Assembly (NCBI GenBank): GCA_019240525.1
Contig: JAFAYE010000001.1
Location: 655,300 to 719,299, forward strand
DNA: 64,000 nt
DNA from: Candidatus Eremiobacterota bacterium
GTDB lineage: Bacteria > Vulcanimicrobiota > Vulcanimicrobiia > Vulcanimicrobiales > Vulcanimicrobiaceae
Direction: 5' to 3'
Shown: positions 1 to 64,000 of the stretch, one piece after another
Layout of the letters: each line of letters opens with the position of its first letter
Position numbering within the stretch: position 1 is the first letter of the stretch
Made by a program: the position numbers and the translations under genes
Notes under the pieces: generated by a model
What the model was told of the DNA's origin: nothing
Databases searched by the model: none
Seen by the model: the letters and a program-made list of their open reading frames with translations, nothing else

Positions 1-255
1 ATCGCCGGCGCGCACGCCCGATGCGACGCGGGTGCCGTGACGCCCGTTGGACGTAACCACGCCTTCCTCTTGCAGTTCGGCGTAGGCGCGCGCCACCGTG
101 TTGGGAGCGACGCCGAGATCACCTGCTAACTGGCGCACGGTAGGAAGTGCGTCGCCTGCGCGCAGCTCACCACATTCTATGAGGTTGCGGAGCTGATCCA
201 TGATCTGCTGAAACGGTGCGAGATCAGGATCGACCGCGAGAAGCAGCTCTTTCAA
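1..255 (-). CDS. GntR-family (YtrA-type) transcriptional repressor, N-terminal part
   Basis: This is the first 85 or so codons of a GntR-type winged-helix repressor; the rest lies beyond the left edge of the window. The DNA-binding domain is clear: PFQQIMDQLRNLIECGEL, then LPTVRQLAGDLGVAPNTV and ARAYAELQEEGVV, the usual GntR helix-turn-helix and wing. I chose a TTG start because TTGA overlaps the TGA stop of the membrane-protein gene transcribed just before it, a 4-nt overlap typical of translational coupling. YtrA-type regulators usually sit beside transporters or membrane proteins and repress their own operon. The palindromic promoter of this operon is listed separately. The effector-binding part is not visible. 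Confidence 0.85.
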   Translation of the reverse strand, partial: MKELLLAVDPDLAPFQQIMDQLRNLIECGELRAGDALPTVRQLAGDLGVAPNTVARAYAELQEEGVVTSNGRHGTRVASGVRAGD

Positions 256-977
256 GAGGTCGAGTCGCCTAAGCGGCCGAGATAAACGGAATATAGGATT
301 ACCGACGCGCCCGATAGCGCCCAGGTCCACCACGAAACGGTGAGGAGGGTACGCTGCAACGGCAGCACTGCCGGTAGGTTGAAGTTCACGAAACTGATGA
401 AGACCATGATGCTGCCCATTGCAATGACGGCAGTGATGCCAGCCTTTAGCGTGCGTGATCTGCGATCGCTCATCCGTTCGGATTGGATGTGTTCGCCGTA
501 TAGCTGCCTGGGCGCGCTGGCGATGCGCCAGGCGATGGCGGCCATAACGAGCGCGCAAATGGCGACAATCGTTGCGGCCGCGCGTTCCTCGTTAAGGATC
601 ACGTACGGAGTGAGCGGCAGCACGGATGCTACGGCCAGAGCGACCCACAGCCTCGGGGCGACCTCGGCCGCAGGCCGCGGAGCGAGCGATGCCACCCTGC
701 GCCGGTGCGCTCGTGCCTGCTCGTCCTTTAATAGATCGGCGAGCTGAAACCCCGCCAGCGCCAAGCATAGCAAGCTGTAGCTGACCACCGGAGAAACCAC
801 CTGGGAAAGTACTAGCAAGGCAATGACAAACGCAACAAACGCCGTGCAGAAGGAGGCGCGCGCGTAGGGCGCATCACAGTGGCGGTTCCGAATACCAAGA
901 ATGCCGTACACGATGGTTGCCAAAAAGGCCACGGCGGCAACCAAGAGATTCTGATCGAAACTTGTCAAGTGATGCAT
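252..977 (-). CDS. Six-helix membrane protein, GntR operon
   Basis: This 241-residue integral membrane protein of unknown function has about six hydrophobic segments: two near residues 10-70, one around 70-85, then three after a basic loop. The loop contains RAHRRRVASL and probably faces the cytoplasm. I recognise no catalytic motif or transporter signature. The ATG start is preferred over a GTG 18 nt upstream because that GTG lies inside the promoter palindrome. The gene is first in its operon and its stop overlaps the repressor start, so the repressor probably controls it. It could be a membrane partner of an ABC system or a small-molecule sensor, but nothing in the sequence decides this. 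Confidence 0.75.
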   Translation of the reverse strand: MHHLTSFDQNLLVAAVAFLATIVYGILGIRNRHCDAPYARASFCTAFVAFVIALLVLSQVVSPVVSYSLLCLALAGFQLADLLKDEQARAHRRRVASLAPRPAAEVAPRLWVALAVASVLPLTPYVILNEERAAATIVAICALVMAAIAWRIASAPRQLYGEHIQSERMSDRRSRTLKAGITAVIAMGSIMVFISFVNFNLPAVLPLQRTLLTVSWWTWALSGASVILYSVYLGRLGDSTS

Positions 978-986
978 TGTACCACC

Positions 987-1015
987 ATATAACACAAACT
1001 ATCGGTTTGTGTCAA
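987..1015 (-). promoter_or_regulatory. Promoter with embedded palindromic operator for the GntR operon
   Basis: On the minus strand, TTGACA (1015-1010) and TTATAT (992-987) are separated by exactly 17 nt. An 8-bp perfect inverted repeat (ACACAAAC, 5-nt spacer, GTTTGTGT; 992-1012) covers the spacer and touches both boxes. This is how an autorepressor blocks polymerase. The start codon at 977 is 9 nt past the -10 box, so the transcript should be nearly leaderless. Confidence 0.8.
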
Positions 1016-1064
1016 CCGTAGGTACAAAAGCTGGCCGACGTTCGCCGAGAAAGCGGAAGTCGAG

Positions 1065-1934
1065 TCAGTTCGGTTCGAAATCGGCCCTGAAAAGATACGT
1101 TCCCGGCGCGGGTTTGCATAGCGAAATACCTCCACGATATCTCGAAAGCTTCGCCGCTTTTAGCGCCTCTAGATCCAAATCTGGATATCCCGACGGCCGA
1201 TAAATCCATGCACCCGCGAGACGACCGTTTGCGGCGACGGCGACTTCAATCTCCGACACGACTGCTGCACTAAGCCTGGGTACGCTCCTTGGCCATACTG
1301 GCTGAAACGCGTGAATTACGGTTGCCGCAACAAACGGTTTTGCGCACTCTGTCATCTCGGCGGGCTGCGGTATCTTCGCAGCGGCGAGTATGGTGTCGCC
1401 GGCAGCGGGCAGCTGGAAAAGATCGTTTGGGGGATTCACTCTCTTTGCTACGTCGGTTGCAGCGTTGATTAACGTAACGCTCTCCGGCGGCGGAGAGCAG
1501 GTAACGTCTCCTTGCTTTTCCCATCCGAAGCCTGAGTCTCCGGTCGTAATCGCGTCGTAAATCCACCACCGGAGGATCTGTTCACCGGGTGGTAGGCGAA
1601 CGTATAAGGGTTTGCTATGGTACAGCATGCGGTCGAATCGCACGGTAGGGCTTTCGAAGTGCGCTAGATCGGGAAGTATAGCCGCATCTTTGAACTGAAA
1701 TGTGTACCAATTGCTTTCACTCTGAACGATGACGTTCGCTGAAACGGAACGTGCCGATTCGGCCGCGACGTAGAATGCAATGAGCCCGTCGTTTGACCCC
1801 CGAAACTCATGGAAGGCGTTCACGCTGCCGGGGCAAAACTCGACTTCGGCGGCACACGCTCTGCCATACGCCTTGACAAATAACGATCCGGCGATTAGTG
1901 TGCCGAGAAGAATTCCGCGCAGCGAGCTTCGCAT
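1065..1934 (-). CDS. Exported protein with TonB C-terminal-like domain
   Basis: This exported protein of 289 residues has an N-terminal signal peptide (basic start, then a hydrophobic stretch ending near AAEVEF). Its last 90 residues resemble the TonB C-terminal fold: VVSEIEVAVAANGRLAGAWI followed by SGYPDLDLEALKAAKLSRY, the usual 'GYPDLDxEAL' signature. Classical TonB needs an N-terminal membrane anchor and a proline-rich spacer, which are not obvious here, so it is more likely a periplasmic TonB_C-domain protein than a true energy transducer. The ATG start has AAAGGA just upstream; a GTG 30 nt further upstream is less likely. It is divergent from the VOC gene. Confidence 0.7.
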   Translation of the reverse strand: MRSSLRGILLGTLIAGSLFVKAYGRACAAEVEFCPGSVNAFHEFRGSNDGLIAFYVAAESARSVSANVIVQSESNWYTFQFKDAAILPDLAHFESPTVRFDRMLYHSKPLYVRLPPGEQILRWWIYDAITTGDSGFGWEKQGDVTCSPPPESVTLINAATDVAKRVNPPNDLFQLPAAGDTILAAAKIPQPAEMTECAKPFVAATVIHAFQPVWPRSVPRLSAAVVSEIEVAVAANGRLAGAWIYRPSGYPDLDLEALKAAKLSRYRGGISLCKPAPGTYLFRADFEPN

Positions 1935-1957
1935 TTCCTTTGCGTTGGTCAAGCTCG

Positions 1958-1985
1958 TTGACACTTCAACGAAAGATGCTAAGCT
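1958..1985 (+). promoter_or_regulatory. Promoter of the VOC-family gene, predicted leaderless
   Basis: TTGACA (1958-1963), a 16-nt spacer and TAAGCT (1980-1985). The ATG at 1992 is only 6 nt past the -10 box and there is no Shine-Dalgarno sequence, so transcription should begin at or beside the start codon. Confidence 0.6.
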
Positions 1986-1991
1986 CCCATC

Positions 1992-2381
1992 ATGGCAAGA
2001 GTGCTCGGTTTAGGCGGGATTTTCTTTAAATCGGAGCGGCCGCAAGAGCTGGCCGCGTGGTACCGCGACCACCTTGGACTGCCGATCGATGCGAGCAATT
2101 CCGCGCAGCTGGAGGGATTCGACGGCGAGCGGATGGCGATGAACGTTTTTGCCGTCTTCGATCGTGAATCCGACTACTTCGATCCAACGGTCGCGCAGTT
2201 CATGTTGAACTTCCGCGTCGACGATCTCGACGAGTTACTCGCGAAGCTCAAAGCCGAAGGTGTTTGGGTAGATGACCGTCGCGGCGATTACGAATACGGT
2301 CGCTTCGCCTGGATTCGCGACCTCGACGGCAATCGCATCGAGCTTTGGGAGCCGCCGCTCAAATCCAGTGAAGCAGAATGA
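1992..2381 (+). CDS. VOC-family (glyoxalase/bleomycin-resistance fold) protein
   Basis: This 129-residue cytoplasmic protein has the vicinal-oxygen-chelate fold. The first beta-alpha unit is GIFFKSERPQELAAWYRDHL. The C-terminal metal-site strand is FAWIRDLDGNRIELWEPP, where the Glu in IELWEP is the usual metal ligand. VOC proteins dimerise and include glyoxalases, dioxygenases and antibiotic-binding proteins, and the substrate cannot be told from sequence. The length matches a single-domain member. There is no ribosome-binding site; the promoter places the transcript start at the ATG. Confidence 0.85.
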   Translation: MARVLGLGGIFFKSERPQELAAWYRDHLGLPIDASNSAQLEGFDGERMAMNVFAVFDRESDYFDPTVAQFMLNFRVDDLDELLAKLKAEGVWVDDRRGDYEYGRFAWIRDLDGNRIELWEPPLKSSEAE

Positions 2382-2496
2382 TATGGCGAGGCTAGAATTT
2401 GTTTGCAAAATCAGGAAGCGACGAGGACTTCAATCATGCTGCTTGGCAGGGTTCGGGATCTTTGATTCCCCTGGCCTTCGTCAGCCTTAGACAAAC

Positions 2497-3057
2497 GTGC
2501 TGAGGCAGCGCTTGAACACGGCACTTACGTGGGCTCTTATCGTAGCATCCATCCCGATCAGTGCGAATTCTAAGTGCGGTACTGGCAATGCGCCAGGATA
2601 CGACGACGTCACGGCCATAATGCTCAAGCGTGACCAGGGGTATTGGACGGCTTATAAGGGCTATCGGGCCAAGACATTCGACAGTTCTGCGTTTTGGGCT
2701 CTCTTCTGGAACTTGACACCGAAGTTCCCGAACACATACAGCCAATACGACTTAGATTACCAGGTCGGAACCTACGAGCTTAAGGCCTCACTGAGAGACG
2801 CCACCGCCATCTTGCGTCGCGATAAGTTTTTCGAACTCTCGGAACCTGAGGTCCTCGTGGTGGATACGCCGCAAGAGGTGTTATCCGTCAAGCGATGCCG
2901 CATTATTACGAGGATACAGTTGTATGACTGGGAAGGCGAGGATGCCGCAACGGTTAGGCTATTTGCTGATCTTCGGGCCCTCATAGTGAATTCCGAAAAG
3001 GTCAAGATATCGTCGAGGCCACGAGATTTTGAAGAAGTGCTGCTTTTCGATCCATAG
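2497..3057 (+). CDS. Exported protein of unknown function
   Basis: This 186-residue protein starts at GTG and has a short signal peptide (LNTALTWALIVASIPISANS), so it should be exported. The mature part has one early cysteine (SKCGTG), an aromatic central region (GYWTAYKGY, FWALFWNL) and a charged alpha/beta-like C-terminal half. I recognise no family or active-site motif. It stands alone between the VOC gene and a repeat-containing intergenic region. No strong ribosome-binding site is seen, and the first in-frame methionine codon inside the protein would remove the signal peptide, which favours the GTG. Confidence 0.55.
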   Translation: MLRQRLNTALTWALIVASIPISANSKCGTGNAPGYDDVTAIMLKRDQGYWTAYKGYRAKTFDSSAFWALFWNLTPKFPNTYSQYDLDYQVGTYELKASLRDATAILRRDKFFELSEPEVLVVDTPQEVLSVKRCRIITRIQLYDWEGEDAATVRLFADLRALIVNSEKVKISSRPRDFEEVLLFDP

Positions 3058-3155
3058 CCCCGGACGCAAAGCCGCATCGCGTTGGGGGGATTAGGCATCT
3101 TGGAATAGCGGCGTGCCCGTAGTGTCGCGGTTTAATCGACGCGCTTAAAGCTGCA

Positions 3156-3237
3156 GCTTCGACACGCTCACCCTTCGACAGGCTCAGGGTGACATTGCGC
3201 TTCGACAGGCTCGCCCTTCGACAGGCTCAGGGTGACA
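3156..3237. repeat. Two tandem 39-bp units of the CTTCGACAGGCTCAGGGTGAC family
   Basis: Two copies of a 39-bp unit (3156-3194 and 3199-3237) nearly identical to each other, each made of CTTCGACAGGCTC then CCTTCGACAGGCTCAGGGTG. The same family recurs at 7741-7798. Such short intergenic repeats are scattered in many bacterial genomes; their function here is unknown. Confidence 0.8.
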
Positions 3238-3241
3238 CGGC

Positions 3242-3523
3242 TTAGATTGGGAGTTCTTTGTCCAACACGAACACCTTCACCGTTTCGCGAAGCAGCCCGT
3301 CGCCTTCCATCGCTTCGGCGGTCTCGGGCAAAGCGACCGCCGCCATGAACTTCGCCACGTCACCGGTCTCAAAGCACGTAGCGATGTGGTTGTCGTCGGC
3401 CACGCCGTAATGTATCGGTTTTGCGATGCCGTATCTAGTCTTGAAAAATTCGGCGTGAGTTCGAAAACCTGCTTCCCATTTTGCCTGGTCTTTGCACTTT
3501 GCAATAACGAGGATTTTAGCCAC
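3242..3523 (-). CDS. Small conserved-looking protein, possible dimeric alpha/beta-barrel fold
   Basis: This 93-residue protein starts at GTG with a strong GAAGGAGAT ribosome-binding site 8 nt upstream. It runs VAKILVIAKCKDQAKWEAGF, then a helix-rich middle, then TCFETGDVAKFMAAVALPET and a final strand VKVFVLDKELPI. The beta-alpha-beta order with a final strand resembles ferredoxin-like dimeric alpha/beta-barrel proteins (ABM/EthD group), but I cannot assign it firmly. There is no signal peptide. It lies directly beside the 39-bp repeats and is divergent from the large sensor gene. Confidence 0.6.
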   Translation of the reverse strand: MAKILVIAKCKDQAKWEAGFRTHAEFFKTRYGIAKPIHYGVADDNHIATCFETGDVAKFMAAVALPETAEAMEGDGLLRETVKVFVLDKELPI

Positions 3524-3642
3524 TTTCGCATCTCCTTCGATCACTAAACTGGCCACGGTGATTCCGGAGCAGGCCCCTGCTCGCCTCCCCACGTTCCAGC
3601 CAAGGAGGCGGACGCTCCGGCGCGATTGAATTCAGGGCGAAA

Positions 3643-5445
3643 GTGACACCGCCCGACGTGCGTGTTTTGCAGAAAATTATTTTTGCGCTCTGCTCGATCG
3701 CACTACTTGCGGTCGCCGAGAGCGCGTGGGCAACGTATCATCTGCAAGGCGACGTCTTCGGGAGTGCGGTCTCTGGGCCGGTTACGACGGCACCGTTCTT
3801 CGACCGTTTCGATTCGGTCGTTTCCGGATCGGTCGCGGAGCGCAACGGAATAGGCGTGGGCGACGCCATCGATCTACGACGGATGACTTCTGATGCGCGA
3901 TATTGGGAGCGCAACGAACTGCTCGCCGCAAGACCTCTTCGATTGGCGATCGTGCGTAACGGAACGGTTCGTCAGCTCACTGTCGGCCCCGAGCCCTATA
4001 CGCAGGTTCCATTCTGGGCGTCCTCGCAGTGGCTATTCAACTGGGCATTCTGGCTCGGCTCCGCGCTGAGCATTTCGATCGCCGCTCTTCTGATGTGGCG
4101 GCGGCCCGACAGCGCCGAAGTGCGGCTGCTGGCGCTGACGGTCGTACTGATCAATCTGGGCGAGAACCTGTTTCCGATCAACGGGTGGCTCACGCCGTGG
4201 GCCAAATTGGATGTCGTACTGAACATCGTAGCGCAGTTCGTATTCAGTGCGGGCGTCGCGCTGCTTGCGGCCTACGCGCTACTTTTTGGACGGCCCATTT
4301 CAGTCGCACGTCGTATGCTCACGGGATTTGCCTATGCCGCGGCCGCGGTGTCGGCGCTGGTCTGGACCGGAGCCGCGCAAGGCGGTCCGGGGCCGGGCGG
4401 GTTGCTCGGTATCGCTGGCTTGTGGTTCGGTACGCTCGATCTCCACGCGTGGCTCTCTACGAGGCCGGTGATTGCATTTGCATTCGTCGTCGGGCCGGCG
4501 GCAATTGCGCTCGCGTGCGCCGTTGTCGCGGTGCGCGCGGCGAACGGTGCAGAGCGAACGCGGGTGGCATGGGCGACGGGCTCGCTTGCGATCCTTTATC
4601 TCTTCGGCATCGCAACAATCCAATCGTATCTCACGAGCAACATCGTACTTTACTACTGGATACTCAATGCCGCTTGGTTCATTGCTCCGCTTGGATTAAC
4701 ATATGCGCTGCTGAACCGGCGTCTGCTCGATGTCGGGTTCGTTCTCAACCGGGCCGTCGTTTTTACCGGCGTTTCGCTCCTGATCGTTGGGATATTCACA
4801 CTTGCGGAATGGGCGCTTGGAGGATGGCTCCATTCCGCCGGCCGCGTCGCAAACGTTTCGGTGAGCGCGGCAATTGCGCTAGCGCTCGGGCTTTCGCTGC
4901 ATCCGATCCATACGCGAGTCGACCGCTTTGTGAACAGCGTTCTATTTCGCAAGCGCCATGAAGATGAACAGGCTCTCAAACGTTTTGCGCGCGAGGTGGC
5001 GTTCATCACCGACCCGGCCGTCGTCGTCGAGCGCGCGATGGATATCCTCATGCGACATGCCGACGCATCATTCGTCGAGTTTGCGCTAGACGACGGTGCC
5101 GGGCGCTACGGCAAGGTTAGCGAGAACGATTCCGCACTCATCGCGCTGCGCGCGTCGCACGACGTGGTCGATCTCCATCTCGTATCAACTGCTTTCGCCG
5201 GGGAGTTTGCCTATCCAATGCTCTGCCGTGGGCACCTGGTCGGAGCGCTGGTTGTCGGGCCGAAGACGAGCGGCGAGCCTTACGCACCGGACGAGTCGGC
5301 GGCGATCGCGCAGGTTGCCCACGGTGTCGGCGTCACCCTCGACCTTCTTCGCGTTAGGAGAGCCGACGGACTCGCGGAGATCCTCGATGCGCTGCGCGCG
5401 CTTCCCGACGCCATCGCCGAACGACTTCGCGAACAACGCGTATAG
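3643..5445 (+). CDS. Membrane sensor: PDZ-like domain, multi-helix membrane region, GAF domain
   Basis: This 600-residue protein starts with a signal anchor (residues 8-30) and a periplasmic PDZ-like segment at about 35-115 (VVSGSVAERNGIGVGDAIDL is the typical PDZ loop). Seven or eight transmembrane helices follow (125-410). A short helix with DRFVNSVLFRKRHEDEQAL leads to a cytoplasmic GAF-type domain (440-570). The layout matches the input half of membrane histidine kinases or cyclases, but no kinase, cyclase or phosphatase domain follows and the protein ends soon after the GAF domain. It would need a separate output partner. The GTG start has GGGCGAAA upstream. No response regulator lies next to it. 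Confidence 0.7.
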   Translation: MTPPDVRVLQKIIFALCSIALLAVAESAWATYHLQGDVFGSAVSGPVTTAPFFDRFDSVVSGSVAERNGIGVGDAIDLRRMTSDARYWERNELLAARPLRLAIVRNGTVRQLTVGPEPYTQVPFWASSQWLFNWAFWLGSALSISIAALLMWRRPDSAEVRLLALTVVLINLGENLFPINGWLTPWAKLDVVLNIVAQFVFSAGVALLAAYALLFGRPISVARRMLTGFAYAAAAVSALVWTGAAQGGPGPGGLLGIAGLWFGTLDLHAWLSTRPVIAFAFVVGPAAIALACAVVAVRAANGAERTRVAWATGSLAILYLFGIATIQSYLTSNIVLYYWILNAAWFIAPLGLTYALLNRRLLDVGFVLNRAVVFTGVSLLIVGIFTLAEWALGGWLHSAGRVANVSVSAAIALALGLSLHPIHTRVDRFVNSVLFRKRHEDEQALKRFAREVAFITDPAVVVERAMDILMRHADASFVEFALDDGAGRYGKVSENDSALIALRASHDVVDLHLVSTAFAGEFAYPMLCRGHLVGALVVGPKTSGEPYAPDESAAIAQVAHGVGVTLDLLRVRRADGLAEILDALRALPDAIAERLREQRV

Positions 5446-5453
5446 GGACCGGG

Positions 5454-6257
5454 TTAGGGATTCCAGTACGTTACGCTAAAGCTGCTGCCGTCAAATGATA
5501 GAAACGACGGCACCGCTTCATCGCGATTGTTACTGCCCAGAATGGAGACTTGCGCGCGCCTTCCGAAGGCGCCAATGGTTCCGGACATTGTGGCGTCGGT
5601 CGCAGTGTTCGTGTCACCCGCACGGGTGAAATCCTTGCCGAAGCGCGCTGCGTCGAAGTCGGGCAGCCCGGAGAAACCGTTCGACTCGACAATCCATTCC
5701 GCAGAGGCCCGTTTCGCTCGCGGTACCGCCGCAGTGGTCCTGAAGTATCTTCCCGTCGTCAAGTCGACGATGGTGACAACGAACCTCGAACCGTCGTAAT
5801 GCACGTTTCCTTCCATAAACTCGCCGGGCGAGACGGGGATGCTTCGAATCGTTTTTCCGGCTTTTGGCGCGAATTCGTACCACGCATACGTAACAAGCTG
5901 AGTGCCGTTGCATTGCGATTCCGTTCCGGTTTGCTCCACGGTGCTGTTGTTCCAGCCGTCAATGCCGACCCAGAGCGAGGTCGCGCCGTTCGGATTTACC
6001 GTGCAATCCACGCTGGGGACCACCCATGAACCGTGCGCGTCGGTAAACCCACTGCCAACGACCGCGTAACCGGCCCAATTGTCGCTTTCAAAAATCTTGA
6101 GATCTCTTCGTCCCCATTGCGTGGGAGCCGGGCCAAGCGATCGCCGTGGAGCGTTTTGGAGGAACGCCGGCTTGTGGACGAATTGCGCACGGGGCACGTT
6201 AGAAACGGAGGCCGCGAGCAGCAACAATATTATCAATACTTTCGCTGAAATATTCAT
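5454..6257 (-). CDS. G1-family glutamic endopeptidase (eqolisin-like), secreted
   Basis: This 267-residue secreted protein has a signal peptide (residues 1-24) and a peptidase G1 (eqolisin) domain. Family G1 enzymes are acid peptidases using a glutamine-glutamate dyad. Here the glutamine is Q109 in TVEQTGTES, after the conserved SLWVGIDGW, and the glutamate is E187 in ASAEWIVES. The 78-residue spacing is close to that in characterised members. WAGYAV and GSWVVPSV near residue 61-82 are also typical. It should cleave proteins outside the cell at low pH. It is convergent with the sensor gene. Confidence 0.9.
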   Translation of the reverse strand: MNISAKVLIILLLLAASVSNVPRAQFVHKPAFLQNAPRRSLGPAPTQWGRRDLKIFESDNWAGYAVVGSGFTDAHGSWVVPSVDCTVNPNGATSLWVGIDGWNNSTVEQTGTESQCNGTQLVTYAWYEFAPKAGKTIRSIPVSPGEFMEGNVHYDGSRFVVTIVDLTTGRYFRTTAAVPRAKRASAEWIVESNGFSGLPDFDAARFGKDFTRAGDTNTATDATMSGTIGAFGRRAQVSILGSNNRDEAVPSFLSFDGSSFSVTYWNP

Positions 6258-6346
6258 AGTTTCGCTTCTTCGCTCAAGCCGATAAGGTGCCGGTACGCGC
6301 GTATACTGCCAGCCCGGTGCTTCCTCCTTGCTGCCAGGCCTAATAG

Positions 6347-7669
6347 CTAGTAGTTATCATTGGGGCCATTGTCGCGCGCGAGGCGCCCGAGCATATCGGA
6401 CGGTTTCGTCGTGAGTTTTATTCTAACGAATTTTGGCGGCGTTTGTGAGAAGTCGAAGCAATCTGAGAGATCGTCGGCATATTGGTCGCGTTGGCCGAGC
6501 GACGGAAGCCCGTAGAGCTCCTCGGTAAACTTGAGAATGCTGCCGAACTCGTGGGCGTCGTGCGAGACGTATCCGTGCTTCGACCACGCGGACATGACGA
6601 GCAACGGAACGCGGAAGCCTAGCCCGAGGAAGTTATACTCCTGCGGGATTACATGGTCGTACCATCCGCCCCAGTCGTCCCAGGTAACGAACACTGCGGT
6701 ATTCTGATAATACTTGCTCTCGCCGACGGCGTCGATGACGTACGCGATCCACGATGGCCCGTCGCCGTCGTTGAGCTGCGGATGGTCGGACGCGAGCGCG
6801 GGCGAGTTCACCCACGAAACCGCGGCGAGCTTACCCTTCTTGATATCGGTGACGATTTGAAGCGGCTGATCGATCGTGTCGGCCGACCAGTCCGGGCCTT
6901 CGCGAATGTGCTTGATCGCATCGTAGGGATCCGGCAGCAGCTCGGTGCCGGTCTTCGTACCCGGCGTCGTGTAATAACGCCACGATAGGCTGGCCGCATC
7001 GAGCTCGTCGCCGAGGGTCTGATAATCGAAACACGGATAGACGTTTGAATAACTGCCGTCGTTCCAAACGGGGACGGTGGTCGAAGGCGGTGCGTCGCAT
7101 CCCCAGGGCTCTTCGTCGGTCGGATCGTCGTACGCGCCGCCCGACTGACCTGCGATGATATACTCGTGGCCCGGGAAACTAGGCCCGTTTTGCGATGGAA
7201 ACATATTGTCGGCTAGCGTGAACTCTTTGGCGATGTCGAAATATGGGCGGACTTCCGAATGCACGACGTATTGATACGGCGCATATTTATAGCTGGGCGG
7301 CGACGTGGGAACCTGGTCGAAGCCATCGCCTTTGCCGTTATCGTACTCGGTTTCGAAATCGGCGTGAGTGTGGCCGAGGTCGTAGTACTCTTCGAGGTGC
7401 CCGGGCTTGAGCGGAACTGTCTTTCCGCTGCTCGTCAGCCCCTTCGTCGCGTAATTAGCACCGGGATAGCCATGGAAGAGGTTGTCGAACGTACGATTCT
7501 CTTGAACGAGCACGATGACGTGCGTGATCGGCGAACTTCCCAGCCGCGTTACCGTCGAGCGCGAGCCGGGCTGACCACCCGTGCTTAACGGGAGCGAACC
7601 ACTGCTAGAGCATGCGCTCAAGAAGGCTGCTACCAGCGCAATGATCGCGCTGCGAATGATGACGTTCAC
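6347..7669 (-). CDS. Phospholipase C / acid phosphatase-like phosphoesterase, lipoprotein
   Basis: This 440-residue protein has a lipoprotein signal (LSAC, Cys20) and the phosphoesterase domain shared by bacterial phospholipases C and acid phosphatases. The family signature is THVIVLVQENRTFDNLF (residues 49-65), where Glu57 and Asn58 bind metal and Thr60 is the usual nucleophile. Other family motifs are FTLADNMFPSQNGPSFPGHEY and the C-terminal FVTWDDWGGWYDHV. It would hydrolyse phosphate esters or phospholipids at the cell surface. The GTG start has GGTGGAG upstream. A lipid anchor is common for this family in related soil bacteria; the substrate is not predictable. Confidence 0.9.
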   Translation of the reverse strand: MNVIIRSAIIALVAAFLSACSSSGSLPLSTGGQPGSRSTVTRLGSSPITHVIVLVQENRTFDNLFHGYPGANYATKGLTSSGKTVPLKPGHLEEYYDLGHTHADFETEYDNGKGDGFDQVPTSPPSYKYAPYQYVVHSEVRPYFDIAKEFTLADNMFPSQNGPSFPGHEYIIAGQSGGAYDDPTDEEPWGCDAPPSTTVPVWNDGSYSNVYPCFDYQTLGDELDAASLSWRYYTTPGTKTGTELLPDPYDAIKHIREGPDWSADTIDQPLQIVTDIKKGKLAAVSWVNSPALASDHPQLNDGDGPSWIAYVIDAVGESKYYQNTAVFVTWDDWGGWYDHVIPQEYNFLGLGFRVPLLVMSAWSKHGYVSHDAHEFGSILKFTEELYGLPSLGQRDQYADDLSDCFDFSQTPPKFVRIKLTTKPSDMLGRLARDNGPNDNY

Positions 7670-7740
7670 GCTCCACCTTGCCTTTTTTGTCGGCTTCGTT
7701 ACCGGCTATTCTAGCAGGCGCAGGTAAAGTACACCTTAAG

Positions 7741-7798
7741 CACCCTTCGACGGGCTGGCGCTTCGACAAGCTCGCGCTTCGACAAGCTCAGCGTGACA
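7741..7798. repeat. Intergenic repeat, same family as at 3156-3237
   Basis: Three degenerate tandem half-units: CCCTTCGACGGGCTGG, CGCTTCGACAAGCTCG, CGCTTCGACAAGCTCAGCGTG. They match the family at 3.2 kb with AAG or GGG in place of AGG. The distal end overlaps the last 11 bp of the serine hydrolase gene. Confidence 0.7.
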
Positions 7799-9221
7799 GG
7801 GCCTTGCAGGACCGTGCGAGCGCGGTAACGATGGCCGGAAGAAAATGGCGCCAGACGGGAAACTGGTTGTAGTTCCCGGCCGTAACCATAGCGGCGGCGT
7901 CGAGCGCCGGGACCACGATCATGAGTTGGCCGCCGTTGCCGCCGGCACTGAAGGCTTCGTACGGCGTTCCATCCACAGAGAGACGCGAGATATGCCAACC
8001 GTAGCCGTAACGATCGTTTTCGCCGGTCGGCGCCGAACGCGGAATCAACGATTGTGCGATCCAACGCGGATCCACGATCAAGCGTCCGCGCCATCGTCCG
8101 CGATCGAGCAGCAGCGCGCCGAACTTTAGAAAATCGCGCGGGCGGATATAATCGCCGCCGCCCATATAGGCTTGACCAACGGGCGGAGGCATCAGCCACA
8201 TTGCGTAGCGTTCGAACTGCATCGGCCGTGCGAAGCGGCGAGCAAAATATTGGTCGAGAGGCGTGCCCGTCGTCCCGTACACGATGGCTCCCAGGAGATT
8301 GATGCCGGCGGTACAGTAGCGCGCAATAGTTCCCGGCTCGGCCACCATCGGCAAATCGAGTGTATAGCGGTACCAATCGGTTCCCCGCGGCTGACTCTGC
8401 ATGGTCTCCTCGTTGCCAGGTGACGAATCGTCGTTATCGTCGCACGCCAGACCCGATGACATCGTCATGAGATCTGCCACGGTGATATGCCGTTTGCGTG
8501 GGCCGTCGTTGCTGACCCTCGCGTACTGCGGAAGCAGCGAGAGCACACGGGTTCGCGGCGAGAACGCGCCGGTATCTTCAATGGCCCTTCCGACCATCAA
8601 TGTCGTCACGCTCTTTCCGGCCGACCGGACGTCGTGCAGCCGAGCGGGGCTAAACCCGTAGAAGTACTGATCGACGACCAGTCGTCCGTGACGCTCGATC
8701 GAGATGCTTTGAACGTACGGCGACCGCAGCGAGGGCGTGCGGAGCGCCACGATACGATTCATCACCGTTGCGATCGGCGCCACACGCATGCCTACGTCGG
8801 ACAATCGTCCGACCGGCCATCCGTCCGCACCCGCCGTTGGTTCGCGATAGGTCCACGAGGTTGTGGGCGATGGATAAAACCACCGGAAGTCTTGCGGTAG
8901 AGCGCGATGAAAACGTAATGGTGGGCCGTCGACGAGCGTGGGGAATATTAGCGTGCCGCCCTCCAGGCGCCCCTCAATATCGGCGCGCCCGAGCGCCCTA
9001 AGCGTGACCGCGCTCGCCGCCACGCCTACAGCTCGAAGCTTAATGAAGGCGCCGGCGTTGTACTCGGGATTGCGCACGAACGCCGTGACGCGGCCGCCGC
9101 GCGATTTGCCCACGACTAGAAAGTAGTGTTCGGTAAACGACGGCGGCTCCGGCGCCCAGCGCCGGTCGATGATCGCGGGGCGCGAGGCCGCCCAAACTCC
9201 AACGAGGGAAACTGCCAGCAT
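7788..9221 (-). CDS. Serine hydrolase, beta-lactamase class C / PBP family, exported
   Basis: This 477-residue protein from ATG 9221 begins with a hydrophobic signal-like segment (MLAVSLVGVWAA). An N-terminal region of about 140 residues has the look of a beta-rich accessory domain. The catalytic serine hydrolase domain follows: S200-A-G-K203 is the SxxK motif, Y302-C-T replaces the usual Tyr-x-Asn, and GGNGG near the end takes the place of the KTG/HxG strand. Members are esterases, D-amino-acid amidases or carboxypeptidases more often than true beta-lactamases. A GTG 54 nt further upstream is an alternative start. It is divergent from the winged-helix regulator gene. Confidence 0.85.
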   Translation of the reverse strand: MLAVSLVGVWAASRPAIIDRRWAPEPPSFTEHYFLVVGKSRGGRVTAFVRNPEYNAGAFIKLRAVGVAASAVTLRALGRADIEGRLEGGTLIFPTLVDGPPLRFHRALPQDFRWFYPSPTTSWTYREPTAGADGWPVGRLSDVGMRVAPIATVMNRIVALRTPSLRSPYVQSISIERHGRLVVDQYFYGFSPARLHDVRSAGKSVTTLMVGRAIEDTGAFSPRTRVLSLLPQYARVSNDGPRKRHITVADLMTMSSGLACDDNDDSSPGNEETMQSQPRGTDWYRYTLDLPMVAEPGTIARYCTAGINLLGAIVYGTTGTPLDQYFARRFARPMQFERYAMWLMPPPVGQAYMGGGDYIRPRDFLKFGALLLDRGRWRGRLIVDPRWIAQSLIPRSAPTGENDRYGYGWHISRLSVDGTPYEAFSAGGNGGQLMIVVPALDAAAMVTAGNYNQFPVWRHFLPAIVTALARSCKALSR

Positions 9222-9289
9222 ATCTGAAGATTCGCTCTTCTTCAGCCCGCGTGTCCTCAAGATTCTCTCAATCACTGCGTAGGTGTTAT

Positions 9290-10615
9290 ATGATCTCTCG
9301 CTTCGGTGCGTTTGAACTCGACACGGCTTCGATGACGCTGCGCGCGGCGGGCCGGCCGGTTAGCTTGCCCAAGAAAGCGGTCGAGTTGCTTGCGGCGCTT
9401 GCCGGTCGTCGCGGCGAGGTCGTCACCAAGTCCGAGCTCATGGAAATGCTCTGGCCCGAGGGCTTCGTCGAAGAGGCCAATCTATCGCAGTACGTGTATT
9501 TGCTGCGCCAAGCGTTCGAGCGGTACGACGTGCGAGATGTCATCGAGACGTATCCCCGACGCGGCTACTGCTTTACCCCGCCGGCGCCGCTACCCGAGCG
9601 AGCCGGCTTTCAAAGGGCAGCGCTCACTTTGGCGATGTTGCTCGTGCTGCTCTTCGTCGGTGGTTCCGCGCGAAGCGTGACGCCACAGTTTCTGCCGAGC
9701 GCCGAGGCCCGCCAAGCGTACTCGCTGGGCCGCTATTTTTGGAACCTGCGCTCCGTGGACGGCATGCAGCGCAGTGTCCGCTATTTTCGCCGCGTTATCA
9801 CGCTCGCTCCGCGCAGTGCACTCGGCTACGCCGCGTTAGCGAATGCCTACACCGAGCTTGCCGACCTCGAAGGGCCGTGTCATCAGTGGGGACGCTGGAA
9901 ATCGTTGGCGACGGTGCTGGCATCACGCGCATTAGCGGTCGACGCTACTTCGGCGGAAGCGCACGTCGCCTACGCGATGGCGACGCGCGTTTTTGAGAAC
10001 GACAACGGGACGGCAGATCGCGAACTGCGCACGGCGCTGCGACTCGATCCGAACAATGCCCTCGCCAACGAGTGGTACGGCAATTATTTGATCGCGCAGG
10101 GAAAGACCGCCGACGGAGTAACTCGCCTGCAGTTTGCCGCGAGCAAAGAACCGATTTCAACCGCGACGTACGCGTGGCTTGCCCGAGGGTACTACTACGA
10201 GCGGCGTTACGACGATGCGCGACGCTATGCGCTAGCCGCCCTCGCGCTGCAGCCCACTCGCCTTGAAACCACCGTACTCGCCGGTCTCATCGAAGAAGCG
10301 CGACGAAACTATCCACAAGCGTTGCATTATTTCGAAGACGCCTCTCGGCTCGGACTCAGCTCAGCCGATACCGAGGCATTGGTTGACGGAATCTACGCGG
10401 CGACAGGCCGGCGCATGCGCGCGCTGCTTTCGCTGCAGCGCATCGCGGGCAGACCACTCGACTGCTACGAATCGCGCGACGTCGCGATCGGTTTTCTTTT
10501 GGCCGACGATGCCCCGGCCGCGCGCGCCGTCTTGTCACGCATCCGCTATGCCACTCCGCTCGATCGCGACCTAACCGTTCAGGACCCCCACATCCGTTCG
10601 CTGATCACGACGTAA
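9290..10615 (+). CDS. CadC-like winged-helix regulator with TM segment and TPR domain
   Basis: This 441-residue membrane-bound regulator has an OmpR/PhoB-type DNA-binding domain at residues 1-95 (SLPKKAVELLAALAGRRGEV, ELMEMLWPEG, VETYPRRGYCF-type wing). One transmembrane helix follows (about 105-125, LTLAMLLVLLFVGG). The C-terminal 300 residues are TPR-like helical repeats (AYSLGRYFWNLR, NEWYGNYLIAQGK, ALAALALQPTRLET). This architecture follows CadC/ToxR regulators, in which the outer domain senses a signal and the tethered DNA-binding domain activates genes. ATG 9290 has AGGTG upstream. It probably controls the divergent serine hydrolase (inference). Confidence 0.85.
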   Translation: MISRFGAFELDTASMTLRAAGRPVSLPKKAVELLAALAGRRGEVVTKSELMEMLWPEGFVEEANLSQYVYLLRQAFERYDVRDVIETYPRRGYCFTPPAPLPERAGFQRAALTLAMLLVLLFVGGSARSVTPQFLPSAEARQAYSLGRYFWNLRSVDGMQRSVRYFRRVITLAPRSALGYAALANAYTELADLEGPCHQWGRWKSLATVLASRALAVDATSAEAHVAYAMATRVFENDNGTADRELRTALRLDPNNALANEWYGNYLIAQGKTADGVTRLQFAASKEPISTATYAWLARGYYYERRYDDARRYALAALALQPTRLETTVLAGLIEEARRNYPQALHYFEDASRLGLSSADTEALVDGIYAATGRRMRALLSLQRIAGRPLDCYESRDVAIGFLLADDAPAARAVLSRIRYATPLDRDLTVQDPHIRSLITT

Positions 10616-11533
10616 CGTCTCGACGACTCGTTTGAGGCCACACGTGATTTCCAGCCATCCGCGCCGGACGTCGTCAAAAGTGGGGCTATCGGCGCTGAAA
10701 TCATCGTGAACGAGCGTCACCCGGCATACTTCGCCCAGTGGTGTAATTCGCCACGTAACACGAGAAGGGGGCTCGGTAACCGCATTGGTGTTCCAGCGGT
10801 TCCTGAAGGAATAGCGCAATAAGAATGGTCGGTCGACCTCGAGCAACTCCCCCTCGATGACGGCGGTTCCATCGGCCTCGCGATATTCGATAGGTGCACC
10901 GGTTTCCCAACGATCTACATGAACCAATTGCGGAAAGTACTGTGATGTGAGCGCGCCCTCGGTTAACGCTTGCCAGATCGGCTCGGGCGGCCCGGCAATG
11001 TAGATCTCGTATACCAGGCCTCGCCCTCTCACGGGCAGGTCGGTAAGAAGGTCCGCACGCGCCTCGTCGTCGTCACTCCAATCCGCGTGTAATTCCGAAT
11101 CGTTCTCTAATAGCGTCTGCAGACCGGACAATATATAGTTCCAACCCCGGCGCACGAGCCGATACGTTTTTGTTGGGGAAGCGAAGCCGCTATGAACGAG
11201 CGTCACCCGACAGCCGGACTCGGCCGGTTCGATCGTCCACCTTACCGTCGAGGGCGGGTCGCTCGCAAGTTCGGGATCCGCTTCATCAGCGGCATGAGCC
11301 CATGTATACGCCAGCACATGCGGCGGATCGAATTCCATCACGCGGCCGTGAACCGACAGCGTTCCGTTCCTGAAGAACCTGACGGGAGCGCCGACCCGCC
11401 ACTCCGAGACAACAGTAGTATTGTACCAATAGCGCTCGGTTAAGTCCCCGCGGGTCAAAGCATCCCAGATTGCGTCAGCGGGGGCGTGGATTTCGCTTTC
11501 GTATACGTGCTGTAGCTCTTGTCCGCTCGTCAT
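10571..11533 (-). CDS. Tandem SRPBCC (AHSA1/START-like) protein
   Basis: This 320-residue cytoplasmic protein has two SRPBCC domains in tandem. Domain 1 (about 8-150) has HAPADAIWDALTRGDLTERYW and domain 2 (170-310) has AGPPEPIWQALTEGALTSQYF. Each ends with CRVTLVHxxF followed by RRGW and a C-terminal helix. The fold makes a hydrophobic pocket, and members include Aha1-like and polyketide-cyclase-like proteins. The start overlaps the ArsR gene by 59 nt and has GAGG upstream; ArsR-SRPBCC pairs are a common operon. The last 45 nt overlap the end of the convergent regulator gene. The double domain is longer than the usual 150-residue partner. Confidence 0.9.
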   Translation of the reverse strand: MTSGQELQHVYESEIHAPADAIWDALTRGDLTERYWYNTTVVSEWRVGAPVRFFRNGTLSVHGRVMEFDPPHVLAYTWAHAADEADPELASDPPSTVRWTIEPAESGCRVTLVHSGFASPTKTYRLVRRGWNYILSGLQTLLENDSELHADWSDDDEARADLLTDLPVRGRGLVYEIYIAGPPEPIWQALTEGALTSQYFPQLVHVDRWETGAPIEYREADGTAVIEGELLEVDRPFLLRYSFRNRWNTNAVTEPPSRVTWRITPLGEVCRVTLVHDDFSADSPTFDDVRRGWLEITCGLKRVVETLRRDQRTDVGVLNG

Positions 11534-11843
11534 GCTCTGCCTCTTCGACTCTCCGTTTCAGTGCGATGAGTGCGCTCGCCGTCCCCCGGCGATATTTGCT
11601 CACCCAGCGTTCGTAGAGTTCTTGGATAGGGATCGGATTCAAGTAGTGGCGTCGTTCACGGCCGTTCTTTTGGGAAACCACCAGATGCGCATCTTCAAGC
11701 ACGCGAAGGTGTTTCATCACTCCGAATCGCGTCATCTCGAGCCGCCCACATAACTCGCCGAGCGTCTGTCCATCGCGTTTGAACAGCGCGTCCAAGAGCG
11801 TCCGGCGACTCACGTCGGCCAACGCCTTAAAAACGTCGTCCAC
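11475..11843 (-). CDS. ArsR-family winged-helix repressor
   Basis: This 122-residue ArsR-type repressor has a winged helix (VFKALADVSRRTLLDALFKR, LGELCGRLEMTRFGVMKHLR, VVSQKNGRERRHYLNP) and no metal-binding cysteines in the usual alpha-3 position, so it is not a classical metal sensor. The N-terminal 'DDVFKALADxSRRTLLDAL' form is typical of ArsR proteins co-transcribed with SRPBCC genes. GTG 11843 is chosen because the -10 box ends 8 nt upstream, which puts the transcript start at or next to it; TTG 11849 is the alternative. It probably represses its own promoter through the palindrome listed next. Confidence 0.9.
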   Translation of the reverse strand: MDDVFKALADVSRRTLLDALFKRDGQTLGELCGRLEMTRFGVMKHLRVLEDAHLVVSQKNGRERRHYLNPIPIQELYERWVSKYRRGTASALIALKRRVEEAEHDERTRATARIRKRNPRPR

Positions 11844-11851
11844 TGCCAAGG

Positions 11852-11881
11852 ATTATACGTGACCATCTGGTAACGTGTCAA
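11852..11881 (-). promoter_or_regulatory. Consensus promoter with palindromic operator for arsR-SRPBCC
   Basis: On the minus strand TTGACA (11881-11876) and TATAAT (11857-11852), both perfect consensus, are 18 nt apart. The spacer itself is an 18-bp near-palindrome, CGTTACCA-GA-TGGTCACG, with one mismatch. Bound repressor would occlude both boxes. The start codon follows 8 nt after the -10 box. Confidence 0.85.
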
Positions 11882-11885
11882 GCAC

Positions 11886-12158
11886 ATGGCGACGTTCATG
11901 GTTATCGAGCGGTTCAAATGCGGCTCGCTCGAGCAGGTCGGTCAGCGTTTTCTGAAACTCGGTAGATTGCTCCCCGCCGACGTAACAGTCGTCGCGAGTT
12001 GGATGGCGGCGTCGGGGGAAACGTGCTATCAGCTGATGACTGCGCCCAGCGTGAACGCGCTCATGTCGTGGACTTGTGCGTGGCACGACTTGGTTGACTT
12101 TGAGATCACGCCGGTCGTGACGTCAGACGCGTTCTGGGCCTCCCGCGCTTCTTCGTGA
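11886..12158 (+). CDS. DUF3303-like small protein
   Basis: This 90-residue soluble protein matches the pattern of DUF3303 proteins: an opening strand FMVIERFKCG, a helix ending GRLLP, VVASWMAASGETCYQLM, then WTCAWHDLVDFEITPVVTS. The family has a ferredoxin-like fold and no known activity. It is divergent from arsR with a 42-nt gap, so the palindrome there may influence both. No clear ribosome-binding site is visible. Confidence 0.8.
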   Translation: MATFMVIERFKCGSLEQVGQRFLKLGRLLPADVTVVASWMAASGETCYQLMTAPSVNALMSWTCAWHDLVDFEITPVVTSDAFWASRASS

Positions 12159-12247
12159 ATCCGAGGCCGCGCGTTAGTCCGGCGCGGTCCGCATGAACGG
12201 CAATGCGCACGGATGCGCCTAATATGCCATAAGGTCTTTTGCGGCCA

Positions 12248-13141
12248 CTACGGTTCCACGTTTGAACTCGTTGCCGAGGAAATCACGGTGCGCGAAGATT
12301 CCCTCCTCTTCGTGAAACCGACGAGACAGCCGCCTCTTGGTGCTAACCACGCGCGTCCGGCCGCGAGATCGAGTGTGAGGTTCCAGTCGTTCAAGAAGCG
12401 TGCACCGATGTCGCCGTCCATGATCAGGTCGCGTGTTCGCGTCGGACCGGAAACGACTATGCCGTTTGCAAGCTTGAACGAGTACGGTTCTGGGGAGGCC
12501 ACGTCGGTTTTCAGCCCGAGCAGCGGCGCGATGTGATCGCCGACGACTAGCGACCCACCGTTGCCGCTGTCGAGTTCCATCCATGCGATGCCGTCCGGCG
12601 TCGGGACCGCGCCATCGACCGAAAGAGCAACCCCTTCGGCATCGCGCACGATGCGTATGGGAAGCGGTTGGGCGGAGATGATACGCTGCGCGAGACTATC
12701 CCGCGATTCTACGATTATGCAGCCGCGCGGTACGATGGTTATTGCTAATCCGGCGAACGCATCCAGACCGATCGCACCATCGATATGCGGAGCATTGGCG
12801 CCGATAAGATCGCCCACGTCTAACGTTATCGCTGAAGGCAGGCTTACGGTGATCCCATTTGCCGCAAGCACGAGATTGTCACAATGCGGATAACCGGCGC
12901 GCTCGCCGCTCATCCGGAAGCCCGTAATCCTGCCCCACGGCCTACATTTGATGCGTCGGGCGAAATCCGAACCGATGGCGCTCACGCCTTCTCCCGTGTC
13001 GAATAAGAACGTACCGTGCACGCCATCAATGGTCGCATCGATCGTTTCCTGTTGCTTTAGGTACGGTCGTAACGGCAGGATGGCTTTCGGTTGGCTCGCT
13101 CCTACGTTTGCGGCTAAGATGAGCGCCAAAAGTTGGATCAT
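12248..13141 (-). CDS. Retropepsin-like aspartyl protease, exported
   Basis: This 297-residue protein has a signal peptide (residues 1-16) and two lobes. Lobe 1 carries the catalytic motif FLFDTGEG (Asp48), and lobe 2 has the related but altered ELDSGNGGSLV (Asp191). GAIGLDAF and MDGDIGARFLNDWNLTLDL are the 'hydrophobic-hydrophobic-Gly' strands typical of the family. Two lobes in one chain resemble pepsin-type or duplicated retropepsin proteins, with an active site formed by both. Its ATG directly follows the TAA of the upstream gene (TAAATG), so it is the last gene of a four-gene exported-protein operon. Confidence 0.8.
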   Translation of the reverse strand: MIQLLALILAANVGASQPKAILPLRPYLKQQETIDATIDGVHGTFLFDTGEGVSAIGSDFARRIKCRPWGRITGFRMSGERAGYPHCDNLVLAANGITVSLPSAITLDVGDLIGANAPHIDGAIGLDAFAGLAITIVPRGCIIVESRDSLAQRIISAQPLPIRIVRDAEGVALSVDGAVPTPDGIAWMELDSGNGGSLVVGDHIAPLLGLKTDVASPEPYSFKLANGIVVSGPTRTRDLIMDGDIGARFLNDWNLTLDLAAGRAWLAPRGGCLVGFTKRRESSRTVISSATSSNVEP

Positions 13142-14359
13142 TTAGTACGAGAACGACTGTAGCTGCGCCGCGTTCGCGGTCGTCACATAGCCGATCCGCA
13201 GCTGCGGGTTGACGGCGACATAGGCGAAGACTGCAGCCGACGCGTTCTCGAAGTCAAAGCCCGAGATGGATTCCAGCAAGTTACCCTTCTCGTTGTACAC
13301 GTAGATCGACGCGGTGTTCAAAAGGCTGCCGGCCGGCTGCGTGACGATGAACAGGTGATTGAGCTCGTCTACGGCCACGGCGCCGCCGCCGCTGCCCTCG
13401 CCGATTCCGTTGGGCATGTTTTCGGCGAACCCCGTCTTCGTCGTGAGGTTAATGAACTCGACGTCGGAGTCTTCGCTCGTCGTGGTACACATCATGTGCG
13501 TCGTTGAATCGACGGCGCCGCCCATGACGGATCCGCTACCGAGGGCGGGCGAGACCACGCTGTGCTTTCCACTCGATTGTTCGTACAGGTCGAATGACGG
13601 CGCTTCGAACGGATTGTACAGACCGTTGACGTAGAGTTGCACGGGCACGATCGCTTCATTGGCGGCGGTATCCTGCATGACGAGATAGGGAGGCTGGTAG
13701 ACTTGGTGCGGGGTTAAACGAGGTGGCTTCATAAACGTATCTTTGGCGACGTCCGAACCGATCAGCTCAAGTTTACCGCCCTTGCTGCGATGGATGTCTC
13801 GGTCGGCCATTATAAGGTTTGCCGACGTATCCTGGTTGACGGCAACCCACCCTTCACTGGGATTCACCAGCAGGTCTTTGCGATGCGCCGGAGTCCAATG
13901 CCCCGTGACCCGCGCTTTTGCAATGGGACTCACGGTGGGGAAGGTATCGTAGCGCTGAAATCCTTGGTAGTGGAAATTGAGATCGTCCACCAGCGCGACG
14001 TCGTTGGCCAGAATACGCAGCACGATATACTGCCGCGTGATGCTACCGCTTCCGCCGTTCTGAAAAGAACCCATCTTAATGATCTTTGCCGTTTTCAGAT
14101 CAAAGGTTTCCAAACGCGTTCCGTTCTTGTAACCGGCCGACAGCAGACCGATGCCTTCGCTTTGATCGACGTCCCATCCGGTTATCGTTCCGCTCGCGGC
14201 TGCGGTCAGCACCGGTCCGAGGGCCCCGCGCGTTCCGCTTACGACGTGGCTGCGGCTCGCCGATGACGCGCTTTGAGAAGCATCCGGCGCGAACTGCGAT
14301 CCTGCGCTCGTGCCGCAGCCGGCGAGGATTGCCACTGTCGCGATTGCTAGCGCGCGCAT
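13142..14359 (-). CDS. Lipoprotein, beta-propeller-like, unknown function
   Basis: This 405-residue protein has a lipoprotein signal (LAGC, Cys15) and a low-complexity Ser/Ala linker. A beta-rich body follows, with recurring strands such as GGAVAVDELNHLFIVTQ, GGAVDSTTHMMCTTT and VAVNPQLRIGYVTTA, suggesting a propeller-like fold. I recognise no catalytic motif. It starts immediately after the stop of the upstream gene (TAGATG) and its stop abuts the protease start, so translation of the three is probably linked. It is likely anchored at the outer face of a membrane. Confidence 0.65.
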   Translation of the reverse strand: MRALAIATVAILAGCGTSAGSQFAPDASQSASSASRSHVVSGTRGALGPVLTAAASGTITGWDVDQSEGIGLLSAGYKNGTRLETFDLKTAKIIKMGSFQNGGSGSITRQYIVLRILANDVALVDDLNFHYQGFQRYDTFPTVSPIAKARVTGHWTPAHRKDLLVNPSEGWVAVNQDTSANLIMADRDIHRSKGGKLELIGSDVAKDTFMKPPRLTPHQVYQPPYLVMQDTAANEAIVPVQLYVNGLYNPFEAPSFDLYEQSSGKHSVVSPALGSGSVMGGAVDSTTHMMCTTTSEDSDVEFINLTTKTGFAENMPNGIGEGSGGGAVAVDELNHLFIVTQPAGSLLNTASIYVYNEKGNLLESISGFDFENASAAVFAYVAVNPQLRIGYVTTANAAQLQSFSY

Positions 14360-14803
14360 CTAGCAACCACCCTTTGTGCCAAACACCAAACGGCCTGAGT
14401 CGGAGTTCTCTCCGCCATAGACTTGTTCGAAGACACCACTGCCGACGTTTCCGTTGTTGGCGGGCGCTATGAAGAGAAGGCCGGCGTTTTGAGACCCGCC
14501 CTCCTGTTGTATCGTAGCAATGAGAATGTGATTGATAATGAAAAACGTTCCGAACGGTTGGTTACTGCCGTTGCCGGTCAGTGACGCCGAGCCGGCGTTT
14601 CTTCCCGTCTCTTTCAAGGTGAGGCAATAGGTGCCATTGCCGCGCGGCGCCTTGCTTATCGTTACCGGCCAACTGCCGCTGTAGCTGACGCGACCATCCA
14701 TAATAAACGTGGGAACTATGCCGTGCGCCACGGCAGCGCTGCCGAGAACCGCGAGCGCAACGGTTGTGGCGACGACACTCGAAACTGCTGGAAGAAATCT
14801 CAT
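14360..14803 (-). CDS. Small exported protein, unknown function
   Basis: This 147-residue protein has a signal peptide (MRFLPAVSSVVATTVALAVL, cleavage near AHG). The mature domain is about 120 residues and beta-rich (RVSYSGSWPVTIS, TYCLTLKET, ILIATIQQEGG) with two cysteines, YCL and a C-terminal GGC, that could form a disulphide. AAGGAG lies 9 nt before the ATG, and a longer start is therefore rejected. It is the second gene of the operon. No family is recognised. Confidence 0.65.
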   Translation of the reverse strand: MRFLPAVSSVVATTVALAVLGSAAVAHGIVPTFIMDGRVSYSGSWPVTISKAPRGNGTYCLTLKETGRNAGSASLTGNGSNQPFGTFFIINHILIATIQQEGGSQNAGLLFIAPANNGNVGSGVFEQVYGGENSDSGRLVFGTKGGC

Positions 14804-14835
14804 ACGTGGATGCTCCTTATTGATTCTCAAAGTTG

Positions 14836-15867
14836 TCATGGGAACTGCTGATTGGGGTAGATCGCGACGCCCTGCACGAGCTGTCGCGAAGGAAAGTGGA
14901 AGGTCTTGAGGAGGCGTCCTCCCGGATACGTGTATGCTTGCGCCGCGTCGAGGGAGTAATCGGCCGTGAAGAGGCGTTTGCTCCCTACGGTAAACGCAAA
15001 CGTCGTCGGTTGAATCGATCGCCTAAGGTGTAACATGGCCGGCGCTCCGAGATCGTTATGCTTTGGCGCGCCGTACGTATAGATGTTTCCACCGGTGCCG
15101 CCGGGCGTCACATAATTGTCGATCGCGATTTTGCCGGAGCTCGTCACTTGGACGCTCCCGGCTTCGCCGTTGTCGATTTGGTTCGACGTCTGCAGTTGCG
15201 TAATCGAGGTACCGTGCAGGCCCCCGCGTATCTCGCCGATCGTGACGTTTTCGCTCCTGTCGCCCGGTCCGGCTACGCCGAGATGGCTTCGCGGAGCTTC
15301 AGAAGTTTGGATGTTGTCGAGGAAGAGATTACCGTGCTTATCGAACGCGCAGTATCTCGGTTGTTGAAAGTTCGGAGATGAAATGATGCTTGTCGGACTG
15401 GTCGCGCCGGCGGCGTATAAGACCACATCTCCGTTACCGGACGCCGTCGACAGATTCGCTACCGCGAGATTACCGCTAGCGTCTACGGCGACGTCGAGGG
15501 GTGAGGCACCGGCTTCGTCGCTTATTACCGTGGGTGTGCCCGTGTAGGGAGGCGCGAAGACAAGGATGTTGGGGGCGCCCAGATTCGCAACATATAAGTC
15601 TCCCGATCGATCGACGGCCAGACCTTGCGGAACGTTGAGATCGTCGGTCAAGGTCGAGACGATATCGCCTTTGGAGTTCAAAACGTAGACTGCGCTGGGG
15701 TTCGAGCCCGAAATGAATATGGTTGTGTTTTCGGTCCGCGCGCCGCTCGCGTCGCGTTGCGGAGCGTTGGGTGTCATGGTTCCGGGCGCCCCCGCGGAAC
15801 AGGCCGCCAGCAGCGCGCATGCGACGGCTGGGCCAAGGCGGCGTCTAATTTTCGAGGTGACGTGCAT
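14836..15867 (-). CDS. NHL-type beta-propeller lipoprotein
   Basis: This 343-residue lipoprotein (LAAC, Cys23) has NHL/SMP-30-like propeller repeats: AVYVLNSKGDIVSTL, LNVPQGLAVDRSGDLYVANL, PLDVAVDASGNLAVANL and QPRYCAFDKHGNLFLDN, each a 'xGxLYVAN' blade strand. Such proteins bind surfaces or ligands, and catalytic members need metal ligands that I cannot identify here. CAGGAG lies ahead of the ATG. It heads the four-gene minus-strand operon and is divergent from the HTH/helical-repeat regulator gene. A similar lipoprotein is encoded at 36974. Confidence 0.75.
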   Translation of the reverse strand: MHVTSKIRRRLGPAVACALLAACSAGAPGTMTPNAPQRDASGARTENTTIFISGSNPSAVYVLNSKGDIVSTLTDDLNVPQGLAVDRSGDLYVANLGAPNILVFAPPYTGTPTVISDEAGASPLDVAVDASGNLAVANLSTASGNGDVVLYAAGATSPTSIISSPNFQQPRYCAFDKHGNLFLDNIQTSEAPRSHLGVAGPGDRSENVTIGEIRGGLHGTSITQLQTSNQIDNGEAGSVQVTSSGKIAIDNYVTPGGTGGNIYTYGAPKHNDLGAPAMLHLRRSIQPTTFAFTVGSKRLFTADYSLDAAQAYTYPGGRLLKTFHFPSRQLVQGVAIYPNQQFP

Positions 15868-16053
15868 GGAATGCTCCTGAGAAAATAGGGATGCGGTCGG
15901 TACCGTCGTGTTCTGTAATAGTGTGCAAAAAGTATGAAGAAACTTTAAAAGGCACCACTCTTCGGCTCGTCGTTTTTCTCATTTCTTTGAGAATTCACAC
16001 CGGGCGGCGCCGCAGCAAAGGTCTTGAACGAACCTGCCAGAAATCGCGCGGGA

Positions 16054-17598
16054 GTGCCAAAGCGACACGAACAGCAGAGACTCGAGCGCCTGGCGCGCGA
16101 CCTGTTTCGGCACCTCGACGACGCAAAGCAACTACAACGAAATCCCCTCGTCTCCGCATACTTCGCTAGTCAAGAAAGCGGCGGCGTGTCGGAAGATGAA
16201 GCGCTGGCGGAAATTCGTTTGACGCTAGTTTCCGCCGCACGATCGCGCTACCGTGCCGACGTTCCCCAAGGCCAGCGTCGAGCCGACCGCTCGTTCGCGA
16301 TTATCACGGGACTTTGCCAGGGACGCTCTGCAAAACAAATCGCCTCGGACTTGAGGATTTCGCTTCCACAATTCTATCGCGACCGTCGCAATGCCATTGT
16401 GGGAACGGTCGGCGCTTTAATCGAGCGCCGCGAGCGTTTCAGCGTTGTCAACGCCCAAGAGGACGTCTTCAAGCTGCGCGTCGTTCGGATAGGCACGTTG
16501 ATCGATCAAGGGTTCGCGGCGCGCGCCATGATCGAAGCGCAAACCCTGCTCCGTGAAATCGCCACGAAGCAGGAAGTAATTCCGGTGCTTTGCGAGCTCA
16601 GCAGAGCCGCTTATGAGTTCGGCAGTCTTGCCCGCGCCAAGGACCATTGCGCCTCGGCGCGAGAGAAGCTCGAACAGGATCAGGCGGAGCGTCAGTTAAC
16701 CGACATGCTCGAAGCGCGCATTCGCTTAGTGGAGTTTTACGTCTCGTGCATGGAGGACGACCCCATTATTTCCTACGAGCGAATTTGTGCCCTCGCGGCC
16801 GACCTGGGGCTTGACCGCCGAGCTCTGGATGGCGATTTTGCCGTGCAGGTGCTACTGAACACGTGTCGCTCGGCGGTGCTGGTAGGGAAGATTGCACATG
16901 CGCGCGAGGCGCTCGATTTGGCGTCGAACATCACGCTGGAGCTCCGACTTCGGCCAACCCTCCAAAGCAAGGTAGACTTCATGCGAGCGTACGCGGCGAA
17001 CGCCGCCGGCCCCACATTGGAACCCCTCGAATCTTTGACGACCGCTCTGCGCTCAGCACAGAGTGCCGGTTCGGCTCAGGGTATGCTCTTTGCCGCGTTC
17101 GGCTTAGCGGACTATTTCGTTTCACAAGGACGCGAGCAAGATGCGCGGCGGCATTCAGAGATCGCATATCGTGTCGCGTGCGCAACCGAAGGTGAGTACC
17201 TGATCGCCTGCACGATCGACGCCGTCGCAGCCATTCTACTTCGCACGTCGCAGTGGCGTTACGCCGAAGAACTTCTAAGAAGCCATCCGCTTCCGACTGC
17301 GCCATACTACGCGATGCGAAATGCGTGCTTCCAAGCGCAACTTTTCTTGCGCCGGGGAGAGAGCTACGCCGCCGCCGGAATGTTCGTCGAGGCGGCGCAC
17401 GAAGCCGAACGCCTGCACCAGTTCAGAAGCCTCGCAATGATCTTACCGGATCTTGCCGTGGCCGAAATGAAATGCGGATACCGCGGGCGAGCTTTGGCCA
17501 GAGCTCGAGAAGCGCGTGACGTCGTGCAGCGATTTGGATCGGCCTCGATGCGAAGGCTTGGACGAGAACGTCTAGCTGATTTGCTCACCGCAGGATAG
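16054..17598 (+). CDS. HTH plus helical-repeat regulator (paralogue of the 29.7 kb gene)
   Basis: This 514-residue soluble protein has an N-terminal conserved block (RDLFRHLDDA, residues 15-24) and a helix-turn-helix at about 92-112 (SAKQIASDLRISLPQFYRDR). About 400 residues of TPR-like helices follow (GTLIDQGFAARAMIEAQTLL, AYEFGSLARAKDHCASAREK). The gene at 29709 encodes a protein with the same order of parts. GTG 16054 is chosen because both paralogues then start with GTG CCA at the same distance from the conserved block; a TTG 30 nt upstream is the alternative. No ATPase domain is present, unlike MalT. It probably regulates the divergent lipoprotein operon or the downstream genes. Confidence 0.7.
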   Translation: MPKRHEQQRLERLARDLFRHLDDAKQLQRNPLVSAYFASQESGGVSEDEALAEIRLTLVSAARSRYRADVPQGQRRADRSFAIITGLCQGRSAKQIASDLRISLPQFYRDRRNAIVGTVGALIERRERFSVVNAQEDVFKLRVVRIGTLIDQGFAARAMIEAQTLLREIATKQEVIPVLCELSRAAYEFGSLARAKDHCASAREKLEQDQAERQLTDMLEARIRLVEFYVSCMEDDPIISYERICALAADLGLDRRALDGDFAVQVLLNTCRSAVLVGKIAHAREALDLASNITLELRLRPTLQSKVDFMRAYAANAAGPTLEPLESLTTALRSAQSAGSAQGMLFAAFGLADYFVSQGREQDARRHSEIAYRVACATEGEYLIACTIDAVAAILLRTSQWRYAEELLRSHPLPTAPYYAMRNACFQAQLFLRRGESYAAAGMFVEAAHEAERLHQFRSLAMILPDLAVAEMKCGYRGRALARAREARDVVQRFGSASMRRLGRERLADLLTAG

Positions 17599-17613
17599 GT
17601 GGCCGGCTAAGCC

Positions 17614-18405
17614 ATGGTCTCCTCGAAGTTTTTCGGAAAGCTCGTCCAACGTCGAACCGCCGGTCCATTTGATGTCATGGAGAGCGTTTTTTGCGGAGGC
17701 TCATCCCTTCCAAAACACGCGCACGAGACGCCATATTTTACGTTCACGCTGCGCGGATCCTATCACGAACGATACGGTAAAGGGTCGCGCCTATGTACTC
17801 CGGGAACGGCTGTCGCCCACCCGGCATGGGAGACACACTCCCAGGAATTCGGAGGCGATCTTGCCGTTTTGCTGCGCGTTAGTTTGAACGGAGCCGAAGC
17901 CGAAGACGCGGGCAAAGTGGTGTTCGAATCACCGCTCTACCTGAATAACTCTAGAATCGCTCGTACAGTCTCGCGGCTGCACCGGGAGCTCGCGGAATTC
18001 GACGCATTTTCCGATGCGATTGTCGAAGGCTTAGGGCAAGAGTTACTCGCTCTGGCATTGCAAAGTAAGTGTTACGACGGAGGGAGCCGCAGGCGGGCGC
18101 TATGCGCCCGAGCGTTCATCCACTCGTCGCTAGAGTGTCGGCTGTCGCTTGCCGCTATTGCCGGCGAGTTGGGCGTTTCGCGTACCACGCTGTACCGCGA
18201 TTTCAAGTCCGCCTTCGGCTACGGACCGGGCGAATACCTCAGGCAGGCGCGCCTCAAAGTTGCCATGTCTATGCTTCGCCGAAGTTCAAAACCCATCACG
18301 GAAATCGCGGCGTGGTGCGGCTTCTTCGATCATAGCCACTTCGACCGATTCTTTCGGGCGGCGACAGGGGCCTCGCCTTCGCATTATCGCGGCGCGGCGC
18401 AGTAA
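17614..18405 (+). CDS. AraC-family transcriptional regulator
   Basis: This 263-residue regulator has an N-terminal cupin-like sensing region (SLPKHAHETPYFTFTLRGSY, with TAVAHPAWETHSQEF giving the histidine-rich pocket). The C-terminal double HTH is LSLAAIAGELGVSRTTLYRD, then the AraC signature LKVAMSMLRRSSKPITEIAAW and CGFFDHSHFDRFF. The gene begins 16 nt after the HTH/helical-repeat gene and is likely co-transcribed with it. A downstream S9 peptidase gene in the same orientation may be a target. The effector is unknown. Confidence 0.92.
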   Translation: MVSSKFFGKLVQRRTAGPFDVMESVFCGGSSLPKHAHETPYFTFTLRGSYHERYGKGSRLCTPGTAVAHPAWETHSQEFGGDLAVLLRVSLNGAEAEDAGKVVFESPLYLNNSRIARTVSRLHRELAEFDAFSDAIVEGLGQELLALALQSKCYDGGSRRRALCARAFIHSSLECRLSLAAIAGELGVSRTTLYRDFKSAFGYGPGEYLRQARLKVAMSMLRRSSKPITEIAAWCGFFDHSHFDRFFRAATGASPSHYRGAAQ

Positions 18406-18460
18406 CGAACTGGCACGGATGTCCTAGCAGCGGGCACGGCAGCGTGCTACCTTTGGGCCC

Positions 18461-20326
18461 ATGAAAGTCCGGCGATGCATCGCTCTGTTTGCTTTTGCGC
18501 TGCTCCGACCGCACCCAGCTACCGCCCACTCGGGCGATATTCCGCTGCGTACTTATCTGAGCATGACCGACGTCGCATGGATTTCGGCCTCGCCTGATGG
18601 TTCGCGCATTGCCTATACGTCTGAAGAGACAGGAAGCTGGCAGATTTGGGTAGCGAATGCTGACGGCTCCCATCGCCGTCAGCTCACGGAGGAAAGAGAC
18701 GGAGTTGATTTTGCCACGTGGGTTCCTCGAGACGCTCATACGATTCTATTCTCGAAGTCCACCGGAAACAGCGGCGTAGATCAATTCTATTATCTGCGTG
18801 ACGATCGCCCGGGCTCAGTTCCGCTCTTCCCAAATGAGACGACTGTCGCCCACAGGTTCGGCGCATTCTCTGTTGACGGCGCAAAGCTTGCGTTCTCGTC
18901 GAATCTGCGAAAGGAGAACGCATTTGACGTATACGTTCTCGATCGCAGGACGAATGAGACGCACCGAATTTATACGGTCGACAACGGCAACGCATCGGCG
19001 ACGAGTTGGTCCGCGGACGATACGCAACTTTTGGTCCGGCAAGCGATCACACCGTACGACGACAATCTGTACGCGGTTGATTTGCGGAGGACCGCCGCTC
19101 GGCTAATGACGCCGCACAGTGGCCAAGCGACCTTTCAGAGCGCGCAGTTCACACCCGATGGCCGCAGCATCTTATGCGTCACCGACCTGAACCAAGAATT
19201 TCACACGATTCAGCGCATCAGTACCCTTACGCTTGCAATCCGTCCTGTTTTCGCGCTCGCCCATGACGTGGACGAGGTCCTGCTTTCTCCCGATGGTCAA
19301 CGTATGGCGTACATCGTGAATGACGACGGGTTCGGCAATGTCGTCGTGGCGGATGAGGACGGACGAACGATCGGCAAGCCAGTGATGCCACCGTACATAG
19401 CGGAAAATCTGCTCTTCATGAAGGGAGGCGGCATTTTGACGTACGCCGCCTCCGGCCCAACCTTTCCAAAAGTAATCTGGTCGTATGATTTGCAATCACA
19501 CCAAACCGTGCAGATCCTCAAGCCAAACTTCCACGGAATTCGGCCCGAGACGCTGGTGCAGCCGACCATCGTGCGCGTGCGAAGTTTCGACGGCACCCTG
19601 GTGCCGGCGTGGTACTTTCGGCCCAAGGCACATCGAGGACCGCTTACGACGCTGCTCGACATTCACGGCGGACCAGAAGAACAGGACCGCGCGTGGTTTT
19701 ATCCCGCCGCACAGTACTTAGCGTCGCGGGGATATGCGTTGCTCGACCCCAATATTCGAGGAAGTACGGGCTACGGGCGAATGTACTTACACGCCGCCGA
19801 TGCGCGAAAACGCGAGGACGCCGTGAAAGACGTCAAGGCCTTGCGCGATTGGTTGGTAACATCAGGTGATGCGCGTGCGAACGGTGTTTTTATCGATGGC
19901 GCATCATACGGTGGGTATGTCGTCCTGTCGAGCCTTTATAACTACCCCAGAGCTTTTGCAGGCGGCATAGATATCTATGGGGTCGCGGATTGGATCGATT
20001 TTCTTGAAAAGACGGCCCCCGCTCGACGCGCCTACCGGGAAGGCGTCTATGGATCGCTCGACGCTGACCGCGAATTCCTGGCGTCCATCTCGCCCATCAA
20101 TCATGCCGAGCAGTTCGAACGCCCCGTACTTATTATCGCCGGCGCTAACGACAAGGTGGTTCCGCTCGAGCAAAGTGAACGTATTGCTCGATCGCTCCAG
20201 AGCAGGGGCATCCCGGTCGAATTGCATGTTTTTGGTAACGAGGGACACGGAATTCAACATCTCGAGAATTTAATTGCCGTTTACAAGTGGATGGCTATCT
20301 TCTTAGATCGCTACGGACCACACTAA
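18461..20326 (+). CDS. S9-family prolyl oligopeptidase-like serine peptidase, exported
   Basis: This 621-residue protein has a signal peptide (residues 1-23). A TolB-like beta-propeller follows (about 30-370, with repeated ISASPDGSRIAYTS and LLSPDGQRMAYIV strands), then the alpha/beta hydrolase domain (about 375-620). The catalytic triad is readable: Ser482 in GASYGGY, Asp564 in GANDKVVP and His596 in NEGHGI. The oxyanion segment is DIHGGPEEQD. The propeller restricts entry, so S9 enzymes usually cut short peptides or acylated peptides. The protein should act in the periplasm or outside. Confidence 0.92.
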   Translation: MKVRRCIALFAFALLRPHPATAHSGDIPLRTYLSMTDVAWISASPDGSRIAYTSEETGSWQIWVANADGSHRRQLTEERDGVDFATWVPRDAHTILFSKSTGNSGVDQFYYLRDDRPGSVPLFPNETTVAHRFGAFSVDGAKLAFSSNLRKENAFDVYVLDRRTNETHRIYTVDNGNASATSWSADDTQLLVRQAITPYDDNLYAVDLRRTAARLMTPHSGQATFQSAQFTPDGRSILCVTDLNQEFHTIQRISTLTLAIRPVFALAHDVDEVLLSPDGQRMAYIVNDDGFGNVVVADEDGRTIGKPVMPPYIAENLLFMKGGGILTYAASGPTFPKVIWSYDLQSHQTVQILKPNFHGIRPETLVQPTIVRVRSFDGTLVPAWYFRPKAHRGPLTTLLDIHGGPEEQDRAWFYPAAQYLASRGYALLDPNIRGSTGYGRMYLHAADARKREDAVKDVKALRDWLVTSGDARANGVFIDGASYGGYVVLSSLYNYPRAFAGGIDIYGVADWIDFLEKTAPARRAYREGVYGSLDADREFLASISPINHAEQFERPVLIIAGANDKVVPLEQSERIARSLQSRGIPVELHVFGNEGHGIQHLENLIAVYKWMAIFLDRYGPH

Positions 20327-20340
20327 CTTGTTAGACTTGA

Positions 20341-20892
20341 TTACTTTTTGGACGTTTTTGGCTCCGGGAACAGCGCAAGGCTCAACGAGAAGAGACGACG
20401 CCGGCCGCCACGATCGATTTCGAGCTCTTTGAGTCTCGCGAATATAGCCTTCACCTCGCGCAGCTCATCGGCGTTAAGGTAAACGACCGAATGACGTACG
20501 GCAAGCTCGCCGCTTGCGATTGGCCCTCCATTTAGCCTGCGTTCGAATGCCGACCATAGAGCGGCTTGCACCGCGGCGAAATACCGGCGCATCGATTCGG
20601 GCGAGCGCTGGCTGCTCTTCAATCGCAACGACGTGGTAGCTCCTTCGACCAGCCCATAGACGGTTTCCGGCGCACCCCATTGCTGCATACGCTTGCCGCT
20701 GGGCATCATCGCGCCGGCAGATTGCAGCACTTTGACCTGGCGGTATAGCGTTGCTTGTGCAATCGCGGGCAAGCGTGTTGCGAGCTCGCGAACCGACTGT
20801 GGCCCGTGGATGGCAAGCATTCGAACAATTTCCAGGCGTTGCGGGTGGAGGAGAGCGTCGGCCAGGCTCGGTTTCTTGACTTTACTCGCCAT
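20341..20892 (-). CDS. Winged-helix (ArsR-like HTH) regulator
   Basis: This 183-residue regulator has an N-terminal ArsR-like winged helix (ALLHPQRLEIVRMLAIHG, SVRELATRLPAIAQATLYRQ, VLQSAGAMMPSGKR) and a C-terminal helical part that includes SMRRYFAAVQAALWSAFERR, probably for dimerisation or ligand binding. It is divergent from the PDZ-aspartyl protease gene, and a 20-bp near-palindrome between the two starts is the likely operator. No cysteine pair for metal is seen. Confidence 0.85.
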   Translation of the reverse strand: MASKVKKPSLADALLHPQRLEIVRMLAIHGPQSVRELATRLPAIAQATLYRQVKVLQSAGAMMPSGKRMQQWGAPETVYGLVEGATTSLRLKSSQRSPESMRRYFAAVQAALWSAFERRLNGGPIASGELAVRHSVVYLNADELREVKAIFARLKELEIDRGGRRRLFSLSLALFPEPKTSKK

Positions 20893-20922
20893 CGCGCCTA
20901 TATATTATCAACATTGAGAATA
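20876..20922 (+). promoter_or_regulatory. Promoter and 20-bp palindrome between divergent regulator and protease genes
   Basis: For the plus-strand protease: TTGACT (20876-20881), a 17-nt spacer and TATATA (20899-20904), with the TTG start at 20914 only 9 nt further on. A near-palindrome TATTATCAA-CA-TTGAGAATA (20903-20922, one mismatch) follows the -10 box and covers that start. On the minus strand it overlaps AT-rich -10-like sequence for the regulator, so one bound dimer could control both genes. Confidence 0.65.
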
Positions 20923-22752
20923 ATAGCTAGCGTGCCGGCGGCGGCACTGCTAACGACCCTGGTCGGCATTTCCGCGCCAACTGTCCCACGTTCCAGCCTC
21001 GATTCGGTGCTTACCGCGGTGCGTTCGGCGGCCAACGCCTCGGTACGCACCCGGTGGGTTGGCTTTGCGTATGCAGGGAGCGACGCGCAAGGCGGTCTTC
21101 CCGGCCGCGTCAGCGGTCTCGTGCGTTTTGCCGATGGGCGCAGCATTTCGCGCTTCCGTTCCGGTTCCTTGACGATCGCACAGGGGTTTAACGGAACAGC
21201 ATGGGTCGCCAAAAACGGTATCGTGGGCCGGGTCGACGTTCCGGGCTTGTATCGCGACAGCGTAACGGGGGCGTACATAGCGGCCGAAGCCTGGTTGAAT
21301 CTACACGATGATGCCGCGAAACGTTACATTGGCCGCCTTTCCCAAGGCGGCATAACGTACGATCTCATCGCCGCGACGCCGCCGCGTGGCTCCACAGCAA
21401 TCCTCTGGTTCGATGCGGCAACGCACCGTTTGAATCGGACGGTAGTGCAATCGGACTATGGCCCGGACCGCACGGATTATTCCGGCTATCGCGATGTCGA
21501 GGGCATGGTGTGGCCGTTTACTGCGACCGAGCAAACGGCGAGCGGATCGACAACGGTGACCCAGCTCTCATCCTTTCGGCTGATCCGTGCGGCGTCAACA
21601 AGCCTCTTCGCGACGCCGAAGGCGGAGTATGTGGGTCAAGCGCCCGGCACTGTCACGATCCCGATAAGCTCGGATGCACGTACGTATATGGCGCACATCC
21701 TCCTGCGACTGCGTGTCGGAACTCAATCGCTGATCGCCTTATTCGATAGCGGTGGTCAAAACTCGCTGCTACCGGCGGCGGCGAGGCGTTTGCGGGTTCG
21801 AACGGGGGGCTCGATCGATGTCGGCGGTAGCGGCGAGGGCAGCGAAAGCGCGTCGATTGCCGACGTCGGGACGATCGCGTTAGGCAAGGCGTCCTTGGCT
21901 GGGCAAAGATTCATCGTTCTTCCGTTGCCTTACCAGATCGTCCATCCTTCTCACGACATTACGGTTGACGGCGTTGTCGGCGCCGAATTCCTACAAAACT
22001 TTCGCGTACGTATCGACTACGCGCGGCGAAGGCTGTCGTTGTCGCCGTTCTCGTTAGCCGCCGTTGGAGGCGGCGTTGCGTTACCGTTTCTCAGCGACGG
22101 GTCACATGCCTACATTTGGGCCTCGATCGACGGCAAGCGCGGTCTCTTCAGCCTCGACACCGGCGATTCAAGCAGCATCACACTGTTCGCACCGTTCGCG
22201 GAACGCAACCACTTGTACACGAGCGGCGGCGTTCGATACGTCGGACTAGGCATCGGTGGCAGCGATGCGGAAGACGAATATCGCGCACGCAACTTTTCCA
22301 TCGCAGGCTTTAATATCGGCGCGCCTATCGTGCGCGTGGCGCGAGCGTCAGCTGGCGATTTTTCCTCAAGGAGCGTAGCCGGCAACATCGGCGCTGACGT
22401 GCTATCGCGCTTTACCGTCACGTTCGACTACCATGCCCGCACCGTCACGTTTCTGCCGAACGCGAGCCTGCGTCGGCCGTTTCGCGAAGACATGACCGGA
22501 CTCACCGTCGGCCAACGTAGCCCAGAATCGTTTCACGTCGTTTCGGTGGCCGCGGCGTCACCGGCCGCAGATGCCGGAATTCGCGCAGGCGATGACATCA
22601 TCAACGTCAATGGCACGCCGGTTACACTTATGGGCGTGAAAGACTTCGACGTTTTTCGCTTTGGAAGCGCCGCGTTTACCGTGAGACTGCGAGACGGTCA
22701 CGCTACGCACGGTGTAACTGTTCGGCCGCGACCGCTATTACGGGCCGACTAG
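20914..22752 (+). CDS. Exported retropepsin-like aspartyl protease with C-terminal PDZ domain
   Basis: This protein has 612 residues from a TTG start. A signal peptide (RIIASVPAAALLTTLVG) is followed by a beta-rich N-terminal domain (to about 240), two retropepsin-like lobes and a PDZ domain (about 530-608, VVSVAAASPAADAGIRAGDD). The catalytic motifs are LFDSGGQNS (Asp278) and SLDTGDSSS (Asp415), each paired with a GAEFLQNF or GADVLSRF strand. Aspartyl-protease-plus-PDZ proteins are widespread in soil bacteria and mostly uncharacterised. GTG 20931 is an alternative start but would shorten the signal peptide. Confidence 0.85.
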   Translation: MRIIASVPAAALLTTLVGISAPTVPRSSLDSVLTAVRSAANASVRTRWVGFAYAGSDAQGGLPGRVSGLVRFADGRSISRFRSGSLTIAQGFNGTAWVAKNGIVGRVDVPGLYRDSVTGAYIAAEAWLNLHDDAAKRYIGRLSQGGITYDLIAATPPRGSTAILWFDAATHRLNRTVVQSDYGPDRTDYSGYRDVEGMVWPFTATEQTASGSTTVTQLSSFRLIRAASTSLFATPKAEYVGQAPGTVTIPISSDARTYMAHILLRLRVGTQSLIALFDSGGQNSLLPAAARRLRVRTGGSIDVGGSGEGSESASIADVGTIALGKASLAGQRFIVLPLPYQIVHPSHDITVDGVVGAEFLQNFRVRIDYARRRLSLSPFSLAAVGGGVALPFLSDGSHAYIWASIDGKRGLFSLDTGDSSSITLFAPFAERNHLYTSGGVRYVGLGIGGSDAEDEYRARNFSIAGFNIGAPIVRVARASAGDFSSRSVAGNIGADVLSRFTVTFDYHARTVTFLPNASLRRPFREDMTGLTVGQRSPESFHVVSVAAASPAADAGIRAGDDIINVNGTPVTLMGVKDFDVFRFGSAAFTVRLRDGHATHGVTVRPRPLLRAD

Positions 22753-23576
22753 CCGTTCAAGTACTGCAGAGCATCCACATCGTCCAGATTCGGATTCAGT
22801 CGAACGAGTTCACGCAACAGGTATTCATGACCTTGACCAAAGAGTACGACGACACGGTCGCCGGGCTGGATCAAACTTACGATGTTCGAATAGATATAGA
22901 CATTGCGTGTATACCACTGGGCGGTATACTCGGCTCCCGCTTGCGCGACGTCGTGCCCCATGCCGGCCAAGACGCTGTAGACCGAGGCGTTTGCGCGAAT
23001 CGCGACGTCGCTATTGAGATAGCGAAGAAGGTCGAGATATGTCCCATCGCGCTCGAGCTCGTCTTCATGCTTGAGAACGGCGTCAAAGTCGGCGTCAGGC
23101 ACTTTGTTGAAGTTTGCCTGAAGGTACGAGTTGATGCGCGCGGTCGCTGCGTCCGATTCGACCAGTGATGGACCCCACGTGTCGGCAGTGAGGATTGTGG
23201 TATTTTGGCTTGCCGCCGCTAGTCGGAATCCGAACTGATATACCTCATTGGCCGGCAACGACCAATGGTGCGCAATGAATTCCCGGTATTCCTTGGCATA
23301 CCCAGGGTCCCCCATCGGCGCTTCGACGACCACTTTGGTGGGATGAAATGCCGCCAAGCGTGAGACCACGTCGGCGATCTGCTTTTGGCGTGCCGGCGAC
23401 AGTGGGCTATCTTGAAAGACTGCATTGTGAACGTCGCGCCGCGCAACCAGGTGGGCAACGCCGACAATCATGACTTGAGGACGAAGCGGAGGGGCTGGAG
23501 CCGGCGATGCGGCGGCGAGCATCGAAAGGCCGCACGTTAATAGGACGCCGCGAGTCAGAAGTACCGATAGTGCCAT
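22749..23576 (-). CDS. DUF5694-family exported protein
   Basis: This 275-residue exported protein has a signal peptide (residues 1-26) and the DUF5694 pattern: VMIVGVAHLVARRDVHNAVF, then LSPARQKQIADVVSRLAAFH, PTKVVVEAPMGD and a final GDRVVVLFGQGHEYLLRELV. The family is distantly like TraB/GumN proteins and has no proven activity, though the conserved His, Glu and GQGH suggest a metal-dependent hydrolase (inference). It is convergent with the PDZ protease gene with a 4-nt overlap. A perfect palindrome GTTGATCAAC sits 5 nt upstream of the ATG. Confidence 0.8.
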   Translation of the reverse strand: MALSVLLTRGVLLTCGLSMLAAASPAPAPPLRPQVMIVGVAHLVARRDVHNAVFQDSPLSPARQKQIADVVSRLAAFHPTKVVVEAPMGDPGYAKEYREFIAHHWSLPANEVYQFGFRLAAASQNTTILTADTWGPSLVESDAATARINSYLQANFNKVPDADFDAVLKHEDELERDGTYLDLLRYLNSDVAIRANASVYSVLAGMGHDVAQAGAEYTAQWYTRNVYIYSNIVSLIQPGDRVVVLFGQGHEYLLRELVRLNPNLDDVDALQYLNG

Positions 23577-23660
23577 AGTGGTTGATCAACTCCCGTCTGA
23601 CGCTGTGCGAAATAGTAGCCTTTTCGAAGCGCCTGGCGCATCGCGGGGGATATGTATAAT

Positions 23661-24362
23661 CTAACAGGTGCGCTCAATTGAATCGAAGTTTCCGACTTCT
23701 TTGCCATAGTGTATTTGTAATCTCAGAAGATCAAGCGTTGGCACGCTCTTTTTGGCAGCGTTCTCGATCTGCGTACCTTCCTTACTAAACAGCGGCGGGT
23801 AGAGTGCCAGGCCGTGGTCCGCCGGTATCGTCGTCACCTGAGCTGCCCAGTTCGACCATCGCAAGTGATGGAAAAAACGAGGCAGACTATCGGTAAAGCT
23901 CCATTTGCAGAACTCCGCATGGCCCATCTGTGTGTCCATCCACGCGAGTGAGTCAGGAGCAAAGTAGCAGACATTTCCGCGACGAAAGGGCAATCGATTC
24001 TCGTTTATCACGAAGATGCCACCGAGAACATCCCAAGCAAATACTAAAGTTCCAGGGATGAGCGAAGCGCTACTGCTATCAAGCAAACCATTCAAGTGGC
24101 CGATGCTAGGACTGACATCTTTGAGACCGGTCCCAAGGAGACGTAGCCATTTGTGGTCGAGCATGATGCCGCCGGATTCAAATACAATCGCGCCGAGCGC
24201 TGATCGCGTTGTAACCTGCAAGGCAGCTATCTCACGTTCGGCATCGGAATCGGTACGCGGCAGTACGTCGATCGTTACGTTGGCTTGCCTCACCCATTTG
24301 GTTATGGTCGGCCACAGTGAGTCGCCGCTGGTCAGCTCTTCAACGGATCTTATTGTTGACAT
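23661..24362 (-). CDS. DUF2625-family protein
   Basis: This 233-residue cytoplasmic protein matches DUF2625: DSLWPTITKWVRQA, then ALQVTTRSALGAIVFESGG, IMLDHKWLRLLGTG, FAWDVLGGIFVINENRL, NVCYFAPDSLAWMDTQMGH and FHHLRWSNW. The family is unstudied and some members may be immunity proteins, but no toxin gene is adjacent. ATG 24362 has GGAGCG just upstream, so an earlier in-frame start is rejected. Confidence 0.85.
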   Translation of the reverse strand: MSTIRSVEELTSGDSLWPTITKWVRQANVTIDVLPRTDSDAEREIAALQVTTRSALGAIVFESGGIMLDHKWLRLLGTGLKDVSPSIGHLNGLLDSSSASLIPGTLVFAWDVLGGIFVINENRLPFRRGNVCYFAPDSLAWMDTQMGHAEFCKWSFTDSLPRFFHHLRWSNWAAQVTTIPADHGLALYPPLFSKEGTQIENAAKKSVPTLDLLRLQIHYGKEVGNFDSIERTC

Positions 24363-24444
24363 ACTCGCTCCGCTCCGACGCTCCATCGGCGTTGACACGT
24401 GTGGCTGTTCTCGTCGCGACGGCTAGACTACGCACAATCTCGCC

Positions 24445-24771
24445 TCATGGAAGCTGCCCACGAAAGAACGTGCTTCCAACCGCCAACCCTAAAGCGGCGT
24501 TCATCAGTAGAAGAGCAGCTACTGACAGGACCGAAACGCGGACCCTCACAACGAAGATTAGCAGCGCAAGAAGCACGACGTTCGGTATAACGAAGAGGGG
24601 TGCGCCGAAGAAGATGCTTCCCGCGAACATGTCGGTAGGGAAATACGCAAGACAATGCCAGTTTTCGGGCGAACATGCTGCGCCGTTGGCAACGCCGCCC
24701 CCGCCGGTAAGTGCACAAGCAACGATTATAACCGCAAAAGTCGCAACAGAAATCTGAGCCTCGTCTCTCAC
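24445..24771 (-). CDS. Small membrane protein downstream of the PLP enzyme gene
   Basis: This protein of about 108 residues has three hydrophobic segments (VATFAVIIVACALTGGG, VIPNVVLLALLIFVV, VLSVAALLLMNAALGLAV). A loop holds two cysteines (AACSPENWHCLAYFP) that may form an extracytoplasmic disulphide. Two starts are possible: GTG 24771, or TTG 24798 whose TTGA overlaps the stop of the PLP-enzyme gene. It is likely co-transcribed with that gene. The function is unknown. Confidence 0.55.
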   Translation of the reverse strand: MRDEAQISVATFAVIIVACALTGGGGVANGAACSPENWHCLAYFPTDMFAGSIFFGAPLFVIPNVVLLALLIFVVRVRVSVLSVAALLLMNAALGLAVGSTFFRGQLP

Positions 24772-24794
24772 CTCTAGACCTGTGCTCGTAACAT

Positions 24795-26156
24795 TCAACC
24801 TTCTGCGGCCACAGCGCGGGACTTTGGCCCCAGCTTCGGATAGATCGCTTGCCAAAAGTCGGCTTCCTTTAGTTCATCGATAATGCCTAAGCCGACCAAA
24901 TCGTGAGCGCCGGGATCCCAGTCGAGCAGCATCTCAATCGCACGAGCAAAACGATCCAAGAAATCAGGGGGAAGCGATCCTAAGCACAGCTGCTTTTGAG
25001 CGTCGCGAACTGCGTCTGGAAAATACATATACGGCAACAGCTCTCCATCGTTGTCAGCCAGATGCTCTGCGTGTGACGATTGGAGTTCCGGCAAGGCTCC
25101 TAAGAGCCGCGCGACCGCCTCTCTTTGCTTTTCCATCGGGTAGCGCATTTTGCTATGCCATGCTCTACCGTTTCCGCCGTCCGCAAGTTTGCCGGAGAGG
25201 CTGTCACGCTGCTCGGATTCCACACGGCGATACAGGCTCGTTGATAGATACTTTAGGCCCGAATCGATCATCAGCGTCAGCACCGTCGACGTGGGGGGGA
25301 GGCTCTTCGCGATTTCGATCGCGGCGCAAACATTGGCGCCCGAGGATGTGCCCGCGAACAATCCTTCTTCTCGCGCCAATCGCCTCGCCATCTCGGTGGC
25401 TTGCGTGGTCGAAACGGGAACTATTGCGTCGACCAAGGACGGTTCCCACAACGGCGGCACGTACCCGATCCCGACTCCTTCGATGTTGTGAACTCCAGGC
25501 AAACCTCCGGATAAGACGGCCGATTCTGCCGGCTCGACTGCCACAATCTTGCACTTCGGGTTTCGCGCTCTCAATGCCGCTGCCACGCCACGCAGCGAGT
25601 GAGACGTCCCCACCATTTGGACAAATGCATCAACGTGCCCCTGCGTTTGCTGCCACGCTTCCTCGCCGAGCACCTCGTAGCCCCGCGCCATGTCGCGATT
25701 CTGCAGTTGATTAGTCCAATACACGTTTGGTTGCGCGGCCAGTCTTTCGGCCGCTGCGATCATATCCACGAATACCTGTTTGCTGATTCCGTCGTGCCGC
25801 AAGACGGTCAGCTCCGCGCCATAGGCCGCCATGTGATCGATTTTTTCGCGACTGAACGCCGTCGACGTTACGATGCGAATTGGATAGCCTTTGATCGCAC
25901 AGACCAAGGCCAATGAAGCGCCGGTACTACCGCCGGTGTACTCGACGACCGTGTCGCCCGGTCGTAGCCGACCGTCTTCCTCAGCGCGCGCAATAGCCTC
26001 GAGCGCCATGCGATCCTTCATGCTTCCGGTGGGGTTCTGCCACTCTAGCTTCACAATGACATTTGCACAGTTCGCCGGTACGACATGCTGAAGGCGAACA
26101 AGAGCAGTATGCCCGATCGAGTGCAACACGGTGTTGTGCGGTGCTGAATCGCTCAT
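24795..26156 (-). CDS. Cysteine synthase-family PLP enzyme with extra C-terminal domain
   Basis: Residues 8-320 of this 453-residue protein are a fold-type II PLP enzyme of the cysteine synthase/cystathionine beta-synthase family. The PLP lysine is Lys47 in NPTGSMKDRM, the cofactor-phosphate loop is in EGLFAGTSSGANV, and YTGGSTGASLALV binds substrate. The family usually stops near residue 310-330. Here a segment of about 110 residues follows (AVARLLGALPELQSSHAEHL, LLDWDPGAHDLVGLGIIDEL) that is unrelated to PLP enzymes and looks like a separate small domain. It is not a CBS pair. The first domain should perform a beta-replacement or elimination reaction; the acceptor is unknown. Confidence 0.85.
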   Translation of the reverse strand: MSDSAPHNTVLHSIGHTALVRLQHVVPANCANVIVKLEWQNPTGSMKDRMALEAIARAEEDGRLRPGDTVVEYTGGSTGASLALVCAIKGYPIRIVTSTAFSREKIDHMAAYGAELTVLRHDGISKQVFVDMIAAAERLAAQPNVYWTNQLQNRDMARGYEVLGEEAWQQTQGHVDAFVQMVGTSHSLRGVAAALRARNPKCKIVAVEPAESAVLSGGLPGVHNIEGVGIGYVPPLWEPSLVDAIVPVSTTQATEMARRLAREEGLFAGTSSGANVCAAIEIAKSLPPTSTVLTLMIDSGLKYLSTSLYRRVESEQRDSLSGKLADGGNGRAWHSKMRYPMEKQREAVARLLGALPELQSSHAEHLADNDGELLPYMYFPDAVRDAQKQLCLGSLPPDFLDRFARAIEMLLDWDPGAHDLVGLGIIDELKEADFWQAIYPKLGPKSRAVAAEG

Positions 26157-26209
26157 TCGTTCGCCCGAGACTTACTGCTTTGTGGAACTCCGGCCTGCTG
26201 TGAGGGACG

Positions 26210-26656
26210 GTGCGGCCAGCTAGCGAGTCGAATGAATCCTTCGACGCAGTTAGGAAGCAATGGGCTATGCCCGCGGCTACTGCCGGAGACCTCGATATCC
26301 TCGAAAAACTGACGCGGAGGAACCACGCTCCCGTGCAACGCTTGAGGAGAGAGCTCTTGGGCGACTTGGCTTTGTCGGCGGATAAGGCCGTGCGATGGCA
26401 CGTAGCGCAACTTCTACCTCGATTACGCCTGAGTGCCGGCGAGGACAAAATTCGCACGAGGATCCTTCTTCGATTGCTCGCCGAGGACAGGAGCATCATT
26501 GTGCGCGTCAATGCGTTAACCGCGTTGGTAGAACTGAGCGGAACAGACGGTCGGCTTCGTGCACGCGTACGTCCCCTTCTTGACGCGGCGCTGAGCGATG
26601 GCAGCGCTGCGGTGCGTGCCCGGGCGCGCAAACTCTGCGCGACTCTTCGGCGTTGA
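26210..26656 (+). CDS. HEAT-repeat protein
   Basis: This 148-residue soluble protein is built from about three HEAT-like helical repeats: VQRLRRELLGDLALSADKAV, RWHVAQLLPRLRLSAGEDKI and IIVRVNALTALVELSGTDGR, then AAVRARARKLCATL. HEAT repeats bind proteins or nucleic acid. The GTG start at 26210 is uncertain because ATG 26267 is also in frame. It is divergent from the PLP-enzyme gene and ends 56 nt before the alpha/beta hydrolase start. Confidence 0.65.
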   Translation: MRPASESNESFDAVRKQWAMPAATAGDLDILEKLTRRNHAPVQRLRRELLGDLALSADKAVRWHVAQLLPRLRLSAGEDKIRTRILLRLLAEDRSIIVRVNALTALVELSGTDGRLRARVRPLLDAALSDGSAAVRARARKLCATLRR

Positions 26657-26711
26657 GTTGCTGGCCAGAATGTTGGCGGATGGGCGACGCAGAAGGCGCG
26701 CAGTAACGCGT

Positions 26712-27836
26712 ATGCTTCGTTCCGGCGTGGCCTGTGGCCTTATACTTGTCTGCCTTGGAGGCGCGGCGCATGGTCAGTCCGCGAGGGATTCGCAGCAGCC
26801 GACCGCGCTTGATTTGCAGTACCGCCAGTTGGACGAGCACGTTACTTTCGTGCGGGCTCGCAACACAGATGACTATTCGATTCACTCGCCAAACGGCATT
26901 GACGAAGCCAGCTTCGTTCCGATCGGCGGCATCGAGCAGTGGGTCAAGATACGTGGCGAAGACCGCGCTAATCCGGTGCTGCTGTTTCTACACGGTGGCC
27001 CGGGCGACGTTACAAGTTGCTGGTCGTTCGCGTTGTTCGCCCCGTGGGAAGAGCATTTTACCGTGGTGCAGTGGGATCAGCGGGGAGCAGGGCGCACGCT
27101 CGAAAAGACGGGCCCGGCGATTGCCGCTACGCTCACCGTCGATCGTCTGGCGCAAGACGGCATCGAACTCGCGGAATATTTGCGCCAACATCTGGGCAAG
27201 CACAAAATCATTCTCGTCGCCCATTCGTTTGGTTCCATCATTGGCCTACAGATGGTGCGGACGCGTCCCGACCTCTTCTCCGCCTACGTCGGCACCGGCG
27301 AGATTGCCGATGAGGCAAAAAACTACGCTGTCGCCTACGATGCATTGTTAAGCAAGGCGCGAGCCGTCGATAATCAGCGCGCCATTGACGAACTGACCAA
27401 GGTGGGGCCGCCGCCCTATCCCTCGTACGCTGGATACAGCGTGCAACGCAAATGGTCGAATCTCTTCGAGGGCGCCAACTCTTTTCTGGACGGCACGATC
27501 GGGCTAACGCTCGAAGCACCGGGCTGTTCGGTGCGAGACGTCAACGATTCCGCTGCCGGCCAGATATTGAGTGGCCAGCGGCTTTTTTCACAGACGAGGT
27601 CGAGCGGACCCAAAGAACTTGGCCTGAACTTCTCCGTGCCGATATTTTTCTTTCAGGGCGCGGAGGACTTCACCGCGCCAACTGCGCTTGCCCGAAATTA
27701 TCTAGAAGCCATCCAGGCGCCTTACAAACGATTTGTAGCAATCCCCGGCGCGGGGCACTTCGCGGTATTCATACATTCCGATCAGTTTTTGCACGAACTG
27801 CTCTCGCAGGTGCGTCCCTTTGCCGTTAAGCCGTAG
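26712..27836 (+). CDS. Exported alpha/beta hydrolase, proline iminopeptidase-like
   Basis: This 374-residue protein has a signal peptide (LRSGVACGLILVCLGGAAHG) and an alpha/beta hydrolase domain of the S33 type. The oxyanion motif is FLHGGPG, the nucleophile is Ser172 in VAHSFGS, the acid is in GAEDFTAPT and the histidine is in GAGHFAVF. VVQWDQRGAGRT is also typical of proline iminopeptidases. It would release N-terminal residues or act as an esterase outside the cytoplasm. ATG 26712 is selected because it gives a clean signal peptide. Confidence 0.9.
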   Translation: MLRSGVACGLILVCLGGAAHGQSARDSQQPTALDLQYRQLDEHVTFVRARNTDDYSIHSPNGIDEASFVPIGGIEQWVKIRGEDRANPVLLFLHGGPGDVTSCWSFALFAPWEEHFTVVQWDQRGAGRTLEKTGPAIAATLTVDRLAQDGIELAEYLRQHLGKHKIILVAHSFGSIIGLQMVRTRPDLFSAYVGTGEIADEAKNYAVAYDALLSKARAVDNQRAIDELTKVGPPPYPSYAGYSVQRKWSNLFEGANSFLDGTIGLTLEAPGCSVRDVNDSAAGQILSGQRLFSQTRSSGPKELGLNFSVPIFFFQGAEDFTAPTALARNYLEAIQAPYKRFVAIPGAGHFAVFIHSDQFLHELLSQVRPFAVKP

Positions 27837-27869
27837 TCGCAGAAGCTCCTCTCGAAGGCGATATAGCCC

Positions 27870-28811
27870 GTGCTTCCCGTGATCGGGTGGGTTGCGGCGG
27901 CGGCCGTAAACCTTGCGACCCCCGCGCCTGAAGACGTTACGAACATCGCATTGAGCACCGCAATCGTGCAGCGCATCGGCGATCGACTATGGCCGCACTG
28001 GACTGAGACGCCGTTCGCGATCGATCTCCTAACCGCCAATGGACCGGTGCAGATCAATTTTGCCAGCCCTGGTCCCGTGGCGTCGTTTCCTCCGCAACTG
28101 GAAGCGGCCTTTCCCTTTCCAAACGGTGTGCCGACAATTGTGATCGGTGAGCCACAGTTCGTGCAATCGAAGACGCCGATTCGCTGGAGCGTGACACTTT
28201 TGCACGAGCACTTCCACCAGTGGCAGTATTCCTGGCCGCAGTACCAATCTTCGGTCAAAAGCCTCCGCTTAGCGCCGGCGGACGATACCAACGCGATGTG
28301 GATGCTCAATTACCCGTTTCCATATGGGGACCACGCTGTCGACCTCGCCTACGGCTTTGCGGCGCATCGACTCATAGATGCGATACAAAAGATCGGCAAA
28401 GATGGATTTCCCGAAGCGGCGCGCCAGTATATTGCGGCGCGGCAACAATTCCAAAAATCGCTCAAGCCGAACGATTATAAGTACTTCGCCTTTCAATGCT
28501 GGCAAGAGGGCACCGCGCGTTACACCGAACTCATGGTGGCGCGACTTGCTGCAGCGGAGCACGCGCGCGACAATTCGTTCCTGACCGACGCGCAGGCGGC
28601 CGCTCTTGCGCAAGATTCGACGGCCACATACGCGGGCATCATGAGGGCGCTCGCCGGCGCGCCGCTCTCCCAAGGCGGGCGCGTTAGCTTTTACGCCTAC
28701 GGCGCGGCGGAAGCACTGCTGCTCGACGCGCTGCGCCCTACGTGGCGCACCGATTACTTAAATACGAGCCTCGACTTAGGGATATTTTTTGAAAACCGAT
28801 TTTCGGGCTAG
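27870..28811 (+). CDS. Putative exported zinc metallopeptidase (HExxH)
   Basis: This 313-residue protein starts at GTG 27870 with an N-terminal hydrophobic segment (VIGWVAAAAVNLAT). The central motif H112-E-H-F-H116 (LLHEHFHQWQY) fits HExxH. A glutamate about 100 residues later, in WQEGTARYTELM (E213 or E220), could be the third zinc ligand, a gluzincin-like arrangement. I do not recognise the family. It sits 33 nt after the hydrolase gene in the same orientation and is probably co-transcribed. The last 4 nt overlap the convergent SDR gene. Confidence 0.6.
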   Translation: MLPVIGWVAAAAVNLATPAPEDVTNIALSTAIVQRIGDRLWPHWTETPFAIDLLTANGPVQINFASPGPVASFPPQLEAAFPFPNGVPTIVIGEPQFVQSKTPIRWSVTLLHEHFHQWQYSWPQYQSSVKSLRLAPADDTNAMWMLNYPFPYGDHAVDLAYGFAAHRLIDAIQKIGKDGFPEAARQYIAARQQFQKSLKPNDYKYFAFQCWQEGTARYTELMVARLAAAEHARDNSFLTDAQAAALAQDSTATYAGIMRALAGAPLSQGGRVSFYAYGAAEALLLDALRPTWRTDYLNTSLDLGIFFENRFSG

Positions 28812-29599
28812 AACTCAAACGGTTCCAGAACACCATATCCCGAATCGCCACGGGGAATGATCCCCGGACGCTCTTCCGACCACCACACGACGACTCGACC
28901 CGATAGGTCTTCATCGGTGATGAGGCGGGTTACGACGCGAGAGATGTCGTCTAGCGAGGTGAGAGCATCCGGTATTCCGTCTCGCGCGCGTTCTGCAGGT
29001 GTGAGCGTCTGCCAGTACTCCTGCACCTCGTCGGTAGCGACCCAGTCAGGGGCGATGCAGTTTGTGCGAATACCATAATTCTCTAACATATAGCTGAGGC
29101 CGGTCGCCATTCGCGTGACTGCCGCTTTCGCAACGTCGTAGAACGCGTCGCCGCTGTGCTTTCGACCATGCCCGATAGCCGAGGTTGACCCATAATAAAT
29201 GATTGCGCCGCCACCGCGCTTTCGCATCGGCTCGATGACGTGCATCGTTCCGTAAATTGCGCCCATCAGATTCGCGGCAATGGTCGATCGCCAACGAGGG
29301 AGTGCCTCGCCCGGGTAATACGGACCCGCGCTGTTGACGAGGACGTCAATACCTCCAAATGCATCGATCGCTGCATTGACGAGCTTGATGACGTCGTCCT
29401 CGATTTCTACGTTAGCGGGAACAACTATACTCGATCCGCCGTCAGCCGCAATCTGATCGCGAGTACATTCTGCGCCTTCAATATCGATATCGCTTACAAC
29501 AATCCGAGCTCCTAGTCGCGCGAGATGCCTTGCCAAAGCGCGTCCCTGCCCGCCACCTCCGGAGCCTGTTACGATGGCGACTTTGTCTTTCAAATCCAT
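28808..29599 (-). CDS. Short-chain dehydrogenase/reductase
   Basis: This 263-residue SDR has an N-terminal Rossmann fold with VAIVTGSGGGGQGRALAR (the TGxxxGxG cofactor motif), DIDIEG after beta-2 (Asp favours NAD), LVNSAG and the catalytic Y154-x-x-x-K158 in AFYDVAK, with STSAIG serine ahead. The length is that of a classical SDR. Its ATG has GGAG upstream. The substrate is unknown, and the divergent gene is the second HTH/helical-repeat regulator. Confidence 0.9.
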   Translation of the reverse strand: MDLKDKVAIVTGSGGGGQGRALARHLARLGARIVVSDIDIEGAECTRDQIAADGGSSIVVPANVEIEDDVIKLVNAAIDAFGGIDVLVNSAGPYYPGEALPRWRSTIAANLMGAIYGTMHVIEPMRKRGGGAIIYYGSTSAIGHGRKHSGDAFYDVAKAAVTRMATGLSYMLENYGIRTNCIAPDWVATDEVQEYWQTLTPAERARDGIPDALTSLDDISRVVTRLITDEDLSGRVVVWWSEERPGIIPRGDSGYGVLEPFEF

Positions 29600-29708
29600 A
29601 TTGTCTCCGTAACTTGTGTATTGCGCTCGCTTGCTCATCAATTAGCCGAGCGTGGAATGGGCCGCAAAGGCCGTAGGGACATATTTCCTTCCATGTGAAT
29701 AGAGCACC

Positions 29709-31277
29709 GTGCCACCTCACAAGCCGTCCGCGTTTGAAGCAGTGGTTCGCCATCTCTTCCGGCACCTTCACGATGCCGCCGCTCTGCGAGAAAACGACAT
29801 CGCGCGAACGTTCTTTAAGGAGGCCGGCAATGATTTCGCCGCCGCGGACTTTGCAACAGCATCCCTTCGAGCCGAACTTCTTTCAGCGGCCCGCGCCTGT
29901 TTCTCGCCATTGCCTTCAACGAGGCCCTCGCGCTGGAACCAGCGGGCGTTGGCGATAATCCGTGGGCTCTGCGACATGCGCTCGCCGAGCGATATTGCCG
30001 CAGAGCTCGGCATTTCGCTGCCACAGTTTTACCGTGACCGGCGCAAAGCGTGCACGAGGGTCGCCCAAGCGTTGTTGCGTCGTCAGCGCGTCGGGATGCC
30101 CTCTGATATCCGAAGCGACCTCGACGGTCTGCGGCTCCGCCGTGCATCCTCGCTGATCGATCAGGGCTTCGCGAGTGCCGCCCTATCCGACCTCGCCGAT
30201 CTGCTGCGCCATGCAACATCACCCAAGACCACCGTGACGGCCTTGGCAGAGATGAGCCGCGCCAACTTTGACCTGGGTAATTTAGCGCGGGCAGAACAGT
30301 CGTGCAAGTCGGCACGCGCGTACCTTGCTCGACCTGACAACGGCATCGAAGACAAAGAGATTCTGGATTGCCGCATCGGCATCGAGGAATTCCAAATTGC
30401 AAGCGTTACACGACTTCCGTCAGATGCTTATTCAGTGATCGCGCCGCTGGCCGCCGGCCACGGTTGGCGCGAGCATGTGTCGGCAGAATGGAACGAGTTG
30501 GCAATCGAACTGTTAGTCGAAACCTGCCATGCAGCGGTGCTCGCCGGACGCATACCCGAAGCGCAAAAGGCGATTGACCGCAGCACTGCCATCGCGCAAC
30601 ATCATGCCATGCCCCTTGTCGTGTACAGCCAAATCGCAGCGATGCGAGCCTATGCCTATGCGGGCGGCGGCGGCCCGAACTCCAATTACTCCCTGGACGT
30701 TCTTTTCGAGGCTTTGGATTTGGCGAAGCGGGCCGGTTCGGCTTACGGCATGTTAACGGCGACGATTCTCTTGGTGGATTATTGCGTTAGCCTCAACTAC
30801 GAGGATCGCGCCAAACGTTACGCTGCCTCAGCCTATACGCTTGCCGAAAGCATGGACGGAACGTACATTACGCCGGCGGCGTGCGACAGCCTGGCTGGTA
30901 GCTTACTCCTAACGAAGTATTGGGAGTCGGCTGAAGATCTAACAAAGAACATCGGCGATCAAGAAAACACGTACTACGCTATGCGAAGCGAACTCTTTCG
31001 AGGGCAACTCCTCTCGCGCCGCGGCGAATACGATCTGGCTATTCGCCATTTGAACAACGCCAATGAATACGCCGACGGTTTACAGAGTCTGCGAACGAAG
31101 GCCCTCGCCCTGTCGGAGATGGCACTCGCGGAGTACGTTACCGATCGCAATCGTCGAGCCAAGAAGCATATGAACGATGGCCTTGATGTATTGCAAACCT
31201 GCAACTCCCCGTCGGTACGACGTTTCGGCCTAGCGGCAGCCGGAAAGATTCTCCAAAACGGCAAGCCGCTATTTTAA
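29709..31277 (+). CDS. HTH plus helical-repeat regulator (paralogue of the 16 kb gene)
   Basis: This 522-residue soluble protein has the same architecture as the product at 16054. It has a conserved N-terminal block HLFRHLHDAAALREN, a helix-turn-helix at about 91-112 (SPSDIAAELGISLPQFYRDR) and a long TPR-like region (SSLIDQGFASAALSDLADLL, NFDLGNLARAEQSCKSARAY). The shared ISLPQFYRDRR and SLIDQGFA segments make the relationship clear, although much of the rest has diverged. The GTG CCA start has no ribosome-binding site. It is divergent from the SDR gene and probably regulates it (inference). Confidence 0.75.
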   Translation: MPPHKPSAFEAVVRHLFRHLHDAAALRENDIARTFFKEAGNDFAAADFATASLRAELLSAARACFSPLPSTRPSRWNQRALAIIRGLCDMRSPSDIAAELGISLPQFYRDRRKACTRVAQALLRRQRVGMPSDIRSDLDGLRLRRASSLIDQGFASAALSDLADLLRHATSPKTTVTALAEMSRANFDLGNLARAEQSCKSARAYLARPDNGIEDKEILDCRIGIEEFQIASVTRLPSDAYSVIAPLAAGHGWREHVSAEWNELAIELLVETCHAAVLAGRIPEAQKAIDRSTAIAQHHAMPLVVYSQIAAMRAYAYAGGGGPNSNYSLDVLFEALDLAKRAGSAYGMLTATILLVDYCVSLNYEDRAKRYAASAYTLAESMDGTYITPAACDSLAGSLLLTKYWESAEDLTKNIGDQENTYYAMRSELFRGQLLSRRGEYDLAIRHLNNANEYADGLQSLRTKALALSEMALAEYVTDRNRRAKKHMNDGLDVLQTCNSPSVRRFGLAAAGKILQNGKPLF

Positions 31278-31278
31278 T

Positions 31279-31328
31279 CTATTAGTTTTAACGAATTAGT
31301 AGACTTCCACCAAGAATCCTGCTATTAT
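31279..31328 (+). promoter_or_regulatory. Promoter and imperfect palindrome ahead of the BlaI/BlaR1-type operon
   Basis: TAGACT (31300-31305), a 17-nt spacer and TATTAT (31323-31328). An imperfect palindrome, CTATTAG...TTAGTAG (31279-31302), overlaps the -35 box and is a candidate BlaI-type operator. The leader to the ATG is about 30 nt with GAGGTG, so this operon uses an ordinary ribosome-binding site. Confidence 0.45.
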
Positions 31329-31360
31329 TGCCGCACTGGCTTTACTAAGTGAGGTGCGAC

Positions 31361-31930
31361 ATGACCAGCCGTCGGTTTAGTATCTCAAGGACGTTCGCGT
31401 CCCTAGCGATCTGGGGATGCTTCGTAACGACATCCGCTTTCGCCCAGCCTTGGTCAATACCGGCGCTTCCCTCCGGTGCGCATGTTCTCGACGGCCTCTT
31501 GGGCGGTTGGACGTATGTCGAGCGTGGAAAGGGATTTACCGCCACGGGGACGTGGACGTTTAGCCGGAGTGCTGACGGCTTCGTTATTTACGACCAATTT
31601 CGTACTCCCAATGGGAAGGGCGGCACCGCCATCGTCGTGGATACTTTCCGAGCCTTTAATCCCACCACTCAGACGTGGAACTTTCAGGCGGTCACCTACC
31701 AAGCTCGCGAGATCGGAGCGCGAAGCGGTGAATGGGACTCCGGCACCACCGTGGCGCGGGACGGTCAGATAGTGGACGAAATCCGTAAAGGAAACATGAT
31801 TTCGAGAGTTCGATTCTACGACATTACGAACGAGCGATTCCAATGCAGCGTGGCTACGTCAGCGGACGCCGGCAAGACCTGGGGCAAGACGATCCGGATC
31901 GAAGCAGTGAGGAGCCGGACAGAGCGTTAA
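31361..31930 (+). CDS. Exported DUF1579-like protein at head of BlaI operon
   Basis: This 189-residue exported protein has a signal peptide (TFASLAIWGCFVTTSAFAQP). A beta-barrel-like domain follows with GLLGGWTYVERGKG, GTWTFSRSADGFVIYDQF, FRAFNPTTQTWNFQAVTY and VRFYDIT, the pattern of DUF1579/lipocalin-like proteins that start with a 'GxW' strand. GAGGTG lies 6 nt before the ATG. Its stop overlaps the BlaI start by one base (TAATG), and the C-terminal sensor of BlaR1 here has a similar 'GxWT' opening. It may share the ligand of that sensor (inference). Confidence 0.75.
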   Translation: MTSRRFSISRTFASLAIWGCFVTTSAFAQPWSIPALPSGAHVLDGLLGGWTYVERGKGFTATGTWTFSRSADGFVIYDQFRTPNGKGGTAIVVDTFRAFNPTTQTWNFQAVTYQAREIGARSGEWDSGTTVARDGQIVDEIRKGNMISRVRFYDITNERFQCSVATSADAGKTWGKTIRIEAVRSRTER

Positions 31931-32322
31931 TGGCTCGCCGAGCGTCAAAGGTCTTAACGCAGGGCGAGCTGCGCATCATGTCCGTATTGTGGGCCGAGGG
32001 GCCTTCGAGCGCTTCTCAGATCACCGAGCGTCTTCGAAAGCCTCGCATCGCTCGGAGCAGCGTGATGACACTGCTGGGGGTGTTAGAGCGCAAGGGCTTT
32101 GTCGTGCATATAACCGAGGATCGGACGTACATCTTCTCTGCCGCAATTAAGGCCAATGATGCACGTAAGACGGCGATCAGCACAATGTTGCTGAATTTTT
32201 TTGGCGGCTCGGTGCCGGCGCTCATGTCAAGTCTCGTCGACGGTGAGATCGCGACGCCGAACGATTTGGAGGAGATGCGCCGAATTATTAGAGCGGCAAG
32301 TTCCAGAGAGCCGAAGGCCTAG
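31930..32322 (+). CDS. BlaI/MecI-family repressor
   Basis: This 130-residue winged-helix repressor of the penicillinase-repressor family has LTQGELRIMSVLWAEGPSSA, ITERLRKPRIARSSVMTLLG and LERKGFVVHITEDRTYIFSA, then a C-terminal dimerisation helix pair (MLLNFFGGSVPALMSSLVDG). BlaI proteins are inactivated by cleavage triggered by the BlaR1 sensor-protease encoded next. The ATG overlaps the previous stop, and BlaR1 starts 7 nt after this gene. In this organism the signal need not be a beta-lactam. Confidence 0.92.
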   Translation: MARRASKVLTQGELRIMSVLWAEGPSSASQITERLRKPRIARSSVMTLLGVLERKGFVVHITEDRTYIFSAAIKANDARKTAISTMLLNFFGGSVPALMSSLVDGEIATPNDLEEMRRIIRAASSREPKA

Positions 32323-32329
32323 ACAATCA

Positions 32330-33853
32330 ATGTCGCCGGTTGACTACGCGTTTGTCGTAAGTAACGTAGCACTCATCGCTGCCGCCGGTTTCGCGGCAGC
32401 GTTTTCGTGGCGGCGCAAGCCGCTAAGGAGCACGGACGCGTATTTCCTTTGGCGGGTGGTCTTGTTGATCGGTCCGGGCGTGCTCGTCGCGTCGCTGGCA
32501 TTGTCCGCGACCGGAGCGCGCACAATACCGCGCGCCCAATCGCTAAACATGGCAGCGAACGCCGGTCACCTCGATCGAAGGATTGACGGCCGGTCAGAGT
32601 CCGGGTACCAAACGCTTGGAGCGTCGCTGCCGCCGCTGCATCTTCGTGGTACGAGTCTATACGCACGGCTCACGCCGCTCCGGAAGCTTATGTCGATCGC
32701 TTGGCTGGCTGTTGCCGTGCTCGGCTTCCTGCGGATTGGGCTTTCGCTGTATCGGGCACAGCGTATCCTTCGCACTTCGACACGTCTCACACCCGACGTC
32801 GCTTCGCGGATTCCCGAATGGGCGGCTGGGCTTCCGGTCAGGCTGTCGGCGCAGATCTCAACTCCAATGGTACTTGGAGTCTTTAGGCCGGCGCTTCTGC
32901 TACCGCCAGCCCTGCTGCCGACATTTTCTGATGAAGCGTTGATGCAAGTGCTACGTCACGAAAATCTGCACTATCGATCCCGCGACAACGTGTCGATCCT
33001 CGTCGAGCAGCTCGCTGCGGCACTTTTTTGGTGTAATCCGATAATTGGCTCTCTCCTGCGAGAGATCTCATTCTATAGGGAACTGCGCTGTGACGAGGTC
33101 GCATGCGGCGTGGGAACTCGGGCGGTATACATGAAGTCGCTCTTGGCTACGTATGAAGCGGTCGTCGGGAGAAAACAGCTTGCTGCGGCGATAACGCACT
33201 CGTCGCTGGCCTCGGGAACGTTGGCCCGCCGGATGTCGTCTATTGCATCGCTTGCCGAAGGTAGAGCGCTGGAACCATGGGCGCTTGCGACGCTGGCCGC
33301 GTTCGTGCTTTTTGCTTTCGCCGACGCCTCACTGTACGCACCGCGATGGTCGTGGCCCGATCGTACGTCGAAGAGTACCGGGCGGGTTATGGCCTATTTT
33401 ATGGGCGATTGGACGTGCTACGCTGCCAAGAGAGACGATCGGCCTATCGGTTTGGCGTCGTTTTCGCCGACTGCACAAGGGATGATCGAACGCAATACGT
33501 CGGTTGGCGGTACATGGACCTACCATAGTACGTCGGTTTGGCAAGCGAGCGCGGAGAACATACAGATCACCGGATACGATAACCTGCGGCATCGATATCA
33601 AATAATGACGTCTACCCTGCCGGATTCCATGGCCGCGGGCAACGAAGTCGTTTTTGCCGTTCCCAGCTATGAAAATACCTTGCGCGTGACTGACGTATCG
33701 ACTTTTGATTCGGTCACGCGGATTAAGCGTTCCGGCTACTGGCGAACGGTCGAGCATGCGGTTTGCCGCGCGAAAGAAAGCGCGGCAAGGAGCATAGCGA
33801 GTGAAACGACAGCCGCGATGGTAACGCCCGTCACGAAGAGCGGAGCCGCATAG
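32330..33853 (+). CDS. BlaR1-type M56 membrane metallopeptidase with non-PBP sensor
   Basis: This 507-residue protein has an N-terminal membrane domain (helices near 7-25, 41-60 and 120-140) and an M56 zinc peptidase domain with H210-E-N-L-H214 and the third ligand E256 in LRCDEVACG. One more helix (about 315) leads to a C-terminal extracytoplasmic domain of about 150 residues (FMGDWTCYAAKRDD, GTWTYHSTSVWQ). Classical BlaR1 ends in a penicillin-binding domain with SxxK; this one instead has a beta-barrel-like domain resembling the protein encoded first in the operon. The last 118 nt overlap the convergent membrane-protein gene. Confidence 0.85.
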   Translation: MSPVDYAFVVSNVALIAAAGFAAAFSWRRKPLRSTDAYFLWRVVLLIGPGVLVASLALSATGARTIPRAQSLNMAANAGHLDRRIDGRSESGYQTLGASLPPLHLRGTSLYARLTPLRKLMSIAWLAVAVLGFLRIGLSLYRAQRILRTSTRLTPDVASRIPEWAAGLPVRLSAQISTPMVLGVFRPALLLPPALLPTFSDEALMQVLRHENLHYRSRDNVSILVEQLAAALFWCNPIIGSLLREISFYRELRCDEVACGVGTRAVYMKSLLATYEAVVGRKQLAAAITHSSLASGTLARRMSSIASLAEGRALEPWALATLAAFVLFAFADASLYAPRWSWPDRTSKSTGRVMAYFMGDWTCYAAKRDDRPIGLASFSPTAQGMIERNTSVGGTWTYHSTSVWQASAENIQITGYDNLRHRYQIMTSTLPDSMAAGNEVVFAVPSYENTLRVTDVSTFDSVTRIKRSGYWRTVEHAVCRAKESAARSIASETTAAMVTPVTKSGAA

Positions 33854-34179
33854 TATTCGGGCCTTCGCATGAAGGCGACAATTGAAATCGGCAGCGCGAG
33901 TGTGGTAAATGCATTGACTAACACGATCCGGCGTGCCCATAACTCGCGCGATCCGGCAGCTAACAACGTGGTGCAGCCGAGAGCGAGCAGCAGTATCCCC
34001 ACGAGGACGTGATTTAAGAGCGTCGGCCCAACTGCGTGAGCGTAAACTATTGGCGGGCTCCCGTTCAGCAGAGCCGGGATATGAGGGCTTGCAACAAGAT
34101 GCACGGTTCCCAGGAGCATTAGTAGCGCTCCAGCGATGCGAAGTACGATCGTTGCCACTCGAACGCGCTTCTTCTGCAT
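33736..34179 (-). CDS. Four-helix membrane protein
   Basis: This 147-residue membrane protein has four hydrophobic segments (IVLRIAGALLMLLGTVHLVA, LLNHVLVGILLLALGCTTLL, IVLVNAFTTLALPISIVAFM, FVTGVTIAAVVSLAMLLAAL) and a basic N-terminus. No motif is recognised. ATG 34179 lies 10 nt past a -10 box and has no ribosome-binding site. Its 3' end overlaps the end of the BlaR1 gene by 118 nt on the opposite strand. Confidence 0.65.
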   Translation of the reverse strand: MQKKRVRVATIVLRIAGALLMLLGTVHLVASPHIPALLNGSPPIVYAHAVGPTLLNHVLVGILLLALGCTTLLAAGSRELWARRIVLVNAFTTLALPISIVAFMRRPEYYAAPLFVTGVTIAAVVSLAMLLAALSFARQTACSTVRQ

Positions 34180-34189
34180 CTGTAGGTTG

Positions 34190-34218
34190 AAATTATCATC
34201 AACTGGCCATTTTATCAA
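34190..34218 (-). promoter_or_regulatory. Promoter of the four-helix membrane protein gene, predicted near-leaderless
   Basis: On the minus strand TTGATA (34218-34213), a 17-nt spacer and TAATTT (34195-34190). The ATG at 34179 follows 10 nt later and there is no Shine-Dalgarno sequence, so the leader would be about 3 nt. Confidence 0.55.
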
Positions 34219-34379
34219 TATGGAAAAGCCTCATACTCTCGCGTAGCGTAGTTTCAGACTTTCTTCAAGATTTCTCTCTACGGTCTCGGCAATGCCTGAG
34301 CACAAGGCGTGAAGTTCTTAAGACCTTCCGCTATCATCATGCAGTCTCGATCGAGCGACCTCGTATCAAAGGAGCACTC

Positions 34380-35687
34380 GTGAAAATCCGCACCAGAATC
34401 ATCCCAAGCGTAGCACTAATGGCGGCAATCCAAGCGTGCAGCAACGCGCAGCAGTTGCCCTCGGCGCCTTCGAGTTCGGCTGCAGCGCCGCGAAGCGCCG
34501 GTAGTGTAGCCAAGTCTCGGAGCCAGGGCTTTAGCGTCATCTACCAGTTTTCGGGCTACCAAAATGGCGAGCAACCGGAAGCCAATCTGACGATCGACGC
34601 TGCAGGCAACTTGTATGGCACCGCCAGTCTCGGTGGTTACGAAGACTACGGAACGGTCTTCAAGATAACTCCGCAGGGCAAGGAAACGACCATCTACAGC
34701 TTTAACGGCGCGAACCTCGTTCAACCCGATGCCGATGTCATCATGGACGCGCAAGGTAACCTTTACGGGGTTACGCAGAGTGGCGGGGGGCCGTCGCCGG
34801 GCAGCGGCGGCGTGTACGAGATCAAAACCGACGGGACGGAAGTCGTGCTCCACGCCTTCAGCGGCGGCGCAGATGGAAACTTCTCATTTTCCGACTTGAT
34901 TATTGACGCCGCCGGCAATATCTACGGAACGGCCTCTGAAGGCGGCTACTTTAAGGGCGAGTGCGCCCAGGTCGGCGTCGGATGCGGCGTCGTGTTCAAG
35001 GTCACGCCGAGCCACAAGTACACCGTGTTGTACGCCTTTCATGGCACAGATGGCTCAGAACCATATGCCGGCCTTACCATGGATAGCGGCGGAAATCTAT
35101 ATGGAACTACGAGTTTCGGCGGAAAGACCGGATTCGGCACGGTGTTCAAACTCGATCCCTCAGGCCACGAAAGCGTGCTGTACAATTTCACGAAAGGCGC
35201 CGATGGCGGGGTTCCGGTTTCCGGTGTCGTGCTCGACGGTCAGCACAATATTTACGGAACCACGCAGTACGGCGGCTTCGCCGGAAATCAAGCATGCGAC
35301 GATGGTTGCGGCGTCGTTTTCGAAGTGAACGCGAGCGGCAAGGAAACGATTCTGCACACGTTCACGTCAACACCCGACGGTCAGTTCCCACTGGGCACGC
35401 TCGTCCTCACATCGAGCAACATTCTTTATGGTACGACTCAGTACGGCGGAACGGGCTCCAAAGGCGCAGGAACGGTGTACGAGCTCGCAACGAGCGGAAA
35501 GCAGTATCACATCGTGCACTCGTTCATGGGCACCAACGACGGTTCGCAGCCCGTCGCCGGCCTGGCGATTGACCTTCAGCAGACTCTAGCCGGCGTCACG
35601 CAGTTTGGCGATGATAACTCGGGCGAAGGCGCCGTCGTGTATAGCATCAAGCAAAAACAGTCAGCTCCCGCACTCGTTCATCGATGA
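34380..35687 (+). CDS. GloVer-repeat lipoprotein, first of three
   Basis: This 435-residue lipoprotein (IQAC, Cys20) has an Ala/Ser/Pro linker and then six or seven repeats of about 50 residues of the Gloeo/Verruco (GloVer, TIGR03803) type. Each holds a strand like AGNLYGTASLGG, a loop, GTVFKITPQGKET and a 'xYSFNG' strand. Seven such units would close a beta-propeller. The family is found in surface or secreted proteins of soil bacteria, with no proven role. AAAGGAG lies 7 nt before the GTG. Its stop overlaps the start of the second GloVer gene (ATGA). Confidence 0.88.
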   Translation: MKIRTRIIPSVALMAAIQACSNAQQLPSAPSSSAAAPRSAGSVAKSRSQGFSVIYQFSGYQNGEQPEANLTIDAAGNLYGTASLGGYEDYGTVFKITPQGKETTIYSFNGANLVQPDADVIMDAQGNLYGVTQSGGGPSPGSGGVYEIKTDGTEVVLHAFSGGADGNFSFSDLIIDAAGNIYGTASEGGYFKGECAQVGVGCGVVFKVTPSHKYTVLYAFHGTDGSEPYAGLTMDSGGNLYGTTSFGGKTGFGTVFKLDPSGHESVLYNFTKGADGGVPVSGVVLDGQHNIYGTTQYGGFAGNQACDDGCGVVFEVNASGKETILHTFTSTPDGQFPLGTLVLTSSNILYGTTQYGGTGSKGAGTVYELATSGKQYHIVHSFMGTNDGSQPVAGLAIDLQQTLAGVTQFGDDNSGEGAVVYSIKQKQSAPALVHR

Positions 35688-36961
35688 AAGGTAGTATCCA
35701 AGTGCGAAATACTTCTCGTAGCATCGCCGCGTTGCTAAGCGTCTCGCTTGCGGCCTGCAGCCACGGCGCGGGCATGTTGCCCACCAACGTTGCGGCTTCG
35801 CAGCGGACGATGCGATCGGACGCAAAATCGCCGTACAAATTCAAAGTCTTGGAGAGTTTCACGGGCGATAACGGCCTTGAGCCTCTCGCCAATCTCACGA
35901 CCGATAAGAATGGCAACTTTTACGGGACAACGTATTCAGGCTTTCATCGCGACGGTACGTTGTTCAAGCTCGATAGCGCCGGCAAAAAGCTGAAGACGTT
36001 ATACAACTTCGAGCAAAATTTGACCGGGCCGGGTAGCGACGTGCTCATGGATAGCCAACGCAATCTGTACGGGACGACCTATACCGGGCAGGGTTATACC
36101 TATGAATACGGTGGCGTCTATAAGGTGAACCCTCAAGGCGTTGAGAGTGTGCTCTACGCGTTCACGAACGGTTCAGACGGCAGCGAGCCTTTCGGAAATC
36201 CCATTATGGATGCGCAAGGGAACGTCTACGGCACCGCGTACGGCGGCGGATCTACGCAGGGCTCTTGCACGGGCTCGGGATGCGGCGTCGTGTTCAAAGT
36301 TACAACCGCGGGAGCGTTTAGTGTCGTTCACACCTTTACCTACGGCGACGGTGCGCAGCCCCAGGGCGGCGTTATCATGGATAGTTCGGGAAACCTCTAT
36401 GGCACCACCGCCTTCGGCGGATCGGCGAAGTATGGGACCGTTTATAAGATCAGCAGCGGCGGCAAAGAAAGCGTGCTTTATAATTTCACCAACGGGCAAG
36501 ACGGGGGCGAGCCCGTCGCGAGTTTGCTTTTGGATGCCAGCGGAAACCTGTACGGAACGGCTTCGACCGGTGGAAACAAGGTAGCGGCCTGCGCCAACGG
36601 ACCGGCATCGGGTTGCGGTACCGTTTTCAAGATCGATTCCTCCGGGCACGAGACCACGCTACACGCATTCTCTTCACAACCCGACGGCGCGCAGCCGTAC
36701 TCGGCGCTGATCATGGACGGCAATGGCAATCTCTACGGCACGGCTCGCGAAGGGGGCAAAGGGCAATACAACGGCACCGTCTTCGAAGTGAGCTCGTCTG
36801 GTAGCGCCTTTTCGGTGTTGCATTCGTTCATTTTCAACGACGGAGAGGAGCCTCAGGGCTCGCTCTATCTGGATGCGAGCGGAGATCTCTACGGTACGAC
36901 GTCGGTAGACGGGCCCGGGAACGGCGGCACGGTCTACAAACTCTCGCCACAGACTCCTTAG
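35684..36961 (+). CDS. GloVer-repeat lipoprotein, second of three
   Basis: This 425-residue lipoprotein (LAAC) has seven GloVer repeats, for example KNGNFYGTTYSG, GNVYGTAYGGG with SGCGVVFKVT, and GNLYGTAREGGKG. ATG 35684 overlaps the stop of the previous gene by 4 nt, while GTG 35702 gives a shorter signal peptide closer to the usual length; either could be used. It is co-transcribed with its neighbour and with the propeller lipoprotein at 36974. The repeat count matches a closed seven-bladed propeller. No active site is seen, so binding or structural roles are more likely than catalysis. Confidence 0.88.
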   Translation: MKGSIQVRNTSRSIAALLSVSLAACSHGAGMLPTNVAASQRTMRSDAKSPYKFKVLESFTGDNGLEPLANLTTDKNGNFYGTTYSGFHRDGTLFKLDSAGKKLKTLYNFEQNLTGPGSDVLMDSQRNLYGTTYTGQGYTYEYGGVYKVNPQGVESVLYAFTNGSDGSEPFGNPIMDAQGNVYGTAYGGGSTQGSCTGSGCGVVFKVTTAGAFSVVHTFTYGDGAQPQGGVIMDSSGNLYGTTAFGGSAKYGTVYKISSGGKESVLYNFTNGQDGGEPVASLLLDASGNLYGTASTGGNKVAACANGPASGCGTVFKIDSSGHETTLHAFSSQPDGAQPYSALIMDGNGNLYGTAREGGKGQYNGTVFEVSSSGSAFSVLHSFIFNDGEEPQGSLYLDASGDLYGTTSVDGPGNGGTVYKLSPQTP

Positions 36962-36973
36962 GAGAAATACAAC

Positions 36974-37948
36974 GTGATTAAACCCGCTTCAATTGCAGCG
37001 ATCGCTTTGCTCGCCGGCTGTGGAATGACCGGCCCGAGCACGTCGAGCGGCGTCACGCCCTCCGGCCTCGGTCTTACGCCCTTTATGCGCGCTCGATCGG
37101 TTGACCCAACCCTTCGGCCTCAGACCGCTTGGATGAGCCCAGAATCGAAATCTCAGTCGTTGATGTACGAATCCGATTATTACGGCGACGATGTCTACGT
37201 CTTCACCTATCCGCAGCTCAAACAAGTCGGCCTTCTAACGGGCTTCAGCTTTCCTTCCGGATTGTGCGTTGACAAGAACGCGAACGTTTGGATTGCCGAC
37301 GAGTTCAATTCGCAACTCGTCGAATACGCGCACGGCGCGAAAACCCCGACGACCGAGTTGAGCGACAAGGGATGGTACCCCGTAGGCTGCTCGTTCGATT
37401 CCAATAGCGGCAGCCTCGCGGTATCAAATATAGCCGGCACCGCCAGCACTCCCGGCAGCGTTAGCGTCTATAAGAATGCTACCGGCAAGCCCGCGGTTCA
37501 TCGCGATCCCGATATTGCTGCAGTCTTCTTCTTGAGCTATGACGACCACGGCACGATTTGGCTCGATGGGGAAACGGCAGAACAGCAGTTCGCATACGCT
37601 TCGCTGAAGGGAAGCACGTTTACGAACATCACGCTCAGCGGAGCAACGATCCAACACCCGGGCGATGTCGATTTCATTGACGGCAAAATCACCGTTGGCG
37701 ATCAACAGGGGTCGGGCGGATACTCGATCGTCTATCAGACATCCGGCAGTCAAATCCTCGGAAGCACCGACCTCATCGGATCGTCCGACGTATCGCAATA
37801 TGTCGTGGCCGGGAAGCGCCTCGTGGGGGTTGACGCCATCAACGACGCCGTCGAGATTTGGAACTATCCAGCGGGCGGCACGATGCAACGAGCCGTCGAC
37901 GCGCCATGGACCACTCCCAACGGCATCGCGATCAGCCCAGATTCGTAG
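36974..37948 (+). CDS. NHL/SMP-30-like propeller lipoprotein
   Basis: This 324-residue lipoprotein (LAGC) has the family segment AWMSPESKSQSLMYESDYYG, then blade strands VYVFTYPQLKQVGLLTGF, FPSGLCVDKNANVWIADEF, EYAHGAKTPTTELSD and GSLAVSNI. The same segments occur in the broken gene at 45392-46235. AGGAGA lies 9 nt before GTG. It probably sits at the cell surface; its ligand is unknown. It is third in the GloVer lipoprotein operon. Confidence 0.8.
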   Translation: MIKPASIAAIALLAGCGMTGPSTSSGVTPSGLGLTPFMRARSVDPTLRPQTAWMSPESKSQSLMYESDYYGDDVYVFTYPQLKQVGLLTGFSFPSGLCVDKNANVWIADEFNSQLVEYAHGAKTPTTELSDKGWYPVGCSFDSNSGSLAVSNIAGTASTPGSVSVYKNATGKPAVHRDPDIAAVFFLSYDDHGTIWLDGETAEQQFAYASLKGSTFTNITLSGATIQHPGDVDFIDGKITVGDQQGSGGYSIVYQTSGSQILGSTDLIGSSDVSQYVVAGKRLVGVDAINDAVEIWNYPAGGTMQRAVDAPWTTPNGIAISPDS

Positions 37949-37960
37949 TACAATCGCCGC

Positions 37961-40012
37961 GTGAGGCGCGGCCGCTATGCAGTTACGGCGATACTCTGCT
38001 GGCTGATCGGCATGGGGGCAGCGTCGAGGAGTTTGCAGGTCGACGTCGCGGCATTGGGCGATCCGGCCGCGGCGGCTCGACTGATGCCTTCGCTGGCACG
38101 GCAACTACTCGCGACGGCCATTCCGGATCAGGAGACTCGTCTCGAGCTCTCGTTGGTGGCGGGAGACCAGGCAAAGGCAGAGGCGCTAATGGCGCGTCTG
38201 GGCACACTCGACGCGGTGCACGTTGAGAGTCTCTTGGCCAACAAAGACCCGTTCGGCAGTTGGTCGGACGCGCTCGCGAGATTCAAGGGCCGAACGTCAC
38301 TCTCGCTCAACGAAGCCGTTGAACTCGCCGTCGCGTACGCACCCGAGACCAAAGCTGCTGCTCTTGCGATCGCAAGTGACGCGCACCGTCGCTTCCTAAT
38401 ACAGCACGTTACTATTCCCTCGACGAACGGCGTTCAATTGGCCGGCGTTCTCGTTCTAGCGCGAGGTGCGCGCGCTCGTTTGCCGGCTGCGCTGCTGTTC
38501 ACGATTTATGCCCAGCCCGATTCGGATACTGTGCAGGCCGAATATGGCGCTGCTCGCGGCTACGCAAGCGTCATCGCCTACTCGCGCGGAAAGGCATGGG
38601 GCAGCGGCGCGATCGCGCCATACGAATACGACGGTCGCGATGCGGATCGCACGATCTCATGGATTGCACAGCAGCCTTGGAGTAACGGCCAGGTCGGGAT
38701 GTATTCCGGCAGCTATAATGGATTTACGCAATGGGCGGCTGCGAAGCTCCACAATCCTGCGCTCAAGACCATCGTGCCGTATGTTGCCAATAACCCCGGC
38801 AACGGGCTGCCAATGGAAAACAACGTCTTCCTCTTGGTTAACTATCCGTGGGTGTATTACGTTACCGATAACAAATATCTCGACGACTCGGCCTACGACA
38901 ATCCGGCACTGCGCACGCTAAACGAGCGTTGGTTCAAGAGCGGAAAGTCGTATCGCGAAGTTCCGCAGATTTACGGACGGCCGAACCCATGGCTCCAGAA
39001 GTGGCTCGATCATCCGTCGTTCGACGCTTACTGGCAATCGTTGGTACCTTATAAGACCGATTTCTCGCGCATCAACATCCCCGTCCTTACGCTGACCGGC
39101 TATTACGACGACGGCCAGGGCTCGGCGCTGAATTTCCTGAAAGATCATTACGAATATAACGAACACGCGGTGCATTATCTGGTCATCGGGCCATACGACC
39201 ACTTCGGCTCGCAAGCGGCGCATAAGGACGACGTGCTCCGTGGCTATACCGTCGACCCTGTCGCGCAGTTCAGTACGCCACAATTAACCTTCGACTGGTT
39301 CGACTGGATCATGCGCGGCGGTCCGAGGCCGGCGATGCTCGCCGACCGGATCAACTTCGAGGTGATGGGGGCAAACGTATGGCGGCACGTTGCGTCGCTC
39401 CAAGCGGTGGCGACCAGGGTGCAGCGATACTATCTAACGCCTCGGATCCTTTCGACGCAGGCGCCGCGCCGGCGGTCGTTCATGACGCAAACGGTGGATT
39501 TCGCGAATCGCGCGACCGTTAACGGCAACGACTACTATCCAAGCCCGATCCTCGGCGCAACGCCGGACCTCTCGCGAGGTCTCGTCTTTGTGACGGCTCC
39601 CCTTGCGCGTTCAATGGAGATCGACGGCTTCTTTACGGGTCACCTGGAAGCCGCAATCAACAAACGCGATATGGACGTCGAGGCGGTGCTGTATCAAATC
39701 TTGCCGAGCGGCGTGATCATGCACCTCTCCTACTTTCTCGGGCGCGCAAGCTATGGCGACGACCTCATTACCCGCCGGCTTTTCGTCCCCGGCGAGCTTC
39801 GAACGATCGTCTTTGACCGCAGCCGGTTCGTGAGCCGGTACGTGAAAATACGAAGCCGTCTGATGCTCGTGCTCGACGTCGCGAAGTCGCCTTTTTCCGA
39901 AATTAACTACGGCACGGGAGGCGATGTCAGCAAAGAGAACATCCGCGATGCGAAAACGCCGCTAACGATTCGATGGTCGACGAACAGCTACATTACCGTG
40001 CCGGTGCGGTGA
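37961..40012 (+). CDS. CocE/NonD-type (X-Pro dipeptidyl-peptidase-like) hydrolase, exported
   Basis: This 683-residue protein has a signal peptide (GRYAVTAILCWLIGMGAASR), an N-terminal helical region of about 140 residues and an S15-type alpha/beta hydrolase domain. The nucleophile lies in GMYSGSYNGFTQW, preceded by TISWIAQQPWSNG. LTGYYDDGQGSALNFLKDHY holds the likely acid, HYLVIGPYDHFG the likely histidine, and the last 200 residues form the usual jelly-roll domain. Members cleave X-Pro dipeptides, cocaine-type esters or acylated beta-lactams. The GTG start lies 12 nt after the lipoprotein gene. The 3' end overlaps tetR by 51 nt. Confidence 0.85.
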   Translation: MRRGRYAVTAILCWLIGMGAASRSLQVDVAALGDPAAAARLMPSLARQLLATAIPDQETRLELSLVAGDQAKAEALMARLGTLDAVHVESLLANKDPFGSWSDALARFKGRTSLSLNEAVELAVAYAPETKAAALAIASDAHRRFLIQHVTIPSTNGVQLAGVLVLARGARARLPAALLFTIYAQPDSDTVQAEYGAARGYASVIAYSRGKAWGSGAIAPYEYDGRDADRTISWIAQQPWSNGQVGMYSGSYNGFTQWAAAKLHNPALKTIVPYVANNPGNGLPMENNVFLLVNYPWVYYVTDNKYLDDSAYDNPALRTLNERWFKSGKSYREVPQIYGRPNPWLQKWLDHPSFDAYWQSLVPYKTDFSRINIPVLTLTGYYDDGQGSALNFLKDHYEYNEHAVHYLVIGPYDHFGSQAAHKDDVLRGYTVDPVAQFSTPQLTFDWFDWIMRGGPRPAMLADRINFEVMGANVWRHVASLQAVATRVQRYYLTPRILSTQAPRRRSFMTQTVDFANRATVNGNDYYPSPILGATPDLSRGLVFVTAPLARSMEIDGFFTGHLEAAINKRDMDVEAVLYQILPSGVIMHLSYFLGRASYGDDLITRRLFVPGELRTIVFDRSRFVSRYVKIRSRLMLVLDVAKSPFSEINYGTGGDVSKENIRDAKTPLTIRWSTNSYITVPVR

Positions 40013-40525
40013 GCGGCGATCGCCGGTAGCTCCATCACTCATCGAGATGCGCTCGAGGATTCGCGCGACGCTGTGAGCGCTTAAGGGCAGGCGCCCTTCT
40101 AGCCACCCACCGAGCGTTGCCAATTGGGCACCGGCAATCGCGTACGCCGTGATCCGTGAACCGCCGATCGTGTCGGCAAGAGCGTTTCGAACCATCGACC
40201 CTGCTCCGCCGTCGAGAAGGGCGAGGGCCTCGGCGCGGCGCTCGAAAAAGTGCGTCAGGACAATGTCAAGTCTGCCCGCGGTGTCCTCACCCCGCGCGGT
40301 TGCCGCAAGCACGGCAAAAGGCACGCGCAAAGTTTCGCGCAAAAGATCGTTCACGTTATCGAAGTGCTCGTAGAAGGTGGAGCGCGCGACGCCTGCGCGG
40401 CGCACGACTTCGACGACGGGAACGCGTCGAAAGCCGTTGGTGAGCAGAACGTCCCTGAAAGCTTCTAGGATCGCCTCGCGCGGTTTTTGCGAAATGCGAG
40501 CGGACACTTTCTGGCTTTTGTCCAT
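39962..40525 (-). CDS. TetR-family repressor
   Basis: This 187-residue regulator has the TetR N-terminal HTH: ILEAFRDVLLTNGFRRVPVV, EVVRRAGVARSTFYEHFDNV and NDLLRETL. The C-terminal ligand domain is helical and not assignable. It is divergent from a membrane-protein gene with only 33 nt between the starts, so that gene is the likely target. The ATG start at 40525 is standard for the family, and a longer in-frame extension upstream is not supported. Confidence 0.9.
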   Translation of the reverse strand: MDKSQKVSARISQKPREAILEAFRDVLLTNGFRRVPVVEVVRRAGVARSTFYEHFDNVNDLLRETLRVPFAVLAATARGEDTAGRLDIVLTHFFERRAEALALLDGGAGSMVRNALADTIGGSRITAYAIAGAQLATLGGWLEGRLPLSAHSVARILERISMSDGATGDRRSPHRHGNVAVRRPSNR

Positions 40526-40552
40526 TGGATCGAGCGTTCGACGTGGTATGAA
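40525..40552 (+). promoter_or_regulatory. Promoter of the membrane protein divergent from tetR, predicted leaderless
   Basis: TTGGAT (40525-40530), a 16-nt spacer and TATGAA (40547-40552), followed after 6 nt by the ATG at 40559. No ribosome-binding site is present. The whole promoter lies in the 33-bp gap next to the TetR start. Confidence 0.5.
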
Positions 40553-40558
40553 ACCTTC

Positions 40559-41164
40559 ATGCCGAGATATCGCGTCGCCGCGGTGGTTCTTGCCGTATGT
40601 GCCCTGTGTTCCGTTTTCATTGCGGCGCATCATCCGCACAACTTGCACGACGCTCGTCTGGACGAAGCGACGCATGGTGCGCTGATTGTTAGTGGCGTCG
40701 CCATCGAATGCGTTCTGATTCTCTATGCCTTACGCCCAATGGCAAACCGCACCATAAACGTTGTGGCCATCGTTCTCTCCGCTCTGGGTATGCTCGGCAT
40801 CGTCCTCGCCGGATGCACCGACGGTTTCTTCGTACCATGGTTTCAATCGTACGTTTCCTCGGGCAGCGTCGATGCCCGCAGCGCGCACGCCGTCTTTGCG
40901 GCCGCCTGGATTGCCATTCAGATTCTGTCGAAGCTATCGTTCATCGCTATCGGCTGCGCCGGCATTCTGTGGTGCATGGAAATGCTTCGCGAGCCACGGT
41001 TCAGAATAGCGGGCGCGATCGGCACGCTTTCGGCGCTGGGGCTCGTGTTGTTCGCCGCCATCGGCGGCCCGCTGAGGCCTCACAACCTCGTTGTTGCGGG
41101 AATCGCACTTTCGGTCTGGTGTTGCGCGCTCGCCTACCGGATTGCCGCGCAGCCTGCGGCCTAG
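40559..41164 (+). CDS. Membrane protein divergent from tetR
   Basis: This 201-residue integral membrane protein has about six hydrophobic helices (YRVAAVVLAVCALCSVFIAA, VSGVAIECVLILYALRP, VVAIVLSALGMLGIVLAG, AVFAAAWIAIQILSKLSFIA, GAIGTLSALGLVLFAA, VVAGIALSVWCCALAYRIA). No transporter motif is recognised. The convergent VOC gene shares its stop region (overlap 4 nt). Its expression is probably controlled by the adjacent TetR repressor. Confidence 0.75.
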   Translation: MPRYRVAAVVLAVCALCSVFIAAHHPHNLHDARLDEATHGALIVSGVAIECVLILYALRPMANRTINVVAIVLSALGMLGIVLAGCTDGFFVPWFQSYVSSGSVDARSAHAVFAAAWIAIQILSKLSFIAIGCAGILWCMEMLREPRFRIAGAIGTLSALGLVLFAAIGGPLRPHNLVVAGIALSVWCCALAYRIAAQPAA

Positions 41165-41523
41165 CCGTGGTGGAAATGGAAGAGGTTGCCGTCGAGATCG
41201 CTTACGGTGAACTGCCGTAATCCCCACGGCTTGTCTTCCGGGGGCTCGACGATATTCGCTCCACGCGACCGCAGTTCTTCATAAGACGCGTCGAGATCCG
41301 GAGCGAATATCCAGTGAACGGCCGGCTCGAATGGCGCCTCTCGTTTGCGGAAGAAGATCGCTGCGTTTCCGCGGACGACCGCGCCGGTCTCTTTGCCTTC
41401 GACGAGCCACTTGATTTCGAAGCCCAGCGCATCGCGGTAATGCTGTTGCGCGCGCTCGACGTCGGCTACCGGCAACTCGGGCACCGGCTGGCCAATCGTT
41501 GTTAGATTCGTTTCAGCGGTCAT
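41161..41523 (-). CDS. VOC-family protein
   Basis: This 120-residue glyoxalase-fold protein has PVPELPVADVERAQQHYRDA, a central WIFAPDLDASYEELRSRGAN and the closing FTVSDLDGNLFHFHHG. The ligand strand FHFHH replaces the usual 'IELxE', so the canonical metal-binding glutamate is missing and the protein may be a binding protein of the bleomycin-resistance type. AAAGGACGA lies upstream of the ATG. It differs clearly from the VOC protein at 1992. Confidence 0.85.
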   Translation of the reverse strand: MTAETNLTTIGQPVPELPVADVERAQQHYRDALGFEIKWLVEGKETGAVVRGNAAIFFRKREAPFEPAVHWIFAPDLDASYEELRSRGANIVEPPEDKPWGLRQFTVSDLDGNLFHFHHG

Positions 41524-41588
41524 GCAATGATCGTCCTTTCTCCGAATTTTCACCGTAGTGCTGACATCCGACCTTCGTGGTTCGTGAA

Positions 41589-41978
41589 TTATATCGCAAG
41601 CGTATCAACACGGTACTTGCCGAAGATTGGGTCTCGCGTCGCGACGGTAAGGTCTTCGAGTTGCGCCTGAGCGATGATCATGCGATCAAACGGATCGGAG
41701 TGATGCACAGGCAACGCGTAAACAGCGAGCGCGTGGTCTTTGGTGACGTCTACAACCATAATTTGAAAATCAGCGATCCGCCGAGGAACGTACACCGATG
41801 GTTCGGCCGGAAGCTCCAATCTGCCGATTCCGGCTTTGATCAACAACTCCCAAATGCTCGCAGCCGAGAGGAAGAGCGCCGTCCGTGGATTCTCCAAGAG
41901 GCGCCGCGCAGTCGGGCGAACTCGCTTCCAGTCTCCGGCAATCCATAGAAACGCGTGCGTATCGAGTAGCACCCTCAC
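41589..41978 (-). CDS. VapC-like PIN-domain toxin
   Basis: This 129-residue PIN-domain ribonuclease has acidic residues in the expected places: Asp6 in LLDTHAFLW, Glu44 in SIWELLIKAG, Asp95/Asp98 in HSDPFDRMIIAQA and Asp116 in VATRDPIF. PIN toxins cleave RNA, often tRNA, until bound by the antitoxin. Its ATG overlaps the antitoxin stop by 4 nt, the usual order antitoxin-toxin. This subgroup of PIN proteins pairs with Phd/YefM antitoxins. Confidence 0.92.
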   Translation of the reverse strand: MRVLLDTHAFLWIAGDWKRVRPTARRLLENPRTALFLSAASIWELLIKAGIGRLELPAEPSVYVPRRIADFQIMVVDVTKDHALAVYALPVHHSDPFDRMIIAQAQLEDLTVATRDPIFGKYRVDTLAI

Positions 41979-42205
41979 TTGGCGCCGAACGCCCTCGCTA
42001 TCTCCGGCGGCAGCGGTGCGTCGAAGTCGGGCGCCATGCGTATCTTCCCCTCGTCCAGGCCGAAGGGGCGTTTCCCTATAGAGGTGGGAACGATCTCAGC
42101 TACGGGCTTCCCGCCACGCGTAATCGTAATGCGCTCGCCCCGTTCGGCTAGCCGAACCAGTGTCGAAAAGTGCGTTTTCGCTTGCAGGATACTTGCAGTT
42201 TTCAT
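41975..42205 (-). CDS. Phd/YefM-family antitoxin
   Basis: This 76-residue antitoxin has the Phd/YefM DNA-binding fold: ASILQAKTHFSTLVRLAERG and ERITITRGGKPVAEIVP. The C-terminal tail (RMAPDFDAPLPPEIARAFGA) would wrap the PIN toxin. It is upstream of the toxin gene and overlaps it. It probably represses the pair through the adjacent palindrome. Confidence 0.92.
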   Translation of the reverse strand: MKTASILQAKTHFSTLVRLAERGERITITRGGKPVAEIVPTSIGKRPFGLDEGKIRMAPDFDAPLPPEIARAFGAK

Positions 42206-42210
42206 TTCTT

Positions 42211-42235
42211 GCGGTCAAATTTAGCAGTTTACCGC
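42211..42235 (-). promoter_or_regulatory. Candidate operator of the Phd/PIN toxin-antitoxin pair
   Basis: On the minus strand GCGGTAAA and TTTGACCGC form an imperfect inverted repeat (one inserted base) around CTGCTAAA, 5 nt upstream of the antitoxin ATG. Phd-type antitoxins bind such sites. A TAAATT -10-like box lies inside it. Confidence 0.45.
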
Positions 42236-42284
42236 AGCAATAGTCAAGGCTCTTGACCATTGCAACTTGAGTCGCCGTGAGCTG

Positions 42285-43370
42285 TCAGCGTGACACGGGA
42301 ACGATCGGCGTCGTCTGCCCCGACTCCATCGGCAGCGACGCGATCTTGCCGCCGGCAGCGGCGAGTGCTCTGCGTACGTCGACTGTGCGCAGTGTCTGGT
42401 CGTCGTACGTGCGGAAGTAGAACTTTAGGTTCTTTAGGTCGCTCGCACTCGTCCACGACGTGTATTCGTCGAATTCTTTTCCGTTAATGACTTGGCGAAC
42501 CGTGCCGATCGGGATGTCGAAGTTGTTGAGGATGTGGAATATTTGAAAGACCGCGTCCGCAGCCGACGCAGGCTGCAGGGCCGTCTGTTGGTATGCAACC
42601 GCTCGCACGAAGCGCGAGGGGGACGAGACATCGCCCGGCAATCCAAAGAATCCCGAACCTTGTCCCAAACTGTGCAGCGTAACGTTATTCCCGATGTAGA
42701 CTGACGGCCGAATGTACGGCGTGAGGCCAACGTAGTTCCCCAAGTTCGTCATATGCCAATCGAAGGTGGGAGTGTTGGTAATGATGCCGAGCGGATCGTC
42801 GTAGAGCTTGAGGCCGCCGGGAAGCGGCTCGATGACCACCGTGGCGCCCGTGCTATCCATTACACGAAAGTGCAACGGCGGCGTCATCCCGCCCATCTCG
42901 ACGCGCGGGGTTGGTGCGAGGACGACGCGATCGTATGCGGCCTTCACTTCGGCGACCGTCGCAAAGTTGCCGAGTAGCCAGTCGCTATATTCATAACCAG
43001 CCATCGCTCGCGACGCGTTCTCGGGCGTAACCTCGCTGTAATGCGCATCCGGCGTGAAAAAGAACTCGCCGACGTAGAGGCCGTGGTCGTTCATGCCGTC
43101 GACACTGACGGGTTGATCGAATGCGTTCGCGCCGACGAAGCCGTATTTCGTGGTGTATCTGATACCGGCGGCGCCGTTGGGCAGCGTGCCGGTCAACTGG
43201 GTGCCGGCGGGGACGACGAGGACTTTGGACTTCAAATCGAGGCCGAGTTCCATCGTTCGGGCGGCGACGACGGTACCGTCCTTGGCCATCAGCCGGATGC
43301 CGGTGCACGCCGACGCCGCCTGGCTGACAAAGAGGATGGCGACGACCGCGATGACGCCAAAAAATCGCAT
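42285..43370 (-). CDS. Choloylglycine hydrolase-family (linear amide C-N hydrolase), exported
   Basis: This 361-residue protein belongs to the Ntn-hydrolase family of bile salt hydrolases and penicillin V acylases. The signal peptide ends at SQAASA and exposes the catalytic Cys22 (CTGIRLMAKDG). Other motifs are AARTMELG, VSVDGMNDHGLYVGEF and GIITNTPTFDWHMTNLGNY. These fit the set of Cys, Arg, Asp, Asn and Arg active-site residues. An N-terminal Cys freed by signal cleavage is typical of Gram-negative members, which often act on acyl-homoserine lactones or penicillin V. The substrate is unknown. No accessory gene is adjacent. Confidence 0.9.
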   Translation of the reverse strand: MRFFGVIAVVAILFVSQAASACTGIRLMAKDGTVVAARTMELGLDLKSKVLVVPAGTQLTGTLPNGAAGIRYTTKYGFVGANAFDQPVSVDGMNDHGLYVGEFFFTPDAHYSEVTPENASRAMAGYEYSDWLLGNFATVAEVKAAYDRVVLAPTPRVEMGGMTPPLHFRVMDSTGATVVIEPLPGGLKLYDDPLGIITNTPTFDWHMTNLGNYVGLTPYIRPSVYIGNNVTLHSLGQGSGFFGLPGDVSSPSRFVRAVAYQQTALQPASAADAVFQIFHILNNFDIPIGTVRQVINGKEFDEYTSWTSASDLKNLKFYFRTYDDQTLRTVDVRRALAAAGGKIASLPMESGQTTPIVPVSR

Positions 43371-43993
43371 GGTACAAAATCTCCCTTGCGTTTAACAGAT
43401 ATGTGCGACCGCCGGCGCCTTTATGCGTCGCGGTCTGAGGCCGACTTCTTCGGCGCATTCCCTTCGTGATCCACGACCGTTTGACCGCTACGATGGACAG
43501 CAGACGATGAAGCGGGCCGAACGATTGACGATTGCGCTAGTGACTTGGCCGATTTATCGCTAAGCCATCGTTAGCGGCGCTTTGGCTCGGGCTGACGCCG
43601 AACCTGCCAAAGCTGGTCGGGCACTCGTTCCTTGCCTAAACGCGGCACGTAGCGGTGCCGTAAGGCCGTGATCCACCACTGAAGGCGAGCCTTTCACCGG
43701 CGTCAGTGCGCCGCGGCGGCGTTGATGGAATCTCTCCAGACGCTACCGTATTAGCGAGGGTGACGTAGAGGTGGCGCCGGCCGTCCCGGCATGATCCACC
43801 TCTACTTAAATATTGAATGTCACGCCCACATCTAGTGCCTTTTCAATGTCAACGGCGACCTCATACGGCAGACGTTGAGCAACGCGCCTGCGAAAGACAC
43901 GTTCAGGCGAGGCGCTTCCGGGATCGGGGCCTTAGTGCTATGATGGCGCTAGCAAGGCGCCAGCCCTCACCGCGGCGCTTGATGGGGAGACAA
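43371..43993. other. Long intergenic region with hairpins
   Basis: No convincing gene is seen in these 620 bp. A 10-bp perfect inverted repeat is annotated separately. A 6-bp repeat, TGGCGC-TAGCAAG-GCGCCA (43944-43962), lies in the likely leader of the following GloVer gene just after a TGCTATGAT extended -10 box. Direct repeats TGATCCACC occur at about 43670 and 43792. Confidence 0.6.
43765..43805. other. 10-bp perfect inverted repeat with inner stem
   Basis: GTAGAGGTGG (43765-43774) and CCACCTCTAC (43796-43805) are perfect reverse complements around a 21-nt loop that itself contains a GCCGG/CCGGC stem. There is no T-run, so it is not a standard terminator. It may be a small structured RNA, a mobile-element end or a leader structure. 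Confidence 0.6.
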
Positions 43994-45319
43994 ATGAGGA
44001 TTCTTCAGTCTGTTACATTTGCTTTCGCCGCTTTTCTTCTAGCAGCGTGCCAAGGCATGATCACCCAGCCAGCGTCGAATGCCCTACCGGCCTTTAAGCA
44101 TTCCGGCGGCCGCGGTACTAGCTACTCCTACTCAATTATTGCTGAGTTCTATTCCGGCCAACTTACCGGAGGAACTCCTTACGGCGGACTAATTGCGGAT
44201 AGCGCAGGGAATCTTTACGGAACGACTAGCCAGGGCGGAGCCTATCAAATGGGTACCGTCTTCGAGCTCAGTGCATCAGGATCGTCCTACGTTGGAACGA
44301 CGCTTTACAGTTTCGGCGGCCCAGGCGATGGCACCGATCCCGTAGACTCGCTGTACATGGATAGCCATGGAGCGCTGTATGGGACGACGCAATACGGCGG
44401 CCCATTCGCCACGTCTTCTAATTCTGGCTACGGCATCGTTTTTAAGTTGACACCAGGAGCGTCGGGCTACACTGAGACGATCCTCCATGCGTTTCAGCCG
44501 CTCCCCGATGGACATGAGCCGCGTAGCGGCGTGGTCGCCGACGCAAATGGCGCGCTCTACGGTACAACTCGTATTGGTGGCAACAGTGACGATGGCACCG
44601 TTTTTAAGTTAACGCCTTCAGGATCGGGCTACGCGGAGAGCATCATCGTCAACTTCAACTCAAATAATGGTTGGTTTCCTAATTATGGCAATCTATTGCT
44701 GGGAAAGCACGGTGTGCTGTACGGAACAACTTCTGGAGATGCCACGCCTGGTAACATATTCGAACTGAAACGTTCGGGGAACCGCTACAAAGAGCATGTC
44801 TTATACAATTTCGACGGAGCGCCGGATGGCTACGGCCCCAATGGAACATTGCTTTCTGATAAGAAAGGCAATCTATATGCTACAACCTACTACGGGGGCA
44901 GTTGTGCGTCCTACGGTGGCGGGTGCGGCGTTGTTTATGAGCTGAAGCGTGCCGGTTCGCAGTACTCGGAAATCGTTCTTTACCGTTTTAAAGGTACGAG
45001 CATGTCCGGCCCACAGGACGGCGCATTCCCACTGGCTGGCTTGGTAATGGATAGCAAAGGTGAGCTATATGGGACAACAAACCAAGGGGGGAACTTTAAA
45101 ACTTGCGACGGCGTAGGATGCGGGACCGTATTTAAGCTTGCGCGGTCGGGCTCGGGTGGTTACACTGAAACGGTCTTGCATGAGTTTGAAGGCTCTTCGG
45201 ATGGGTATTACCCGGCAGCGCCGCTCCTCGCTAATGGCGGCGTATTTTATGGCCTCACATCAAGCGGTGGAAACCCTTCGAACTATGGCGGCGTGGCATT
45301 CGCGATAACTCCGCTGTAA
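43994..45319 (+). CDS. GloVer-repeat lipoprotein, third copy
   Basis: This 441-residue lipoprotein (LAAC) has seven GloVer repeats: GNLYGTTSQGG, GALYGTTQYGGP, GALYGTTRIGG, GVLYGTTSGD, GNLYATTYYGG, GELYGTTNQGG and GVFYGLTSSGG. Each is followed by a 'GTVFELSASG' type strand. The linker is shorter than in the pair at 34-37 kb. The ATG has GGGGAG 5 nt upstream. The codon choice (more A and T) differs visibly from the two other copies, suggesting separate acquisition or older divergence. It is alone in its transcript. Confidence 0.88.
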   Translation: MRILQSVTFAFAAFLLAACQGMITQPASNALPAFKHSGGRGTSYSYSIIAEFYSGQLTGGTPYGGLIADSAGNLYGTTSQGGAYQMGTVFELSASGSSYVGTTLYSFGGPGDGTDPVDSLYMDSHGALYGTTQYGGPFATSSNSGYGIVFKLTPGASGYTETILHAFQPLPDGHEPRSGVVADANGALYGTTRIGGNSDDGTVFKLTPSGSGYAESIIVNFNSNNGWFPNYGNLLLGKHGVLYGTTSGDATPGNIFELKRSGNRYKEHVLYNFDGAPDGYGPNGTLLSDKKGNLYATTYYGGSCASYGGGCGVVYELKRAGSQYSEIVLYRFKGTSMSGPQDGAFPLAGLVMDSKGELYGTTNQGGNFKTCDGVGCGTVFKLARSGSGGYTETVLHEFEGSSDGYYPAAPLLANGGVFYGLTSSGGNPSNYGGVAFAITPL

Positions 45320-45391
45320 CTTCGCAAGTAGGGCAGCGCTAGCGCGTCGCGACCTATCGAAGCCTGGAAAGCCAGCGACAGTATGACGTTC

Positions 45392-46235
45392 TTACTTCGT
45401 CAGACTAACTGCGGCGGCGACAGGCTGCTGCAAACCGGTTATGGTTGAAGTGGGATTACGGCCCGCAGGATAGGTAAAGAAAGCTACGCCTCCGCCACCA
45501 CTGGTGTAGTAAGGGGCGATCAAGGTTGTTCCTTGAATCCAGAACTGATCGACGGTGCCGTCGACGTTTAGTGTTGTGCTGCCAGTTCGCTTTGCAACTC
45601 TCTTATATGTGCTAATGTGGTAAACGGTCGATTCTCGGTTTCCGAACGCCAGGTGCATACCGTCCCACTGTAGCCCTCCCGCGTACTGGCCCACGTCAGT
45701 CCTCGGATGAAGCCAGAGCCGCTGGTACCGGTCGTCATTTCGCTTCAGTTCAAAGAGAGCCGGGCGCTCGTAACTCGGAAGCCCCGCAGTGCTAAATTTC
45801 CGGTGGCGCGATCTACCGAACAGCTTATCGGGTCATCTCCGTCGTCCGGAAAGTACAGCGTCGAGATTGGGGTGGTACCTCCGTGGGCGTATTCCTGAAT
45901 CGCCGGCGGACCACTCGGCTCGACGGTATCGATCCAGACGTTACCCGCTTTATCAACGCAGTCCCCGGTTGGATAGTGCAGGCTCAGTGTGCCCACCAGC
46001 ACGCCCTGGGGATATGAATAGACGTACACATCTCTGGCAACTTCATCAACTACGTAGAGAAGATTCTCGTGTTTCGCTTCCGGCAGCATCCACGATCCTC
46101 GGCGTGCGGTGCGATCGCACGGCTCTGCGGCATCGCGCCCGACGGTCCGATCGGCACCTGAAAGGCGCCGCAACCTGTGATGAATGCGACAGCCATGCCG
46201 ATAGCAAGCGCGTCCCTTACGATCAAAGTCTTCAC
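45392..46235 (-). pseudogene. Frameshifted NHL/SMP-30-like propeller lipoprotein
   Basis: Three reading frames together encode a relative of the lipoprotein at 36974. Frame 1 (GTG 46235, GGGAG upstream) gives the lipoprotein signal FITGCGAF. After a shift near 46095 the protein resumes with GSWMLPEAKHENLLYVVDEV and VYVYSYPQG, like AWMSPESKSQ in the intact copy. A second shift near 45770 leads into YAGGLQWDGMHLAFGNRE and PVAAAVSLTK to the end. The middle segment is shorter than in the intact copy, so a deletion also occurred. It is probably inactive. A sequencing error could cause one shift but hardly both plus the deletion. Confidence 0.8.
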
Positions 46236-46279
46236 GGCTCTGCTCCCTCTAGAGGAAGAACTCGGCGGCAGACGACACC

Positions 46280-46942
46280 TTAGCGCGCGTGCGTGCATCG
46301 TTGCAACAGAGCGACGACCGCGGGTGCCACATCATTTTCAGCTTGCTGCTCTAACTGGATCGCTGACGCGAGGGCCTTTGGCAGAGCGATCCGATTAGGC
46401 GTAGGTCCGCCCGATGGGCAATCCACAGGGTCGCACTTCGACACTAAGTCATTTGCCTGATTTGTATTCGACGTCGTCGCTAGAATGTTTAAGATTCTGC
46501 GTTGCCCCGCCGCTACCGTTTCGAGGCGCGCCTTCGCGAGATCTAGTGCACGCTGGTCTTCGCTCGTTGCGCGATCGGGGAAGATCGACCCGTCAGTTAG
46601 CAGGCCGTCTATCTTGGCGAGATTACTTGTAATTGCCTGAACAAGCTGGGCCATTTGGACGTCGTCAATCTCCGAAGCAGCGCTCGCGCCGCCCGTCGCG
46701 GACGCGCCTTGCGGCTCCGCGACTGCATCGAGGTGCAGTTTCCTCATCACTAGCTGTCCCTGGTGTATGATGTCATCGTTGACGCGCAGTCCCGATATCG
46801 AGGGCGCTATTTTATTCCGCAGACCTGAGCACAAGACAGTAGCGGTTACGTGCCCGATAACCTGTAGCGGCGTTGCGGTAGCGACAGGGCTGGCCGAAGA
46901 ATCTACGCAGATAGTGGCTGCGGCGACGACTGCAAAAAGCAC
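46280..46942 (-). CDS. Exported protein of unknown function
   Basis: This 220-residue protein starts at GTG with AGGAGG 6 nt upstream and has a signal peptide (LFAVVAAATICVDSSAS). The mature region is helical and charged (ALDLAKARLETVAAGQRRIL) with four cysteines (VLCSG, SKCDPVDC and a final QRCTH), which suggests disulphides. No family is recognised. It is divergent from the glycine-rich lipoprotein gene at 47078. Confidence 0.65.
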   Translation of the reverse strand: MLFAVVAAATICVDSSASPVATATPLQVIGHVTATVLCSGLRNKIAPSISGLRVNDDIIHQGQLVMRKLHLDAVAEPQGASATGGASAASEIDDVQMAQLVQAITSNLAKIDGLLTDGSIFPDRATSEDQRALDLAKARLETVAAGQRRILNILATTSNTNQANDLVSKCDPVDCPSGGPTPNRIALPKALASAIQLEQQAENDVAPAVVALLQRCTHAR

Positions 46943-47077
46943 AGCGGCCTCCTCTACGTTAAGACTTTCAACGCCGAAAAAGCGGACTCCCCGAAGGGCT
47001 GCACGCCAGGAATAGAAATAAGCCCGCCGCGAACGCTCTTTGCGGTTCCGGCGTTCAGCTTTCGGGAGGCATCGCTC

Positions 47078-48025
47078 ATGAGAAACCTCGCTCGCTTCGC
47101 CTTTAGCATCGGTGCGGCTGTTCTATTTGCCGGCTGCGGCGGCTCGCAGTCAATCGGCGTCGCCGGCGTGACACGTGATGATAGCGGTTCGCGGCCACAC
47201 AACCACACGTTTCACTACACCGGTGCGCAGCAATCATTCAAAGTGCCGTCCGGCGTGACAACGATCACGATCATTGCGCGCGGCGCTGCGGGGTCTGGTT
47301 TGGAAGGCTATCCTTGTGACCCGGATTGCTTTGGCCGTGGAGGCCGCGTCTACGCGGAGATCCCGGTAATATCCGGAGAAACACTGTATGTCTACGTGGG
47401 CGGCCGGGGAACCGACGCGGCCGGCGGTTTCAACGGAGGAGGCGATCCTGGCACTACCTACACTTGGCCGGGTAATGGCGGCGGTGGTGCGTCGGACGTG
47501 CGAGAACGCGGTAACACGTTAAAGGATCGCGTGCTCGTTGCCGGCGGTGGCGGCGGACAAGGAGGCTCCGGCTCGCAGGCCGGCCTGTACTACGACAGCA
47601 CCGGTGGGAATGGCGGCGGCGCAGAGGGAGGCAACGGTTTCAGTCCCTTCGGCGGCGGGGGCGGCGGCGGTTCGCAAACTCAAGGCGGCATCGGCGGCGC
47701 CGAAGGCTCAGGCTCGGGCTCGGGATCCGCTGGGGTTTCGGGATCCGACGGCGCGTTGGGTCTCGGCGGCAACGGTGGCGCCGGAGCCAAGGCCAGCGGC
47801 TCCGGGAATTCGGGCGGTGCCGGTGGCGGCGGCGGTGGTGGCTACTACGGAGGAGGCGGTGGTGCAGGCGGTGGCGCTTCCATTAAAGGTTATCGGCCGT
47901 CCGGCGCGGGTGGTGGCGCCGGCGGCGGATCGTCGTGGGCCGAACGCCGCGCTAAGCACTTCCAAACCTGGTCGGGTTGGAAAAGTGCAAACGGCGACGG
48001 CGCCGTCGTTTTCAGCTGGCAATGA
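47078..48025 (+). CDS. Glycine-rich lipoprotein, ALK/LTK-type glycine-rich domain
   Basis: This 315-residue lipoprotein (FAGC, Cys20) starts with an N-terminal beta domain of about 60 residues (FHYTGAQQSFKVPSGVTTIT). A glycine-rich domain follows, rich in GGGG runs, with the ordered motifs GGGGASDVRERG, RVLVAGGGGGQGG and GGGGYYGGGG. This order matches the glycine-rich domain of ALK/LTK receptors (Pfam Gly_rich). In that fold, polyglycine helices pack in a hexagonal array. A second, similar gene lies at 48897, and both share a leader sequence TTCAGCTT-CGG-AGGC before the ATG. The role is probably extracellular binding. Confidence 0.85.
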   Translation: MRNLARFAFSIGAAVLFAGCGGSQSIGVAGVTRDDSGSRPHNHTFHYTGAQQSFKVPSGVTTITIIARGAAGSGLEGYPCDPDCFGRGGRVYAEIPVISGETLYVYVGGRGTDAAGGFNGGGDPGTTYTWPGNGGGGASDVRERGNTLKDRVLVAGGGGGQGGSGSQAGLYYDSTGGNGGGAEGGNGFSPFGGGGGGGSQTQGGIGGAEGSGSGSGSAGVSGSDGALGLGGNGGAGAKASGSGNSGGAGGGGGGGYYGGGGGAGGGASIKGYRPSGAGGGAGGGSSWAERRAKHFQTWSGWKSANGDGAVVFSWQ

Positions 48026-48041
48026 ACGATGAATCGCTGCT

Positions 48042-48737
48042 TTATTCCTCAATCGAGGCGCGCAGCGATTGAAGGTGCTTTCGAAAGGTGAGCGACGGAT
48101 CTGATTTTTTGCGCTCGAGATACTCCGCGAACCGCAGCTGAGAGCGCAACGTTTCGCCCTCCTTGGCGCGCCGAGCTTGGAGTTGCTCGGTGTCGCGGAT
48201 GGAGCATGCAGCGCGAATCAGGTCGTCGAGCTGATCCGCCGGCAAAAAAAGCACACCATCGTCATCGGCAACAACAAAGTCGTCGGCTGTCACCGAGAAA
48301 TCTCCTACAACAGCCGATGCGAATGCAAGCTCGCTGCGTGGATCTAGGCGGACTGGTCCGGCGGGGTTCGCACCCAAGCTAAATACCGGGAGACCGAGTT
48401 CGCGAATCTCGGCGGTATCGCGATGACAACCCCAAATGACAATACCGGAAAGACCCGCCGTCGCCGCCTCGAGTGCCACAAGATCCCCGACGCAGCTCTC
48501 GTCGGTGCGTCCTGCGTTGTCGACGATTAGCGCGTCACCCGGTTTCGCCGAATCAATCGCTTCAAGGAAGATATCGACACTGCCATAGTGCCGCACGGGC
48601 ACGCAGCGTCCAGTGAGCCGAGCACCTGTCGAGACCGCACGCAGAGCAGCGCAGCGCGGCGCAATACCCAATCGCAGGCATGCGTCGGCTAAATGAGCGG
48701 TCGTGAGACCCTCGCTCAAAGTCTTCGCTGTCATCAA
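48042..48737 (-). CDS. RraA-like / HMG aldolase-family protein
   Basis: This 231-residue protein has the RraA fold (4-hydroxy-4-methyl-2-oxoglutarate aldolase/RNase E regulator A): TTAHLADACLRLGIAPRC, LIVDNAGRTDESCVGDLVAL, ATAGLSGIVIWGCHRDTAEI, RELGLPVFSLGANP, then VVADDDGVLFLPADQL. The GxxD/xxR active-site region is present, with the aldolase-type Arg replaced by GCHRD. It may be a decarboxylase or aldolase. The start is M-M, ATG 48737 or 48734. It sits between the two glycine-rich lipoprotein genes on the opposite strand. Confidence 0.85.
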   Translation of the reverse strand: MMTAKTLSEGLTTAHLADACLRLGIAPRCAALRAVSTGARLTGRCVPVRHYGSVDIFLEAIDSAKPGDALIVDNAGRTDESCVGDLVALEAATAGLSGIVIWGCHRDTAEIRELGLPVFSLGANPAGPVRLDPRSELAFASAVVGDFSVTADDFVVADDDGVLFLPADQLDDLIRAACSIRDTEQLQARRAKEGETLRSQLRFAEYLERKKSDPSLTFRKHLQSLRASIEE

Positions 48738-48896
48738 CGAGTGTCGTTCGTCGCTTACGCCGCGGCCTCTTTTGCGCGAGTTTCAGCTTTCTGAGCTAGC
48801 GTAAGCAGTCGAATCGCAGTTTCAATGCTGGAACTGAGGCCACGCGCGCCGAATGTTCCCAGCCGCTCGTTCGTTCAGCTTCCGGAGGCTTTGCCC

Positions 48897-49817
48897 ATGC
48901 GAAATGTTACTCGCTTTGCGCTTACGATCGGTGCCGCTGTACTAGTTGCGGGTTGCGGCGGATCGCAGCCGCCCATTGGCGCGTCGAACCCGGCGGACGA
49001 TATCGCTCGTTATGCTTCGGGCCATCAAGTGTTCGCGTACACCGGCGCAGCGCAGTCTTTCAAAGTGCCTTCGGGCGTGACCCACATCACGGTCAAAGCT
49101 AGCGGTGCAAGCGGCCCGAGTCAGGGCGGTTCGTCGTGCTATTTTAGCGGCGGTAACGGCGGTATCGTGAAGGCCACGATAGCGGTTACGCCGCGAGAGA
49201 CCTTGGCGGTTTTCGTCGGCGGTGAGGGAACGGGCGACACATCAAACTGCAACGTCGGCAGCGAGGGTGGCTTCAACGGCGGCGGCGCGGGCGGAAACGA
49301 AAATTACTGCCTCAACGGAACGGGCGGCGGCGGCGCTTCAGACGTGCGTCAGGGCGGCAACGAGCTCCGCAATCGCGTTATCGTTGCCGGCGGCGGCGGC
49401 GGCGGCGGCATCGCAAACTCAGTGTTCGACGCCGGCAATGGCGGTGACGGCGGCGGAAACGTTGGCGCCAAGGGGACCGGTGTGCCCGTGGGCGGCTATG
49501 GCGGCACGGGCGGTACGCAACATCGTGGCGGAAGAGGCGGCGCAGCGGGAGCGCGCGACATGCGCAGCTCCCGAGGGAATAGCGGCAAACTTGGCGTCGG
49601 TGGTGCTGGCGGCAACGGCGAGTTGGCAGGCTGCGGCGGCGGTGGCGGCGGCGGTTACTACGGTGGTGGTGGCGGCGGCGGAGCCGACGGCGCAAGTGCA
49701 TCGGGCGGCGGTGGCGGTGGCGGAGGTTCTTCTTACATCGAGCCTGGAGCGACAAACACCAAAAATCAACGCGGAGCAGCGGCGCCGGGTGATGGCCTTA
49801 TTGTTATTTCGTGGTAA
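48897..49817 (+). CDS. Glycine-rich lipoprotein, second copy
   Basis: This 306-residue lipoprotein (VAGC) is closely similar to the product at 47078. It has AYTGAAQSFKVPSGVTHITV, then GGASDVRQGGNELRNRVIVA, GGGGGGGIANS and GGGGGGYYGGGG, ending DGLIVISW where the other ends DGAVVFSW. GGAGG lies 8 nt before the ATG. The pair arose by duplication, and the RraA gene between them is on the other strand. The glycine-rich domain is again of the ALK/LTK type. Confidence 0.85.
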   Translation: MRNVTRFALTIGAAVLVAGCGGSQPPIGASNPADDIARYASGHQVFAYTGAAQSFKVPSGVTHITVKASGASGPSQGGSSCYFSGGNGGIVKATIAVTPRETLAVFVGGEGTGDTSNCNVGSEGGFNGGGAGGNENYCLNGTGGGGASDVRQGGNELRNRVIVAGGGGGGGIANSVFDAGNGGDGGGNVGAKGTGVPVGGYGGTGGTQHRGGRGGAAGARDMRSSRGNSGKLGVGGAGGNGELAGCGGGGGGGYYGGGGGGGADGASASGGGGGGGGSSYIEPGATNTKNQRGAAAPGDGLIVISW

Positions 49818-49965
49818 GCCCCGATCAGGCGCGCTACGCATTTGCGCGGAGTTCGATTGTTTTTCGACCGCCTGCCGCAATTTTTCTAGCGCGCCTCAAA
49901 CGCTCAAGGTGCACGCGGACAGGGTGCACGAAGTGACTGCGTCGCGCCAAGTCGGGAGGCCTACG

Positions 49966-50979
49966 ATGAAGCAGTTTTATGCAGTAGCCGCGATTGCGTC
50001 TTTTGCGCTCTCCGGTTGCGCGGTGGGGCAACGTGACGCGCTGCCCGGCGGTGTTTCGTTTCAAACGTTGCGCTCGCTGCATCCGGGTACGCGTGGTTCG
50101 ATAAAGTTTTACAACGATACGTTCGGCGACGCGACGCCGGACGGCGTCGTCGCCGGCCCCGACGGCGCGCTCTGGTTTACCGACCCCGGAAATGACGTCA
50201 TTGGGCGCATCACGACGGGCGGATCGTATACGCTGGAACAGTCGGTCGGCGAGCAAGTATCGAGCGGGATCACCGTCGGTCCGGATAAGAACCTCTGGTT
50301 CACCTTCTCTAACGGCATCGGACGCATGAAAACCAACGGCACCTATACGCTGTTTCAAGATTCCGAAGGCTCGTCTCCGCAAGGCATTACGACCGGACCC
50401 GACGGCGCGCTTTGGTACGCGCAGTCGGATGGAACCGTGGGGCGCATCACGACGAACGGCACAATCAGTCACTTCACCGTTGCTCCCGGCAACGCCAACT
50501 TGCAAGGCATCGCGACGGGACCCGACGGCAATCTATGGGTAACGCAAGAAGTCGTGGGCGGCACTCGCATCTCCAATCAAGTCATTCGTCTATCGCCGAA
50601 AGGCAAACATGCCTCGTACAAGGTGGGCGACGGGCCGACGTACATATGCGTTGGGCCCGACAAGGCGATGTGGTTCACGGAAAGCGACGCAAATGCGATC
50701 GGACGGTTGACAACGTCGGGAAAGTATCGGGAATTTCCGACGAACTACGAGTACGCCGCCCCATCGGGCATCGCGAAAGGCCCTGACGGCGCGCTATGGA
50801 TTAGCGATTTCAACGGTCGCTTTGGGATCGGCCGCGTTACGACCAAGGGCAAATTCTCTTTCTACGGCGGACCGGCCGCAAACGCCGAACTTCGCCAAAT
50901 TACCGCTGGCCCAGACCATAACATGTGGTTCACATCTTTTCTCGCGCCTGAAGGAATCGGAAGGGTCACGACGCGGTGA
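49966..50979 (+). CDS. Vgb (virginiamycin B lyase)-like propeller lipoprotein
   Basis: This 337-residue lipoprotein (LSGC) has repeats of about 42 residues reading VAGPDGALWFTDPGND, VGPDKNLWFTFSNGIG, TGPDGALWYAQSDGTV and AGPDHNMWFTSFL. The 'GPDGxLWFT' blade is typical of Vgb lyases and related propellers. True Vgb lyases use a His/Glu/His set late in the chain that I cannot place here, so the protein may be a structural relative. GGGAGG lies 7 nt before the ATG. It is close to another propeller gene at 51008. Confidence 0.82.
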   Translation: MKQFYAVAAIASFALSGCAVGQRDALPGGVSFQTLRSLHPGTRGSIKFYNDTFGDATPDGVVAGPDGALWFTDPGNDVIGRITTGGSYTLEQSVGEQVSSGITVGPDKNLWFTFSNGIGRMKTNGTYTLFQDSEGSSPQGITTGPDGALWYAQSDGTVGRITTNGTISHFTVAPGNANLQGIATGPDGNLWVTQEVVGGTRISNQVIRLSPKGKHASYKVGDGPTYICVGPDKAMWFTESDANAIGRLTTSGKYREFPTNYEYAAPSGIAKGPDGALWISDFNGRFGIGRVTTKGKFSFYGGPAANAELRQITAGPDHNMWFTSFLAPEGIGRVTTR

Positions 50980-51007
50980 ACATGCGCGTGTGAAAGATAA
51001 TGAACTC

Positions 51008-51649
51008 ATGCGCTATCCTTCACCGATGCAAGGCCCGCAGGGGCTCGCATGGGATGGGGAGTTGATGTGGGCGACAAGCGCTGCCAACGGACGTTTCTTT
51101 GCTCTCGATCCGGAGACGTGGAAAATTCGGCACGAATTCGCCCCACCGCATGAAGCGTTGGGTGTAACCTACACCGGCTCAGAGTTTCGGCTGATCCTCG
51201 CTCCAGAGATCGACGAGCCCGACCTGGAACGCGACCGGCGGTACGTCTATTCGTTTACGCCCGACGGAGGATTCACCCGGTGCTTCCCGTGTCCGGATTT
51301 TTCCGGGTCGTTTCTGGCGTATGCAGACGGGACCTTGTATCTTTCACAAGCGTGGGACAAGAAGCTGATCAAACTCAACGCGGCCGGTGCGCCCGTGCGC
51401 GAATTACAGCTCGAAAGACGGCCCGTCGGTATGACGATCGTTAATAGCGCGTTCTATTTGGCGACTGTTAATGAAGAGTGGGTGGAAGGGCAACTGCAGC
51501 GGCTCCCTGTCGATGCCCCGGCCTCATCGATCGAGACGCTGCGCTCGTTTCCGTTCGAACCCCGTAGCGTCGCCTATGACGGCAAACGATTCTGGACTGC
51601 GGATCGCAACAACCATGCGATCGTATCATTTAATTTACCGATTGGCTAA
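51008..51649 (+). CDS. Cytoplasmic beta-propeller-like protein
   Basis: This 213-residue protein has no signal peptide. Blade-like strands repeat: GLAWDGELMWATSAANGRFF, SFTPDGGFTRCFPCPDFSGS, LAYADGTLYLSQAWDKKLI, GMTIVNSAFYLATVNEEWV and SVAYDGKRFWTADRNNHAI. They resemble glutamine-cyclotransferase or NHL-type propellers, with five blades at most. A GATAAT box lies 8 nt upstream of ATG 51008 and there is no ribosome-binding site, so a leaderless start is possible; I see no -35 box. The function is unknown. Confidence 0.65.
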   Translation: MRYPSPMQGPQGLAWDGELMWATSAANGRFFALDPETWKIRHEFAPPHEALGVTYTGSEFRLILAPEIDEPDLERDRRYVYSFTPDGGFTRCFPCPDFSGSFLAYADGTLYLSQAWDKKLIKLNAAGAPVRELQLERRPVGMTIVNSAFYLATVNEEWVEGQLQRLPVDAPASSIETLRSFPFEPRSVAYDGKRFWTADRNNHAIVSFNLPIG

Positions 51650-51669
51650 GGCCGAAACGTGTCTAAGAA

Positions 51670-51921
51670 TTACTTTGGCTGCGCGCTTCCGGTAAAGAGA
51701 AGGAAGGTCTGCGTATCGTACCCGACGATCGCGTACTGACTTCCCTTCTTGTAGCCGCGTCGCGAGCTTCCTGGCGCGTCAGCCGCGAGATCAATGTCGG
51801 ATTGCCACCCGGAACTCCGCAGCTTCCGTTGGTAGTACGCCTCGAAGCGGGCCGTAACTTGGTAAGGTCGTTGAGCTTCTTGAGCGGCTGCGATACCACT
51901 TCGAGTCGTTTGAAGGACCGC
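51670..51921 (-). pseudogene. Remnant of a coding region, no start codon
   Basis: An 83-codon open frame without a usable start. It encodes AAAQEAQRPYQVTARFEAYY, QRKLRSSGWQSDIDLAADAP, then GYKKGSQYAIVGYD and TFLLFTGSAQPK before TAA. The 'YYQRKLRSSGW' pattern is reminiscent of small exported bacterial domains. It is probably the 3' end of a broken gene, and the rest of the 51650-52019 gap shows nothing else. Confidence 0.35.
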
Positions 51922-52019
51922 TCACCAATGGTTAAGGCTTTTCGTTTCGGTTTCGCCCAACTGAGGCCCGAGTACAGCGGGCGGCACCCTCAGACAAGAG
52001 CGTTACGGCTGCCGGACAA

Positions 52020-53798
52020 TCACGAGCGGCTCGCGAGCCATTCGAATGCCGCTTCTACTTCTTCTTTCGTGCAGGCTTGGGTCGAGCCGGCGTTGCGCAG
52101 GGCGGCGTCGACGAGCAGCATGGCGGCGTCGGTCGTTAGGAGCGGCGCGTTTTGTGGGCCGCCTTGTTCGGCGGCGGTGCGTTGCGCCTTCCAACCTTCT
52201 TTCGCGACGAGCGCGGCGACGGTGGCGACGCGTTTGGCGCTGCCGTGGCGGCGGTCCCAGAGCAGATCGGCGATGGTATCGCTTGCGTAACCGGCCTGGA
52301 GAATGTGCTGGATCTCGAGCGGCGTGGCGCCCAGATGCAGCAGCGTTTGCAGTTCGGGGACGGCGATCGCAGTCACCTGATGCGTCTGGAGTTCTTGCAG
52401 CAGTTCGGTTTCGTCGGAAAACGCCGGACCGATCAACGCGCTATACTGCGCGGCGTAAGGTTCGCGGAACTTTGAGGCTTCGAGCGCGTCGGGCTGCGTC
52501 ACGACGCTCTTCGCGGTCTTACATTCAAGCGTGAGGCGATAGCCGAGCGGGCCGAGGATCGCGTCGGCGATGCCGTCGGGCTGTTCGTATTGGCCGAGAT
52601 GCTGCGTGAGGAAGCCGAGATGCGCGAACGCATCGCAGACGGCGGCTTCAAACGCGGCGGGATTGTCGCCGGTCGCCGTGGCTTCCAGGCGTTCGCAAAG
52701 GGCATCGGCGGCTTCATCTTCCGGCGTTGACGCGGGCGCGACGATGTCGGGCCAGTCGTCGGGCGGTTCGTTGATGCGGAAGCGGCGTTGCGCGTCTTGG
52801 AAGATCTGCGGCTTGCGCCCGTGGCCCAGCTGACGCGCGATATATTCGATGAGGTTGGTGTAGACGTACTTGCGCGTGGTGTTGGGTGGCACTAAATTGT
52901 GCGCGAGGGCGTCTTTGAGCAGCTCGTCGGCGTCGCGCGGTTTGCCGTCTTCGAGGATTTCGATTGCGGCGGTGATGACGCGGCCGCGCGGCGCGGGCGT
53001 GGTGCTTTCGGCCAGCGGGCGATCGAGCGGCGAGCTTTGGTTTGCGATGATGGCGAACTCGTGCGCGAAGACATCACCCTTCGATTGCAGCCGTTGCGGG
53101 AGATCGTCCATCGAGATGGCCGATGCGGCCGGCATGGCGCCGAGTTCGTCCCACGCGATCGGCGCCGCGACGGTGAGTCCTTCGCCGCGCAGGCAATACG
53201 GTACGGCACTGAAGCGTCCGGCGGCGTTGCTGGAGACGTGGACGTGCACGCGGTTGTCGTGGTGCGTGTTGAGCTCGGTGGACAAGAGGTCGGGATGCGC
53301 CGCGCACGCGCGGTTGGCGATGTGGTGAAGCCACGTGCGCAGGGACTTGGCGTGCGGTGCGTCGGCGAGCGGCACCCACAGTGCGATGCCGGTGCCGCCG
53401 TCGAGCATGAGGATTGCTTGTAGTCTTGCGTCGTCGAAGAGGATGGTGCGCATCGCGAGCGCCGCGAGCTTGGTGCGCTCGAACGGGATGTGCGGCTCGG
53501 CTTGGAGCAAGATGCGCGCAAACTGCAATCGCTCGCGATCCGCCGGCGGCGGGAGCGGCGCCCACGTATGAAATTAGATCGCGTACTTGGCGTGCACGAG
53601 CCAGAGCAGCTTCGTCGCCGTCAGCGGCACGCTGGTAACGTGAAATACACCTTCGGTCTGCAGACCGCCGGGATAGTTGCGGTAGACGACCGATGTTGCC
53701 TTGAGATGCGCTTCGATCAACGGTCCGACGAGACGGTAGTGCGTCAGCACGCGCCCAATCAGCTTCGCATCGGCCGCCACACCGGACAGCTCTTGCAT
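52020..53798 (-). pseudogene. LigD-primase-like domain fused to winged helix and PD-(D/E)XK nuclease, interrupted by stop codon
   Basis: Read as one frame it would encode 592 residues, but codon 75 is TAA. Residues 1-74 (LTHYRLVGPLIEAHLKATSV, YPGG) align with the start of LigD-type archaeo-eukaryotic primase-polymerase domains. After the stop comes FHTWAPL and the rest of that domain (HPDLLSTEL, FSAVPYCLRGEGLTVAAPI). The domain has lost its catalytic residues: DLDPG is replaced by LLQAE, SGGKGLH by DGGTGIA, and the late Asp by VHV. A winged helix (about 265-345) and a PD-(D/E)XK nuclease follow, with D408, E425 and K427 in LTLECKTAK. The C-terminal 502 residues could still be translated from TTG 53528. 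Confidence 0.75.
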
Positions 53799-53884
53799 GC
53801 GGTCGGGATTCGGCTGGGGCGGGGGGAGGCCTGTTTGAGGATGCCGAGCCGGCGTACGTGCCGAAGTGCGCGACCTGGACCGCC

Positions 53885-54115
53885 TTACTCGCGCAACCGT
53901 ACCTTCCGCTCACCTAGCTCGAAGCGCTCGTCCTTCCGCAGGTCGCGCATACAAGTCGTGCGCGGCGTTTTGCGGTTCTCGCTCGTCGCGCAAAGTTCGG
54001 GGTCCGATTGAACGAGGCCATTCCAAAGCTCGTCGCTTGAGACGGTCTTTCCGCGAGCGTGTTTCTTTAACCAGCGTTCGGCGGCGTCCGCGAATTTTGA
54101 ACGTCGAGCCATCAT
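53885..54115 (-). CDS. Small winged-helix-like protein of the restriction-modification operon
   Basis: This 76-residue basic protein has SKFADAAERWLKKHARGKTV, SSDELWNGLV, RKTPRTTCMRDLRKDERFEL and ERKVRLRE. The helix-helix-helix-wing order looks like a small winged helix. Its ATG overlaps the restriction-endonuclease stop by 4 nt, so it is the third gene of that operon. With 148 residues the nuclease is small, and this protein could supply its DNA-binding part or act as a control protein (inference). Confidence 0.65.
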   Translation of the reverse strand: MMARRSKFADAAERWLKKHARGKTVSSDELWNGLVQSDPELCATSENRKTPRTTCMRDLRKDERFELGERKVRLRE

Positions 54116-54558
54116 AAAGCCTTTCTGATGCAGAGGTGTAGAAACTCGTCCAGGTCTAAGATTGTTATCTCTCTAGCCCGCGGGATAAATGTTACAATGT
54201 CATCGCCTTTGTAGAAATTCTTTTTGGGGTTATGCGCCCACCCCGGGCCCGCGAGGACGATATACGAGCGTTTGATAGCAGGGTTCGCATCCTTTAAAAC
54301 GAGCATTTTAAGAATCTCGCACGGCACTTTCTCGTCAACGCTGCCGCTGCCGCCTTGCCACTTGACCGATACGTTCACCAGCGTGTTATCCGGCGCGGTG
54401 ACTAAGGTGTCCACGCGCTGGCGCCCACCTCCTAGATTCGGAGAAAGGTATTTCTGTCTAATATAAGCGTATCCGTGCTTCTTGAGGGCCGGAAGCACCG
54501 TAACCTCGAGCGTTTCTCCGCTTGACGACGTAGCGCCGCCGCCAGGAGGAGGCGTCAC
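54112..54558 (-). CDS. PD-(D/E)XK restriction endonuclease-like protein
   Basis: This 148-residue protein from GTG 54558 has a PD-(D/E)XK-like core: ALKKHGYAYIRQKYL, then QRVDTLVTAPDNTLVNVSVK (Asp ... Ser-Val-Lys in place of Glu-x-Lys), SVDEKVPCEILKMLVLKD and SYIVLAGPGWAHN. The GTG overlaps the TGA of the Dam-type methyltransferase gene by 4 nt (GTGA). A longer reading frame upstream is within the methyltransferase gene and is not used. Position and motif indicate a type II restriction endonuclease. The recognition site is unknown, and the small size suggests help from the next gene product. Confidence 0.7.
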   Translation of the reverse strand: MTPPPGGGATSSSGETLEVTVLPALKKHGYAYIRQKYLSPNLGGGRQRVDTLVTAPDNTLVNVSVKWQGGSGSVDEKVPCEILKMLVLKDANPAIKRSYIVLAGPGWAHNPKKNFYKGDDIVTFIPRAREITILDLDEFLHLCIRKAL

Positions 54559-55382
54559 AGGTTTAAGGTCGCTAGCATCTCGCGCACATCCTCGCGGTTG
54601 CCGTCGCACGATATTCGGCGCGGAGCGGCCAGTGTCATTACAGCGAACCCGAGAGAGCGATACATCTGCAAGATACGCTTTGTCGCCTGGTTCGAAGCTA
54701 CGACCGGACCTGAGTGCTTGGCGAGCCACTTGGCAAGCCGTTTCTGGTCCTCAAAGTCAAAACCCCCGGCTGAATACGACGTAAACTCCACGTCATAGGG
54801 CGGATCGGCATAAACAAGGTCGTCGTTCCGTAGAACTAAGTCCGCGAAGTCGCCGCACCGAAAATCGTAGGCTCGGAGGGCGCTACGATATTCCGCAAAC
54901 TCCCTTCCAGTGCGGTACGTAATCACCTTGTAAGAGCCAAAAGGCACGTTGAATAACCCGCTTCCGTTGAAGCGGCAGAGGCCGTTATAGCCGGTGCGAT
55001 TGAGGTAGTAGAACAACGCAGCAGCCTCGGCGCTATCGGCTTTCCCAGCCTCGATTAGCTCATTGAACCGCGAGCGATTGGCGTAGAACGTAGCGCGATC
55101 ATTCTTAAAAGTGACGCCATCGGGTTCGAGCCCGTATTGTAGCCACTTATAGAACGAAATCAGGTGCGGGTTGGAGTCATTGAGGAGCGCTGTCCGAGGA
55201 AGCAGCCCAAGAACGACGGCAAGCCCCCCAACGAACGGTTCCACCAGCCTCCGGCTGGGGTGCCCCCCGCTCCAGATCCGGCAGAGGCGGGGGACCAGCC
55301 AACGCTTCCCGCCCGCCCATTTTAGGGGAGGCGGGAGCGAAGGGGAGGGCAAGCCCGGAAGAACTGAGGCTTTAGCGTACAT
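54555..55382 (-). CDS. DNA adenine methyltransferase, Dam/D12 class
   Basis: This 275-residue N6-adenine methyltransferase of the D12 class (Dam, DpnM) has the AdoMet-binding start PLKWAGGKRWLVPRL (19-33), EPFVGGLAVVLGLL (48-61), LNRTGYNGLCRFNGSGLFN (127-145) and the catalytic D193-P-P-Y196. Dam-type enzymes often methylate GATC but the target must be tested. It heads a three-gene operon with the nuclease and the small winged-helix protein, all joined by 4-nt overlaps. Together they look like a complete type II restriction-modification system. Confidence 0.92.
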   Translation of the reverse strand: MYAKASVLPGLPSPSLPPPLKWAGGKRWLVPRLCRIWSGGHPSRRLVEPFVGGLAVVLGLLPRTALLNDSNPHLISFYKWLQYGLEPDGVTFKNDRATFYANRSRFNELIEAGKADSAEAAALFYYLNRTGYNGLCRFNGSGLFNVPFGSYKVITYRTGREFAEYRSALRAYDFRCGDFADLVLRNDDLVYADPPYDVEFTSYSAGGFDFEDQKRLAKWLAKHSGPVVASNQATKRILQMYRSLGFAVMTLAAPRRISCDGNREDVREMLATLNL

Positions 55383-55769
55383 TCCCTTCTCTAAATGATC
55401 GTTTTTGATCGCGTCCTCCTGCAGAAGCCCGGCTCCGGACGAGATAGTCGGCCTCCGTTACCGCCTTGTCCAGAAGCGCGTTTTGCCTCTTCCTTCGACC
55501 GGCTTTGCGACAAGATGGCTCGGGCCGTTCGTATTCTCGCGCTAGCTGAATGTACGGAAAGCATTGCCCCATCACTATCGCGCGCTTATTTGCCAAGAGG
55601 GCGGCAATCGAACGTATAGCTTGGTCACCACTCGGGGACCAGGCGGCACAAAGAGCAGTGCGCTCTGCGAAGGTACCTTGACGGCCAAGGTTTTGCGGAA
55701 CTTCCCGCGAGCGGATACCCTCTCAGACAACTGCGTGTATGGAGATGCGTTTCAATGCGCGTATATGCA
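55383..55769. other. Gap between methyltransferase genes
   Basis: A 74-codon minus-strand open frame (55372-55596, with AVTEADYLVRSRASAG and RDQKRSFREG) could be a small protein or control gene ahead of the Dam-type gene, but it has no recognisable family. Nothing else is visible. Confidence 0.35.
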
Positions 55770-56438
55770 TCAGGCTAATCGTCGAAACACGAACAGATGT
55801 TCATGGGCAATGCGTACGAGACGGCCTCCGTACGGTGTGCTCAGAGATCGAGTATTGTGCTGGATTTTAATGATCACGTCGACCAGCTCACCTGGCGCGA
55901 CGCTTGTAACGACCTGAGGCAAATCGTAGTAGCGGCGGTCCTTCCGCCACGATCCGATAAGTACGCCGTAATGCCCGAGCGGGCGCAGCGCCTTGTATGC
56001 GTTTTTCAGCACTGCTCCTAGCATTTTTGAAAAAGCCGGAAGATCAGCCCGCGCCGAAGACAGATCGGACGAATGCACAGCAGTCCCCCATTGGTGCCCG
56101 GAATAAGGGATCATTCCAGCATAAGGCGGATGAATCCAGATGGTCCCCGCTGGGCTGCCGAGCTCGCTCATGAGATCGCGCTGCGTCGCGTCGAATCCTG
56201 AACGCAGGTCCAGTCCGACATAAGGAATGGATAGATCAGCTGCAACGTCACGAGCAGTCCCGGACCCTTCCATTGGGTCTACGAACAGGTCGTGGCGCGA
56301 GACATGGTACGTTGCGAGGAAGGCGCGGATGATGTGGCCCGTGCAGTTGCCTCGGTAAGCTGAGTCGCCCCACGGTCCTCGGTTTGGGTATGAGACGATG
56401 CTGGTGGTAAATCGGAAGCGACCCAGATCGTTTAGCAT
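55770..56438 (-). CDS. Orphan DNA methyltransferase (HPPY motif)
   Basis: This 222-residue protein resembles N4/N6-type DNA methyltransferases. It has SYPNRGPWGDSAYRGNCTGH at the start, the AdoMet motif DLFVDPMEGSGTARDVAADL, then GLDLRSGFD and the catalytic IHPPYAGMIPYS (HPPY instead of DPPY or SPPY). LKNAYKALRPLGHYGVLIGS and a final strand complete it. ATG 56438 is chosen, but coding could extend upstream. There is no endonuclease partner nearby. Methyltransferases of this form often come from phages or integrative elements. An IS3 remnant and an IS21 element lie just upstream. Confidence 0.7.
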   Translation of the reverse strand: MLNDLGRFRFTTSIVSYPNRGPWGDSAYRGNCTGHIIRAFLATYHVSRHDLFVDPMEGSGTARDVAADLSIPYVGLDLRSGFDATQRDLMSELGSPAGTIWIHPPYAGMIPYSGHQWGTAVHSSDLSSARADLPAFSKMLGAVLKNAYKALRPLGHYGVLIGSWRKDRRYYDLPQVVTSVAPGELVDVIIKIQHNTRSLSTPYGGRLVRIAHEHLFVFRRLA

Positions 56439-56622
56439 CCTCGCGTTAGTAGCACGGCGACGTTGCCGCGAGCTGTAATAATTGCTGCCAATCTGTTTGA
56501 AACGGAGCCCATGCTGTCCCACTCGGGGGAGGACTCGCTGCAGCGAGGGCTCGGCGGATCCGCTCCAGCCGCTTTGTTCCAAGCCGCTAGGTTCGGATTG
56601 TAAAGTTCCCGGCGTGTCGCCG

Positions 56623-56815
56623 TTAACGCCACGTCCGGTTGGCGTCACCACGGTATGATGCGAGGAGCCGCCGGTACAGCCGAGATGCGAAGACCAAGCC
56701 GTTGTCGCTGCGCACAACCACTCCGGCGTCTCCCAAAGGCAGCACGCCAAAGCGTTTGAGACAAGCATCTTCCAGCGCCCAGACCGCCTCCTGAGCTCGA
56801 CAGTTCTTACTGATG
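56623..56815 (-). mobile_element. IS3-family transposase remnant
   Basis: The minus strand, in a frame ending at TAA 56623, encodes AQEAVWALEDACLKRF, FGVLPLGDAGVVVRSDNGLV and FASRLYRRLLASYRG. This matches the integrase core of IS3-family OrfB around the second catalytic Asp (RSDNGLVF). About 60 residues remain; the upstream part is cut by the left end of the IS21 element, and no matching piece lies on its right side. Confidence 0.75.
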
Positions 56816-56894
56816 TGTTAGCGTCGGAGTAAAATTGACCCACCCCGTCGGTTGAAAATTGACCCACCTAAGCCCTCGGCGAACTACGGTTCGC

Positions 56895-58489
<1,595 letters not shown>

Positions 58490-58551
58490 CCGGCGATCTG
58501 ACGTGTAGGTGGGTGACTTTTCAGCCGGCGTTTACAGGAAAGAGTTAGTAC

Positions 58552-58797
58552 ATGGCCGAGCATCGGGTCGTAATGACCGAGCCAAAGCACGATATATTGA
58601 ATGCCGACATCGACTTTTGGGTCTGGTCCAATCGCAAACAACTGGGCCACCTTCACGTTAGCAAAGGCGGCGTAGACTGGTACCCCACAAAAGCGAGCAA
58701 GAGTAAGTACTCTATGAGTTGGGAAACTATCGACTCCGCGATGCAAGCACACGGCGCACTGAGGCGAGCAACGCGCGCCAAGAAAAGGCGACGCTGA
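58552..58797 (+). CDS. Small protein after the IS21 element
   Basis: This 81-residue basic protein has DIDFWVWSNRKQLGHLHVSK, GGVDWYPTKASKSKYSMSWE, TIDSAMQAHGALRR and a Lys/Arg tail. The 'GxLxVSKGGVDWYP' pattern occurs in small uncharacterised proteins of soil and phage-related bacteria. GGAAAGAG lies 9 nt before the ATG. It is immediately right of the IS end, which may drive its transcription. Confidence 0.65.
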   Translation: MAEHRVVMTEPKHDILNADIDFWVWSNRKQLGHLHVSKGGVDWYPTKASKSKYSMSWETIDSAMQAHGALRRATRAKKRRR

Positions 58798-59030
58798 TCG
58801 CGAACTGCGCGGCCCCTCTTTGCGCAGGTTTGCAGTCCCCGTGAAACTTCAAGACCTGCGGCGAGTTGAAGCGCCGCCGAGCTCGTCCGAGGGCGTACCG
58901 CCCGTCGAAACGGCGTTGACGCTCTGACTAGCCCGTGTCGTGGCGAAGGACTGATGGCTACCGTCAGGTGCATCGTGTCCAAACGCTGCTCTCAAGGGGG
59001 AGACTTACGGGCGGTCGTCAACTATTTAAC

Positions 59031-59840
59031 ATGATATTTCGGCGTTTCAGCTACTGCGCATTGATAGTAATCGTAACCTGCCTGCGCGCGGCGGCCTCAA
59101 GTACGCCGCCAGGCGGCACGTATAAAGGCTGTCCCGCTGAGGGGGCGCCCAAGCCAACCGGCCTCGAGGCGGAGGTCGCGGAGCCCGTTTTTCTGTTCAT
59201 AAACAACGAACTAAACCGACTTAAGAACAGAGCCGATCAGGCAGTTAACCCCAGCACCACAACGGTCGCCGAATTGAATGGTAAGGCGGCACCGAACAAT
59301 CGAATCCTGCCGAACTCGCGCACGAATCTGCTCGCGCCTCTTAATGCGGCAATACTTGCTTCCCGAAGCATCTCCAATGCGGGACAACGCGCACAGATTA
59401 TCCAGGAGGCGAATCACAGAACCCTCGCCGCCCTGAGCGAAGCTTTTACGTCAGCACGCGCATATGAGAATGAGGCAGTCGTGTCGCAAGGCTACCTGGC
59501 AAGCGACGTTGGCGCTAAGTCGGAAGGCCCTGAGTCGCCGAATTGCTACGGTGAAAGTGGAGACGATTATCACATCTGGCTGGTCGATGCCGTTGGGGAT
59601 CCGCGTTCTGTTTCTGCTGTTGTCGAGATGACGCCTCGCTGGAAGGATTATAACCAAAGCTGGAAATTGGAGCGACTTCATCGGTTCTCGGTGGAACGAA
59701 CGTTAGTTAAGATTACTGGTTGGCTTCTCTTTGATCCCGAACATCCAAATGAGGTCGGCAAGACTCGGGGCGGACAGTGGGAGATTCACCCGATCACAAA
59801 GGTTGAGTATTTCGAGCAGAATTCATGGCACGAGCTTTAG
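59031..59840 (+). CDS. Exported protein of unknown function
   Basis: This 269-residue protein has a signal peptide (FRRFSYCALIVIVTCLRAAA). The mature part has a helical middle (LLAPLNAAILASRSISNAGQ) and a beta-rich C-terminal third (YHIWLVDAVGDPRSVSAVVE, LVKITGWLLFDPEHPNEVGK, WEIHPITKVEYFEQ). The C-terminal part resembles domains that bind or process extracellular material, but no family is assigned. ATG 59031 is chosen for the signal peptide; no ribosome-binding site is seen. GC content is lower than to the left. Confidence 0.6.
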   Translation: MIFRRFSYCALIVIVTCLRAAASSTPPGGTYKGCPAEGAPKPTGLEAEVAEPVFLFINNELNRLKNRADQAVNPSTTTVAELNGKAAPNNRILPNSRTNLLAPLNAAILASRSISNAGQRAQIIQEANHRTLAALSEAFTSARAYENEAVVSQGYLASDVGAKSEGPESPNCYGESGDDYHIWLVDAVGDPRSVSAVVEMTPRWKDYNQSWKLERLHRFSVERTLVKITGWLLFDPEHPNEVGKTRGGQWEIHPITKVEYFEQNSWHEL

Positions 59841-59981
59841 CGTTAACTCAAGCAGTGAGCCGACGCAGCAATTCCCAACAACGCGATCGAACGCTTATTA
59901 ACAGCCGAAGCTAAGAGGCGCGTTCTCACGGCGCCACGAGCGAGCAGCACGGCGAGCGTTTCCCGTACAAACTACTACATA

Positions 59982-60590
59982 TTAGGGACCGCCGGGAATC
60001 CCCTCATCCTCGTTTTGGGCACCGGAACCGCCGACAAACCCCGTGCTTGATCGGGCGAGGAGATAGTCAATGTTAATCGCGCCGGGATCTTCGTGCGAAT
60101 TATGAGGAACGTGCTGATGACCGCACCAGCCCTTATAGGCTAACCAGCGTTCGTCAGATAAGCGCGTTTCCTGGCCCGGTGATACGAACATCACCTCGGT
60201 AGTCCGGCCGACGCTTGCATTTTCTTCAATCCAGCGCATTAGAGCGGCGATGCCATCCAGGTAAGCTTTACTGAACCCTGGAGCATCCTTAGCGTGGCCG
60301 GCGATCTCGATCTGAATGGCTGATTGCTTGTTCGTCTGCACAGTATTAGGACGATGTTCAAGCGTGCGCGCAGCTACAGCAATTGATAAATATTGATAAG
60401 CCTTGTAAATCCCACCTTCAAACGTCACTGCAAAGTGAGGCCAGCTATTGTTAATTACGAATGCCTTTCGCGCCCCTGCCACAGTCGGCATCTCGGTTGT
60501 GTGTAGCACGCCTCGGGGAGGCCCTGCGACAAAAGCGCCGGCATCCTGTGAGTCGTTGTCATCTCTTGTTGCAAACGGGCACCATTCCAT
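59982..60590 (-). CDS. N-acetylmuramoyl-L-alanine amidase (peptidoglycan recognition fold)
   Basis: This 202-residue amidase-2-like protein has GVLHTTEMPTVAGARKAF, HFAVTFEGGIYKAYQYL, AIQIEIAGHAKDAPGFSKAY and CGHQHVPHNSHEDPGAINID. The histidines in LHTTE and in QHVPHNSHEDPG are the likely zinc ligands, as in PGRP/T7-lysozyme enzymes that cleave the lactyl-amide bond of peptidoglycan. There is no signal peptide. AAAGGAG lies 6 nt before the ATG. It lies 240 nt after the GH25 gene on the same strand, with nothing else visible in that gap, and is probably part of the same wall-cleaving set. Confidence 0.85.
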   Translation of the reverse strand: MEWCPFATRDDNDSQDAGAFVAGPPRGVLHTTEMPTVAGARKAFVINNSWPHFAVTFEGGIYKAYQYLSIAVAARTLEHRPNTVQTNKQSAIQIEIAGHAKDAPGFSKAYLDGIAALMRWIEENASVGRTTEVMFVSPGQETRLSDERWLAYKGWCGHQHVPHNSHEDPGAINIDYLLARSSTGFVGGSGAQNEDEGIPGGP

Positions 60591-60829
60591 TGGAACTCCT
60601 TTGTACGGTTAGTGTCGGTGATGCTGTAACAGGTGAAACCATTTGTTCTCAAAGTCGCGGGAAAATACCGCGCGCCTTTTTCGGCGAAAGTCAGCGGGTA
60701 ATCGAGCGCCCCACCAGCCATAAATCATAATCAAACCCGTTGCGGGCCACCAGCAGAGCGGAAGGCACCGGCATCGTTCAGTTCATTGTCTTGGCGTAGC
60801 AAACAAGCACCCAGCTCATCCTTTACGCC

Positions 60830-61465
60830 CTATTTCTTTGCTTGTATGACTGCGATGTTGTCGGAATTCAGGCAATCCAGATCCACGGCGGCGTCGATGC
60901 CGTCAATTGTCCCTGTTGCGTATTGGTGTATCGTCCAACTCTTCCACCCGCGCGGCATATATCTGGGCTTCCCAGGCGAGCCATGCGGATCGGCGAGCCA
61001 GAGCCGGTAGTCGGCAAACTGTGCCGAGCCGCTGAAGTAGGTGTTCCAGGTATCTTGATTCGTATAGATGATCGGTTTGCCGAGTGCCGCCGTTATCCGC
61101 TGCGCACACGCAGCTAGGTTCGCGAGGCGCGCATCCGCGGAGGCGCCCCAGCCCTGGGCGCCCGACCCCTCTTCGACGTCAATTACCGGCGCAAGCGTCC
61201 CGAAACGTCCGTCAGCAATCTCCAGCAGATGCTCGGCCTGTTTGCCGCCGCTTTGAGCCACGATGAAATAGAAGTAGACGCCAAAGGGTATGCCGGCCTG
61301 AGTGCAAGCATCATGATTGCCGACGAACATCGTATCGTCGCCATAGTCGCCAGGAGCCTTACTGTGGAAGACGCGGGCAATGACGAAAGCGACCTTTTTC
61401 GTCGCCGCCACTTTTGTCCAATCGATTTTCTTCTGGTATGAGGAAACGTCGATTCCATAGATCAT
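60830..61465 (-). CDS. GH25-family muramidase (lysozyme)
   Basis: This 211-residue protein is a complete GH25 domain: MIYGIDVSSYQKKIDW, FVIARVFHSKAPGD, GVYFYFIVAQSGGKQAEHLL, the catalytic D96-V-E98 in PVIDVEEGSG, PIIYTNQDTW and WTIHQYATGTIDGIDAAVDL. GH25 enzymes cleave the beta-1,4 bond of peptidoglycan. No signal peptide is present, as in phage-type lysozymes. Its ATG overlaps the stop of the FAD-oxidoreductase gene (ATGA), an unusual pairing. Confidence 0.92.
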   Translation of the reverse strand: MIYGIDVSSYQKKIDWTKVAATKKVAFVIARVFHSKAPGDYGDDTMFVGNHDACTQAGIPFGVYFYFIVAQSGGKQAEHLLEIADGRFGTLAPVIDVEEGSGAQGWGASADARLANLAACAQRITAALGKPIIYTNQDTWNTYFSGSAQFADYRLWLADPHGSPGKPRYMPRGWKSWTIHQYATGTIDGIDAAVDLDCLNSDNIAVIQAKK

Positions 61466-63258
61466 TTTAGCCAATCCAAATGCTTGCAAAGCCAAACGGC
61501 GGCACTACCACGCGACTGGAATCCAGTTGGCCACGGCACGGCGTGGCGTAGGCGCTGCACTACAAATGCCTTATCCGCATCGGTAAATCCATCAGACGGT
61601 CTAAAACAGAGGGTGTCACCGGGATCGATTAGGCCGTGTACACTTAGGAGCTGCACGGCGACGAAGGTTTCGGCATCGGAATCGAACGACACATCTTTCC
61701 ACCAAAAAAGCGGTACGCCGCGTTCCAATAACGCTTGCTGATAGCTGATAAGAACGGCACGATCCCCGCGTACTTGCGCCGGCGCATACCCATTGGTTAC
61801 GCAGAAGGCCGCGAGCGCGCCGGCGGCTTCACCGATCGCCCATTCGACCGGATGCACGCGGTAAGCACCGGAAGTAACGTGCGTCGTTCCGATATTCTTG
61901 CAAGCAGCGACGAAGTTCGCGTGGGTCATACTGTATAACGCGCCAGTTGGGATTTGAAAGGGATAGGTGCCGAAGCCGAGCCACGGCGTTCCGATGCATG
62001 GCTTGCCCCGCGACGCTGAGTGCACGTCAATTCCGTACCAGCCGATTCCGCACGAGTCTGCAAAAAGATAGGCTCCTCGCGCCATCTCGTCGATATTAGA
62101 AGGAGCCTCGATGTCGCTTTGAACCACAACTTCAGCGGGGCGCGCAAGGCGGCGGCTTTCCCGAATGTACGGCTGTGCCGCCGTACCATCGTCGCGGCCG
62201 AGCGCGCCGGCAAGAAGCTTGATATTGAGGTACCCGGTCCCCTCACGGTCGTCGCGCGGACAGAAGTTTTGCAGCCAGTACAGGCAAGCTATCGAGACTT
62301 CGCGAGCCTCCTCGATAACGCGACGATCTCCTTCGAGGGACCCAGTAGGAATTGCGGCTGCTTGATAGTCATTGCTGCCGTAGTTGATTGTTGTTCGGCT
62401 AAGGGCGTGGTTTTTGTCCGAGAAATTTGCGGGATCGAGATACTGCCGGTAATTCCAGAGAGTATCCGCTCCCGGGGCTGGTTCGGTGAAAACGGTGCTG
62501 ATATCGCCATCCTCGACGCTGAACTGTTGATTCGCGGCAATCGTATCGTAGTTTAGGGGCTTTGGAATGGGGTGCTCTTCCTCGGATCCTGTCAACTCGA
62601 CGGCGATCGGGATAGTAATAGGCTGAATATGCTCGGAGTGGCGCTGCGCCGGCGCCGAACGCTCGCCGGTGTCACCTTGACTTTCGGCTCCGATGCGCCA
62701 CGGAACCTCGCATACCTGAAGTAAGTCACCGAGGTCGGTCGCGTCGAGATAGAAGCTAGCATGAAACTCTTCGCCTTCCGCACTGCGTAAGAATCGCACC
62801 ACTCCGTCGACTACCTCGGCCGTTTCGATTCGCACACCATGGCGGACGGTGATGAATCGCGAATGTTGCTGGAGCTTCTGCTGAAGGATCTCCGTCGCAA
62901 CGTTCGGGTCGCAGCGAAAGGGGTTCGCACCGAGCGAGAAAGGTGGCCCCGCCTTCGCGAAGCCTGGGTTAAAAAAGCGTTGCTTGTATCCGTCGGCGGA
63001 GAGCGTCGCATGGGTCGCATACCAATCGCGGATCGCGTTTCGGAGGTCGCGATAGCTGCGATTGCTGCCGCTACTTTCGACGGGCATCGAGTCCGCCTCG
63101 TCCCACCGCGTTACGCCCTGAACCGTCGCTTGTCCGCCAATCCAATCGCTCTCCTCAAGCAGAAGTACACGAACCGAATCGAATGATGCGATAGACAGCG
63201 CTGCCGCAACGCCTCCAAAACTCGCACCAACAATGATTACGTCGTATTTATTTGTCAT
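61462..63258 (-). CDS. FAD-dependent oxidoreductase with SLH-like C-terminal segment
   Basis: This 598-residue flavoprotein of the FAD_oxidored family has an N-terminal dinucleotide fold VIIVGASFGGVAAALSIA, LLLEESDWIGGQATVQGVTR, a central YLDATDLGDLLQVCEVPW and late YRVHPVEWAIGEAAGALAAF. The last 100 residues read VQLLSVHGLIDPGDTLCFRP and FTDADKAFVVQRL, close to one S-layer-homology repeat, which binds wall polymers. No signal peptide is seen, so such binding would need another export route. Members are often found in organisms degrading plant or wall polysaccharides. It is coupled to the GH25 gene. Confidence 0.85.
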   Translation of the reverse strand: MTNKYDVIIVGASFGGVAAALSIASFDSVRVLLLEESDWIGGQATVQGVTRWDEADSMPVESSGSNRSYRDLRNAIRDWYATHATLSADGYKQRFFNPGFAKAGPPFSLGANPFRCDPNVATEILQQKLQQHSRFITVRHGVRIETAEVVDGVVRFLRSAEGEEFHASFYLDATDLGDLLQVCEVPWRIGAESQGDTGERSAPAQRHSEHIQPITIPIAVELTGSEEEHPIPKPLNYDTIAANQQFSVEDGDISTVFTEPAPGADTLWNYRQYLDPANFSDKNHALSRTTINYGSNDYQAAAIPTGSLEGDRRVIEEAREVSIACLYWLQNFCPRDDREGTGYLNIKLLAGALGRDDGTAAQPYIRESRRLARPAEVVVQSDIEAPSNIDEMARGAYLFADSCGIGWYGIDVHSASRGKPCIGTPWLGFGTYPFQIPTGALYSMTHANFVAACKNIGTTHVTSGAYRVHPVEWAIGEAAGALAAFCVTNGYAPAQVRGDRAVLISYQQALLERGVPLFWWKDVSFDSDAETFVAVQLLSVHGLIDPGDTLCFRPSDGFTDADKAFVVQRLRHAVPWPTGFQSRGSAAVWLCKHLDWLK

Positions 63259-63271
63259 TTAAACGTTAAAC

Positions 63272-63514
63272 CTATGCCTCTTCGACCAACGCGGACCGAA
63301 GCAAGCTTGCAGTCCTCTTAGCCAAGCGATCTAATCGATTGACGGAGGCGCCTGTATGATCGACGCTCATAGATTTCCACTCGCCGGGACGGGTACGCTT
63401 TCCTTGCATTGGCTCAAGCAGACGATAACGTAGCCAGAGGCTGCCCCCTAGAATCCAAGCGCAGCGCGTATTGCTATATGGCATGCAACCTTCCGGCGTT
63501 GTCGTCGTAGACAC
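63272..63514 (-). CDS. Possible small protein upstream of the FAD oxidoreductase gene
   Basis: An 80-codon frame from a GTG encodes EGCMPYSNTRCAWILGGSLW, LRYRLLEPMQGKRTRPGEW and SVNRLDRLAKRTASLLRSAL. No family is recognised. It ends 13 nt before the oxidoreductase gene and runs the same way, which is compatible with one operon. There is no strong ribosome-binding site, so coding is uncertain. Confidence 0.35.
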   Translation of the reverse strand: MSTTTTPEGCMPYSNTRCAWILGGSLWLRYRLLEPMQGKRTRPGEWKSMSVDHTGASVNRLDRLAKRTASLLRSALVEEA

Positions 63515-63555
63515 GGCGTGCCGTTATGCCAATGAATCGGGCGCAAGGAAACGCA

Positions 63556-64000
63556 CTAAGCGACCTGAACGCGCTCATCAAAGTGCACCGCTGCTACATC
63601 CCCCGTTACTTCAACGGTGTCGCCGCTCTTGATAGTCGTCCCCGCAAGTGGATTAGGAAACGTAGCAGTACCGGTTGTACCGTCATCCTTCCAATCAATT
63701 TTAGATGCAGCCACGCCATTAACTGCAATCGATCCGCTATTGAGGTTCTTTCCACCCAACGTAACGGCGATCGACGTTGGGACTGCCTTCACGGTCATGG
63801 TGTCGATCTCAGGCGGACTTGCCGAAACGAGCTTTCCTCCGATGTAGGCTCCCTGGCCAAGACCCATCAGTACCATTAACGCCGTGTCGATATCCGGGAA
63901 AGGTAGACAGTTGGGATCGTTCGGCTGACAGCCAACGTACGATTTAAAGTCAACGCCGAAACGATAGAGGAAGACTCCTATCGCAACGACCGTCCATGCG
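63556..64000 (-). CDS. Membrane protein with IPT-like domain, C-terminal part
   Basis: The frame is open to the right edge and gives the last 147 residues of a larger protein. Two hydrophobic segments (AWTVVAIGVFLYRFG and TALMVLMGLGQGAYIG) frame a short loop with two cysteines (GCQPNDPNC). An IPT/TIG-like Ig fold ends the chain (PPEIDTMTVKAVPTSIAVTL, GGKNLNSGSIAVNGVAASKI, IKSGDTVEVTGD). It is the most upstream visible gene of the minus-strand murein-hydrolase cluster. The N-terminus is outside the window. Confidence 0.6.
   Translation of the reverse strand, partial: AWTVVAIGVFLYRFGVDFKSYVGCQPNDPNCLPFPDIDTALMVLMGLGQGAYIGGKLVSASPPEIDTMTVKAVPTSIAVTLGGKNLNSGSIAVNGVAASKIDWKDDGTTGTATFPNPLAGTTIKSGDTVEVTGDVAAVHFDERVQVA

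Follow-up and report, generated by a model that had tools for sequence, protein, structure and literature searches.

What could a polymerase domain that no longer polymerizes be doing in front of a nuclease? This question is raised by a gene on the reverse strand (52020..53798, -) of a 64,000-nucleotide stretch of a Candidatus Eremiobacterota genome, hereafter the window, in which translation, Pfam matches and alignment to 21 other homologues identify a LigD-type PrimPol domain without catalytic residues, a HARE-HTH-like winged helix, a PD-(D/E)XK nuclease and a C-terminal helical region, in a copy that is itself decayed. Both HARE-HTH restriction endonucleases (REases) and PD-(D/E)XK enzymes are already known; their combination with a catalytically dead PrimPol of the LigD type was found in none of the papers or family libraries searched.

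A polymerase fold without its catalytic residues

The PrimPol domain occupies 53034..53765 (-). The LigD_Prim-Pol model PF21686 matches the part of the window protein that follows an in-frame stop (E = 3.6e-22), as well as 22 of 22 family members (best 6.2e-33), and TIGR02778 scores 37.8 bits, far below its cut-off of 214.7. The closest intact relative of the window copy, L091 (58% identity), was modelled with AlphaFold2 (pLDDT 88), the pTM of 0.57 leaving the arrangement of its domains uncertain. The N-terminal part of this model resembles the LigD polymerase structures 5dmu, 2fao and 2r9l (E values of 1e-14 to 1e-15, rmsd 2.5-3.2), its fold matches being the NHEJ polymerases of archaea, mycobacteria and Pseudomonas. 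The PrimPol fold that the first-pass annotation had recognised in the letters is thus borne out by the profile and by the model.

The same annotation had claimed that every catalytic segment is replaced. Residues were tallied, with the LigD residue roles taken from PMC8656161 and PMC3898472, in 36 domains of the family and compared with 18 domains of the LigD type; nearly all of the latter come from the same genomes as the family, and any given site is covered by 16 to 17 of them. Former motif I (53502..53522, -) reads FARILLQ in place of the FDxDP of LigD, with a hydrophobic residue at the position of Asp137 and a new conserved Arg; this Asp is present in 0/36 family domains versus 16/16 of the LigD type. 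In former motif II (53370..53408, -; MLDGGTGIALWVP), Ala stands at the His178 position and Asp at the Ser172 position, His178 being likewise absent from all 36 family domains and present in 16 of 16 LigD-type domains. Former motif III (53196..53252, -; RVHVHVSSNAAGRFSAVPY) retains Asn231 and has His at the position of Asp227, which is found in one of the 36 family domains versus 16 of 17. Relatives with an active site had been named as the observation that would speak against a dead domain, and the search for them among these 36 PrimPol-like domains did not refute it, so that the replacement is now seen to be family-wide.

The pocket for the 5'-phosphate has also gone. NHEJ polymerases need Asn13, Lys16 and Lys26 at this site (PMC3898472), yet Lys16 is present in 0/36 family domains versus 15/17 of the LigD type, Asn13 is found in none of the 36, and position 26 is Lys or Arg in seven. 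Given this loss, the earlier suggestion that the dead scaffold recognises DNA ends is weakened in the form that concerns the reading of 5'-phosphorylated ends.

A further set of residues is near-fixed in the family and not found in LigD-type domains, namely (in the numbering of the window protein) Arg95 (32/34), Asp146 (30/34), His158 (31/34), Ser197 (32/34) and Gln254 (32/34), and Asn191 is present in 34 of 34 family sequences. These new conserved residues occupy the former active site and its surroundings, a pattern which we read as the probable product of selection for a new function and not of drift. In the tree, the LigD-type domains group together with a support of 1.0 and are separated from the family by a long branch, which is consistent with activity having been lost once only.

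The winged helix and the nuclease

The HARE-HTH-like winged-helix domain is placed at 52746..52982 (-). The Pfam HARE-HTH model has no direct match among the members, and the link to HARE-HTH runs through one distant relative, L113, with which the family profile A3 aligns continuously through helix and nuclease (positions 24-237 of 358); the first 74 residues of L113 are HARE-HTH (6.5e-21) and its next domain is Mrr_cat. The gene adjoins what appears, reading the neighbour by eye, to be an HKD/SF2-helicase gene. In PMC10853773, HARE-HTH REases located near HKD-SF2 helicases are proposed to read modified bases, and the HARE-HTH and REase combination is presented, citing Aravind and Iyer 2012, as a modification-dependent endonuclease. 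With these enzymes the family shares a winged helix N-terminal to the PD-(D/E)XK domain, a profile match spanning both domains (that with L113) and restriction-like neighbours, whereas it adds the C-terminal helical region and the dead LigD-type PrimPol, which is either part of the same protein or encoded by a linked gene. The DpnI-type and wH-fusion type IV enzymes (PMC11037411) similarly combine PD-(D/E)XK with a winged-helix reader, but in the family the helix is HARE-like instead of DpnI-type and the dead polymerase is additional.

The PD-(D/E)XK nuclease domain, of the Mrr/FokI type, lies at 52431..52661 (-). Mrr_cat is detected in 17 of 22 members, with a best value of 3e-7 in the relatives, although the match is weak in many of them and in the window copy (0.034). 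When the L091 model is compared by Foldseek, FokI is matched with an E value of about 7e-8, and HindIII, MspJI and AspBHI come next, all of these being weaker than the polymerase matches. FokI and the other PD-(D/E)XK restriction nucleases share with the family the fold of the cleavage half and a weak phmmer match, whereas the overall TM score is low (0.2), the recognition part is different and no conserved cognate methyltransferase accompanies the family. The catalytic residues are in place, the Asp of the PD motif (PDG, 52575..52577, -) being present in 22/22 members in alignment A1, and the Glu and Lys of the E-C-K motif (52518..52526, -) in 22/22 and 21/22, respectively (Asp430, Glu447 and Lys449 in the numbering of an intact paralogue from the same genome). 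The retention of D, E and K had been claimed from the window copy, and a lack of conservation had been named as the finding that would count against the proposal; the relatives instead extend the claim to the family.

At two loci, L114 and L115 (genomes G451 and G149), the same nuclease is joined to a GHKL ATPase, called by a family search on L114, to which L115 is nearly identical, and lies beside a DNA methyltransferase, which makes these loci another possible restriction system. Given the HARE-HTH of L113 and the GHKL ATPase of L114 and L115, the nuclease is a module that accepts different front domains.

Distribution of the family and its fused and split forms

A scan of 149 Candidatus Eremiobacterota genomes returned matches in 39, with 1 to 9 per carrier genome, and several divergent copies may occur in the same genome, as in G122, which has up to nine matches. 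When the alignment was used as the query of a profile-guided scan, GTDB contigs yielded 33 loci. Most of these carry the name Candidatus Eremiobacterota or WPS-2 in their titles, or are MAGs, and many are contigs of the phylum scan; a single-sequence search of the GTDB contigs with the paralogue gave no matches. One of these loci is from Holophagales and consists of the nuclease region only, and 396 genomes sampled from the phylum of this genome contained three proteins related to the nuclease half, in whose matched ORFs there is no PrimPol. The restriction-like L113, L114 and L115 belong to this phylum. No family relatives were found in the phage, plasmid and viral-contig collections, and Foldseek against viral structures returned only partial AEP-like or nuclease-like matches. 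The family has so far been seen only in one phylum, in scans that relied on patterns and sampled a single further phylum and that do not prove confinement.

Intact homologues, which the first-pass annotation had proposed to look for, do exist in related genomes, and they also lack the catalytic motifs. Among the 41 family loci that were read, 21 are fused and intact, eight are split with both parts at full length, five keep the nuclease intact but have no full PrimPol, and seven are without a full nuclease (broken or at a contig end), counts which indicate that decay is common in the family. Put differently, a full-length dead PrimPol accompanies the nuclease at 29 of the 34 loci with a full nuclease ORF. 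The split loci break between PrimPol and HTH and show both gene orders, the PrimPol preceding or following the nuclease, once divergently. This equivalence of the fused and split forms is the best evidence that the PrimPol and the HTH-nuclease act together. The intact nuclease genes of L060, L066 and L072 have no detectable PrimPol partner, and modules are duplicated at L058, L052 and L045, where two PrimPol-like domains or two nucleases are adjacent.

Genomic context

The window gene had been described as lying directly beside a restriction-modification operon, and this description holds. Upstream of the decayed gene, at a distance of 86 bp, is a 75-aa ORF (53885..54115, -), the last gene of the operon, preceded by a PDDEXK_11 nuclease (54112..54558, -; PF20472, E = 5.7e-13), which is the likely partner, with overlapping start and stop codons, of a D12 class N6-adenine methyltransferase (54555..55382, -; PF02086, E = 3.8e-42; PADLOC oMTase, 1.2e-72). 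The whole (53885-55382, -) is a compact operon of overlapping start and stop codons and looks like a complete small R-M system. The D12 methyltransferase was considered as a partner of the family nuclease and ruled out, as it has its own PDDEXK_11 gene in the overlapping operon. Further on, a 365-aa ORF (55770-56867, -) weakly resembles a type II methyltransferase of PADLOC (9.5e-10) and matches nothing in Pfam, and IS21-type genes, an integrase-core remnant and IstB (57211-58489, +), are found next to the R-M operon.

Across the family, 9 of 89 Cas1 or DNA-methyltransferase matches lie within 10 kb of a member, versus 0.80 expected (P ~2e-7 under a uniform, independent model). A housekeeping control, AA_kinase, gave 3/113 versus 1.18 expected, and the excess of defence markers relative to this control is a modest one, of about fourfold (Fisher p = 0.035). 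ResIII was dropped as a defence marker because it matches housekeeping helicases in every genome. The PADLOC matches among the family neighbours include Cas1, SoFic, a type III methyltransferase and Cas3, and the window protein itself matches no catalogued component of PADLOC 2023, in which the members have only weak REase_II matches (best 0.0048). No neighbour is conserved across the family loci, the best shared cluster besides the family itself covering four of them, and no methyltransferase is a regular neighbour of the kind expected of a type II R-M system with a cognate methyltransferase. The placement in defence islands that had been proposed is upheld in part: there is an enrichment, yet no defence gene is recognised near most of the copies and no partner gene is conserved. 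On this genomic evidence, a defence association of the family is likely. A parallel is offered by the CRISPR-associated PrimPol (CAPP), an AEP-family domain in a defence setting with a fold match of about 3e-4 to 1e-3, although the CAPP structures are active primase-polymerases and the family is devoid of the catalytic residues.

Proposed function and alternative explanations

The architecture, the loss of the polymerase residues, the conservation of the nuclease residues, the equivalence of fused and split forms and the pseudogene status of the window copy are established by sequence. From these we infer DNA cleavage, a role in defence and a recognition role for the dead domain. The preferred reading, to which a probability of about 0.55 may be assigned, is that of a restriction-like nuclease family in which the dead LigD-type domain would serve as a DNA-reading or activation module that licenses the cleavage of invading DNA. 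The HARE-HTH-like winged helix, perhaps with another domain, would recognise a modified or otherwise foreign feature of the DNA, and the Mrr/FokI-type domain would cut the DNA once this feature is recognised. The dead PrimPol, fused in front or encoded by a neighbouring gene, would add a further reading or activation step, and it and the HARE-HTH-like domain could take their signal from a DNA modification, from a structure or from a bound nucleotide. The patchy, multicopy and frequently decayed state of the family is in keeping with this reading.

More tentatively, the family may be a system against invaders that is specific to this phylum. An NHEJ-type polymerase would have lost its activity on a single occasion, its active site would have been rebuilt as a pocket sensing DNA or nucleotides, and the resulting sensor would have been coupled to a HARE-HTH-like nuclease, either by fusion or with the two as separate subunits.

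The main rival would be nucleotide sensing followed by suicide cleavage, in which the dead pocket senses a nucleotide, or an intermediate of replication or repair, that is made during infection, and triggers non-specific cleavage of the DNA of host or phage in the manner of abortive infection. The new residues around the former active site, the fused and split sensor-effector pairs, the FokI-like fold of non-specific cleavage and the frequent decay of a multicopy family would all suit such a mechanism, but the HARE-HTH-like domain points to the direct recognition of DNA and no antitoxin-like neighbour is conserved, and this explanation appears unlikely.

A role in DNA repair is probably less likely still. 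Here, the family would supply an accessory end-processing nuclease of NHEJ or gap repair, with the dead polymerase docking on breaks or on Ku or ligase. The N-terminal domain is indeed nearest in fold to LigD/Prim-PolC and belongs with it as a sequence family (PF21686, TIGR02778), and other carriers have LigD-type domains. In the genome of the window itself, two separate and genuine LigD-type PrimPol systems (L003 and L004) lie away from the window gene; both include a ligase and one of them also Ku, the ligase and Ku genes being recognised from their sequences rather than by family search. The family differs from LigD/Prim-PolC, however, in having lost the catalytic Asp and His positions as well as the pocket for the 5'-phosphate, which is required by NHEJ polymerases (PMC3898472). 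Neither ligase nor Ku genes recur as neighbours across its loci, and the patchy distribution of 0-9 matches per genome with frequent decay also counts against a repair role.

The window copy and its decay

The third alternative concerns the window copy alone. Its frame (53798-52020, -) has 592 codons and a single in-frame TAA at codon 75 (53574..53576, -), where the relatives have a sense codon in the same column, and translation confirms this interruption as it had first been reported. The first-pass annotation had left a choice between a recent pseudogene and the separate production of two pieces, one starting at the ATG and one at a TTG at 53528, and it had missed a second lesion, at the 3' end. 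The frame stops about 20 residues earlier than in the six near relatives compared, and what is left of the conserved C-terminal tail, EPLVIVRQP followed by a stop, lies out of frame at 52003..52032 (-), corresponding to the DALVILRPP and DSLVILRPP of the relatives.

Relative to L091, the window copy has a dN of 0.36 and a dS of 0.98, which indicates that its sequence was constrained for most of its history and that the breakage is recent. Given the two independent lesions, the TAA and the loss of the C-terminal frame, the copy is a recent pseudogene. An intact paralogue of 631 aa, with 41% identity to the window copy over the shared length, is located at C1:2695080-2696972 of the same genome (2.8 Mb, 97% complete, in 5 contigs).

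A still functional copy, expressed as two proteins (from the ATG to codon 74 and from the TTG restart) or by readthrough, with a TAA that is regulatory or a sequencing error, is improbable. The frame does remain open for 517 codons downstream of the TAA with the nuclease motifs intact, and base errors in the assembly are possible, but the independent damage at the C-terminus stands against it, as does the place at which natural split forms break, between PrimPol and HTH, some 190 codons further on. A natural split at codon 75 is rejected on the place of these breaks, and the two-piece option is not supported.

Implications

Finally, a selfish or mobile (homing-like) nuclease that has captured a polymerase domain is highly improbable, as neither the phage, plasmid and viral collections yielded relatives nor do the neighbour clusters have a common flanking gene, however well the several divergent copies per genome (up to nine matches in G122) and the patchy distribution might suit such an element. 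To our knowledge, dead polymerase folds acting as sensors of immunity are little documented. The existence of many divergent intact members, fused and split, together with clear candidate residues, makes the question of a polymerase scaffold used as a recognition module directly testable. If the preferred reading, a restriction-like family guided by a dead polymerase domain, were confirmed, it would represent a defence family seen so far only in a phylum whose defence repertoire has hardly been studied.
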